A program made the position numbers and the translations under genes. This document shows, piece after piece, positions 1 through 37,526 of a DNA stretch of 37,526 bases. This stretch comes from a virus: positions 1 through 37,526 of IMG/VR virus record IMGVR_UViG_3300036978_000071; one strand, written 5' to 3'. Each line of letters opens with the position of its first letter. Within the stretch, counting starts at the first letter, position 1. Below the pieces are notes generated by a model that was given only the letters and a program-made list of their open reading frames with translations, was not told the origin of the DNA and made no database searches.

Positions 1-73
1 GATAACAAACGGGTAGCGAAACGGACGCGACCGATAACGCCGCTAGCCCGATAACGGTTCACCGTCCGATAAC
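1..73. repeat. Left-end short repeats (GATAAC)
   Basis: GATAAC occurs at 1-6, 33-38, 50-55 and 68-73. The last three are spaced 17-18 bp and each is preceded by C (CGATAAC). T7-like genomes carry short iterated repeats next to their terminal repeats, so this may be the equivalent here. No direct terminal repeat shared with the right end is visible in the window. Assignment to packaging or end function is inference. Confidence 0.45.
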
Positions 74-205
74 CAGCGACTCACGCCGCGCAATTCGCGC
101 GACCCGCGACCCCCCCCAAGGGGGGCTCTGCGCGCGCCGTATGTTAATCAAACCCCCTCATATTTTTGTTTCTAACATTTGGAACTTAAAGTTCTATTCC
201 AAATC
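74..205. other. Left-end noncoding, GC-rich then AT-rich
   Basis: No gene is supported here. Positions 90-140 are very GC-rich, with CGCG arms around CAATT and a C-tract abutting a G-tract near 111-126. The stretch then turns abruptly AT-rich at about 143-205. It lies downstream of the last minus-strand gene, so it could hold a weak terminator or a packaging signal. Neither is clear: no U-tract follows the C/G hairpin on the minus strand. Confidence 0.3.
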
Positions 206-337
206 TCAGTCTTTATCTTTGTAACCCGGCATCTTCTTTTCTTTCTTTTCAAACTTGGCTGACTCACCCTTCTCGTGTTTTTTGCCATGGATCTTGAGTT
301 CGGCACGAGTTGAATGGGTTTTCTTCTTGATCTTCAT
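206..337 (-). CDS. Small basic protein, 43 aa
   Basis: Unrecognised. A 43-residue, Lys-rich frame (starts MKIKKKTHSTRAEL, ends KMPGYKDKD) lies downstream of the metallopeptidase-like gene. It is supported by an AGGAG Shine-Dalgarno seven bases before the ATG, its position as the last gene on the coding strand, and the absence of a competing frame. The high Lys/Glu content with no hydrophobic segment suggests a soluble, perhaps nucleic-acid-binding peptide. This is composition only, not homology. Confidence 0.6.
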   Translation of the reverse strand: MKIKKKTHSTRAELKIHGKKHEKGESAKFEKKEKKMPGYKDKD

Positions 338-357
338 AGTAAGGCTCCTAGGAGGGT

Positions 358-720
358 CTACAAGGCTTCCGGTGAATCAGGTAGGGCCTGACTAGGGGGC
401 CAGTCTGGGAAGTCTGTAATGGGGTTGTGCTGGCCGTGCAAAGGACGGAACATTCTCTCGACCAACCAAGGGTTCTGGAAGAAGACACCCATCAGAGAGA
501 CTTCCAGAACACGAATCTGGGACTCCTCTAGGCTGAGTCCATAGACCTCAGAGATCATCTCAATGACTTCATGAAGGATGGTACTAGTCTCTACTTCTTT
601 TTTTAACCCTGTACTTACCTTTATAGAAGGGTAAGGGTAGAAGGAGAACTCACCAAAGTCACCTTCAGCTAGTTCAGTGATCTGTACTGGGATCTGGTAG
701 TTACCAAAGAAGACCTTCAA
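358..720 (-). CDS. Metallopeptidase-like phage protein
   Basis: A 120-residue protein. The central segment TILHEVIEMISEVYGL has the form of a zinc-peptidase helix (HExx plus a third acidic residue), followed by a second helix with E residues at about 65-75. Similar small phage proteins carry HExxH. Here the second His is Glu (HEVIE), so activity is uncertain. The start is TTG at 720, overlapping the stop of the HNH gene (TTGA), with AGAAGG seven bases upstream. The proline-rich C-terminus looks disordered. It lies in the cluster after the terminase, so a role in packaging or late infection is possible but unproven. Confidence 0.6.
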   Translation of the reverse strand: MKVFFGNYQIPVQITELAEGDFGEFSFYPYPSIKVSTGLKKEVETSTILHEVIEMISEVYGLSLEESQIRVLEVSLMGVFFQNPWLVERMFRPLHGQHNPITDFPDWPPSQALPDSPEAL

Positions 721-950
721 GAGTCACCCTTCTTCCTGTTGGCGTGTCTGCTCATGATCTTCAGGTTCTTCTTCCTGTTGTCTCTTGGGTTGCCGTTCTG
801 GTGATCTACTTCCTTGCCATCACCCTTCTTTACCCGTCCCTGCTTGATCATCAAAGACCTAGCCTTGTTCCTGCTGTCTCGTTCTTTGATCTGCTCTGGT
901 CTGCCGTGGTAGTCACGGTACTCTTTCTTGTAGTCGCGGGGTTTAGGCAT
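717..950 (-). CDS. HNH endonuclease
   Basis: A 77-residue, very basic protein. The C-terminal half has the HNH-type pattern VDHQNGNPRDNRKKNL...NRKKG, in which the DH pair, the central Asn residues and the final NRKK match small phage HNH nucleases. The N-terminal half is charged and has no recognised domain. Its place two genes after the large terminase is common for phage HNH proteins, which in some phages assist DNA packaging cleavage; others are free-standing homing-type nucleases. The Shine-Dalgarno is weak. Confidence 0.82.
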   Translation of the reverse strand: MPKPRDYKKEYRDYHGRPEQIKERDSRNKARSLMIKQGRVKKGDGKEVDHQNGNPRDNRKKNLKIMSRHANRKKGDS

Positions 951-967
951 GGTTCACCAAGGAATAT

Positions 968-1165
968 TTAGCTTCTTGTTTTTGCAGGGACTTGGCATTT
1001 AAATTCCTTACACATTTGAAGAACATCTGGAGAAACAGTCTCTCTGAGCATCCGCATACCACGGGCAAGAGCGGTAGCACTAGTGATCTCACCTCGACTA
1101 GAAAGGTGTTCCTCATAAAGAAGAACAACAGAAGCAGCCAAGATTTCTAATTCAGCTACATCCAT
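968..1165 (-). CDS. Small hypothetical protein after terminase
   Basis: Unrecognised, 65 residues. It starts MDVAELEILAASVVLLYEE and contains SATALARGMRMLRE, so it is predicted to be mostly helical. It overlaps the 3' end of the terminase gene by 10 bases and has AAGG about seven bases before its ATG, which supports coupled translation. T7 carries small genes (18.5, 19.5) around its terminase, but I see no sequence link. There is no clear signal peptide or membrane span. Confidence 0.55.
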   Translation of the reverse strand: MDVAELEILAASVVLLYEEHLSSRGEITSATALARGMRMLRETVSPDVLQMCKEFKCQVPAKTRS

Positions 1166-2805
1166 GTGTCACCTTTGGGTTTATGTCCAATAGCGTGTTC
1201 CATAAACCGCTCCAGTTCTAGATCAAATGCGTTGTCACGGTAGATGGACATCTTACGGTCAGCATCCTGAGCCATCTTGTCTACCCAGAATGACACAGCC
1301 ATGCTCAGAGTGTCTAGACGGTCATCGTGAGCCAGCGATCCCTTAGCCCTGCTGATGCGACTGAGCTGCCAGATAAGAGAGAACTGAAGAGCCTTCTCAC
1401 TGGTGTAGGTCTTGGTGGACTCGTAGTCGCTTTTAATGACCCCAATATCAATGACAAGCTTGTGCTGACACAGGACTGGCTCCAGTGTGTCGATGATGCG
1501 GCGTTCCTTCTGGATGTTGGAGCGGATCTCTTCAGTAGTGCAAGGGTATTCCTTCATCAGGTAAGGCTTTAGGAGTTCGGTGAACATACCGTCTCCAAAG
1601 TTGGACTCAACCAAGATGAGATTGACCTTGTGCTGCTTGGCAATGGATGTCAGCTTCTTCATGACATCCTCTCCGTAGCCTCCTACAAGCCCTCCACAGG
1701 CAGTCACATAGAGGAAGCCGTTCAGCATCTTCACAACGGCGTAAGCCGTCTCGTCGCCTCCACGGCCCGCAGGATCGATTGCCATGATCCCACCCTCATA
1801 GGGGATCCATTTACCCTGAAGTTCCATGGGAGCGTAGAAGCGATCACCATTGAAGCCGACACAAGGCAGATCCTTGGCAATGTTGTTTGGATTCATTGCC
1901 CAAATGGGCTTCTCAGGGGCATTATCTGGGTTCAATCCAAACACAATCAGGTCATTCACCTTGAGTGGGTAGCGATCCTGATCACTGAGGGTTGAATCCA
2001 ACATGAACTGAAGGGAGAACCCTGTTCGTCCATAGGAAGCCTCTCGCTCCATGAGGTCAAGTTCGGTGAACCGCTTTGGATCTGTGGGTTGACCGGCTTC
2101 ACCATCCCTGAGGAAGGGAGCCAGCTTGTCACCAAGGGCAGTCTTCAGCCTGTTGTCGGGAATACGGGCTGGCCACACCCTAGTCACATAGCCCTTGTCA
2201 GCCAAGCCGTGGTAAATCGACTGCTCCGTCTGCGGAGTACCTAGGTAAATGATTTCCCCACCCGGTTTTAGAACAGCCTCAAACTCAGCGGTCGAAGCCA
2301 GCAGCTTGTCCCGCATCACGGCAGTAGCAGAGTTGTTCAGAGACTCCACATCGTCGGCAATGATCAGGTCGCCGCGTGAGCCCGTGATCTGGCTGGTGAT
2401 GCCCTTCGATACCACACTGGGAGCCTGACTGGCAGGAGCAGGACCCACATCGAAAGCGATCTTTGAACTGCGCTGGTTGTCCTTCGGCTTCAGGTGTTGG
2501 CAAAAGGGTATCTCGTTGATGAGTCTCAGGGTGAATGTCGAGAAGTCATCCGAACGCTGCTTCGAGGCAGACACAACCAGAACATTCAAGCTAGGGTCAT
2601 GCAGAAGTCTCCACACGACATAAGCACTGGTAAGCCAGCTCTTTCCAACTCCTCGAAATGCTTGGATGACACGCCGCCTTGGTCCTTTATGCAGGTACTT
2701 AGCAATGTCTAGTTGTACTGGTGTAGGCTCAGGAAGACCAAGATGGTCCCAAGCAAGACAGACAAAGTTCCTAAAGTCCTTGAGTTTGTTCTGTGCATCG
2801 TTCAT
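1156..2805 (-). CDS. Terminase large subunit (gp19-like)
   Basis: This is the 549-residue packaging motor that drives DNA into the prohead at the portal and cuts concatemers. The N-terminal ATPase shows Walker A RGVGKS at about 51-56 and Walker B LIIADDVE with D151/D152 and the catalytic-type E154. A coupling-type motif YLGTPQ lies at about 187-192. The C-terminal RNase H-like nuclease has acidic residues in AIDPAGRGGDE (D344), LVESNFGDG (E400, D405) and HDDRLD (about 493-498). Length is close to T7 gp19. It follows the small terminase with an ATGA overlap. Confidence 0.95.
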   Translation of the reverse strand: MNDAQNKLKDFRNFVCLAWDHLGLPEPTPVQLDIAKYLHKGPRRRVIQAFRGVGKSWLTSAYVVWRLLHDPSLNVLVVSASKQRSDDFSTFTLRLINEIPFCQHLKPKDNQRSSKIAFDVGPAPASQAPSVVSKGITSQITGSRGDLIIADDVESLNNSATAVMRDKLLASTAEFEAVLKPGGEIIYLGTPQTEQSIYHGLADKGYVTRVWPARIPDNRLKTALGDKLAPFLRDGEAGQPTDPKRFTELDLMEREASYGRTGFSLQFMLDSTLSDQDRYPLKVNDLIVFGLNPDNAPEKPIWAMNPNNIAKDLPCVGFNGDRFYAPMELQGKWIPYEGGIMAIDPAGRGGDETAYAVVKMLNGFLYVTACGGLVGGYGEDVMKKLTSIAKQHKVNLILVESNFGDGMFTELLKPYLMKEYPCTTEEIRSNIQKERRIIDTLEPVLCQHKLVIDIGVIKSDYESTKTYTSEKALQFSLIWQLSRISRAKGSLAHDDRLDTLSMAVSFWVDKMAQDADRKMSIYRDNAFDLELERFMEHAIGHKPKGDTWM

Positions 2806-3011
2806 GCAGCCTCTTCCTCTTCAGGATCAAACGGCATGATCTTGGCGAGGTTCAGTAGAGGGACACTGTTCTTGACGCTGCCGTCAATCCCGTTGTCCTT
2901 GAGGAACTGACGAGCGACATTCATGTCTGCTGGAGAAGCTTCTCCTGATTGGATTCGCTCCAGCAAGGCAGAGCCTAGAGCAGTGTGGAGTTCGGCAAAG
3001 AGCTTGTCCAT
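2802..3011 (-). CDS. Terminase small subunit (gp18-like)
   Basis: A 69-residue protein. The central stretch ERIQSGEASPADMNVARQFLKDNGI is the typical signature of T7-like small terminases, followed by a short acidic tail (DPEEEEAA). In this family the subunit recognises concatemer DNA and presents it to the large subunit. The gene is immediately upstream of, and overlaps by 4 nt, the large terminase. A GAGGAGG Shine-Dalgarno lies about 11 bases before the ATG, on the long side, just upstream of the previous gene's stop. Confidence 0.88.
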   Translation of the reverse strand: MDKLFAELHTALGSALLERIQSGEASPADMNVARQFLKDNGIDGSVKNSVPLLNLAKIMPFDPEEEEAA

Positions 3012-3014
3012 TTT

Positions 3015-3494
3015 TTAAAATTCCTCCTCAAAGACTGTAAAGGGAAGAGTATCGATAAGTCTGGTGTTGTCCGTGAAATTCCAAATCCTCAAATTTCCCA
3101 CTCCAGTATCTGGAGTAGTAACCGCAATTCCCAAATATTGATTTGGAGAGACAGTGATTCCGTTAAAGGATCCACCGGGCCACAAAGTCCAAGTACCGGG
3201 ATTACTTTGATAATCCCCTGTTCCAAATGAAGTGCTAGAAATTTTGCGATACACGGTAACTACAGAAGAACCAGCTTGAAAATCAAAGAAAATTGAAACT
3301 GGAAAATTGAACCCAGTAAGTTGAGCAACAGCATTTACCCAAGAACTCGGTAAGAAAGCGTCTGCTGTTGTCCAGTTAACCGCATCTGGTGTGACATCAA
3401 TGTTTGGCCAGAACAACGGACCACTTAAAGGCCAAGATTTTAAACGATCATTAGTTGCACCAGCCATTGAGTTTCGGAGAATGAGATTGTGCAA
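3015..3494 (-). CDS. Putative structural/tail accessory protein, paralogue B
   Basis: A 159-residue protein, unrecognised by family, probably a virion or tail accessory beta-sandwich. It is paralogous to the gene at 3506-4012: both begin with an NLI.RN-like stretch and share a C-terminal pattern SxTxFGTxD, then P.G, then V.PNQY.G and a final G.L.I strand. I chose the TTG at 3494, with AGGAAG five bases upstream and 11 bases after the paralogue's stop, because it makes the two N-termini align. The ATG at 3467 lacks a clear Shine-Dalgarno. The longer frame to 3527 would overlap the upstream gene. Confidence 0.62.
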   Translation of the reverse strand: MHNLILRNSMAGATNDRLKSWPLSGPLFWPNIDVTPDAVNWTTADAFLPSSWVNAVAQLTGFNFPVSIFFDFQAGSSVVTVYRKISSTSFGTGDYQSNPGTWTLWPGGSFNGITVSPNQYLGIAVTTPDTGVGNLRIWNFTDNTRLIDTLPFTVFEEEF

Positions 3495-3505
3495 CTCAAC
3501 TTCCT

Positions 3506-4012
3506 TTAAGCAGTGGTGTGCGTCCAAGTAACAGGATTAAGCGTTACAAGAGTAATTTGGCCGTTGTGAGTGTGGATGGTAATAGTCAATGCTCCAGCAG
3601 CATTTGCGTGCATTCCAACGCCAACATATTGATTTGGAGCCACATAAAATGGCTTACCAGAAACTGTTGGAAGCCAACCGTTCGGACTAATGCCTATGTT
3701 GTTTGAATTTGGAATGTCCGTAGTACCAAAGGTTGTGTTAGACACCTTGTAGTAAATGGTTGCTCGTAGGGGAGTAGTGATCGTTATTGAGACAGCGATA
3801 TCTGTATTGACACTGGTGAATCGAAGAACACCGTTAGTCGATGTAGCAGGGGGACCAAGCGTTCCTGTTAACGCTACAACAGTAAATGTTTGTTCTGCTA
3901 CAGAATCAATCGCAGGAGTTTCAACAGTTGTTTGACTTAGTGGAAAACTTGTATTGCCACAACGGGCTTGGCGATACGCAAAGTTGTTCACGCGAATAAG
4001 GTTGGTAGCCAT
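3506..4012 (-). CDS. Putative structural/tail accessory protein, paralogue A
   Basis: A 168-residue, Ser/Thr/Val-rich beta protein starting MATNLIRVNNFAYRQ. It is the paralogue of the gene at 3015-3494, sharing SNTTFGTTD and VAPNQYVGVG motifs. Related DNA also survives: both carry TATTGATTTGGAG on the plus strand in the PNQY region (about 3137-3151 and 3630-3643). Position after fibre and collar genes suggests a virion surface or tail component, but no family is recognised. The ATG at 4012 has AAGGA four to five bases upstream; an in-frame extension to 4072 overlaps the previous gene. Confidence 0.62.
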   Translation of the reverse strand: MATNLIRVNNFAYRQARCGNTSFPLSQTTVETPAIDSVAEQTFTVVALTGTLGPPATSTNGVLRFTSVNTDIAVSITITTPLRATIYYKVSNTTFGTTDIPNSNNIGISPNGWLPTVSGKPFYVAPNQYVGVGMHANAAGALTITIHTHNGQITLVTLNPVTWTHTTA

Positions 4013-4019
4013 GAGATCC

Positions 4020-4364
4020 TTACTGGTGGATGTAACCGGTTGCGATTGCTGTATTTGTAGTAGTAACCACAATTCGCATATGGGGCATTAGTGCCACAGT
4101 TTTTGCACCAGATCCACCAACAGTTGCCGATCCTGCGCCAGTTGTAACACCTGTAGCGAGGTCTACCCATTCCCAAGTACTGGTAGTGGCAGTACGGTGA
4201 CATCCTTGAAGGGTGAAAGTACCCGTACCGTTTGACACCATGTTGAATACACCAATGTTGTACTTACTGTAGTTGTCAGTTTCGTTCAACTGGAGGGAGT
4301 ACGAGGCTGTAGCAGTTCCCGCACCTTGAGATGCAGCAAAAGATCCAAGAGTATGCGTCTTCAT
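4020..4364 (-). CDS. Putative structural protein
   Basis: A 114-residue protein, unrecognised. The composition (many Thr, Gly, Ala, alternating hydrophobic residues) suggests a beta-rich virion protein. N-terminal motif MKTHTLGSFAASQ; the C-terminal half contains a glycine-rich stretch (GAGSATVGGSGAK) then IVVTTTNTAIATG. AAGGAT five bases before the ATG supports the start. It sits in a co-directional run between the coiled-coil membrane protein and the paralogue pair, all downstream of the tail fibre, so a fibre or decoration role is plausible but unproven. Confidence 0.6.
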   Translation of the reverse strand: MKTHTLGSFAASQGAGTATASYSLQLNETDNYSKYNIGVFNMVSNGTGTFTLQGCHRTATTSTWEWVDLATGVTTGAGSATVGGSGAKTVALMPHMRIVVTTTNTAIATGYIHQ

Positions 4365-4373
4365 GATTTATCC

Positions 4374-4574
4374 TTATTTGATGAATCGAACAGCGAAACC
4401 AGAGAAAAATGAAATTACAGCGGCTCCACCCAGCAGCCAAGCCTTGCTTTGCTCTAGATGCCGCAGCCGAATGTCGTGTTGCTTGAGTTCTTCTTGTTGC
4501 GAACGCATGGAGTTGATCAGCGCGTCCACTTTTCCTTCTAAGCGACCAAGCGCCAGTAGTATTTCCTCGTTCAT
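4374..4574 (-). CDS. Coiled-coil membrane protein (XhlA/holin-like)
   Basis: A 66-residue protein. Residues about 5-45 are a heptad-type helix (LGRLEGKVDALINSMRSQQ...LRHLEQ), followed by one hydrophobic span, WLLGGAAVISFFSGFAVRF, and a basic end. This coiled-coil plus C-terminal membrane anchor resembles XhlA-type lysis proteins and other small phage membrane proteins. The ATG overlaps the collar-protein stop (ATGA). It could be a second holin, a spanin-like factor or a tail-associated membrane protein; context does not decide. Confidence 0.58.
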   Translation of the reverse strand: MNEEILLALGRLEGKVDALINSMRSQQEELKQHDIRLRHLEQSKAWLLGGAAVISFFSGFAVRFIK

Positions 4575-4858
4575 GTCGTGTCATACCGCTTGGCTTTGAT
4601 CATGTAGCGGAGTCGAGCGTTACCGCCCACATCGGCAATAGTCGGAACATTGAAGTTGCCTCCACCCGGATTGCCAAAGATGGTGCTGATCACCGCAAAC
4701 AGTTCTGCATAAGTGATTTGACTTACAGCTCCTCCATTACACAGCAGCCATCCCTTAGGGACGGTAGTGGATGTCAAGATCTGAACAGCCCCAATAGGGA
4801 TCTGTTGGGAATTGAACACAGGATCCGTCATGGATCCATCTACGAAGTTAAGAGCCAT
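4571..4858 (-). CDS. Phage tail collar domain protein
   Basis: A 95-residue protein that is almost only a tail-collar domain. The core PIGAVQILTSTTVPKGWLL continues into CNGGAV, then YAELFAVI, then NFNVPTI, the usual order in phage tail-fibre tip or collar domains. Such domains normally sit at the C-terminus of fibres, so this may be a separately encoded fibre tip or a subunit joining the fibre at 4858-6486. Its ATG overlaps the fibre stop codon (TAATG), implying coupled, near-stoichiometric synthesis. Confidence 0.78.
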   Translation of the reverse strand: MALNFVDGSMTDPVFNSQQIPIGAVQILTSTTVPKGWLLCNGGAVSQITYAELFAVISTIFGNPGGGNFNVPTIADVGGNARLRYMIKAKRYDTT

Positions 4859-6486
4859 TATCCAGTCCTTTGTGCAATGAAGTATCCGGTGCAGCTACTA
4901 AATGTAGAACCAGTCAACCATCCTGTACTGGATGAGCTTGTTAGGCCCGCTTGGTAAGCAAATGAATAAGTGGTTCCCGTAGCATTTTGCGACCACACAG
5001 CGAGAATGGCCCAAGTTCCAGCGCCAATTGGCCGAAGAACAGGATTAGAAGCTATTCCCTGAATTGTGGTTGATGGGCCTGTATCGTTAACAGCCCAAAC
5101 ACCAGTATTAAAGGTAAATGTAAAGGTTCCAAACGCCAGCCACCTTCGTGTGGACTTAGCAGTCATCAAGTAGTAGCCACCGGCAAGATCACCAGAAACT
5201 TGTTCTACTTGACCGTAAGTAAGTACTTCTCCTCCCGCTGCCGCAGCACCCACATTGGTGAACTTGTAAGCGTTCATGTTCACATTTCCCGTAGCTGTAG
5301 AGCCCACAGGAACATTGGTAAGAGCATCGAGAGACAAGGCTCCACTGGCTGCAACCTTGAGATACCGATCAACTCCTGCCAGTGCAGGACCAAAGAAAGA
5401 TCCACTGGTAGAGGCGTTCAGGTTGTTGTAGACAATGGTGTTGCTTGCAATCTTGTCTGAAGTAATCACTCCAGTACCCAGAGAAGCGTTGGTTACAGCA
5501 AGTGATCCCAACTTTGCACTGGTGACGGCTCCTACAGCAAGCTTGCCTTCAGTGACATTGAGGTCTGTGATGTTGGCAGTCACAACCGCATTGGTTCCTA
5601 ACTTACCCGCCGTTACAGCACCATCTATAATGGATGCAGCGTCTACAGCGTTGTCAGCAAGCTTGTCTGAGGTAACAGCGTTGGTTGCAATCTTGGCTGT
5701 AGTGACTGCACCATCAGCAAGGTAGGTTTCAGTCACCGCGCCATTTGGAAGAGCATCAAGAGCACTACGGGCAACACCAAAGTTGCGAACAGTGATGCTC
5801 ACACCTGCCGATGGAGCAGTAAGGAAAGTAAGCACTGATGCCGTGAGTGTGTAATCAGTTGTTGGTCGCTGAATGACACCACCAACCTCCACGATAAACA
5901 TTGCAGGATTAGTTGCCAGTGCTGTTGGGCTGAAGGTGAAGGCGGTTTGAGCAGCCACACCTGTAAAGGCCCAAGACTGGGGAACAGTGATTGCGGTTCC
6001 ATAGACCTGTGCAGCATCCAACTGAGCCTTGGTCACAAAATCACCGGGATCTACTCCCATGGCTCCATTAGTGATCTTTAGAGTCTCAGCGTCCCAGTTT
6101 GTTCCAGCACTATTCTTAGGAAGAGCACCAGAGCCCGTGTCATTGGCTTCTTGAACAATATGGAGCATTCCCTTGAAGCCCTTGTCCAGATCATCGGCTG
6201 TTAGGACGGAGCCGTTGGCAAAGTCAACGATCTCCGAAGTAAATCCAGATGAAGTGCTGGGGGTTTCTCGTTGAATGCGGACAATCACACTAGCAGCAGG
6301 AGCATTTCCCGCAGTAAAGACAACATTCTCGTTGCCGCCGCTTACATCTAGGCTGTAGTTGGTGGTTTGGAGGACATTGTTTAGGTACACCTTGATGTAC
6401 CCCGTGCTCAGGTAGTCATCAATTCCCGCAAAGGAAAAAGTGAGCTGAGATCCAGTTCCTGTGTGTGTGACATAGCTATTAGCCAT
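4858..6486 (-). CDS. Tail fibre protein (T7 gp17-like N-terminus)
   Basis: The 542-residue receptor-binding fibre. Residues 1-130 match the T7 fibre anchoring domain: FSFAGIDDYL, VRIQRETP, then VDFANGSVLTADDL and HIVQEAND, which in T7 attaches the fibre to the tail. A second short beta unit (about 165-245) echoes the first. Residues about 255-360 are roughly ten imperfect repeats of about ten residues with A/G-V-T-x-x-K-L/I, typical of a trimeric fibre shaft. The C-terminus (about 440-542) is a Thr/Ser/Trp-rich tip with no recognised domain. Start supported by a six-base match AAGGAG in the spacer before it would belong to this operon's style; here the ATG follows the long ejection gene's partner spacing less clearly. 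Confidence 0.88.
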   Translation of the reverse strand: MANSYVTHTGTGSQLTFSFAGIDDYLSTGYIKVYLNNVLQTTNYSLDVSGGNENVVFTAGNAPAASVIVRIQRETPSTSSGFTSEIVDFANGSVLTADDLDKGFKGMLHIVQEANDTGSGALPKNSAGTNWDAETLKITNGAMGVDPGDFVTKAQLDAAQVYGTAITVPQSWAFTGVAAQTAFTFSPTALATNPAMFIVEVGGVIQRPTTDYTLTASVLTFLTAPSAGVSITVRNFGVARSALDALPNGAVTETYLADGAVTTAKIATNAVTSDKLADNAVDAASIIDGAVTAGKLGTNAVVTANITDLNVTEGKLAVGAVTSAKLGSLAVTNASLGTGVITSDKIASNTIVYNNLNASTSGSFFGPALAGVDRYLKVAASGALSLDALTNVPVGSTATGNVNMNAYKFTNVGAAAAGGEVLTYGQVEQVSGDLAGGYYLMTAKSTRRWLAFGTFTFTFNTGVWAVNDTGPSTTIQGIASNPVLRPIGAGTWAILAVWSQNATGTTYSFAYQAGLTSSSSTGWLTGSTFSSCTGYFIAQRTG

Positions 6487-6503
6487 TTATTTACTCCTTA
6501 AAT

Positions 6504-9500
6504 TCAGTCTCTGCGACTAGTTCCACGCTCTTGCTTGTCTAGAAGTTGGTATTCATCAGCAATAGCCTTTTCGCTAATGTTGAAGAAATGCTTTAGAGGA
6601 AGGAAAGTCTGGAACGGAAGCATTGTCCGCATTTTGTGGACTGTTCCAGTAGTGATTTCTCGTTCCTTGTCCTCAATTCCAAATGCCTTGGCTGCGGTGG
6701 CTCCGTACACATCCTTAACTACTCCAGCTCCTTTAGTTATGAAGGACTGAACTGGAAAGCCATACATAGACGCACCGCTGTAGCGATACGCAGAGAACAG
6801 AGGATCGTCACTAAATGCTGAAGTGTAGAGGCTGTCTGTAATGATCAGCGGCCCGAACAACTCGCTGGGACCGACAAGTCCACCACGGACAAAGCCTTCC
6901 ACACCCAGCATATTTTTCTCCAACTCAGCCGCTTTCTTCCTATTTCCCGATGCTCGTAGAGATTGAGCGTCTGCGTATGAACGGGAATACTGGATGAGAG
7001 CAGACAAGAGAATTGTTGCTCCCAGTTCCTGAGTAACACGCATTCGAGTATTTGTATCTCCACGCCGAACACGAGAGACATTCTGAAGAAGGAAGTTATC
7101 GACTCCCTTAAGGTTGAATGCTCTGAACTGAGTCAGCATTCGTCCCCAGAATCCAAACGCACCACGGGCAAAGTCTCCACGGGTAGGCATATCTTGAATA
7201 CGGGTACGAACAGCCCGATCAATGAATGACCGTAGGTTGTCCATCCGAATATCGTGGATGTTGTTCAAGTTGATAACACGCTCTCCACCTCGTCGTGCAG
7301 CAGTCACTGCGTTTGCACCGATGTACGCAACCACATCCTGATACTGCGCTGGCTCAAGACCCAGTGTTCGTACTGTGGCATCGTCCATTGCCCTAACCAG
7401 TCCACGAGACACATCGTAGAAATGCTGAATTGTTCCAGCAGCCATCAATGTCTGGGTAAATGATGTAATCGGCGTAAGCAGCGAGATGTCAGAGAACGCA
7501 TTTGCTGTTCGCGCCAGTCCACGAGTAAACGCTCCTGCTTCATGTCCGTACTGATTCTGGACACCCTGCATAAGCACTCGTCGGAGACGATCCGTAGACG
7601 GATGCATGATGTCGGCAATCATTCCTGCAAAGTTGTTTGCACCCTCATCCATGCGCCGTGCGTTGCCAACCATTTCCAAGATGATCGGCATTTGAGCAAT
7701 AGTAGAACGAAGCCCCAGTGTTCCAACAATGCGGGATGTTTCTGAGAGAGCGGACAACGCAAAAGCTCCTCCAGAAGACATATATCCCAAAGGAAGAGCA
7801 ACACGATGGAAGTTCTCTCCCCAGCGTCCAAGAGGTCCGTGCGCTCCAGTGCTGCGATGAAGCGGCTCATAGCGGATGGCAGCAATTACTTCTTTCAAAG
7901 AATCCATTGTCTGCACATCCATCGATCCGCCAAAGGTTGCTGACATATTCCCGATGTGATTAATCGTGGAGTACATCTCATCAACACTGTTCACTTGAAC
8001 TGGGTTGCCCAGATTATCTAGGATTCTAAAGTGAGCAAGTTGCTCGTTAAATCCAGTAAGCAATCGACGCTCACCAATGGCTCCATACACAGATGTGGAG
8101 TACCTCTGAAGGATCGATGGAATGTCGTTCATCGTCAGATCAGCAATACCTATTCCGTTTCGACCAGTGTTCAAGTGATCTACTGCCGTGACAAGATCCG
8201 CTGTCTCATTCATGATGATGCGGGCTCGTCCGAATGGAGTCCTTGATGCTCCCGCTCCAGCCAAGGGTGCTAGCAGGGTCTGCAATGCTTGGCTGAGTTG
8301 CACATCAATATCGAGAACTGGAGCCAGATCAGCGTGTTGTGACAAGTTGATAAGCCGATTTGCAAGGACAACAGCGGCTTGTGGAATGTCAGGAAGATCT
8401 GTAGCAACACCATTGACGATGATCTGCCGTGTTCCACCGTTGACATTCAAAGCAGTTTCAAGCAATGAAATGAGTGATTGCCTACCTGCTGGAGTGCTAC
8501 CAAGACGAGCAATGCGATCCCAACGCCACAGACGCGGCAGGTAATCAACAATGGCTCCATTCTCGAATCCTGCAACACCAGCAGTAGCTGCTGTGTTATG
8601 GATCTCTTGAAGGACTCGCCGCATATCACGAGCAGCAGCATTCACACCATCGTTGGCGTGATTAAAAGCTCCTGTTCGTAGTTGTTCTACTACTGCTGTG
8701 TTGAACTCGTCAATACGAGCCCGTGCTCCTCGTCCAAACCCTGTACGCACACCATCCATGAAAGAGATGGCTTCGCCTTGTCCTCGATTGAGGGCATAGC
8801 GAACATAGCCGTTGCGCCAACTAGTAACACCCTGTGCAATGTGGCCGGTCATCTCATAAGTGGTGTGCTCAAACACTGTTCGCGCCTGTGCAACATTTTG
8901 GCCACCCGGAGTTGCCATTGCTCGTCGTGCGTTAAAGGCCAACAGCATTGCCATTCGTGCTGCGGGGTTATTCACGCGCAAGACAACAGCAGCCTGATTG
9001 AAGAAGCGTTGGAAGACACCAAGCGTGTCATATCGATCCAGTTGCGGAGTCTCTGCGTTCATCAGAGTCGCGCCAGTCAGGGAATTTGTTGTAGCGGGAG
9101 TAGCCGCAGCAGGAGGAACCGCACCAGCGCCACCCCCAGCAGGAGGGACAGCACCACCACCGCCAGCACCTCCGCCGCCAGCCCCACCAGACCCCGCGCC
9201 AGAGCCACCACCGCCCCCACCGCCGAGGCCACCAGCAGCAGGAGGGGCAGCACCACCACCGCCAGCAGGAGGGACAACGCCCCCAGCAGCCGCAGCAGCT
9301 TCGGCTTCAGCCGCTGCTTCAAGTGCTTCCAGTTCTTGAGGGAGAGCTGAGGGGGCGACAGGAACAGCGGGTGCGCCTCCTGCAAGTCGTGCATCTTCTG
9401 CAAGTCGTTGTCCATTTCGAGTTACTTCAAGGTGGTTAGCAAATTCACGAACACTATTTCGTAGGGATGTGGATACATGGACTCGTCTACCAGCTTCAGG

Positions 9501-11789
9501 AACACGGCTATTGATGATCTCTGCAACACGATTGAGACGCTCTTGGGAACGCAGTGTTGTCGCTCCACGAGCATTTATACGCCGTGGAGGGTTGGTCATG
9601 AGCTGATGAAGATCATCAATGATCTGCCCAAACTGCTCGCGTGTCACATCACCACCGCGCCGACGAACCTCGTTCGCAACCTGAAGAATCAAAGATGATT
9701 GTGATGGGTTGGCAAGATTAGACGAGCTAACAGCATTATTGAAATGCTCCCACAGTCCATCGATGTGCTCAGTTCGGTTAACCAGCTCATCAAACTCTGT
9801 GGTCAGTTGCTTAACAGGAACGACATTTCCCGCTTTACGCGCAGCAGCGATTCGTTGGGCAACACCCTCATCTAGAAAGCCAGACACAAGGCCCCACACG
9901 CGATTCTCAAAGGATCCAGCCGTCAACTTGTCTTGGTGGGCTGCGTACAGAGCTCGTCCAATCATACGAGCAGTGTCTTGATTAACAACACCGCCACGAC
10001 GAGTGATCTCAGCAACAATGTTGAGGATCGATGATTGAAGGCCAGTTACTGCTGTACTAAAGCCAGCACCCGGACGAGTAAATCGTGCTGCTCCGGGTGG
10101 GGTGTACACAACAGATCCGTCTGCCAGTTTCTTGGCATTCCATCCACGAGAACCCAGCATTCCACGGACATTCTCTGCTTCAGCGGCTGACGCTTCTACG
10201 GTAACTGTGACGCTACGCATGGAGTCCCGAAGTGTTCTCCAGTTGCCACCATATTGGAAAGCAACTTCTCCTGTGGCAGAACGAACAGCTCCTGCGGCAG
10301 TGTTGTTGACAGTAGTGCCGTGAAGATTATCAGAAGCAAATTCAATCTCAATTCCTGTGCTCGGCGAGCCGCCTTCACGAAGTCGATTCTGTGTTAGGTC
10401 ACTTGCGTTACCTGAGGATCGTCGGTTGGAAAGAACAACGCTTTCTGGTTGAGGACGAAGGCTTTGCCCGCGACGGGCTTTAGGAAGTCCTGAGCCCCCG
10501 TTTAGAACTGTGCCAATGAAGTCAGAGTTTCCGGGTGTGAAAGAAGTAGGGCTGGTTCCAGCAGGACGGTACACGCCCTCAATCAAAGAAGCACCGACAT
10601 CTTCAGAGCGGTTTATTGTTCCTGCATCCTGCAAGACATTCCCTGTAAGAGGGATCTCTTGAGTACCGGGAGCAAACTCCAGACCAGTTCGACTATGCGT
10701 TGCAAACGCTGCATCTGCAATGTTATCCACGGCCTGACCTACTGGTTGATTTACGCCTCCAAGAAGCGTGTTGTCAGCCGCTGCTGTAGACACAAAGGCA
10801 AAGGGTGAGTGCATCGTCAGATGGGTGTTTCCACCAATGGCTGCTTGATGCAGATATCGATTGGCGTACCTCTGAATTTGCCCAGTAGCGTAGGCACGAC
10901 CAGCAAAGGATCCAATGGATCCACCCAGTCCAGCAGCCAACGCAAAGTCAAACGCAATGTGTTGAGTGTCTGGGTGGAAGCTTGGATCAACAATGTATTT
11001 GGATGTCTTGATGGCGAACTCTTCAGCGACTCCAAGAGCAGCGTATCGCCCGATTCCAGAAAGCCTACTCAAGGCAGAAGCAGCTTCAGCAGCATCTTGT
11101 GCAATGAGAGTCAGTGAACCAAATCGAGCAGTGGTTGCCAACTGACCAATTCGAGTTCCGTTCTGAATAAACATTGCATGGAGGCCACTCATGGCTACAG
11201 GTTCCGCAGCAAGGCCAAGGAGAATCACAGAAGCAGTATCTGCAACAAACCCAACCGTCTTTCCCCCAGTAGACCCTTGTGCAGCAAACTCAGGCGAAGC
11301 CATACGAATGCGGTCAAGCCTGTCTTTGAATTCTCCATAGCTTCCAGAAGACATCAGCCACGGTCGCTCTTCAGGACGAACCATCATAATGTCTTCAGTC
11401 AACCCCTCAAGGTTGTTCTGCATACTGGGAAGGTAGTCATGCCCAATCGACATTGGGTCAATACCCATTCCCGGCATGGCCAGCTCTCGCTCCCTCTGCG
11501 GCTTTGGCTCATAGTTTAGTGGAGTGGTGTAAGCAGGATCATCTGATGTGTACCGCTCAACAAAGAGGTTTGCAGCAGCGGTAGCAGTTCCAGCAAACGA
11601 GCTAATGAGTCCTGTCGCAAAGGGACCAAATGTCTTAGCCAGAGCCTGTGTTTCTGCATCTACTGAAGGATGATCCAACTGAGTTTTACGGTACGCCATG
11701 CGTTCCGTTGATGTCATCAGATCTTCAGCTGTAGGCAGACTGAGTGTGCGCTCATCAAAGAACGGACGGCTTGGTTGAAAGGTACTCAT
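6504..11789 (-). CDS. Internal virion/ejection protein (gp16-like, giant)
   Basis: A 1761-residue protein, longer than T7 gp16 (about 1318). Position after the gp15-like gene, size, and Ala/Arg-rich helical composition identify it as the largest ejection-core protein, which enters the host envelope during DNA delivery. Hydrophobic stretches occur at about 180-215, 275-300 and in the last third. I see no lytic transglycosylase domain at the N-terminus, where T7 gp16 has one. Residues about 815-902 are an extreme Gly/Ala/Pro segment that splits the protein into two halves. The start overlaps the gp15-like stop (ATGA). Confidence 0.85.
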   Translation of the reverse strand: MSTFQPSRPFFDERTLSLPTAEDLMTSTERMAYRKTQLDHPSVDAETQALAKTFGPFATGLISSFAGTATAAANLFVERYTSDDPAYTTPLNYEPKPQRERELAMPGMGIDPMSIGHDYLPSMQNNLEGLTEDIMMVRPEERPWLMSSGSYGEFKDRLDRIRMASPEFAAQGSTGGKTVGFVADTASVILLGLAAEPVAMSGLHAMFIQNGTRIGQLATTARFGSLTLIAQDAAEAASALSRLSGIGRYAALGVAEEFAIKTSKYIVDPSFHPDTQHIAFDFALAAGLGGSIGSFAGRAYATGQIQRYANRYLHQAAIGGNTHLTMHSPFAFVSTAAADNTLLGGVNQPVGQAVDNIADAAFATHSRTGLEFAPGTQEIPLTGNVLQDAGTINRSEDVGASLIEGVYRPAGTSPTSFTPGNSDFIGTVLNGGSGLPKARRGQSLRPQPESVVLSNRRSSGNASDLTQNRLREGGSPSTGIEIEFASDNLHGTTVNNTAAGAVRSATGEVAFQYGGNWRTLRDSMRSVTVTVEASAAEAENVRGMLGSRGWNAKKLADGSVVYTPPGAARFTRPGAGFSTAVTGLQSSILNIVAEITRRGGVVNQDTARMIGRALYAAHQDKLTAGSFENRVWGLVSGFLDEGVAQRIAAARKAGNVVPVKQLTTEFDELVNRTEHIDGLWEHFNNAVSSSNLANPSQSSLILQVANEVRRRGGDVTREQFGQIIDDLHQLMTNPPRRINARGATTLRSQERLNRVAEIINSRVPEAGRRVHVSTSLRNSVREFANHLEVTRNGQRLAEDARLAGGAPAVPVAPSALPQELEALEAAAEAEAAAAAGGVVPPAGGGGAAPPAAGGLGGGGGGGSGAGSGGAGGGGAGGGGAVPPAGGGAGAVPPAAATPATTNSLTGATLMNAETPQLDRYDTLGVFQRFFNQAAVVLRVNNPAARMAMLLAFNARRAMATPGGQNVAQARTVFEHTTYEMTGHIAQGVTSWRNGYVRYALNRGQGEAISFMDGVRTGFGRGARARIDEFNTAVVEQLRTGAFNHANDGVNAAARDMRRVLQEIHNTAATAGVAGFENGAIVDYLPRLWRWDRIARLGSTPAGRQSLISLLETALNVNGGTRQIIVNGVATDLPDIPQAAVVLANRLINLSQHADLAPVLDIDVQLSQALQTLLAPLAGAGASRTPFGRARIIMNETADLVTAVDHLNTGRNGIGIADLTMNDIPSILQRYSTSVYGAIGERRLLTGFNEQLAHFRILDNLGNPVQVNSVDEMYSTINHIGNMSATFGGSMDVQTMDSLKEVIAAIRYEPLHRSTGAHGPLGRWGENFHRVALPLGYMSSGGAFALSALSETSRIVGTLGLRSTIAQMPIILEMVGNARRMDEGANNFAGMIADIMHPSTDRLRRVLMQGVQNQYGHEAGAFTRGLARTANAFSDISLLTPITSFTQTLMAAGTIQHFYDVSRGLVRAMDDATVRTLGLEPAQYQDVVAYIGANAVTAARRGGERVINLNNIHDIRMDNLRSFIDRAVRTRIQDMPTRGDFARGAFGFWGRMLTQFRAFNLKGVDNFLLQNVSRVRRGDTNTRMRVTQELGATILLSALIQYSRSYADAQSLRASGNRKKAAELEKNMLGVEGFVRGGLVGPSELFGPLIITDSLYTSAFSDDPLFSAYRYSGASMYGFPVQSFITKGAGVVKDVYGATAAKAFGIEDKEREITTGTVHKMRTMLPFQTFLPLKHFFNISEKAIADEYQLLDKQERGTSRRD
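9073..9345 (-). repeat. Gly/Ala/Pro low-complexity linker in gp16-like protein
   Basis: Coding low-complexity region inside the giant ejection protein, about residues 815-902. It begins with a Glu/Ala helix (EALEAAAEAEAAAAAGG), then alternates PPAGGG-type units with long Gly runs and ends PPAAATPATT. The DNA is locally GC-rich with GCC/GCN repeats, unlike flanking sequence, which suggests repeat expansion. It probably forms a long flexible tether between two ordered halves. Confidence 0.8.
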
Positions 11790-14506
11790 CGGAATCCTGA
11801 GTAAATGTATGGGTTAAATCCGGGTTGCTCACCACGCTCACGCTCTTGGAGTTTGCGGTCCAATTCTTTAATGACTCGTTCGCGCATTGGAGCCTCGCTG
11901 TTTGGTCCTCGTTGTCGTGCTACCAAATCGGTAACAGTGAAGTAGCGATCCATCACAGCCCTTCCTTCTGTATCACGGAATGCAAACAGAGGCGCACCAT
12001 CTGCACCATCTCCCACCCAAACCAAAGGAATGTTGATATCCCCCTTAACAGGAATGCCTCCCTTTCCTCTCGATGATTCAAACATCACATTTGTAAAAGC
12101 TTGGATGTAATCGGGACTAACCCCAGCATCAGAAAGAGGTTTTCGTGGAAGAACTCCTGACTTTCCTCCTCGTAGATTAGGACCAACAATCATCAGATCT
12201 TCCGATACAGCTGTTGCTCCAGCCTCAAGAGCAGCATCAAACGATCCGCTTTTGTTCATTTCCGCAATGAAGCCACGATCAAACATGGTCTTTAGAGCCA
12301 GAGATGAGTCTGCGTTAAATTGATAATCAAAGAAACCAAGGGGAAACCACGAATCGTGGAATTGCCTACCTGCGGCTTCTCTAGCTGTCTCAAACTCTTT
12401 CATTTGTGCGCCGTTGGGGCTTACATCCAGCAAGGCCAATGAGGACTTAGCCGTGTCCATATTCAAAGCTTGTGCGGAATCACGAACAGCATCTGCAAGC
12501 GCCATTCCGCTGCCCATGTTGTTATGCGTCATCTGAAGAAACCTAAGAGTGCGCTGTCCTGCATCTCCAGTACCCAGCAACTTAGAGACATCAGAACGGC
12601 CTCCTGCGCTGTTGTTGTACATATAGATCAGGTCAACAAGCTCAGGACGAACGCCCTTCTCTACATCAACTGAAATTCCACTGACTGCAATTCCTCGATA
12701 CGGAACAAGTCGTTCATTCAAATCAAAATGAATGGATGCTTGCAGCTCATTAAGCCGAAACAGCATCTTGGATTCTGATTTGGCTTTAGTAATTTCAGGC
12801 GTATCTCCGGGCTCTGCTTCAAACGAAGCAATAGAATTACGGCCCATTTTAGTGTTCAGTTGGCCAATGAGAAAGTCTTTGGTTTTTTCGAGTGCGTTGT
12901 TTACAACTCGTTGTGAAGCCTTCCGCAACTGCTTCCCCTGTTCACTGTCTAGGGTATTTCCAGTCAAGTTCACAAGCTCAGTTGATCGATTATTAAGAGC
13001 ATTCCAGTCCAGTAGAATCCCCGCCTGAAAGCTCTTATTAATATCTTCAGCTAGAACCTTTTCGACGCTTCTCACTTCTGCGTCACTAACTTTAGTTTCT
13101 CCGCGCCGACGCGATGACACAACAGCACTTTGAAACTTGTCGTAAGCCTCCGCTCGTTGCATTGAGTCCATGTTTCGCAGCTGAGGAGCAATATCAGTAT
13201 TCCACGCATCTTCGTATTGACCTGCAACATTGGTGGAAGTTTTGTTGAAGGCTTCGTTTTCAATAGCACCTGAAGCTTGAGTAATGAAGCGACCAATCAA
13301 ATCCTTTTGACGGCCCAGCTCAATACTAAAGCGATTCTTCCCAATGTCAGCCTCAGCCGTTGCAAGCATGGTCTTCACTTCAGCTGTATCTGAAAGTCTT
13401 CCAGTTCCTGCTTTCAGACTATTCAGGATTACCTCAGCGTCATAGGTCTGCGAACCAGACTTCATAGCCTCAATTAGGAATCCAGCCACCGCAAGGTTTG
13501 CAATGCGCGGATATCCCATGTTCTTCCCCTGCTCATCCATGTAAGTCTGAAGAGCGGGAAGCAAGTTCTCCTGCAACCTATCCTCAGGACCATAGAAAGG
13601 GCTCTTGTTTTCCGCAATGCGTTTCTTAGCGTGTTTATAGATGACTTCGCGATCTTTCGCGCTCAGATCAGCATATGAAGCATTGTTGCTGACAATCGCT
13701 TCTTGTCCCTCCAAGCTCAATCCCGGAACAAGCATGGGCATGGAAATTTCATTTGCAGTTCCCGTTTCGAATGTGACTGATTTCTCAGTAACCGCGTTTC
13801 CCTGAGGGTCATACATTACACCAAGGAATCCCTCATCCTTTACGCCTCCACCTACTGGCCTTGGCTCAGTGAACTTGCTTGCAATTCCCTTGAGAACCTC
13901 GTTGACCTGAACCTGTATCGAATCAATGATCTTCTGCGTCTTGTACTTGCCTACATTGGTCGAGTTCTCAGCAGCCAGCTTGATCATCGATGGGTTGAAG
14001 TTCTCGTAGAACGAGTCACTCAGATAAGGTGCTCCACCAATTTGCTGTGTCTTGTTCTGTACAAATGAAGACACAAGGGTGTCAAAGTAATTGCTGTCTC
14101 TCAGAAGATCTGGGTTGTTGGCAACATCTTGGTTGTACTTCTCACGGAGTTCAATTTCAGCCTTTGATGCTTCGAGGACACCCGATGCCTTCTGTGCTCC
14201 CACAGTCAGCCATGGATTCTCGTTTGGCTGAATCTGTCCAGTCTCAACTAGAGCCTTATAGGTAGAGCGGCTTTCATTGACCTTGCGTACACCCTCTTGG
14301 AAGTTCTCTGCATTCAAGTCGTTCTTGATCGTGCTGGCTACCTTCACCATCGACTGGCTGAGTTCTCCAAACGATTCAGCAAAGGCGTAGGTGTCCCTGA
14401 TTGCCTTCTCGTCCAGTGGAGTGACTGTCTTCTCTGCATTAACTGGAGTAACAAGCGTGGAGACAGGCTGGGCAAATGTGCCAAGGGTGGGGCGTTGTTT
14501 AGCCAT
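11786..14506 (-). CDS. Internal virion protein (gp15-like)
   Basis: A 906-residue ejection-core protein in the position of T7 gp15, between the gp14-like and gp16-like genes. It begins MAKQRPTLGTFAQP and has long predicted helices, a feature of the family: FAESFGELSQSMVKVASTIK near the start, repeated acidic/basic helices to about 700. In T7 the protein forms part of the internal core and moves into the periplasm on infection. It overlaps both neighbours by 1-4 nt. Assignment rests on order, size and composition, not on a single motif. Confidence 0.8.
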   Translation of the reverse strand: MAKQRPTLGTFAQPVSTLVTPVNAEKTVTPLDEKAIRDTYAFAESFGELSQSMVKVASTIKNDLNAENFQEGVRKVNESRSTYKALVETGQIQPNENPWLTVGAQKASGVLEASKAEIELREKYNQDVANNPDLLRDSNYFDTLVSSFVQNKTQQIGGAPYLSDSFYENFNPSMIKLAAENSTNVGKYKTQKIIDSIQVQVNEVLKGIASKFTEPRPVGGGVKDEGFLGVMYDPQGNAVTEKSVTFETGTANEISMPMLVPGLSLEGQEAIVSNNASYADLSAKDREVIYKHAKKRIAENKSPFYGPEDRLQENLLPALQTYMDEQGKNMGYPRIANLAVAGFLIEAMKSGSQTYDAEVILNSLKAGTGRLSDTAEVKTMLATAEADIGKNRFSIELGRQKDLIGRFITQASGAIENEAFNKTSTNVAGQYEDAWNTDIAPQLRNMDSMQRAEAYDKFQSAVVSSRRRGETKVSDAEVRSVEKVLAEDINKSFQAGILLDWNALNNRSTELVNLTGNTLDSEQGKQLRKASQRVVNNALEKTKDFLIGQLNTKMGRNSIASFEAEPGDTPEITKAKSESKMLFRLNELQASIHFDLNERLVPYRGIAVSGISVDVEKGVRPELVDLIYMYNNSAGGRSDVSKLLGTGDAGQRTLRFLQMTHNNMGSGMALADAVRDSAQALNMDTAKSSLALLDVSPNGAQMKEFETAREAAGRQFHDSWFPLGFFDYQFNADSSLALKTMFDRGFIAEMNKSGSFDAALEAGATAVSEDLMIVGPNLRGGKSGVLPRKPLSDAGVSPDYIQAFTNVMFESSRGKGGIPVKGDINIPLVWVGDGADGAPLFAFRDTEGRAVMDRYFTVTDLVARQRGPNSEAPMRERVIKELDRKLQERERGEQPGFNPYIYSGFR

Positions 14507-15114
14507 TAGGTTGTTGTTCCAATATTAGGTGTTCCAACATTAGGACTATTGAAGGCAGAGTTCGATGCAAGGCCAGCATTCAAGCCAGCCGTAGCAGCGT
14601 TGACCGCAATGAGTCCATAGTTGACAGAGGCAGGTGGAGGCAACGGAGCAGGGTAGCCCTGATTGATAATTGATTGTCCACGAGCGTAGATGGACTGAGC
14701 TTCTCGATTGAGCTGGGCGGTGTAGTTGCTAATGTTTCGGGAAGCAGCAGAAACAAAGTTAAGGCTATCTGCCTCAAACTGCTGGTGAACCATATCAATG
14801 CTTCGTCCTTCTACACCTTGATTAGCAGCGTATGCACTCATGGTGGAGGAGTTAGATCGTGCTTCACGAGTGATGTTCTGTAGTTCCACCTTCTGCGAGT
14901 CAATGTTCTGAATCCGCTGTGCAACCAGAGCATCCACTTGCAGCCCTACATCGTTGCGGACGCTCTCAACAGTCTGAGCATAAGTCTTATCCGCAGCTTC
15001 TCCCATTGCAGTTCGATACTTGTTCTGCTTGCTTGCAGCCGAAGACTGAGCCGCAGAATTTGCAGCCGCCGAAGCCGCGCTAACAGCAAGTCCTACTGCC
15101 ATTGGGTTACACAT
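14506..15114 (-). CDS. Internal virion protein (gp14-like)
   Basis: A 202-residue protein. It opens MCNPMAVGLAVSAASAAANS, a hydrophobic Ala/Ser-rich helix typical of podophage gp14 proteins (many begin MC.P), followed by long helices with QVDALVAQRIQNIDSQK and a Pro/Asn/Thr-rich tail. In T7, gp14 is ejected into the outer membrane and forms part of the trans-envelope channel. It lies between the gp13-like and gp15-like genes, overlapping the first by 8 nt. Confidence 0.82.
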   Translation of the reverse strand: MCNPMAVGLAVSAASAAANSAAQSSAASKQNKYRTAMGEAADKTYAQTVESVRNDVGLQVDALVAQRIQNIDSQKVELQNITREARSNSSTMSAYAANQGVEGRSIDMVHQQFEADSLNFVSAASRNISNYTAQLNREAQSIYARGQSIINQGYPAPLPPPASVNYGLIAVNAATAGLNAGLASNSAFNSPNVGTPNIGTTT

Positions 15115-15571
15115 TGTGAAGCCTCACGAATTGGTAGAACGGACGGCCTTCATAGCCGTAGTTTTCCATGGTGCTGATGAACGAGAAATCAAGCCACTGA
15201 AGCCACTTGATGTGGACTTCGTTGCGAGCATCGATGTTGTTGTAGAGGACGGGAAATCGGTGATGGAGTTCCTCACGCCACACAAGTGACTTCCTTAGAA
15301 AGTCAAATTTATGTTTGAGAATCCCATCAGTTCCCAAAAGCCATACACGACCAATAGATGGGTTTATTGTTTCTTGGGCTACACCAAACATCCCTAGACG
15401 CTCCCCATCTGCCCAAATCGTGTAGCACTCATCTGATTCTTCGTATCCCATCATTAAAGCATCGAGGGGATGCATACCGCTAGCGGCAGTAATCTCATCC
15501 ACATCTGCCTTACGGAGATGTTTCCACAATTTGACGGGATCTGCGTACCGTGATGGCATTACTTCAATCAT
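15107..15571 (-). CDS. GNAT-like internal virion protein (gp13-like)
   Basis: A 154-residue protein of the acetyltransferase-like family often found before gp14 in T7-like phages. Visible signature: LRKADVDEITAASG near residue 20, YTIWADGERLGMFGV at about 51-65, then GRVWLLGTDGI and a C-terminal NNIDARNEVHIKWLQWLDF, which matches the conserved DARN...RWL.W.GF pattern. T7 gp13 is a small factor needed to assemble the internal core. Whether acetyltransferase activity remains is unknown. It overlaps the tail tube B gene stop (ATGA). Confidence 0.8.
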   Translation of the reverse strand: MIEVMPSRYADPVKLWKHLRKADVDEITAASGMHPLDALMMGYEESDECYTIWADGERLGMFGVAQETINPSIGRVWLLGTDGILKHKFDFLRKSLVWREELHHRFPVLYNNIDARNEVHIKWLQWLDFSFISTMENYGYEGRPFYQFVRLHNV

Positions 15572-18087
15572 CCAAACCTCGATGCTCGACTGGTGTAGTC
15601 ACCTTCTACTTCAGCACTAATGAACTTGCTGGGCAAAGCAGAATCATTGGTGATCGTAATACGAGTGCTGGTGTTGCGCCCATAGACTGGAATTCGGTAT
15701 GTTCCGCTGTTCAAATAGATTTGATTCAAAACGGAAGTGGCTAGCACTGTTCCAGAGTAGTCGTAGGTGTATGTATTTTCAGCACCTGTGACCACCTCAA
15801 GCCTGAAATAGGCTGTGTCCGCAAACAGAAGACTGATGTTCTTCAGTGTGTAGCGACCAGTCTGCAAAGCAGCCTCACCCCGGCCAGCAGGACCAAGCAA
15901 CCAGAACTCAGAGAACTGAAACTTCATCGTGTAGCGGTAGCCCACCCAAACAGGCGTAGCACTGTAGTCACCACGAACAGCCACAGTTCCAACAGCATCT
16001 GATCCTTGGTTGTAGCTCGTACCAGACACCACAGTGAGCGACAACCCGTTAGTGGTGTACACCGCTGTCTTACCTGCTACATACGAATAGGGCTTGGCAA
16101 GATTCCAAGTGGTCAACCCAGTGGTGGAGTTGTAGGTTCCCGTTGTGTAGTACACACGAGCATCTAGATTGGCGGTCCAATTTGATCCCGCCACAGTATC
16201 GGAATCATTGAGATCAACACCCAATCGAATCTTCTCTAGAACTGGGTTTGCAGAGTTGCTTCTAAGAACTAGAACATAAAGTTCCGTGTAGACGAACTCA
16301 GCCCAGATGACCTTGGCAAATCCAGAGGTCGAGTTGTCGGGGAAGTTGTACTTGAACCACGATGCCTGAAGCAAGCCTTGCTGCCCCTTCAGATACTTGT
16401 AGAGGTACAGATCACCGTTAGACACAACAGCCAGCATCTCCTCCTGAGCAGAGGCGGCAATGTGTACAGGTTTCGATGATATGTAGCTTGGAACGACATC
16501 AGTCAGCGTGTTGACATCGTAGTATCCGTCAATGTTGGCCTGTGGAACAAGCTCACGGATACCCGCAAACCCTCCTCCACGGTTGTAGGGGAAGTAGACA
16601 GACAGTCCCGATGAGGTGGGCTGGATGTCTGAGTAGTTCTCGTAGTCACCAACAGGAAGAAGAGCCACAGACTTTGCACTAAGGATTTCTCCTCCACGCA
16701 TAGCCAGCTGACTGCTGTCGGTAAACAGGATGAGTTCCGTGTTGAACACCAATCCAGAGTTGATCTTTCCAATCTTTGAATTGCTAGAAGCAATGTCAAT
16801 CGGATCTCCATCAGGAAGATCAAGCACGGTTGTGCGCCAGAAGTTAAAGAACTCCGACACTTCGCTCAGGATGATGTTCTCTTCGCTCGTTACTCCAAGC
16901 CTGTTCTTGAACAAGACAATGTTGGAGATGGTCATCCCTACAAAGGTAGGAGAAGAATTGGTGGCATCATCACCAGCCTTGCGAGTAGCCCACTGGTAGG
17001 CGCTGTAATCAGCTCCTGCTGGGATCAGTCCTCCGGGTGTAGTTCCATTTGCCATCTTGAACAGGAAGGTTCCGTCAGACTGACGAATCAGAATGTGGGG
17101 CATCGTTGCGTAGTTAAACGCATACTTAATGGCTGGAGCCACAGTCTCTCGCCAGATGCCCTTGGTGAAGCCGGTGGCATCGACAGTCTCAAACTTCACA
17201 TAGTAATCGTCGATACTTGATTCTGGAACACCAGCAACCTTGACGATGTGGCCTTGTGGAGATGCTTGTGGCAGATCTTCAAACCGTTGGACGCTGTTGC
17301 GGATCAGGTAAGCACCTTGTCCACCAAAGTCATCGTCTGCGGTAATGTTGAAGTCACTTCCTCTAGTGATCTTGATCACGCTGTCAGAAGCTACAGCCGT
17401 GTAAGCACTCGCTCCTCCCGGATTCTGCGCGTTTAGCGATGCAGCCAAAGCCGTAGCTACATGGTCGGTTCCTAAGTTGGTGGCTGCTGTGGAATGAGTG
17501 ACTGTTAGCGAGTTTGCCCCGTTGGTATCACTGACCGTGATCGATGTGTCTCTGTTGCTATTCGATTGCTTGATGTACACAAGAGCAATTCTCTTGTAGT
17601 TGATTGCCGTTGTCGTAGCTGTATCAAGAGCTGTGACTTTGGCTGTGTTGACTACAAAGGTCACATCCGCAACCGTCAGCAACTTCAAGGTGCTGCGAGT
17701 GGCATTGATCAGGTAGTCCTGAGCAGTGGCTTCGTAGTTCACTGTCTTCTTAGTCCCAGCAAGGTCATAGACCTCAATAAGACTTGTCGCTGACGAAGCC
17801 GCTGGATTGATGAAGACGAAGTACTTCTCTGTCTGATCTCTCGTAATCAGGTGCGGCTTAATTGAGGTTTCCGTTACACCGCTGTAGATGGCCGTAGAAG
17901 CCTTTCGGATCTCTGTAACCCTCTGAGTAGGGTGACGCTTGGTCAATCCCTCCACGGGGCTAGGAAGGGCATTCTCCATCACCTCACACTGAGTAGAAGA
18001 ACGAACAGGTGCGGCTTGTTGGCTCACTCCTCCATTGAGGTTTGGAATAGAGAGCGTGAGGTTGGAAGATGCCGATCTAGTAGCCAT
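15568..18087 (-). CDS. Tail tubular protein B (gp12-like)
   Basis: The 839-residue tail nozzle protein. The N-terminal signature LTLSIPNLNGGVSQQAAPVR, followed by ENALPSPVEGLTKRHPTQ, is the conserved opening of T7 gp12 proteins. The rest is beta-rich, with a conserved central block FFNFWRTTVLDLPDGDPID. In T7 six copies form the tapered tail tube below gp11 and contact the fibres. It starts within the stop codon of the gp11-like gene. Confidence 0.92.
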   Translation of the reverse strand: MATRSASSNLTLSIPNLNGGVSQQAAPVRSSTQCEVMENALPSPVEGLTKRHPTQRVTEIRKASTAIYSGVTETSIKPHLITRDQTEKYFVFINPAASSATSLIEVYDLAGTKKTVNYEATAQDYLINATRSTLKLLTVADVTFVVNTAKVTALDTATTTAINYKRIALVYIKQSNSNRDTSITVSDTNGANSLTVTHSTAATNLGTDHVATALAASLNAQNPGGASAYTAVASDSVIKITRGSDFNITADDDFGGQGAYLIRNSVQRFEDLPQASPQGHIVKVAGVPESSIDDYYVKFETVDATGFTKGIWRETVAPAIKYAFNYATMPHILIRQSDGTFLFKMANGTTPGGLIPAGADYSAYQWATRKAGDDATNSSPTFVGMTISNIVLFKNRLGVTSEENIILSEVSEFFNFWRTTVLDLPDGDPIDIASSNSKIGKINSGLVFNTELILFTDSSQLAMRGGEILSAKSVALLPVGDYENYSDIQPTSSGLSVYFPYNRGGGFAGIRELVPQANIDGYYDVNTLTDVVPSYISSKPVHIAASAQEEMLAVVSNGDLYLYKYLKGQQGLLQASWFKYNFPDNSTSGFAKVIWAEFVYTELYVLVLRSNSANPVLEKIRLGVDLNDSDTVAGSNWTANLDARVYYTTGTYNSTTGLTTWNLAKPYSYVAGKTAVYTTNGLSLTVVSGTSYNQGSDAVGTVAVRGDYSATPVWVGYRYTMKFQFSEFWLLGPAGRGEAALQTGRYTLKNISLLFADTAYFRLEVVTGAENTYTYDYSGTVLATSVLNQIYLNSGTYRIPVYGRNTSTRITITNDSALPSKFISAEVEGDYTSRASRFG

Positions 18088-18680
18088 CAGTAAGTCCTGT
18101 AGGAAGAGTTACGGTTGATGACGCTTGCTGGGCCGTAGCTGTCAAAGATCGAGTAGTCACCAGTCTCTGTCTCGTACTCGCTCATCTTTGCCATGGCAAC
18201 AATCTCGTCCTGACCAGTAAACATATGGTGCTTCTCTGAGCCGATCATTCGATCACCGAAGATACGGGCTGCACGGATCATGATGTAACGACGCGCTGGC
18301 TCAGGAAGCTCTTCAAAGTCCAGCATGACAATGCGAGTAATCATGATCTCTGTGGTGAACACATACGAATTGGACACCTTCTCGTACAGGCGGTTGCCTC
18401 GAAGAACAATGTCCAGTTCTGTGTATTGATTTGGATCAAGATCTACACGAGCAACATTATCGGCGATGTAAATGTTTCCTGCTGAGTCAGGAGTAAGAAT
18501 TACACCGTCTTCGATGTTGAAGTGCCATCCGTATGACTGAATCTCACGGGAGATCTCATCAAGGATCTGCACAGAGAGGACGCTGTCTGCTCTCTGTGAA
18601 CTCAAGGTGTTGATCGGCGGTTCACCAATGACCGACAGCATGGTGTTGACTGCCTGAAGCTTTGTTGTTTTGTTAAGCAT
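18087..18680 (-). CDS. Tail tubular protein A (gp11-like)
   Basis: A 197-residue adaptor joining portal to tail nozzle. It starts MLNKTTKLQAVNTMLSVIGE, continues with INTLSSQRADSVLS and includes LPEPARRYIMIRAAR, all typical of the T7 gp11 family. I chose the ATG at 18680 because GAGG lies six bases upstream; an upstream TTG at 18692 would swallow that Shine-Dalgarno. It is the first gene after the capsid terminator, so it is expressed by readthrough, as in T7. Confidence 0.92.
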   Translation of the reverse strand: MLNKTTKLQAVNTMLSVIGEPPINTLSSQRADSVLSVQILDEISREIQSYGWHFNIEDGVILTPDSAGNIYIADNVARVDLDPNQYTELDIVLRGNRLYEKVSNSYVFTTEIMITRIVMLDFEELPEPARRYIMIRAARIFGDRMIGSEKHHMFTGQDEIVAMAKMSEYETETGDYSIFDSYGPASVINRNSSYRTY

Positions 18681-18690
18681 GGTGAACCTC

Positions 18691-18728
18691 AATAAATAGG
18701 TGGTGGACTCCTTTCGGAGCCCACCACC
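18691..18728 (-). terminator. Post-capsid hairpin terminator
   Basis: On the minus strand a 13-bp stem (one G-U pair) spans 18728-18699, closed by a GAAA tetraloop, and is followed by TATTTATT. It sits 38 nt after the major capsid stop and before tail tube A. T7 has its main late terminator at the same place, after gene 10. The U-tract is imperfect, so readthrough into tail genes is expected. Confidence 0.82.
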
Positions 18729-18765
18729 CTTAGGTTGTAGTAAAGATGAATGCCAAGTGGATTAC

Positions 18766-19869
18766 TTAGGTGGACAGGAATTCGAAGCAGCACTCGTTGC
18801 GGAGAACTCCGTGACCCATTGCGTACTTAGCCAGCATGAGCGTACCGAGACGCTCCGTGATGTAATCGGTCATCACAGAGATGTCCTGAAGCTTGACCGT
18901 ACCAATGCCTTCGGTCTGGAAAGCAAGGCCCTGAGTCAGCAAGAAGCTAGGACCACCGTAGCCAACGCCGTTGGCTCCGAAGATGTCGTTCTTAATACCT
19001 GCATCTTGGAACGGAAGAACAGGAGTGGCTTCGTTGGTAGTTGGAATGTGATTCGACTTCAGAATCTTGATTCCAGCAACCTCAATGATGGTTCCCTTGC
19101 CGTAGTTACCGTTGCCTCCCCAGTCCTTGTTGATGGCCATCTTTGCGCCATCACCTTGAACAAGCTTGTAGTAGTTGGCGGGAGGAAGAATACAGACTCG
19201 TCCCTCAATTGGGACATTCTTCTCGTCCATCTTCTGAGCAGTACTGAAGATACCAGCCAGAAGCTCGTCATACGAAACGCTGGCATCAGCGGAAATGGTG
19301 ATCTGCGAACCAAGGTAATTAGCCGAAGTTCCACCAAAGCGATCCGTAGCGGCTCGTGCGCCCGAGATAACGGTACGGATCAAGTTCTTGTCAGCCGTGT
19401 ACGCAAGAGCACGACCCATTTCGGTCGAGTAGATCGAGCGAACATCGTAGTGATTCATCATCTGATCGATGTCAGGAACGAAGGTAGACGCAACAAGGAA
19501 GTCATCGATGGCGATGGTCTTCTCGCTGTGTGCAAACTTGGTTCCGTACTTAGGCGCGCCGCCGTCGTAAGTAACCGTCATGTTTCCTGCGGTTGAGTTG
19601 CCAGAAGTAGTGCTTCCGAAACCGGGAGTGCCACCAGTAGCAAGCAGCGACTCGCCAGCAACATGGTACTTAGCAGAAGCCACACCAGTAACAGGGAACT
19701 GAGCACTCTTGCCACTGCCAATCGTGCGAACACGGTGGAGAGGCATCATGAGATTGGTTTCCTCAAAGGTGGTGACGATTTCGCCACTGAATACCTTCAG
19801 GAAGAGTTCAGTCGTTTCTCCAGCAAGCTGATTTTGTCCCGCACGCGACGGAGTAGGTTGAATAGCCAT
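18766..19869 (-). CDS. Major capsid protein (gp10-like)
   Basis: A 367-residue HK97-fold capsid protein. It contains the T7-like features SGEIVTTFEETNLMMPLHRV and SGKSAQFPV near residues 28-60, AIDDFLVASTFVPDIDQMM at about 122-140 and the C-terminal DISVMTDYITERLGTLMLAK. Length is close to T7 gp10A (345). No frameshifted longer form is evident. A 107-nt gap separates it from the lysis-like genes upstream, and a strong hairpin terminator follows. The Shine-Dalgarno (TAGGTAG, about ten bases from ATG) is modest for such an abundant protein. Confidence 0.94.
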   Translation of the reverse strand: MAIQPTPSRAGQNQLAGETTELFLKVFSGEIVTTFEETNLMMPLHRVRTIGSGKSAQFPVTGVASAKYHVAGESLLATGGTPGFGSTTSGNSTAGNMTVTYDGGAPKYGTKFAHSEKTIAIDDFLVASTFVPDIDQMMNHYDVRSIYSTEMGRALAYTADKNLIRTVISGARAATDRFGGTSANYLGSQITISADASVSYDELLAGIFSTAQKMDEKNVPIEGRVCILPPANYYKLVQGDGAKMAINKDWGGNGNYGKGTIIEVAGIKILKSNHIPTTNEATPVLPFQDAGIKNDIFGANGVGYGGPSFLLTQGLAFQTEGIGTVKLQDISVMTDYITERLGTLMLAKYAMGHGVLRNECCFEFLST

Positions 19870-19976
19870 GAAAATTACTACCTATGCAAAGTTTTAAAAA
19901 GAGAACTTGATCCGTATGGACACAACATCGAGGTTGTCCCACGCATGGGGCCACAATTCGCTTCCCGTTCCTTTGA
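19870..19976 (-). other. Capsid leader with bulged hairpin
   Basis: The only sizeable gap in the head module. On the minus strand a bulged stem-loop lies at 19939-19918 (GGAC-AAC / GTT-GT-GTCC), followed about 12 nt later by CTCTTTTTAAAAC. It may be an mRNA processing or stabilising element before the capsid gene. No copy of the phage palindrome and no good sigma70 promoter are visible. Evidence is weak. Confidence 0.3.
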
Positions 19977-20225
19977 TCAAGAAGAAGGAACTTCCTTAGA
20001 TTCAGGTGTATCAACAAAGCCGGGGGGAATGCAGTACCAGCCCTCTGGAATGGTCGCCTTGTTCTTAGACAAGACCCACTCACCCTCCACCAGAAGGTAG
20101 ATCCTTGTCTGGCAATCGGGGCCGATTCGGATCGGGCTTGACTCCGGAATTAGCACGGCTCTGCTGCACCCAAGTACGCACCCGAGAACCGACAGCGCGC
20201 ATACGAGCAGGATACGAGGTGGCAT
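19977..20225 (-). CDS. Small lipoprotein, candidate outer spanin
   Basis: An 82-residue protein beginning MPPRILLVCALSVLGCVLGC, a short signal peptide with two possible lipobox cysteines (VLGC twice, C17 and C20). After the anchor come RIGPDCQTRIYLLVEGEWV and IPEGWYCIPPG, a pattern seen in small lysis-cluster lipoproteins. It starts inside the neighbouring small gene (20080-20307) in another frame and extends past it, the nested arrangement of Rz/Rz1-type spanins. The Shine-Dalgarno is weak, as expected for a coupled nested gene. Function is inferred from anchor, nesting and the adjacent holin-like gene. Confidence 0.62.
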   Translation of the reverse strand: MPPRILLVCALSVLGCVLGCSRAVLIPESSPIRIGPDCQTRIYLLVEGEWVLSKNKATIPEGWYCIPPGFVDTPESKEVPSS

Positions 20226-20307
20226 CCACTGCTGACCGTGAGAACTGATACATCCGAACAAGGGTTTCAAGAATAGCAGTGAGAAGTGCCGTGATGACTG
20301 CATTCAT
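20080..20307 (-). CDS. Small membrane-anchored protein, candidate inner spanin partner
   Basis: A 75-residue protein. Residues 1-20 (MNAVITALLTAILETLVRMY) form a short hydrophobic or amphipathic helix, then a basic region, then a Pro/Asp-rich tail (PDPNRPRLPDKDLPSGGG). ATG overlaps the holin-like stop (ATGA). The lipoprotein gene begins within it. Gene order fits a spanin pair, but the predicted periplasmic part is too short and lacks a coiled coil, so the inner-spanin label is tentative. Confidence 0.5.
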   Translation of the reverse strand: MNAVITALLTAILETLVRMYQFSRSAVDATSYPARMRAVGSRVRTWVQQSRANSGVKPDPNRPRLPDKDLPSGGG

Positions 20308-20501
20308 TTTGCTCCAGCTGCTTCGCTGCTGACATTGTTGTCACGGGCAAAGATCAGACCTACGCCAGCCATGATTGCGGCTGCGGTTGCAGCGACATCA
20401 ATAACAGTTGCTGGATCGTTGTCCATGAGCGCCATGATTGCAGCGCCAACAGCGGTAAGAATTGCAGCAATACCAGTGAGAGAGGTTTTCCAAGATTTCA
20501 T
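20304..20501 (-). CDS. Holin-like membrane protein
   Basis: A 65-residue protein with two hydrophobic segments, about 8-26 (LTGIAAILTAVGAAIMALM) and 33-53 (VIDVAATAAAIMAGVGLIFA), joined by a short acidic turn (DNDPAT), with a basic N-terminus. This is a class II holin layout. It is followed by the two overlapping small genes of a lysis-like cluster. Unusually, the cluster lies between scaffold and capsid genes. AAGGAAC six to seven bases upstream supports the ATG. Confidence 0.68.
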   Translation of the reverse strand: MKSWKTSLTGIAAILTAVGAAIMALMDNDPATVIDVAATAAAIMAGVGLIFARDNNVSSEAAGAK

Positions 20502-20510
20502 GTTTGTTCC

Positions 20511-21251
20511 TTAGCGGTTGTTGATACCCATGACGCTGCTGCCACGAAGACGGCTTTCCACTTCAGCCCGATATGCAGAGTCCTTTGCGTAGCGCGGATC
20601 ACGCATGGCTGCGGTCACCTCTGCAATGCTTCGATACGACCCTGATGAGTTACCAGTGACATCACCCTGAATCAAACGAGAAGAAGGGGGACCAGACTGC
20701 ACAAAGCGGGCTTGAAGCCCCTTAACAGCCATTTTCATAGAGCTTGTGTTTCCCGAATCCATGATCGTGTTGAACTCCGCAATCTCCGTGTCCTCAAGAT
20801 TATCCGTTGCCCACCCAAGCATTGAGTTGTACTGAGTCTCGCCACCGACAATCCCATGAATCTGGGCGGTCTGTGCATCACTGAGAGCGGTGATTCCCTC
20901 TAGGTAATTGCGGATGATGGGTTCGGGGATGCCTGACTTGACCAGATTGGCAATGCTCTCTGGGCTGAGTTCTCCGTTGTTGGAGTACTCCTGTGCATAA
21001 GCATCAAGATTGAGGGCTGAAGGAGGCTCGATCTTTCCGGCTCCCTTAGCCTTCGGATCAGAGAAGCGCTTCTCCAATTCAGAGTAGGCCTTAGAGAGGT
21101 CTTCTGGAGACGAGAACTTCTCTGGGAGCCACTGGGGACGCGCTGCGGGTGCTGGCGCATCAGAAGTAGCAGGAGCGTTCTGAGCCTTGATTGCGGCTTC
21201 CATTGCGTGATCTACTGGCTGGTCTGGGATGATTGTTGTTTCGGTGTTCAT
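20511..21251 (-). CDS. Capsid scaffolding protein (gp9-like)
   Basis: A 246-residue, acidic, helical protein between portal and capsid. The N-terminal region has the conserved RPQWLPEKFSSPEDLSKAYS opening then ELEKRF, typical of podophage scaffolds; the C-terminus is basic (YRAEVESRLRGS) as expected for the capsid-binding end. It guides prohead assembly and is then released. Its ATG overlaps the portal stop (ATGA). Confidence 0.9.
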   Translation of the reverse strand: MNTETTIIPDQPVDHAMEAAIKAQNAPATSDAPAPAARPQWLPEKFSSPEDLSKAYSELEKRFSDPKAKGAGKIEPPSALNLDAYAQEYSNNGELSPESIANLVKSGIPEPIIRNYLEGITALSDAQTAQIHGIVGGETQYNSMLGWATDNLEDTEIAEFNTIMDSGNTSSMKMAVKGLQARFVQSGPPSSRLIQGDVTGNSSGSYRSIAEVTAAMRDPRYAKDSAYRAEVESRLRGSSVMGINNR

Positions 21252-22783
21252 TGTGGCTGACTCTTCATGTTCGCTTCCATGAGCTGGCTTCCACTAGCAA
21301 TCGCTTGATTGCCATGTTGAGCAAGCATCTGGGCTTGGGCTGCTTGTTGCTGTTCAGCAGAGATCTGCTCTTCGGACTTCACAAGTCCCGCTGTTTCAAT
21401 TCCGAGCGAGGCTGCACGGCGATTGAGATACTCGCGTACATCAATATACTGCTGAATCATCTGAGGACCAAGGATTTGACCGATTCCCTGTAGGTATACA
21501 TCAAGACGATTCAAATCGTTTCCACGACCAAGAGCATCGATTCCAGTGACGATGGTAGGAGTCACGAAATCCTTAGGCAGCTTCGGCATCTTCTTCGCCT
21601 TGGTCAAGCGGTCGATGATACGGGCAACAAGAGGAAGCTGAAACTCTTGGGAAAGAATGGAGTAGATGCCTCCAAGTTGTCGCTCAATGCTTTGAGTAAC
21701 CAGACGGACTTCTTCCGCTGTTACTCGCTCTGCGTTGCGGATCGTTGCTTCCGTAAGCAAGAACGCATAGCTGAGGCGCTCGTTGATCATTCCCATGGTC
21801 TGAAGCGCGACTTGTAGATCACCTCCCTTATTGGCTTGAAGAACGGTCACATCTGCCGCATTACCTTCGCGAATAGCCCCGTTGGGTGCTTGTGCAAGAG
21901 TCTTCGCCCGAGTCGTTCCAGTTGGATTGACAAGGAAGAGAAGCTTGGTGCAAGCCGCTGCTGCCTCCACAATGCTCTTTGACAGGCTTTCCAGAGAGAT
22001 CAGATCTCCAAGGTACTGTTCGACATAAGACCGACCATAGTCTTCTCCGTCCACGCGATTCATACGGAGAGCTAGGAAGGGCGATTGTTCTGCCGAATAC
22101 AGGCCGTAAGAGTCTGGGATGATCTCGCCAGCTACCTCTTGGTACACCTCTATTTTTCCACCTTCAATTTGGTGGCAGCAGGTGTAGATGTCTACATCAC
22201 CTGAATGTCCTTCCATAGTGGCTCGTACAAAGGGCTGAATTTCATCAGGGAGAACAGATGGATCCACGCTCTCCTTGATGATGATCATCTTTGCATGACC
22301 CATGGGATCCCGCTTGACCACAAATCGATCAAGCTTAAGCACACGCATTGGGCCGTTGTCTGGGAAGTAGATGACTACCGAACCACAAACAATCAGTTGC
22401 TTAAGAGCCTCAAACAAGGCACTACGGATGCCCAGTCCCTCAATTTCCTTCTGGATCCGCCGCTCCATCTCCGAAAGACTTGTCTCTACTTCCCCCTTGG
22501 CATTCGGCGAAAGCGCCTGAAGCTTGTTCTGTGCCTTGGAATCAAGGACGAATCGGAAGAAAGGTGCGTTGGGGGGAAGTAGCGACAGCAGGAGAGCGGA
22601 TGCGAGGTTGTTAACGCCACGCGCACCCACGGATTGATATGGAGTAGGGAGCCTCTGTGCAGAGTTGTCCCCAGCATCCGTCATCAAGTGAGGAAGAGTA
22701 AGACGAGCACAGTCACGAGCGCGTAACAGATATGAATCACGCTCTGACTCAAGCTTCATGTACCTTGACTTTGCAGTGATCAT
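21248..22783 (-). CDS. Portal protein (gp8-like head-tail connector)
   Basis: A 511-residue portal. The start MITAKSRYMKLESERDSYLL leads into GARGVNNLASALLLSLLPPN, PFFRF and later SLSKSIVEAAAACTKL and RVTAEEVR, all hallmarks of the T7 gp8 family. It forms the dodecameric ring for packaging and ejection. I chose ATG 22783, with GGGAG eight bases upstream; the ATG at 22801 would overlap the upstream gene. The Gln/Ala-rich C-terminus is common in this family. Confidence 0.94.
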   Translation of the reverse strand: MITAKSRYMKLESERDSYLLRARDCARLTLPHLMTDAGDNSAQRLPTPYQSVGARGVNNLASALLLSLLPPNAPFFRFVLDSKAQNKLQALSPNAKGEVETSLSEMERRIQKEIEGLGIRSALFEALKQLIVCGSVVIYFPDNGPMRVLKLDRFVVKRDPMGHAKMIIIKESVDPSVLPDEIQPFVRATMEGHSGDVDIYTCCHQIEGGKIEVYQEVAGEIIPDSYGLYSAEQSPFLALRMNRVDGEDYGRSYVEQYLGDLISLESLSKSIVEAAAACTKLLFLVNPTGTTRAKTLAQAPNGAIREGNAADVTVLQANKGGDLQVALQTMGMINERLSYAFLLTEATIRNAERVTAEEVRLVTQSIERQLGGIYSILSQEFQLPLVARIIDRLTKAKKMPKLPKDFVTPTIVTGIDALGRGNDLNRLDVYLQGIGQILGPQMIQQYIDVREYLNRRAASLGIETAGLVKSEEQISAEQQQAAQAQMLAQHGNQAIASGSQLMEANMKSQPQ

Positions 22784-22784
22784 T

Positions 22785-22985
22785 TTATGCTCCCGGAACA
22801 TTGACTGAAGTCTGAGGAATGGTCAAAGACCGCTTACCCTTCTTCTGGTAGTTGGTCATTGAACTTCCACCAGCGGGAGCAGGAGTGCTCTGCAACATCG
22901 AAGGAGCAATTGAGATCTGCGGAGCGGGAGGAAGCATCACCTGTGGCTGCTGGGGAGCGGTGTAGTTTTTACCACCTAAGCACAT
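22785..22985 (-). CDS. Proline-rich small virion-type protein
   Basis: A 66-residue protein opening MCLGGKNYTAPQQPQ, Pro/Gln/Ser-rich, with a conserved-looking C-terminus GKRSLTIPQTSVNVPG. Small proteins of this form (MCxGG...RSLxI) precede the portal in many podophages and have been treated as tail-assembly or virion proteins, comparable in position to T7 gp7.3. Function here is inference. It starts within the previous stop (TAATG). Confidence 0.6.
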   Translation of the reverse strand: MCLGGKNYTAPQQPQVMLPPAPQISIAPSMLQSTPAPAGGSSMTNYQKKGKRSLTIPQTSVNVPGA

Positions 22986-23173
22986 TAAGACACCTCATTC
23001 TGTTCGTTAAAGATTTGGCGTAGCATTCGGACAAGGGACCGCCGCCCTGCGTAGTGGAAGATTTCACGATCAGACTGCTGTAGATCAGGACACATCTCTG
23101 GAATTACCCGCTCAAGATGCGTCAAAAGATCTATGTCAATATGTGGAAATTCTTGGTCCTTAAATCCATCCAT
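22985..23173 (-). CDS. Small conserved phage protein
   Basis: A 62-residue protein: QEFPHIDIDLLTHLERVIPE then DREIFHYAGRRSLVRMLRQIFNEQ. The pattern F.HID.DL..HLE followed by DREI....G.RS.VR.L...FNEQ is familiar from small genes just before the portal in marine and freshwater podophages. No function is known to me. It starts within the previous stop (TAATG) and is coupled to the next gene in the same way. Confidence 0.62.
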   Translation of the reverse strand: MDGFKDQEFPHIDIDLLTHLERVIPEMCPDLQQSDREIFHYAGRRSLVRMLRQIFNEQNEVS

Positions 23174-23517
23174 TAAAGGAGTACCTCAGATTCCTTGCGG
23201 TCCTTGTGCATGGCGTAGAAGATCACTGAGTAGTTGATCAAATCAAGCACCGTATCGAGAACCTTCTCATCGGCTACTTCAAACTTCAGGCTTGAATCAG
23301 CAAGGGTGTGCAGACGAGAGATCTTGTCGCTCATGCGAACAAGGATTCCAGTTTCTGCCTTACAGAGATTCAACTCCTCACACTTCTGAAAGTTCATAAA
23401 GGCGTTGTTTGTGTCCTGCCCACCGCTGTAGTCGTGGTTCTTTCGGCGGCTAAGGTTACGGGCTTCTTCGCAGAGTTGACCGTGGATTTCCATCAGTTGT
23501 TCGCGGGTGGTTGCCAT
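23173..23517 (-). CDS. DUF1599-like (nucleotide-modification-associated) protein
   Basis: A 114-residue, all-helical protein. The pattern KNHDYSGGQDTNNAFMNFQK, then GILVRMSDKISRLHTLAD, then VLDTVLDLINYSVI matches DUF1599-type proteins, which are related to MazG-like NTP pyrophosphohydrolases and are often found in phages. A role in nucleotide pool control or base modification is possible, but catalytic residues cannot be assigned. It overlaps the 3' end of the exonuclease gene by 25 nt. Confidence 0.72.
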   Translation of the reverse strand: MATTREQLMEIHGQLCEEARNLSRRKNHDYSGGQDTNNAFMNFQKCEELNLCKAETGILVRMSDKISRLHTLADSSLKFEVADEKVLDTVLDLINYSVIFYAMHKDRKESEVLL

Positions 23518-24263
23518 AGCTTGACTTCCTTTGTGTCAAAATTGTATTCGCCATCATGCAGAATACGAGCCATCTGTGCTTGAATGAGAGCAAACTCTGC
23601 TGTGTATCCGGCTGTGGTGTAAGCGTCCTCTACGGTCTTCCAGCTGACTCCGTGCTTAGTCAGAAGCTTCTCAGCAGTAACAGGACCAACACCCTCTAGT
23701 CCGGGGTAGCCATCGGTCTTGTCCCCGATAAGAGTCTGCATGAGCCAGTACTTTGTAGCCTCAGTCTCAGTAATGAGACTAAAGGCTTCAGTGTCTGGGT
23801 TGAACAACCATCCCGGAATGGTCTTGAAGTCCTTGTCGATGGAGATGCTGAGGGATGAGTGTCCCTTCTTCTGCGCCCGTGTATGCATGATCCCAATGAG
23901 ATCATCAGCTTCGAGGCGTTCCTCGATCACACAGGCGTAGGTTCCATACAGAAGATCCCTGAGAGCCTTGTAACCCGCTGGCTTACGGACCTTCTTCCGA
24001 TGAGCTTTGTACTGGGGGTAAATCTCCTTACGGTAGTTACCTGATCCCGTGAAGTACAAAGTAAGACTGCCTTTGGTCATAGCCTTGTACTTATCCATGG
24101 TGTTCTTAGCCATGCTCAAAGCCTCGTTGATGTTGCAGAACACAATGTCTAGATCATCATCAAATCGAGCACAGTACTCACACGACGAGCAGATGCCGTA
24201 AATCAGGATATCGCCATCGATATGAACCTCATCAAAGGATTGAGGAAGTAAGTCAATCTTCAA
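23493..24263 (-). CDS. 5'-3' exonuclease (gp6-like, FEN family)
   Basis: A 256-residue flap-endonuclease-type nuclease that in T7 degrades RNA primers and host DNA. Visible metal-site acidic residues are in VHIDGDILIY (about 13-22), EERLEADDLIG (about 113-123) and SISIDKDFKT, followed by the helix-hairpin-helix DGYPGLEGVGPVTAEKLL. Lengths match the family. The start is TTG at 24263 with GGAGG six bases upstream, overlapping the previous gene by 11 nt. A phage-type palindrome is embedded at 23763-23780, where it encodes SLITET. Confidence 0.9.
   Translation of the reverse strand: MKIDLLPQSFDEVHIDGDILIYGICSSCEYCARFDDDLDIVFCNINEALSMAKNTMDKYKAMTKGSLTLYFTGSGNYRKEIYPQYKAHRKKVRKPAGYKALRDLLYGTYACVIEERLEADDLIGIMHTRAQKKGHSSLSISIDKDFKTIPGWLFNPDTEAFSLITETEATKYWLMQTLIGDKTDGYPGLEGVGPVTAEKLLTKHGVSWKTVEDAYTTAGYTAEFALIQAQMARILHDGEYNFDTKEVKLWQPPANN
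23763..23780 (-). promoter_or_regulatory. Phage RNAP promoter candidate inside exonuclease
   Basis: Minus-strand AGTCTCATTACTGAGACT, one base off the consensus palindrome. It is the only copy upstream of the head and tail genes, so transcription from it would read the DUF1599-like gene, the portal and onward. The predicted start would be the G of GAGACT, by alignment to T7. This equals a class III promoter position. Confidence 0.6.
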
Positions 24264-24471
24264 AGTTTGCCTCCGCTAGTTTCTTAGCCATTTCGAGTAG
24301 CCCGTAGATCTCATGGATGGGAGCGTTAGTTGCACATCGATAATCATCTCGAACAGTGGTTGTACTTTGGTAGCCAATAAAGAACATGGCATCGAATCGC
24401 TTCTGCAATTCGCTCAGTAGATCTTCGGTGGACACCAGTTCAAGATGTGCGGCGTTGTCAGGTTCATTCAT
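24253..24471 (-). CDS. Small hypothetical protein in replication block
   Basis: A 72-residue protein starting MNEPDNAAHLELVSTEDLL. The helix LLSELQKRFDAMFFIGYQST followed by a C-terminal helix GLLEMAKKLAEANF resembles small phage proteins of the 'ELxxRFDxxxFxG' type, of unknown function. I chose ATG 24471, which overlaps the polymerase stop by one base (TAATG), over the longer frame to 24525 that overlaps the polymerase. Confidence 0.6.
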   Translation of the reverse strand: MNEPDNAAHLELVSTEDLLSELQKRFDAMFFIGYQSTTTVRDDYRCATNAPIHEIYGLLEMAKKLAEANFED

Positions 24472-26216
24472 TAGTGAGTTTCCGCCCAGTTCTTCCCAAC
24501 GCGATATTCGCCATCGAGGGGACATCGGAATCCGTACTCAGCTCCTGCCTTCTGGATTGCCTTCACCATGATCCTACCAGCCTCATCAGCATTGGAAGAA
24601 GAACACATCAGTTGATACTCATCGTGGACTGATGCCACCTGCTGCACCAAGATGTTGCGTTCGGCATACTCCTTGTGGGCAATGATGCAAGCCTTCTTCA
24701 TCACCACAGCACCAGCACTCTGAAGAAGCGTGTTCAACGCTGCATGAGCACTACGAATGATGAGAGGCCGTCCATCGATGCCCTTGAGCTTCCCCTTCGT
24801 AGCAACAACACGCTCAACATCATCCTTGAGCTTCTGGAATGCAGGGACAGCCGCATAGAAGTTAGCCCTGCTCTTCTTACCCTTCTTTGGATCGCCACCA
24901 AGAACGATGCCTAGCTTGGGATCTCCAGCGCCGTAGATAAGGGCGTAGATGCCTCCCTTAGCCTGATTGCGGGCTGTCTTGTGCGTTGGGTTGGCTTTGT
25001 CCTGTGTCTGCTGTGGGGCCAAGCCGAACGCCTTAGCGTTCTCCCAGTGAATGTCACAAGACAGGATCTTCTTGGCGTAGGCAGCACCGTCATACTTACC
25101 TAGGAAATGGGCAAGGCAACGGAGCTCAAGACCCGAAGCATCCACACCCACGAGAACCATGCCCTTAGCCGCAATGAATAGAGAGCGGTACGCAGGGTCA
25201 GTTGGAACCTGAGCCATGTTGGGGAAGCTGTGGGTGCAGCGCCCTGTGACTGCTCCGTTGGTATTAACCCGTCCATGCAGTCTTCCGTTCTTCTGTAGCT
25301 TGAGCCAAGCGTTGTCCCCATCAGCCAGCTGACCAAGTCTCTTAATACAAGTCAGGTAGTTGACGAGGAACTTTGCTTCTGGGTAGTCGAGGGATGCCAG
25401 TACGGCTTCATCCACACGAGCACGACCATCTGGTGTCATCTCCTCTGGAACCCATCCATACTTCTCAATCAATCGATCAGCAATCTGCATCCTACTGCCG
25501 GGATTGAACTGCTCAATCTTGTCCTTCATGTCCTTACCGGTCTTCTCACTAACACGCTTGATGACCTTGTCTGGGAAGATCTCATGCATCTGTGCTTCAA
25601 TTGCCAGCTTCTCCTTGAGCAGCGATGCATGAAGAACCTCAGCAGCAGCAACATCAAAGGGGAAGCCAATGCGCTCCTGTACTCTGATGATCTGGGCAAA
25701 GCCATGCTCAACTTCTACTGCCTCTTCAGCAATGCTGTCGAGATCGAGATCGTGAAACAGACACGCAGTGACTTCCACATCCCTCTTGCAGTACTCCAAC
25801 ATCTCCGCAGAGAACTCAGTAAAGCTTGGAGTCTCGCCCTTATGCATCCGCAAGCGGTGACCCCAAGCCTTGAGGCTGTGTGAGCCCACCATCTCCTTTG
25901 GAAAGCCAGCATTCAAGGAACCGAAGTCATCGTTGCGTAGGTCTGGATACTTGAGTCTGGAAAGAATCAAAGTATCAATGACCCTGCACTTCGGTGTGAA
26001 GCCGATCAACTTGGTGAGGGCTGGCAGATCGAAAGCCATGATGTTGTGGCCGATCAACTCAGTTGCCTTACCCGCTAGTTCTTTGAACTCCGTTGGAGAA
26101 ACCATTACTGGCTCTGCTCCATCGATGCTCACAACAATGCAGTGAAGCGTTTGGAGATCAGTCAGGTTGAGCCAATCTTCAAGTGGGTTGGTTTCTATGT
26201 CTAGGAATAATCTCAT
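24471..26216 (-). CDS. DNA polymerase, family A (gp5-like)
   Basis: A 581-residue replicative polymerase, shorter than T7 gp5 (704). The 3'-5' exonuclease has LFLDIETN (D6, E8), HNIMAFDL (D63) and YCKRDVEVT (Y142, D146). The polymerase has motif A VGVDASGLELR (D359), O-helix RNQAKGGIYALIYG (R416, K420, Y424, Y428) and motif C VHDE (D532). Y424 aligns with E. coli Pol I F762 and T7 Y526; Tyr here is the T7-like state linked with virulent phages. The thioredoxin-binding loop of T7 seems absent. ATG overlaps the preceding stop. Confidence 0.95.
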   Translation of the reverse strand: MRLFLDIETNPLEDWLNLTDLQTLHCIVVSIDGAEPVMVSPTEFKELAGKATELIGHNIMAFDLPALTKLIGFTPKCRVIDTLILSRLKYPDLRNDDFGSLNAGFPKEMVGSHSLKAWGHRLRMHKGETPSFTEFSAEMLEYCKRDVEVTACLFHDLDLDSIAEEAVEVEHGFAQIIRVQERIGFPFDVAAAEVLHASLLKEKLAIEAQMHEIFPDKVIKRVSEKTGKDMKDKIEQFNPGSRMQIADRLIEKYGWVPEEMTPDGRARVDEAVLASLDYPEAKFLVNYLTCIKRLGQLADGDNAWLKLQKNGRLHGRVNTNGAVTGRCTHSFPNMAQVPTDPAYRSLFIAAKGMVLVGVDASGLELRCLAHFLGKYDGAAYAKKILSCDIHWENAKAFGLAPQQTQDKANPTHKTARNQAKGGIYALIYGAGDPKLGIVLGGDPKKGKKSRANFYAAVPAFQKLKDDVERVVATKGKLKGIDGRPLIIRSAHAALNTLLQSAGAVVMKKACIIAHKEYAERNILVQQVASVHDEYQLMCSSSNADEAGRIMVKAIQKAGAEYGFRCPLDGEYRVGKNWAETH

Positions 26217-26395
26217 ATGTCCACCATGTCCTCTAGGGTTCTACCCTGATCCTCAAGCAGCGTTCTTAGCTTGAGTAAAGCCTGTCTGCCTATTTCCTTG
26301 GCATGATCAGGCTTGATGTTCTCTTTCTCTCGTTCATTCCACAGCTGGGCAACCTCTGCCCATGTGTTCAAGTACTTGTCTTGTTCAGTGCTCAC
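26213..26395 (-). CDS. Small hypothetical helical protein
   Basis: About 60 residues: STEQDKYLNTWAEVAQLWNE and then KPDHAKEIGRQALLKLRTLL. No family recognised; charged and helical. I place the start at the GTG at 26395, which overlaps the previous stop, rather than the ATG at 26434, because the latter overlaps 50 bases of the upstream gene. The Shine-Dalgarno is weak in either case. It is coupled to the polymerase by ATGA. Confidence 0.5.
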   Translation of the reverse strand: MSTEQDKYLNTWAEVAQLWNEREKENIKPDHAKEIGRQALLKLRTLLEDQGRTLEDMVDI

Positions 26396-26735
26396 GGTTC
26401 TCGTATTCAGCAAGTTTGTACTTGAGCCTTGCATTCTCCATACGGAGTCGAAGGATCAGTTGTTTCTCGTCCACCAATGTCAATGGCTCCATGAAGATCG
26501 GAGTGTGCTCACCCAACCATCCTCCAAGGATATTGAATTCGAAGTACTCAATGGCATCGGTTTCGTCCATACCCATGCTCATCAGATTCGCACGGATTAG
26601 GGCGTTGTCATAGACCGCTAGTGCCAGTTGGCCACAACGCTGACCAACACCAATCAGTGCGTTGTCGTGTCCGTCCACGAACAGTGCTTCTTCATTCTGC
26701 GAAGCAACCAAATCCCTCTCTTCAATATGCTTCAT
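26385..26735 (-). CDS. Conserved phage hypothetical (FVDGHDNALIGV family)
   Basis: A 116-residue protein. The block EEALFVDGHDNALIGVGQRC, then ALAVYDNALIRANLM, then DETDAIEYFEFNILGGWLGE matches a widespread small phage protein with a .DG.D.AIIGV motif and an A.E.FEFN..G.W.GE motif. Function is unknown in the family. I take the ATG at 26735, which overlaps the dockerin-protein stop (ATGA), with GGGGG eight bases upstream; the ATG at 26741 is too close to that G-run. The C-terminal 30 residues are a charged helix. Confidence 0.75.
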   Translation of the reverse strand: MKHIEERDLVASQNEEALFVDGHDNALIGVGQRCGQLALAVYDNALIRANLMSMGMDETDAIEYFEFNILGGWLGEHTPIFMEPLTLVDEKQLILRLRMENARLKYKLAEYENREH

Positions 26736-27361
26736 CGGCATGGCCCCCAGTTTCCCAACACTCCTGCCAAGTACTGAGTGCCGAATTGATTCCAGTGTGT
26801 GAGCACCAGAGACAAATCAATTGGGCCTACAAAGAGATCACCATCGATATCGAACGCGCTGCCGGTGATCGTTGCGCTTGTGGTCAAACCTGTAACAGGC
26901 CATCCACCAACATTGCTTCCCCACACAATCGTTTCCTCTGGATACGAGGTATAGGTAAGAGCAGGGATGAACTCAACAGAGGTTGAGGCAAACGGCTGAA
27001 GCACGGTGAACTTGAACACCGTCATGGTGTCAAACCCATCGACCATGGTGGCGCAGCCGCACAGAGGTGAGAGCCAGTAGTAAAGAGCATCACCATCAGC
27101 GGGTGGAATGACCTCATTGATTCCACTGAGATCGCCATACCAGCCCTTGGGGGCAGGGAGAAACGACATCAGTGCAGGAAGAGTATTGGTTGAGTTGTCG
27201 ATGCCATCGAAGCGAAGAACAGTGTTGTCCCATTTGATGATGATGTCTGCTGCATTCATTCGAACAGCAGGGGATGCATAGGCAACAAGAGGAACGGACA
27301 CAGACTCACCAACTGAGTATGGACCACTAGAGACTAGAAGTAGGTCGATCAGTTCGAACAT
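26732..27361 (-). CDS. Cohesin-like / dockerin (F-hand) protein
   Basis: A 209-residue protein. Residues about 8-165 look like a cohesin-type beta-sandwich (SVGESVSVPLVAYASP, then IIIKWDNTVLRFDGID, then MTVFKFTV). Residues 171-182, DIDGDLFVGPID, form a perfect dockerin F-hand calcium loop, followed by LSLVLTHWNQ and a final VLGNWGPC. This calcium loop with a W-G-P-C ending is characteristic of abundant secreted proteins of planctomycetes. No signal peptide is present. The start has AAGGAG about seven bases upstream. It sits between helicase and polymerase with no link to replication, so it looks acquired from a host. Function in the phage is unknown. Confidence 0.8.
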   Translation of the reverse strand: MFELIDLLLVSSGPYSVGESVSVPLVAYASPAVRMNAADIIIKWDNTVLRFDGIDNSTNTLPALMSFLPAPKGWYGDLSGINEVIPPADGDALYYWLSPLCGCATMVDGFDTMTVFKFTVLQPFASTSVEFIPALTYTSYPEETIVWGSNVGGWPVTGLTTSATITGSAFDIDGDLFVGPIDLSLVLTHWNQFGTQYLAGVLGNWGPCR

Positions 27362-27470
27362 TCTTTGGCTCCTTCTTCAGTGCTTCTGCACGAAGCTTTG
27401 CAATTTTTTCTGCTTTTTGCTGGCTGTTCATGCGCCACGGATGGTTCTTCTTGGGGGGAATGGCGGTCAC
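27327..27470 (-). CDS. Small basic protein, 47 aa
   Basis: A 47-residue frame read from a GTG overlapping the helicase stop by four bases (GTGA), with GGAGA six bases upstream. Sequence opens with TAIPPKKNHPWRMNSQQKAE and has a helical Lys/Glu/Ala core (KIAKLRAEALKKE). It fills the otherwise empty gap between helicase and the dockerin gene and overlaps the latter's start by 35 nt. A shorter version from the ATG at 27431 is possible. No family recognised. Confidence 0.55.
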   Translation of the reverse strand: MTAIPPKKNHPWRMNSQQKAEKIAKLRAEALKKEPKNVRTDRPTSSL

Positions 27471-29062
27471 TGAATGTCTCCGTTGATTGGAAGTTCTTCG
27501 ATCTCGACAAGGCGACCTGAATCACGATACCAACGCAAGCCACCGGCCAAGCCAGTCTCGCCTGTGTATCGGTTCTTCAAAACCCTAAGCACTAATAGAT
27601 TACCGTTTTCTGCATCCTGTTGGTCACGCTCGAAGCCAATCACTGCATCAGCAAGTTGAGCGATTGAGTGTGAGCCCCGCAGTTGAGACAAGGATGTCTG
27701 TGCTCCCTGCTCATGCCCATGCTCTCCAGCAGGACGGCGAAGATGTGATACAACGAACAAGGCAATCTGTGTCTCTTCAACAAGCGAACGCAGAGCAGTC
27801 ATGGTGTTGTCGATCAATCGACGCTCGTCACCATCACCAAGACCAGACACAACAATGCTCAAGTGATCGAGGAATACATACTCGCATCCCAGAGCCTTGG
27901 TCATGTATCTGACCCGCGCCAATAGGTTCTCAGGATCGACAGAACCAAAGTGATCAAACAGAACAACTTGACCCACAGTGACATCGAAAGCTTCTCGCTT
28001 CTGCTCTTCATTGATCCCACGCTCCTTCCACCAATACGGTGGACAATTCAGATGGATGCCCATCAGGTTCTGGCTAGTCCTCTTCACCGATTCTTCGAGC
28101 ATGAGTACGCCAACCTTCTTGCCACAGCGCACAAGATGGCACACCAGTTCACGACATACGGAGGACTTACCGATGCCTGTTCCCGATGTCATGACGATCA
28201 GTTCACCCCTGCGGATGCCCATCAACTTCTCGTTGATCCGCACCCATGGGTAAGGAACACTCTCAGTGGTGTCCTCAGCGATAACTACATCCCACAGGTC
28301 TGAGCCAAGTACAACGCCATCAGGGCGGTACACCTTGGCCCCGTAGACCGCGTCTACGACCTTTGCACCCTGCCCAGCCATGTGAGCCTCGTTGGCATCC
28401 TTGAAGCCCTGTACGCGGCCAATGCGGGCCTTGCCGGGTGTGAGGAGAAGAGCACACTCCCTAGCAGCCTTGTTACCTACATCATCATCATCAAACAGGA
28501 TGTTGACGGTGTCGAATGTCTCAAGCCATTCAAGGTTCTTCTGGAATGACTTAACTGCTCCTGCTGCTCCAGTAGGGATGGAGACAACAGGCCACTTGTT
28601 TCCAAAGAGTTGAGAGACTGTGAGGGCATCGATCTCTCCCTCTGTGACCGTGACCATCTTGCCACCATCACGCCACAGATGAGATCCGTACAACGGGACT
28701 TCCTTGAAGTCTCCCAGCGTTGTGAATTCCTTTGTGGGGAAGCGAAGCTTCTGCGCGATGATTACGCCGTCCTTGTAGTACTGAGCTACATGGACATTCT
28801 GCCCAAAGAAGTCTCCTAGTCCGTATCCCCAGATACGACAGGTGTCCTCACTGATTCCGCGCTTCTTTAATGCGGAGAATGTGACATCGATCATGTTCGT
28901 CTTTCGTGCTGGCTTAGTCTCAGTAGTGAGACTCGATTCGGCTGCTTCGTGGTGATTACATCCAAAGCAAAAACCGTGTCCATCGGTGTAGCGAGCAAGA
29001 TTGTTCTTGCTGCCGCAGCTAGGACACGGTTCGTGCTTTACGAATTCTGACTGGTTCGACAT
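27467..29062 (-). CDS. Primase/helicase (gp4-like)
   Basis: A 531-residue bifunctional enzyme. Zinc finger C13, C16, C32, C35; TOPRIM primase with TEGEIDAL (E141, E143) and ILFDDDDVG (D191-D194); hexameric helicase with Walker A SGTGIGKS (293-300), Walker B YVFLDH (D399), H-motif VVSH (H440), LRGSHSIAQLAD and ERDQQ containing a likely arginine finger (R479). Size and order match T7 gp4. An internal Met57 follows a promoter-like palindrome at 28916-28933, so a zinc-finger-less short form is likely. AGGGAAC precedes the ATG. It overlaps RusA by 44 nt. Confidence 0.95.
   Translation of the reverse strand: MSNQSEFVKHEPCPSCGSKNNLARYTDGHGFCFGCNHHEAAESSLTTETKPARKTNMIDVTFSALKKRGISEDTCRIWGYGLGDFFGQNVHVAQYYKDGVIIAQKLRFPTKEFTTLGDFKEVPLYGSHLWRDGGKMVTVTEGEIDALTVSQLFGNKWPVVSIPTGAAGAVKSFQKNLEWLETFDTVNILFDDDDVGNKAARECALLLTPGKARIGRVQGFKDANEAHMAGQGAKVVDAVYGAKVYRPDGVVLGSDLWDVVIAEDTTESVPYPWVRINEKLMGIRRGELIVMTSGTGIGKSSVCRELVCHLVRCGKKVGVLMLEESVKRTSQNLMGIHLNCPPYWWKERGINEEQKREAFDVTVGQVVLFDHFGSVDPENLLARVRYMTKALGCEYVFLDHLSIVVSGLGDGDERRLIDNTMTALRSLVEETQIALFVVSHLRRPAGEHGHEQGAQTSLSQLRGSHSIAQLADAVIGFERDQQDAENGNLLVLRVLKNRYTGETGLAGGLRWYRDSGRLVEIEELPINGDIQ
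28916..28933 (-). promoter_or_regulatory. Phage RNAP promoter candidate inside primase/helicase
   Basis: An exact copy of the consensus palindrome, minus-strand AGTCTCACTACTGAGACT, lying in codons 44-49 of the helicase gene (SLTTET). The in-frame ATG for Met57 is at 28894, about 22 nt further on. Transcription from it would produce an mRNA for the short helicase and all genes downstream to the exonuclease. Confidence 0.68.
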
Positions 29063-29402
29063 TGTGTTCCCTTATTTCCACTTCAATGCGAGGTTCAGTC
29101 GAGTACTTTTTCGAAGCAATGATCCTACAGATCTGAACATCATCCTTCCAAGCCCACTCATTCAGTACATCGAGTGCGCCCTTCTGGTAATTGTCGATGT
29201 CGCCTATGGGATACGGGTTGCTTGGATTCTTCGGTGTTCGGCAGAAGAAGGTAATCTCGACCTCAAGCGGTCCTGATACAGGGCAGCCCTTGGGGAGATT
29301 CATTTCTCCAAGGGCTGCCCACGCGAGTCGCCGGAATGAGTCGTATCGCTTCTGGTAGTACACCCGCCCATTCCGCATTACACGGGGACGGGATGCTGCC
29401 AC
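29019..29402 (-). CDS. RusA-like Holliday junction resolvase
   Basis: A 127-residue protein matching RusA-type endonucleases: PIGDIDNYQKGALDVLNEWA carries the conserved D-x-D-N-x-x-K pattern, and WKDDVQICRII supplies the second acidic pair before K in ASKKY. RusA resolves four-way junctions; here it would replace the T7 gp3 endonuclease that debranches replicating DNA for packaging. Start is GTG at 29402 with a poor Shine-Dalgarno. The gene contains a large inverted repeat at 29281-29320. Confidence 0.87.
   Translation of the reverse strand: MAASRPRVMRNGRVYYQKRYDSFRRLAWAALGEMNLPKGCPVSGPLEVEITFFCRTPKNPSNPYPIGDIDNYQKGALDVLNEWAWKDDVQICRIIASKKYSTEPRIEVEIREHNVEPVRIRKARTVS
29281..29320 (-). repeat. 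Long inverted repeat within RusA gene
   Basis: Perfect 13-bp arms, GGGCAGCCCTTGG at 29281-29293 and its complement at 29308-29320, flank a 14-nt loop in which AGA/TCT can add three more pairs. This gives a very stable mRNA hairpin inside coding sequence (encoding AALGEMNLPKGC). It could be an RNase III type processing site or a translational regulator. It lacks a U-tract, so it is not a standard terminator. Confidence 0.75.
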
Positions 29403-29425
29403 TGGCTCGACCCATAGGATGATTC

Positions 29426-30025
29426 TCAGAAGTCGTTTCCTTCGTCGAAAGTTTGAGCAGCCTCGACCAAGGGCGTTAGCTCCTTGACGAAGCCATCGGT
29501 AGCCTTGAAGCCGAAGGCATCAAAGTTGTCACCAGCGACCCACTGACGCAGTTCGAGGACTTGAACAGCTTTGAGCCGCAGGGAAAGACCGTGTCCCACC
29601 ATTGCGGTGAAGTACGGGGCTGCTTCAAAGGCGACCTTGATGACTGAGCCACTACCAATCGAGAGATCGGTAACAGGGTTGCCCTTAGCGTCGAAGATGG
29701 CTGGCTTCTGATCCCACTGCTTGTCACCAGTTCCACCCTTAGCCTTGAGCTTGAACTTGAAGCGGGTCTTGCCGTCCTCAGCTTCCTTCCAAGGGGAATC
29801 AGCGCGCTTGAGAGCCTTCTTGCCCTTCTCCTTGCACTCAGTGGCGTAGGCAGCATCAACTACCTTCGTCAGTTGAGCAATGAGCTGCTGGGCATCAGCA
29901 CCAGAGAGATCGAGGTCAACGGAGAAGACTCCATTGGCATCGAACTTAGTGTCAGCCTTCTCAAGCCTTGGGTAGACGGCGATACCAGCAGGGCTGGTAA
30001 TACGAACGGTGTTCTGCTTCTTCAT
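29426..30025 (-). CDS. Single-stranded DNA-binding protein (gp2.5-like)
   Basis: A 199-residue protein in the T7 gp2.5 position, right after RNA polymerase. It has an OB-fold-type layout: IAVYPRLEKADTKFDANGVF, then a Lys-rich middle, FKFKLKAKGG, DLSIGSGSVIKVAFEAAPYF and VVELR-like strands (KAVQVLELRQW). The acidic C-terminus with terminal Phe (TFDEGNDF) is the partner-binding tail typical of phage SSBs. GGAGAACA precedes the ATG. Confidence 0.88.
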   Translation of the reverse strand: MKKQNTVRITSPAGIAVYPRLEKADTKFDANGVFSVDLDLSGADAQQLIAQLTKVVDAAYATECKEKGKKALKRADSPWKEAEDGKTRFKFKLKAKGGTGDKQWDQKPAIFDAKGNPVTDLSIGSGSVIKVAFEAAPYFTAMVGHGLSLRLKAVQVLELRQWVAGDNFDAFGFKATDGFVKELTPLVEAAQTFDEGNDF

Positions 30026-30037
30026 TGTTGTTCTCCA

Positions 30038-32443
30038 TTAGTTGAAGTAGTACTCACTATTCAACACCTCAGTAATATCCAGAGATCCGTACTCTGGGAT
30101 TATAGGCATTTTACCAGAAGAAGGCATCATAGTCAATACCTGCGAATATAATTCAGCCAGCAGATCACGACTGAAGATATTCACAGTTGCTTTGCGGACG
30201 CAAGATGCAACGACCGGCGCATCAGCGGCTAGGCACAGCAGTTGATCGTGGACTGCTCCTAGATCCTGCACACCCAATGCATTCGCAAGGTTAGCAGTCT
30301 CACCCAGAAGTCCACCAAAGCCGTCCAGACTATGGACATAGTTCGGGGCTGCACCGTTGAGAGCCTTACGCTTTGACTGTGTTCCATTCTCTTCTCGAAT
30401 GGTCAACACCCTAGCCTTAGCTCCGATGCGCGTAGACACCATGATTGAATCATAGTTCTCGTAACGCATTCGAACAGGTAGACCAAGAGGAGTCATCCAT
30501 CGTGGTGTGATGTCCTGATCAACCATTGCTCCCATCAGCTCACGAATGAACTTCATTCCTCTGGTAGCAGAGCCAACTACATCACCCATTGAATTCCAGA
30601 TGAGGCGACCAAGGAAAGCGGCTGGCTTGTAGACCTCAAGGCCGAACGGATTAGGCATTGTCTTTAGCTTGGCATCAATCCACTCGCGTGTGTAGCCAAT
30701 GCATGAATGCTGTGTCAGCCCGTAGGGAAGAGTCATGGTCTGACGCTTGGTTGTTGACCGGTCAATGCCCATGGCAAGCAGAGGCTTGGCATAGGGAGAA
30801 TCGGATTGCATCAAACCAAGAATGACTCGATCAGCTACAGCCTGATATGGGTCCGCAGGTACAGGACTAGGCAGAACATTCGTTGCCGCAGCCGCAATAG
30901 GATCCCTAAGAAGTAAAGCATAGATCTGTAATCCTTGGGTTGTTGCATCCATTCCAATTGGAAGGCGCGACATGAATCCAAAGCCTTTCTTCCAGAATGC
31001 TGTGAGTTCTGCACAAGCAGCCACGAACGCAAATGGATCGTCAGCCTTGGTCCAATGCGTGTATTGCTGTGGATCAATTCCACTACACTTAATAAGATCT
31101 GTATTCGATTCGATCCAGTTTAAGCGTTCACGCTTTGACTTCTTATCAAGTCCCCACTTGTTCGCCGTGTGGATCATCAAGGCTTCAAGCTGATTAGCCT
31201 TTGTTATTTCCTTCCCACGAGAGAACTTTAACAAAGCCTTTGAAACAGAGTTTCCTTGTGGATTAAGGAATAAAGGCAGTGGATATCCACGCCCTCGAAA
31301 GTCCAACTGCTGTGGAAAGTAGATCCGCTCGTTCTCCTTCATCTTGTCCGCTACGAACAGTGTCTTCAATAGTTGAAGGCGCTGGCTCTCAAGGGACTCG
31401 TTGTGGAAGTAAACCTTAGCTGCGGCCTTGCGCCACTGGCGACGAGCATCTTGATTGGTTGCGATGTCATCAGGCTTACCCGGAACGATCTCATCTCTAG
31501 CTGAGGGAAGTCCATCGATATTTGCTGATGACTTCCAGCAGTCTTGGATTAGGGGATGTACTCCACGGTCAACAGCCCAAGGTGTGGATTGGACTAGGTT
31601 GACTGATGAATAGATCCTGCTGATATCACAAGCAGCCAGTTCAGTCTGGTAGTCCTTGTTCCTCGACTTGACCAGAGGACGGGGCTTCCAGTCCAGCTGA
31701 CGGTATCCACCGATCCACGGATTAGACCATGGCAACGGACGCTCAATGCTAGGCAAGAAGAAGGGAGTGAGTTCTTCGTGGTACTCATGGCACTTCCTCA
31801 CCCAGTCGCTGATGTCCTTTGAGGGAGCGATTACACAGTACCTACGACCACGAGCGTTCAGCTTGGTCATGGTCTGGATGATGCCAGTACGCTCGACCAT
31901 CATCTCTACAAGAAGAACACCAAGAGAAAGAGCATTAGCCTTTTCCCAGCGCAGAGTTACAAGATCCACAGCCTTAGCTGCGTCCCGAATAAACCTACGC
32001 TTCAGACCTTTACCTACCTTCTTAAACGATAACTGCTGCATCTTCCTAAAGAAATTTGGCTCTTCCTTTGCAAGTGTCTCAAGGAGAACCTCGTCCTCTA
32101 TAGCTCGACCAACAGCAATGCAGACTGATGTCATCATGCGTTCGGTGCTTAAGCCATCGATTACAACCTTCGAAGCAATGACCGCCATCTTATATCTATC
32201 CAACATCTCAACAAACGGCAGACATCGGTGGTGCTTTCCGGGGCTGTTGTGAGCCTTAGTGAGCCACAGTTCGATTCCCTTTGCCAGTTCGGTAGTGCAG
32301 CGGTTAAGAAGTTGGCGACCCGGAATTGTATTGGACTCAGACGCAATCTCAGTTGCCTTGACCTTGCGGCTTTGGTAACGAGCCTTCCCTAGTTCCCGCA
32401 TCTGCTTATTGATTGCGTCTTGCTTTGTTTCCATGAGAAGCAT
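30038..32443 (-). CDS. T7-like single-subunit RNA polymerase
   Basis: A 801-residue polymerase (T7 gp1 is 883), shorter at the N-terminus. Visible motifs: LDFRGRGYPLPLFLNPQGN; motif A LPIGMDATTQGLQ (D499, T7 D537); motif B STTKRQTMTLPYG (K566 and Y574, T7 K631 and Y639, same spacing); motif C AVHDQLLCL (D733, T7 D812). Motif C reads HDQ instead of the usual HDS. The start is ATG 32443, or 32434 (METKQ); neither has a clear Shine-Dalgarno. A palindrome promoter lies nine bases upstream, so the gene may be activated by its own product. A terminator precedes that promoter. Confidence 0.95.
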   Translation of the reverse strand: MLLMETKQDAINKQMRELGKARYQSRKVKATEIASESNTIPGRQLLNRCTTELAKGIELWLTKAHNSPGKHHRCLPFVEMLDRYKMAVIASKVVIDGLSTERMMTSVCIAVGRAIEDEVLLETLAKEEPNFFRKMQQLSFKKVGKGLKRRFIRDAAKAVDLVTLRWEKANALSLGVLLVEMMVERTGIIQTMTKLNARGRRYCVIAPSKDISDWVRKCHEYHEELTPFFLPSIERPLPWSNPWIGGYRQLDWKPRPLVKSRNKDYQTELAACDISRIYSSVNLVQSTPWAVDRGVHPLIQDCWKSSANIDGLPSARDEIVPGKPDDIATNQDARRQWRKAAAKVYFHNESLESQRLQLLKTLFVADKMKENERIYFPQQLDFRGRGYPLPLFLNPQGNSVSKALLKFSRGKEITKANQLEALMIHTANKWGLDKKSKRERLNWIESNTDLIKCSGIDPQQYTHWTKADDPFAFVAACAELTAFWKKGFGFMSRLPIGMDATTQGLQIYALLLRDPIAAAATNVLPSPVPADPYQAVADRVILGLMQSDSPYAKPLLAMGIDRSTTKRQTMTLPYGLTQHSCIGYTREWIDAKLKTMPNPFGLEVYKPAAFLGRLIWNSMGDVVGSATRGMKFIRELMGAMVDQDITPRWMTPLGLPVRMRYENYDSIMVSTRIGAKARVLTIREENGTQSKRKALNGAAPNYVHSLDGFGGLLGETANLANALGVQDLGAVHDQLLCLAADAPVVASCVRKATVNIFSRDLLAELYSQVLTMMPSSGKMPIIPEYGSLDITEVLNSEYYFN

Positions 32444-32451
32444 TCTAATGC

Positions 32452-32469
32452 AGTCTCAGTAGTGAGACT
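32452..32469 (-). promoter_or_regulatory. Phage RNAP promoter candidate before RNAP gene
   Basis: Exact consensus palindrome, minus-strand AGTCTCACTACTGAGACT, between the terminator at 32481-32520 and the RNA polymerase gene. Aligned to T7, transcription would begin at the G of GAGACT and give a leader of about 14-23 nt. Autogenous activation of the polymerase is implied. Confidence 0.68.
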
Positions 32470-32478
32470 AGGTGCTAA

Positions 32479-32520
32479 ATAAAAAACCCCCGGAATTGCG
32501 ATTAAGCAACTCACGGGGGC
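32479..32520 (-). terminator. Rho-independent terminator after early genes
   Basis: On the minus strand a stem starting GCCCCCGTGAGTTGC pairs with GCAATTCCGGGGG around a six-base loop (TTAATC), with one G-U pair and a small interior mismatch, and is followed by TTTTTTATTT. This is a strong intrinsic terminator. It ends the early operon after the DUF932-like gene, just ahead of the RNA polymerase promoter. Confidence 0.9.
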
Positions 32521-32605
32521 GAGGAAAAGAGAACGGTTCCAGTATAGCGGTGCTACACGAGGAAGAAAGGGTGAACTGAGAACTAGTCCCAGTCCACCCA
32601 GATGC

Positions 32606-33337
32606 TTATTGTTCGACGGCGAAAGTCGCGTCGAGGAACTTGTCGAACTGGATCACGCGGCGAGCAAAGTCACCCGCTTCTGCACCCTTGGCAATGTGGG
32701 TGTAAGCGTTCGCGATACTCCACAAGGTGTTCTCCTTGACCTCGTAGTCAAAGGAGGGATTGTGGATCTCGTTGGCAAAGCCCAACGCCTTGCTGGCTGG
32801 CAGCATACCGCGCCTACAGACTTCCATGGCGAAGGCATCAATGAGCCGCTTGTCATCGACAACGATCTCCTTGAGGTGCTGGTGGCGCTGATTCGCGCTG
32901 ACGATTGTGTCTCCGAACACAGCGACAGTCTCAGTAATGAGATCAGGGATGCGATCCCACACATTTCTAGTATGCCGTGTCTTCAACTGGTGGTCAGCAA
33001 CGACCATGCCATTGGTGCAGACGAACACTGTGCCTCCAAACAAGAAAGTCACAGGCACAGTCTTGTCGTAGGAGTTCATGATGCCCACCATCCAGTCCAA
33101 TGACTTGTCTACGGGCAATCCCCCTCCCGACACGGCGAAGGTAGACACGAAGCGTTGTGCCTTCTTGTGAACCTGATGTGAGGGGCGGTCGATGGTGAAG
33201 CCCTGCTTGACGAAGGCATCCATTGCCATGTGCATCAACTGACGATGCGGGATTGGCGTGTACGAGTGCGTAGGCACTGGTACAGGGATGTTGTCGATTT
33301 GGGATGACGAGAGATACGATTCATTGAGAGAGATCAT
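32606..33337 (-). CDS. DUF932-like early protein
   Basis: A 243-residue protein. The centre TVPVTFLFGGTVFVCTNGMV, then KTRHTRN resembles the core of DUF932 phage/plasmid proteins (a strand with V-C-T-N and a following helix); the N-terminal IPHRQLMHMAMDAFVKQGFT also fits. Molecular function is unknown. It is the last early gene before the terminator and has its own palindrome promoter upstream. A degenerate palindrome lies inside it at 32927-32944 (encoding LITETV). Confidence 0.72.
   Translation of the reverse strand: MISLNESYLSSSQIDNIPVPVPTHSYTPIPHRQLMHMAMDAFVKQGFTIDRPSHQVHKKAQRFVSTFAVSGGGLPVDKSLDWMVGIMNSYDKTVPVTFLFGGTVFVCTNGMVVADHQLKTRHTRNVWDRIPDLITETVAVFGDTIVSANQRHQHLKEIVVDDKRLIDAFAMEVCRRGMLPASKALGFANEIHNPSFDYEVKENTLWSIANAYTHIAKGAEAGDFARRVIQFDKFLDATFAVEQ
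32927..32944 (-). promoter_or_regulatory. Degenerate phage-promoter palindrome
   Basis: Minus-strand GATCTCATTACTGAGACT matches the consensus at most positions; the left arm end and the centre differ. It lies inside the DUF932-like gene and codes for LITET. It may be a weak promoter or a decayed copy. Confidence 0.35.
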
Positions 33338-33349
33338 TGTGTTTCTTTC

Positions 33350-33367
33350 AGTCTCAGTAGTGAGACT
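33350..33367 (-). promoter_or_regulatory. Phage RNAP promoter candidate before DUF932-like gene
   Basis: Exact consensus palindrome, 12 bases upstream of the ATG at 33337. It overlaps the stop codon of the preceding gene (33366-33368). No sigma70 promoter accompanies this copy, unlike the three upstream ones. Confidence 0.65.
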
Positions 33368-33581
33368 ACTTGTTTTTCTTGCGGCGATCCTTCGCCCTCT
33401 TCTTCTTCAGAACCTCTTCGAGGTACGCAGATTCGTTGTCAGTCAGATGTTTTCCTACTGCTTGCTCGATTACCTTAATCGCCCAAGCGAATGCTATGTC
33501 GATGTCTTGATCCACGAAGGCTCTACATGAACTGACGATGGAGTCAGAGATGATGAGCCTGTTTGTATTTTTTTTAGCCAA
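33366..33581 (-). CDS. Small basic early protein
   Basis: A 71-residue protein; start is TTG at 33581, directly abutting the previous stop (TAATTG). The middle is helical (FAWAIKVIEQAVG) and the C-terminus is strongly basic (LKKKRAKDRRKKNK), suggesting nucleic-acid binding. No family recognised, and the Shine-Dalgarno is poor, so the start is uncertain. Confidence 0.5.
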   Translation of the reverse strand: MAKKNTNRLIISDSIVSSCRAFVDQDIDIAFAWAIKVIEQAVGKHLTDNESAYLEEVLKKKRAKDRRKKNK

Positions 33582-33833
33582 TTAATTGCTTTCGGCTGAG
33601 GCGGGAAACTGACGAGCCATCACGCATTCGTTGCAATCACAGGGCTTGTCCTCCGCAACGATCATGAGCAGAACGGTTGCAGCCCCAAGGGCGACAATGT
33701 CTTCCTCAAATGGCGGAGGTACGCTACTTGATTTCAGGAAATCATTGAAAGACTCCAACCGATGGGCAACCTTTGAAATTGCCATAGCAATTTGCAGCAG
33801 GTCTGTTTTGTTCTTTTTGCTGAGTTGACTCAT
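33582..33833 (-). CDS. Small early protein with C-x-C-x2-C motif
   Basis: An 83-residue protein. The N-terminal half is helical (LLQIAMAISKVAHRLESFND); a hydrophobic segment VALGAATVLLMIVA at about 46-60 may be buried or membrane-associated; then PCDCNECVMARQF provides three close cysteines. It overlaps the repeat protein's stop by four bases (ATGA). Function unknown. Confidence 0.6.
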   Translation of the reverse strand: MSQLSKKNKTDLLQIAMAISKVAHRLESFNDFLKSSSVPPPFEEDIVALGAATVLLMIVAEDKPCDCNECVMARQFPASAESN

Positions 33834-34309
33834 GGCTCCACCTCCTTGATTGGATTGTTGACTGGCATATACCGAATCGAGCGGATGTTGAGTTCTTCGA
33901 GCAGATTGCGAGCCAACGACCTGTAGTCAATCTTCTCAGAGACATTGTCGATGAATGACGCGTCACCACCCACCTCACCTGCGAGATCTGCGAGGTCGAT
34001 GTGGTTGGCGAGGTCATTGAGGTCGATTGCTCCCGCAATGTCGCTGTGGTCGAGATGCTGCGCGACATCGGAGAGTTCGATGTTGTCTGCAATCTCCCTG
34101 CAATCAACATGGCGAGCCAACTTCTTCAGGTCGATGTTCCCCGCAATTTCATCGTGCATGACGGCGGCTTCGACGGCGTTGGTGATGCGGTCATCCAAGT
34201 CATCACGGTCGAAGAGGGTGGGACGCAACACCTCACGATTGACAACCTGAAGGATGAGGGTGCGGAGGGACGCGGTGTCCACGATAACGCTGATGTTCTC
34301 AGTTTCCAT
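33830..34309 (-). CDS. Nonapeptide-repeat early protein
   Basis: A 159-residue acidic protein. From about residue 52 to 115 it is built of about seven tandem nine-residue units, consensus x-D/E-I/L-A-x-x-I/V-D/E-L/H, for example DIAGAIDL, NDLANHIDL and SDVAQHLDH. Pairs of units form 18-residue superunits. The spacing suggests an elongated helical-solenoid or coiled stack. No family recognised. It has its own cassette: sigma70 promoter, hairpin, palindrome, and AGGAAACTGAGCAC before the ATG. Confidence 0.75.
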   Translation of the reverse strand: METENISVIVDTASLRTLILQVVNREVLRPTLFDRDDLDDRITNAVEAAVMHDEIAGNIDLKKLARHVDCREIADNIELSDVAQHLDHSDIAGAIDLNDLANHIDLADLAGEVGGDASFIDNVSEKIDYRSLARNLLEELNIRSIRYMPVNNPIKEVEP

Positions 34310-34326
34310 GTGCTCAGTTTCCTAGT

Positions 34327-34344
34327 AGTCTCAGTAGTGAGACT
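34327..34344 (-). promoter_or_regulatory. Phage RNAP promoter candidate, early cassette 3
   Basis: Exact consensus palindrome, preceded on the minus strand by AAGAGAACC and followed by a short spacer and an AGGAAACTGAG leader to the ATG at 34309. It lies downstream of a sigma70-type promoter and stem-loop, so the same leader could serve host and phage polymerase. Confidence 0.65.
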
Positions 34345-34355
34345 GGTTCTCTTAC

Positions 34356-34378
34356 AGCCGCAGGAACATCCCTTGGCT
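34356..34378 (-). other. 5' leader stem-loop, early cassette 3
   Basis: Minus-strand outer arms AGCC/GGCT with an inner GGGA/TCCT pairing and small interior loop. It begins about where the sigma70 transcript should start. The same position in the other two cassettes also holds a hairpin of unrelated sequence. Confidence 0.5.
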
Positions 34379-34386
34379 ATGTGTGT

Positions 34387-34414
34387 ATCTTACTTGAGAT
34401 ATCGATCAAGTCAA
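34387..34414 (-). promoter_or_regulatory. Sigma70-type early promoter P3
   Basis: Minus-strand -35 TTGACT (34414-34409), 16-nt spacer, -10 TAAGAT (34392-34387). Nearly the same sequence as P2 over about 40 bp, so one is a duplicate of the other. It overlaps the end of the gene at 34411-34707. Confidence 0.72.
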
Positions 34415-34707
34415 GTAGTTCTGCTTTCAAATTGCCTGAATTGCTCAACGGCATTCCAGTAGGCACTTGCCTTCCGTGATTCGACACAGCGCGTAATCAA
34501 CGCTGATGCTTCCTTGATGATGGCATCGGCATGAATGCTGATCTCGTCGCGCTGCTTGATTGCCTCGTCGAGATCAAAGAGAATTTCCTTCACTTCACCT
34601 TGCAAACGACCAATCAAATACGCTTGGTCAGTTGCAGCCACCACTAGGTGGTTGAATGGTGCTAACGACTTAGCAAGGTTGTGGGCGAGGTCGAATGGAT
34701 CACTCAT
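34411..34707 (-). CDS. Small helical early protein
   Basis: A 98-residue protein, fully helical: SDPFDLAHNLAKSLAPF, then a long heptad-like stretch GRLQGEVKEILFDLDEAIKQ, then ADAIIKEASALITRCVESRK. A coiled-coil dimer is plausible. A strong GAGGAGG Shine-Dalgarno precedes the ATG, which overlaps the previous stop (ATGA). No family recognised. Confidence 0.65.
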   Translation of the reverse strand: MSDPFDLAHNLAKSLAPFNHLVVAATDQAYLIGRLQGEVKEILFDLDEAIKQRDEISIHADAIIKEASALITRCVESRKASAYWNAVEQFRQFESRTT

Positions 34708-34919
34708 GGTTTTGCCTCCTCGTCTGCGTTCAATTCGATTGATTCATTGCCCCACTCGATCATCTGACTCTCAAGAGAGTCTGGATCAACTCCACGCAAT
34801 TCTTTCTCCGTCCACACAACAACAGCACAACCACGATCATGAATCCAGCGCATCATCTCTGCGATGATTGCTTGCTCAGTATCCGCGCCTTTGAAGTTTG
34901 GTTTCTTGAGATCACTCAT
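34704..34919 (-). CDS. Small acidic early protein
   Basis: A 71-residue protein from MSDLKKPNFKGADTEQ, containing IIAEMMRWIHDRGCAVVVWT and an acidic tail (ELNADEEAKP). I chose ATG 34919 with GGAGAA seven bases upstream over the ATG at 34934, which overlaps more of the previous gene. No family recognised; small acidic early proteins of T7-like phages often inhibit host enzymes, but nothing here shows that. Confidence 0.6.
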   Translation of the reverse strand: MSDLKKPNFKGADTEQAIIAEMMRWIHDRGCAVVVWTEKELRGVDPDSLESQMIEWGNESIELNADEEAKP

Positions 34920-35652
34920 CGGCGTTCTCCGCATGGGAGATCATGTTCACAATCAGTTCGCAGTTCAGGTTGTGCCGATCACGGGCTCGCGCCTTATGGA
35001 ACAGCGTGACTGCTGCCTCGTCGTGTTGTGCCATGATGTAGAACCTGTCTCCCTCACGCATATCTGCGTCTACCGTGTACACGCTGAACAGGTGCAAACG
35101 ATTGCGCTCAGGGTCACGCATATGATTCTCAACCTCAACGACTGGGATTGGATCGGGGAGGTACGAAAGGGAGCACTTCCTGCACCGCGAGCGGCTCGCG
35201 CCGTTGATTGAGGGGATGAAGCCCCAACCGCACTTGAGACAATGGGCGTACTCGTTCGTAGCCTCAGGGACGATCCAAAACAGACCGTTCTTCGCCTCCT
35301 CTGAGTACATCTTTCTGATGATCTCCTCAGAGAAGTTACCTCCGTAGTAGAAGACATCGAGATCTTGAGGATGTTCTTCTCCTAGGTCTTCCGATCTTGC
35401 GATGAACACGTGGTGTTCTTGATCAGGGCTGTCGTAGAACTTGACATTGGCGTAGAAGCCTTTGATGTGCGGCACGGTGTCCACCTTTTTCATTACCAAA
35501 GAAGTAATATTAAGACCTGCGGGATGTTTGGTGACTTCATAGGATGAGATCTTGCCTCCCACCGCTTCGCCTAGAAGGGTGGCAAGGTTGTCCAAGTCTG
35601 CCTCGATCCGCACGGTGTATTCCATCGTGGGATCCATGTCGATTCTGTACAT
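34912..35652 (-). CDS. Zinc-ribbon early protein
   Basis: A 246-residue protein. The first half (1-130) has EYTVRIEADLDNLATLLGEA and several strands of no recognised fold. A zinc ribbon follows: C138-x2-C141 and C157-x2-C160 (CLKCGWGF...CRKCSLSY). The C-terminal part contains RDRHNLNCELIVNMISH. It could bind nucleic acid or a host protein. The ATG at 35652 is preceded by AAGAGAG; a longer frame to 35814 only overlaps the upstream gene. Confidence 0.7.
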   Translation of the reverse strand: MYRIDMDPTMEYTVRIEADLDNLATLLGEAVGGKISSYEVTKHPAGLNITSLVMKKVDTVPHIKGFYANVKFYDSPDQEHHVFIARSEDLGEEHPQDLDVFYYGGNFSEEIIRKMYSEEAKNGLFWIVPEATNEYAHCLKCGWGFIPSINGASRSRCRKCSLSYLPDPIPVVEVENHMRDPERNRLHLFSVYTVDADMREGDRFYIMAQHDEAAVTLFHKARARDRHNLNCELIVNMISHAENADE

Positions 35653-35671
35653 GGTGTTCTCTCTTTCTAGT

Positions 35672-36223
35672 TTAAGCATCGGACTTGATGAATGTGCCTT
35701 CGGACACAATCTGCTTGATGATGAGGAACATCCCGTGGATGGAGTCCTCGCACTTGCCGATGTTGGCTCGTCCCCACATTCCAAGCCATGCACGACACAT
35801 CGACTCGATGTCATCCTCCCCGTCGAAGCGGGGCTGACACTTCATGATCACCTCGCCACCTACGCCGCCGATGGCGGTGACAATAGGAAGTACGCCACAG
35901 TCATGATCCTTGATCATCTGCACATCAACTGACTCGATGCAGAAGGTTTTGCATGGCTCATGACGGATGGAGAAGATTGCCTTGTAGTCATCTCCATGAC
36001 CTGCCTCCAACTCATTGATCTTGAAGGAAGGAAACGAGTAAGTAGGTGCTGATGGCAGGATCTCAATCTCCTCAAGGTTGGCGGGAATACCGCAGCGCAT
36101 GATGTCTCGCACGATCTCAGCGGCGATGGCATCAGGATCGTTCTCCTTGGTGGAGGTGGTGAAGTCCACGGTGATGACGGCGCGGTGAGTCTTCTTGTCC
36201 ATGTACAGGTTGTCGTTGCTCAT
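35672..36223 (-). CDS. Hypothetical early protein
   Basis: A 183-residue protein, unrecognised. The N-terminal part is alternating strands and helices (THRAVITVDFTTST, then IAAEIVRDIMRCG). Middle VLPIVTAIGGVGGEVIMK contains a glycine-rich turn. Six Cys residues are scattered without a clear metal motif. It starts right after cassette 2, with AAGGAA seven bases before the ATG. Confidence 0.65.
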   Translation of the reverse strand: MSNDNLYMDKKTHRAVITVDFTTSTKENDPDAIAAEIVRDIMRCGIPANLEEIEILPSAPTYSFPSFKINELEAGHGDDYKAIFSIRHEPCKTFCIESVDVQMIKDHDCGVLPIVTAIGGVGGEVIMKCQPRFDGEDDIESMCRAWLGMWGRANIGKCEDSIHGMFLIIKQIVSEGTFIKSDA

Positions 36224-36244
36224 TGCTCAGTTCCTTGTTGTTGT

Positions 36245-36262
36245 AGTCTCAGTAGTGAGACT
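36245..36262 (-). promoter_or_regulatory. Phage RNAP promoter candidate, early cassette 2
   Basis: Exact consensus palindrome, preceded on the minus strand by AAGAGAACC and followed by ACAACAACAAGGAACTGAG and the ATG at 36223. Same architecture as cassettes 1 and 3. Confidence 0.65.
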
Positions 36263-36271
36263 GGTTCTCTT

Positions 36272-36286
36272 GGAGCACTTCGCTCC
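36272..36286 (-). other. 5' leader stem-loop, early cassette 2
   Basis: Minus-strand GGAGC-GAAGT-GCTCC, a perfect five-base-pair stem starting within about two bases of the expected sigma70 transcription start. Confidence 0.6.
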
Positions 36287-36294
36287 ATGTATGT

Positions 36295-36322
36295 ATTTTA
36301 TTTGAAATAACGATCAAGTCAA
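36295..36322 (-). promoter_or_regulatory. Sigma70-type early promoter P2
   Basis: Minus-strand -35 TTGACT (36322-36317), 16-nt spacer, -10 TAAAAT (36300-36295). It overlaps the 3' end of the gene at 36319-37146. Flanking sequence is about 80 percent like P3. Confidence 0.75.
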
Positions 36323-37146
36323 GTAGTGACGATGAATGGTGAACCCCAGTCAGCAGCGGATCGACGCTTGCCGTTGATGGTCACCACCTTGTACCGCAGC
36401 CCCACGATGACTCCCTTGGGGTCAAGGAAGCGAAGGTCATCCTTGTCCCCGTCAATGACCGTGTAGCCACGATGATGCAGAGGGAGGGGCTGACCACGGG
36501 GAGTGTCGAAGACCACCGCTACGCGGCAGTACTTGTCTGCAAGACCCTTCGCACACTCAGCCCAGTTGTGACCTGAGAACGACAGCGTGTTGTCCCACAG
36601 GGACGATTGGTTGTAGGCGCGAGTCACGCTCTTGGTGTAGTCGTAGAACTTCCAGTTGAACAACCTGAAGTGGCTGAACAGGTTGGGAGCGATGAAGTCC
36701 CAAGGGAGGTCACTCGTCCCGTTCAAGCGCATGACTGGGTTCTCTTCCTTGAGACAGGCTTTCTGCATCTCCGACAACAGCGACCAGAAGAAACCGTGAG
36801 GGTCTTCGACCAGACGCTGCGTCTTGCGGATGCGAGCAGCCTGAACAGACTGCATTGCTCCCTTGCCTGAGCAGTTGAGGCACAAGTCCGTACAGTCGTT
36901 CGAGCGCCACAAACACATCTCGTGACCGCTGCTGTCTGCGGGGGCTAGGAAGACGCTGTAGATGCTGTAGTCAGCAGTACGGTCTGATTCCTTTGCCAAC
37001 TTGGTGTTGGCGTTGGGCTGCGACAGCACAGGGAAGACAGCCTTGGGATTGGGAGTGCAACTCCACCGCTCGAAGGTGCGGGTGAACTCGTCACGAAGGC
37101 GGGTGAAGTTCACCAAATTGGCTTTGTCGATGACTTGAAGGTTCAT
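36319..37146 (-). CDS. GP88-like Cys-cluster early protein
   Basis: A 275-residue protein, first gene to be expressed. It resembles the phage GP88-type family: a cysteine cluster C78, C85, C89, C92 (C-x6-C-x3-C-x2-C) in CLWRSNDCTDLCLNC, then AARIRKTQ, MRLNGTSDLPWD at about 139-150, and FYDYTKSVTRAYN at about 167-179. The spaced cysteines suggest metal or Fe-S binding. No biochemical role is known to me. A phage palindrome and consensus sigma70 promoter lie just upstream, with AGGAA before the ATG. Confidence 0.68.
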   Translation of the reverse strand: MNLQVIDKANLVNFTRLRDEFTRTFERWSCTPNPKAVFPVLSQPNANTKLAKESDRTADYSIYSVFLAPADSSGHEMCLWRSNDCTDLCLNCSGKGAMQSVQAARIRKTQRLVEDPHGFFWSLLSEMQKACLKEENPVMRLNGTSDLPWDFIAPNLFSHFRLFNWKFYDYTKSVTRAYNQSSLWDNTLSFSGHNWAECAKGLADKYCRVAVVFDTPRGQPLPLHHRGYTVIDGDKDDLRFLDPKGVIVGLRYKVVTINGKRRSAADWGSPFIVTT

Positions 37147-37162
37147 GTTCTCAGTTCCTATT

Positions 37163-37180
37163 AGTCTCAGTAGTGAGACT
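37163..37180 (-). promoter_or_regulatory. Phage RNAP promoter candidate, early cassette 1
   Basis: Exact consensus palindrome before the first gene, preceded on the minus strand by AAGAGAACC and followed by AATAGGAACTGAGAAC and the ATG at 37146. Confidence 0.65.
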
Positions 37181-37189
37181 GGTTCTCTT

Positions 37190-37210
37190 TGTCAAGGAAC
37201 AACCTCGACA
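37190..37210 (-). other. 5' leader stem-loop, early cassette 1
   Basis: Minus-strand TGTCGAGG-TTGTT-CCTTGACA, an eight-base-pair stem with one G-U pair. It begins at the expected start of the P1 transcript. Confidence 0.62.
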
Positions 37211-37215
37211 TCAGT

Positions 37216-37243
37216 ATTGTACCTCAAATGCCTACTTTGTCAA
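37216..37243 (-). promoter_or_regulatory. Sigma70-type early promoter P1
   Basis: Minus-strand consensus -35 TTGACA (37243-37238), 16-nt spacer, -10 TACAAT (37221-37216). It is the strongest and first of three related early promoters, and the host RNA polymerase would use it on DNA entry from the right end. Confidence 0.82.
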
Positions 37244-37267
37244 TAGTCAGGGCAAATTAGATTGAGA

Positions 37268-37303
37268 GCGATTAGGGAGCATCAGCGATTAGGGAGCATC
37301 AGC
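37268..37303. repeat. Right-end tandem repeat, 19 bp x2
   Basis: GCGATTAGGGAGCATCAGC occurs at 37268-37286 and 37285-37303, sharing two bases. Degenerate relatives follow at about 37308 and 37358 (GCGGATT...) and 37412 (GCGATTGGAG...). They form an iterated array at the putative entry end. Confidence 0.8.
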
Positions 37304-37323
37304 CGACGCGGATTAAAGAGCAT

Positions 37324-37403
37324 CAGTCAGCACCTCAGTCTCAGTACTAAGACCGTAGCGGATTGTGAAGCAGCAGTCAGCACCTCAGTCTCAGTACTAA
37401 GAC
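37324..37403. repeat. Right-end 30-bp direct repeat with variant palindromes
   Basis: Two identical 30-bp copies, 37324-37353 and 37374-37403, spaced 50 bp. Each contains a variant of the phage palindrome (minus-strand GTCTTAGTACTGAGACT, at 37337-37353 and 37387-37403). T7-like genomes carry promoter-origins near their ends, so these may be terminal promoters or replication origins. Confidence 0.7.
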
Positions 37404-37526
37404 TACTGGCTGCGATTGGAGATCATCAATCAGCAGAAGTCAGCAGAAGTCAGCAGCGTCAGTCCCCATCTATCCAGCTCTATCCTCTATCCTTATCTAT
37501 CCCCGCCCAAAAAATTGCGGGCAAAA
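37404..37526. other. Right-end noncoding, CAGCAGAAGT repeats
   Basis: No gene is seen. The stretch continues the iterated array (AGTCAGCAG units at about 37438-37462), then a pyrimidine-rich run (CTATCC repeats), and ends with an imperfect inverted repeat GCCC...GGGC at 37505-37522. Probably terminal or packaging sequence. Confidence 0.4.

Follow-up and report, generated by a model that had tools for sequence, protein, structure and literature searches.

Why would a T7-like phage carry, among its replication genes, a protein resembling the secreted cohesin-dockerin proteins of planctomycetes, and what might that protein do? Few protein contacts known are as strong as those of cohesin-dockerin pairs, which have mostly been examined in cellulosomes; what they do in planctomycetes is, to our knowledge, a matter of hypothesis only. 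We analyzed a T7-like phage record of 37.5 kb (the window, meaning the whole stretch of 37,526 nucleotides), whose core genes encode a T7-type RNA polymerase, a primase-helicase, a DNA polymerase, a Gp2.5-like protein, RusA and an exonuclease, and whose virion genes encode a head-tail adaptor, a major head protein and a tail protein. The gene in question had been placed between helicase and DNA polymerase, and this position was confirmed: the helicase is followed by the cohesin-dockerin gene, two small genes and the polymerase. The features of this region are as follows.

27467..29062, minus strand: T7-type primase-helicase (PHROG 239, E 7.6e-176), upstream border of an accessory slot
27369..27374, minus strand: ribosome-binding site AAGGAG, 8-13 nt 5' of the cohesin-dockerin start (upstream sequence)
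26732..27361, minus strand: leaderless cohesin-dockerin protein, 209 aa, ATG start (open reading frame with phage and planctomycete homologues)
26385..26741, minus strand: 118-aa gene of unknown function (phrog_13182), its first 10 nt shared with the end of the cohesin-dockerin gene
26213-26434: small gene between the cohesin-dockerin gene and the DNA polymerase
24471..26216, minus strand: family A DNA polymerase (PF00476, E 2.6e-43; PHROG 17), downstream border of the slot

The window also contains ten sites of the palindrome AGTCTCA-GTAN-TGAGACT with at most two mismatches (positions 23763, 28916, 32452, 32927, 33350, 34327, 36245, 37163, 37337 and 37387), where 0.01 would be expected by chance. 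Several of them lie in intergenic gaps of the early region, and the palindrome is possibly a phage operator, promoter or processing site.

The original prediction described the product as a cohesin-like beta-sandwich followed by a dockerin tail, an architecture that both fold matches and alignment with planctomycete proteins bear out. The first part corresponds to one feature.

26858..27352, minus strand: predicted cohesin-fold domain, residues 4-168 (AlphaFold2 model and structure searches; Pfam Cohesin E 0.018)

Since the PF00963 score of the window protein (15.6 bits) was below the Pfam cut-off of 24.1, we named the domain cohesin-like by its fold. The fold comparison used an AlphaFold2 model built from five phage homologues, with a pLDDT of 62, indicating moderate confidence; a two-sequence model gave a pLDDT of 35. 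Foldseek placed solved cohesins on top (E 1.8e-06), and VIA-align gave 2vo8 as the best match to the model (Z 12.9, rmsd 2.9 Å over 134 residues), a second cohesin, 1aoh, at Z 12.6 and the first unrelated row at Z 9.2. Of the 50 top-ranked structural rows, 47 were cohesins. When profiles were compared, the match to Pfam-positive planctomycete cohesins was weak (27% probability over 49 columns), so the cohesin assignment rests on the fold; the model predicts that the domain adopts the cohesin beta-sandwich.

The tail contains two further features.

26816..26851, minus strand: dockerin calcium loop DIDGDLFVGPID, residues 171-182, aligning with the first planctomycete dockerin repeat
26738..26782, minus strand: remnant of a second dockerin repeat GTQYLAGVLGNWGPC, residues 194-208, with its calcium loop deleted (alignment with cellular and other phage homologues)

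A perfect calcium loop and a dockerin tail ending in WGPC had been claimed. The loop is intact, with Asp at positions 1, 3, 5 and 12, and the protein does end in WGPC (last letters WGPCR), but the dockerin is a reduced one, because the second calcium loop, which the host protein and other phage homologues have, has been deleted together with its surroundings (~14 residues in the alignment with host proteins). A single loop is present in the window protein and in its 84% identical homologue from another phage, G184 (locus L001), and two in cellular and other viral homologues. In the G184 copy the loop reads DIDGDQFVGSSD; the calcium ligands are kept while neighboring loop residues vary, which speaks for a protein that binds calcium while working outside the cytoplasm. 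The dockerin type I profile (PF00404) did not match the window protein alone, whereas 14 of the 17 members of the family alignment A3 matched Dockerin_1 (best E 1.1e-6). The sub-threshold Pfam scores would fit a generic phage beta-sandwich related to neither cohesins nor dockerins; we consider this scarcely credible, given the dominance of cohesins among the structural matches, the Dockerin_1 matches of the family and the existence of full-length planctomycete homologues.

No Sec signal peptide was found in the window protein, and no leader in its alignment with host homologues. An in-frame stop lies only five codons upstream of the start (open frame of 214 aa), in line with the predicted absence of a signal peptide. 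The protein is also, as proposed, not simply a copied secreted protein; both the signal peptide and the second loop have been lost.

Searching GTDB genomes directly with the window protein gave no match, and cellular homologues were reached through a tail DNA pattern followed by whole-genome profile searches. The pattern was scanned across 84,980 prokaryote species genomes of all phyla, which serves as a non-planctomycete control, and matched at least 119 stretches. Among the matches listed, 111 of the 113 assigned to a phylum belonged to Planctomycetota, in agreement with the predicted planctomycete style of the tail. One of the two others was labelled Limnohabitans (L073, JASGCF01) and is located in genome G090, which was reached through the family of the planctomycete MAG G012 and contains at least 95 tail matches, nearly all of them dockerin tails; the Limnohabitans label of this MAG looks wrong.

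Full-length cellular homologues aligned over residues 4-208 (E 1.7e-22 and 6.6e-20) and were 35-40% identical to the window protein. A search by the cohesin domain found homologues in 22 of 181 genomes of one planctomycete family, and the viral profile found them in 26 of the 397 genomes sampled from the class to which G004 belongs. The Lake Zurich MAG ZH-13MAY13-plancto74 (locus L123) is among the carriers. The host proteins consist of a signal peptide, a cohesin domain and two dockerin repeats, and in the alignment the phage protein starts where the mature host chain starts. Their genes abut Cohesin-HYR-Dockerin genes, whose layout matches the cohesin-HYR-dockerin "adaptor" of the hypothetical "planctosome" proposed for lake Phycisphaerae Nemodlikiaceae (PMC6461901).

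The evidence on the host phylum is divided. All cellular homologues found are planctomycete, as the original prediction would have it, but comparison of the window DNA with the 181 family genomes for spacers or prophages yielded no CRISPR spacer and only low-complexity and very short matches, and the GC content of the window is about 50% versus 58-70% around the cellular homologue genes. Judged from homology, the T7-like carrier phages probably infect Phycisphaerae-type planctomycetes. We know of almost no phages of these planctomycetes, and found no described phage of the phylum in the open-access papers searched.

Relatives of the window protein are encoded at 27 IMG/VR loci, gathered by searches with small alignments of viral copies, to which a final scan added none; the counts depend on IMG/VR contig classification, and most contigs examined carry phage hallmark genes. 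INPHARED phages, PHROGs and NCBIfam gave no match to the window protein, no model in PHROG, Pfam or NCBIfam names this family, and searches limited to open-access papers returned no report of a phage cohesin-dockerin protein. With relatives in at least six other T7-like lineages and in several larger phages, the window protein belongs to a phage protein family that had no name before and comes in two forms, with and without a signal peptide, and the picture of a one-off gene capture did not hold.

Signal-less copies occur in seven lineages (window, G184, L290, L291/L292, L294/L266, L305 and L310/L311), and every contig with such a copy carries T7-like genes. Five of the seven (window, G184, L290, L294, L305) have it in an early or replication region, and four of these (all but G184) show the order helicase, cohesin-dockerin gene, DNA polymerase. 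In L291/L292 and L310/L311 it falls within the late structural block, with the portal gene on one side and the scaffold and capsid genes on the other; tail-fibre-like genes precede it in L291. No T7-like genes accompany the signal-bearing copies (L276/L303, L269/L312, L301, L297 and L304) on their contigs, several of which are T4-like in having a baseplate wedge, DnaB, primase, ribonucleotide reductase or phrog_138 major head protein. In the tree, all viral copies fall on one side of a 100/100 branch separating them from 16 cellular homologues, a topology that does not tell one capture from several as the origin of the viral clade. Within the viral side, the signal-less copies do not form one clade, and the starred branches force two changes.

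Several other viral proteins resemble parts of this architecture. A 442-aa signal-bearing relative (L314, 7457-8785) apparently has two copies of a cohesin-like motif (PADGNALY, PKDGNAWH) and no dockerin. A 3719-aa protein on a 94 kb viral contig (L270, 1498-12657) contains two dockerin repeats ending in WGRC, along with poly-Ser linkers and recurring W-G motifs reminiscent of RCC1 repeats. A second viral family of ~170 aa (L271, 9919-10437; L273, 4584-5093) combines a dockerin-like tail with a different N-terminal domain.

Within the phage group, the interval between helicase and polymerase (window 26216-27467; loci L175-L222) is a variable accessory slot of 51-2008 nt, containing thyX, a C5-cytosine methylase (L175) or small genes. 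The cohesin-dockerin gene was present in none of the 48 closer helicase-matched relatives of the window, whose slots hold thyX, cytosine methylase and other genes. Such a distribution would suit a recently acquired host gene that has no role in the phage and is only a transient passenger. The comparison with G184, where the gene is placed before the RNA polymerase, argues otherwise. Core proteins of the two phages are only 25-44% identical, and their likeness at the DNA level is limited to the cohesin-dockerin gene (77.7%) and one other gene.

34704..34934, minus strand: 76-aa gene, 78.8% nucleotide identity to the G184 phage copy

In G184 the 76-aa gene (L001, 2781-3005) directly follows the cohesin-dockerin gene; it has no PHROG match and also occurs in L142 and L144. 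Between the window and G184 cohesin-dockerin copies, dN/dS is 0.074 with near-saturated synonymous change, and residues 31-120 show 2 non-synonymous versus 30 synonymous differences. The gene is under strong purifying selection, and with such a dN/dS the open reading frame is not a chance one. Together with the separate, fully supported viral clade, the 27 viral loci and the recurrence of the signal-less form in seven T7-like lineages, this makes the passenger explanation very improbable, and we rejected it on the dN/dS and the phylogeny.

The original prediction had suggested a virion adhesin, a decoy or a scaffold-interacting protein; three possible functions were weighed here. The protein could be built into the phage particle, where cohesin-dockerin contacts would hold the phage on its host before irreversible adsorption. 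A T7-like phage can build proteins into its particle without any signal peptide, the protein has kept its calcium loop, and this role is kept alive because two lineages (L291/L292 and L310/L311) place the gene near tail-fibre-like genes, before scaffold and capsid. We nevertheless regard it as rather unlikely: five of the seven signal-less lineages have the gene at an early or replication site, no copy fused to a structural protein turned up, and relatives with a signal peptide could not join virion assembly in the cytoplasm in this manner.

Alternatively, the protein might act inside the cell, binding freshly synthesized host cohesin or dockerin proteins before their export and thereby stopping export or freeing the secretion pathway during infection. 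The missing signal peptide would agree with this, as would the placing of the gene among early or middle genes in most T7-like carriers and the very many dockerin tails in Phycisphaerae-family genomes (at least 95 pattern matches in one). However, calcium is low in the bacterial cytoplasm and dockerins generally require it to fold, and the conserved calcium ligands and signal-bearing viral relatives point outward. Such intracellular binding therefore seems improbable to us, more so than a place in the virion.

We favour a third reading, the blocking of docking sites after export or lysis, over both virion tethering and intracellular trapping. The window protein, a phage-encoded, signal-less relative of secreted Phycisphaerae cohesin-dockerin proteins carried by T7-like phages, would act as a plug of docking sites, a role we propose tentatively, at somewhat short of even confidence. 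It may work outside the cytoplasm, where calcium is available, a site suggested by the conserved calcium ligands and the existence of signal-bearing relatives. Having cohesin and dockerin ends in one chain, the protein is suited to plugging into host cohesin-dockerin surface complexes from both ends: its cohesin face could capture host dockerins, or its dockerin end could sit in host cohesins. By export, the signal-bearing form would reach the surface of the infected cell, and the signal-less form of the window may either be released when the cell lyses or travel with the virion. Occupied docking sites could then block superinfection or keep progeny off debris, which is the least certain step.

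This proposal is supported by the secreted Phycisphaerae homologues with their two dockerin repeats and their genes abutting Cohesin-HYR-Dockerin genes, by the division of viral copies, signal-bearing in phages with T4-type genes and signal-less only in T7-like phages, where they sit in the replication slot or next to tail-fibre genes, and by the low dN/dS between the copies of two phages that otherwise differ greatly. Counting against it are the lack of a spacer match in the family genomes, the GC difference and the location of the window copy among replication genes rather than lysis or virion genes; moreover, we know of no export route for the signal-less form.

More broadly, it is possible, and we put this a little more cautiously still, that T7-like and larger tailed phages of Phycisphaerae share a dedicated protein family that subverts the extracellular cohesin-dockerin network of the host, one form being exported and the other, signal-less, released by lysis or borne on virions. 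If true, phages and hosts would here be interacting at the surface in a new way, and the family would serve as a marker gene for otherwise unknown planctomycete phages, flagging phages of a phylum with none described in the literature covered. A phage family that keeps a cohesin-dockerin protein under strong selection also offers an outside probe of the planctomycete system. That signal-less copies are confined so strictly to T7-like phages, and signal-bearing ones to other tailed phages, was unexpected and is directly testable.

Compared with known systems, the window protein has the predicted cohesin fold in common with cellulosomal type I cohesins (CipA, 1aoh) and the Clostridium perfringens cohesin 2vo8 (Z 12.6-12.9), but shares only 10-13% identity with them and stands in no cellulosome or glycosidase context. 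The secreted Phycisphaerae proteins, such as that of L123, align over their full length in the same cohesin-to-dockerin order and share the motif GINE..PPADG.ALYY and the WG.C tail; they differ in having a signal peptide and two calcium loops. Like the "planctosome" adaptor (PMC6461901), beside which the host homologues are encoded, the window protein unites cohesin and dockerin in one chain; unlike it, it has no HYR domain and no signal peptide and is phage-encoded. Its signal-bearing viral relatives, from tailed phages without T7-like genes, have the same architecture and belong to the same viral clade, but retain the signal peptide and both calcium loops.
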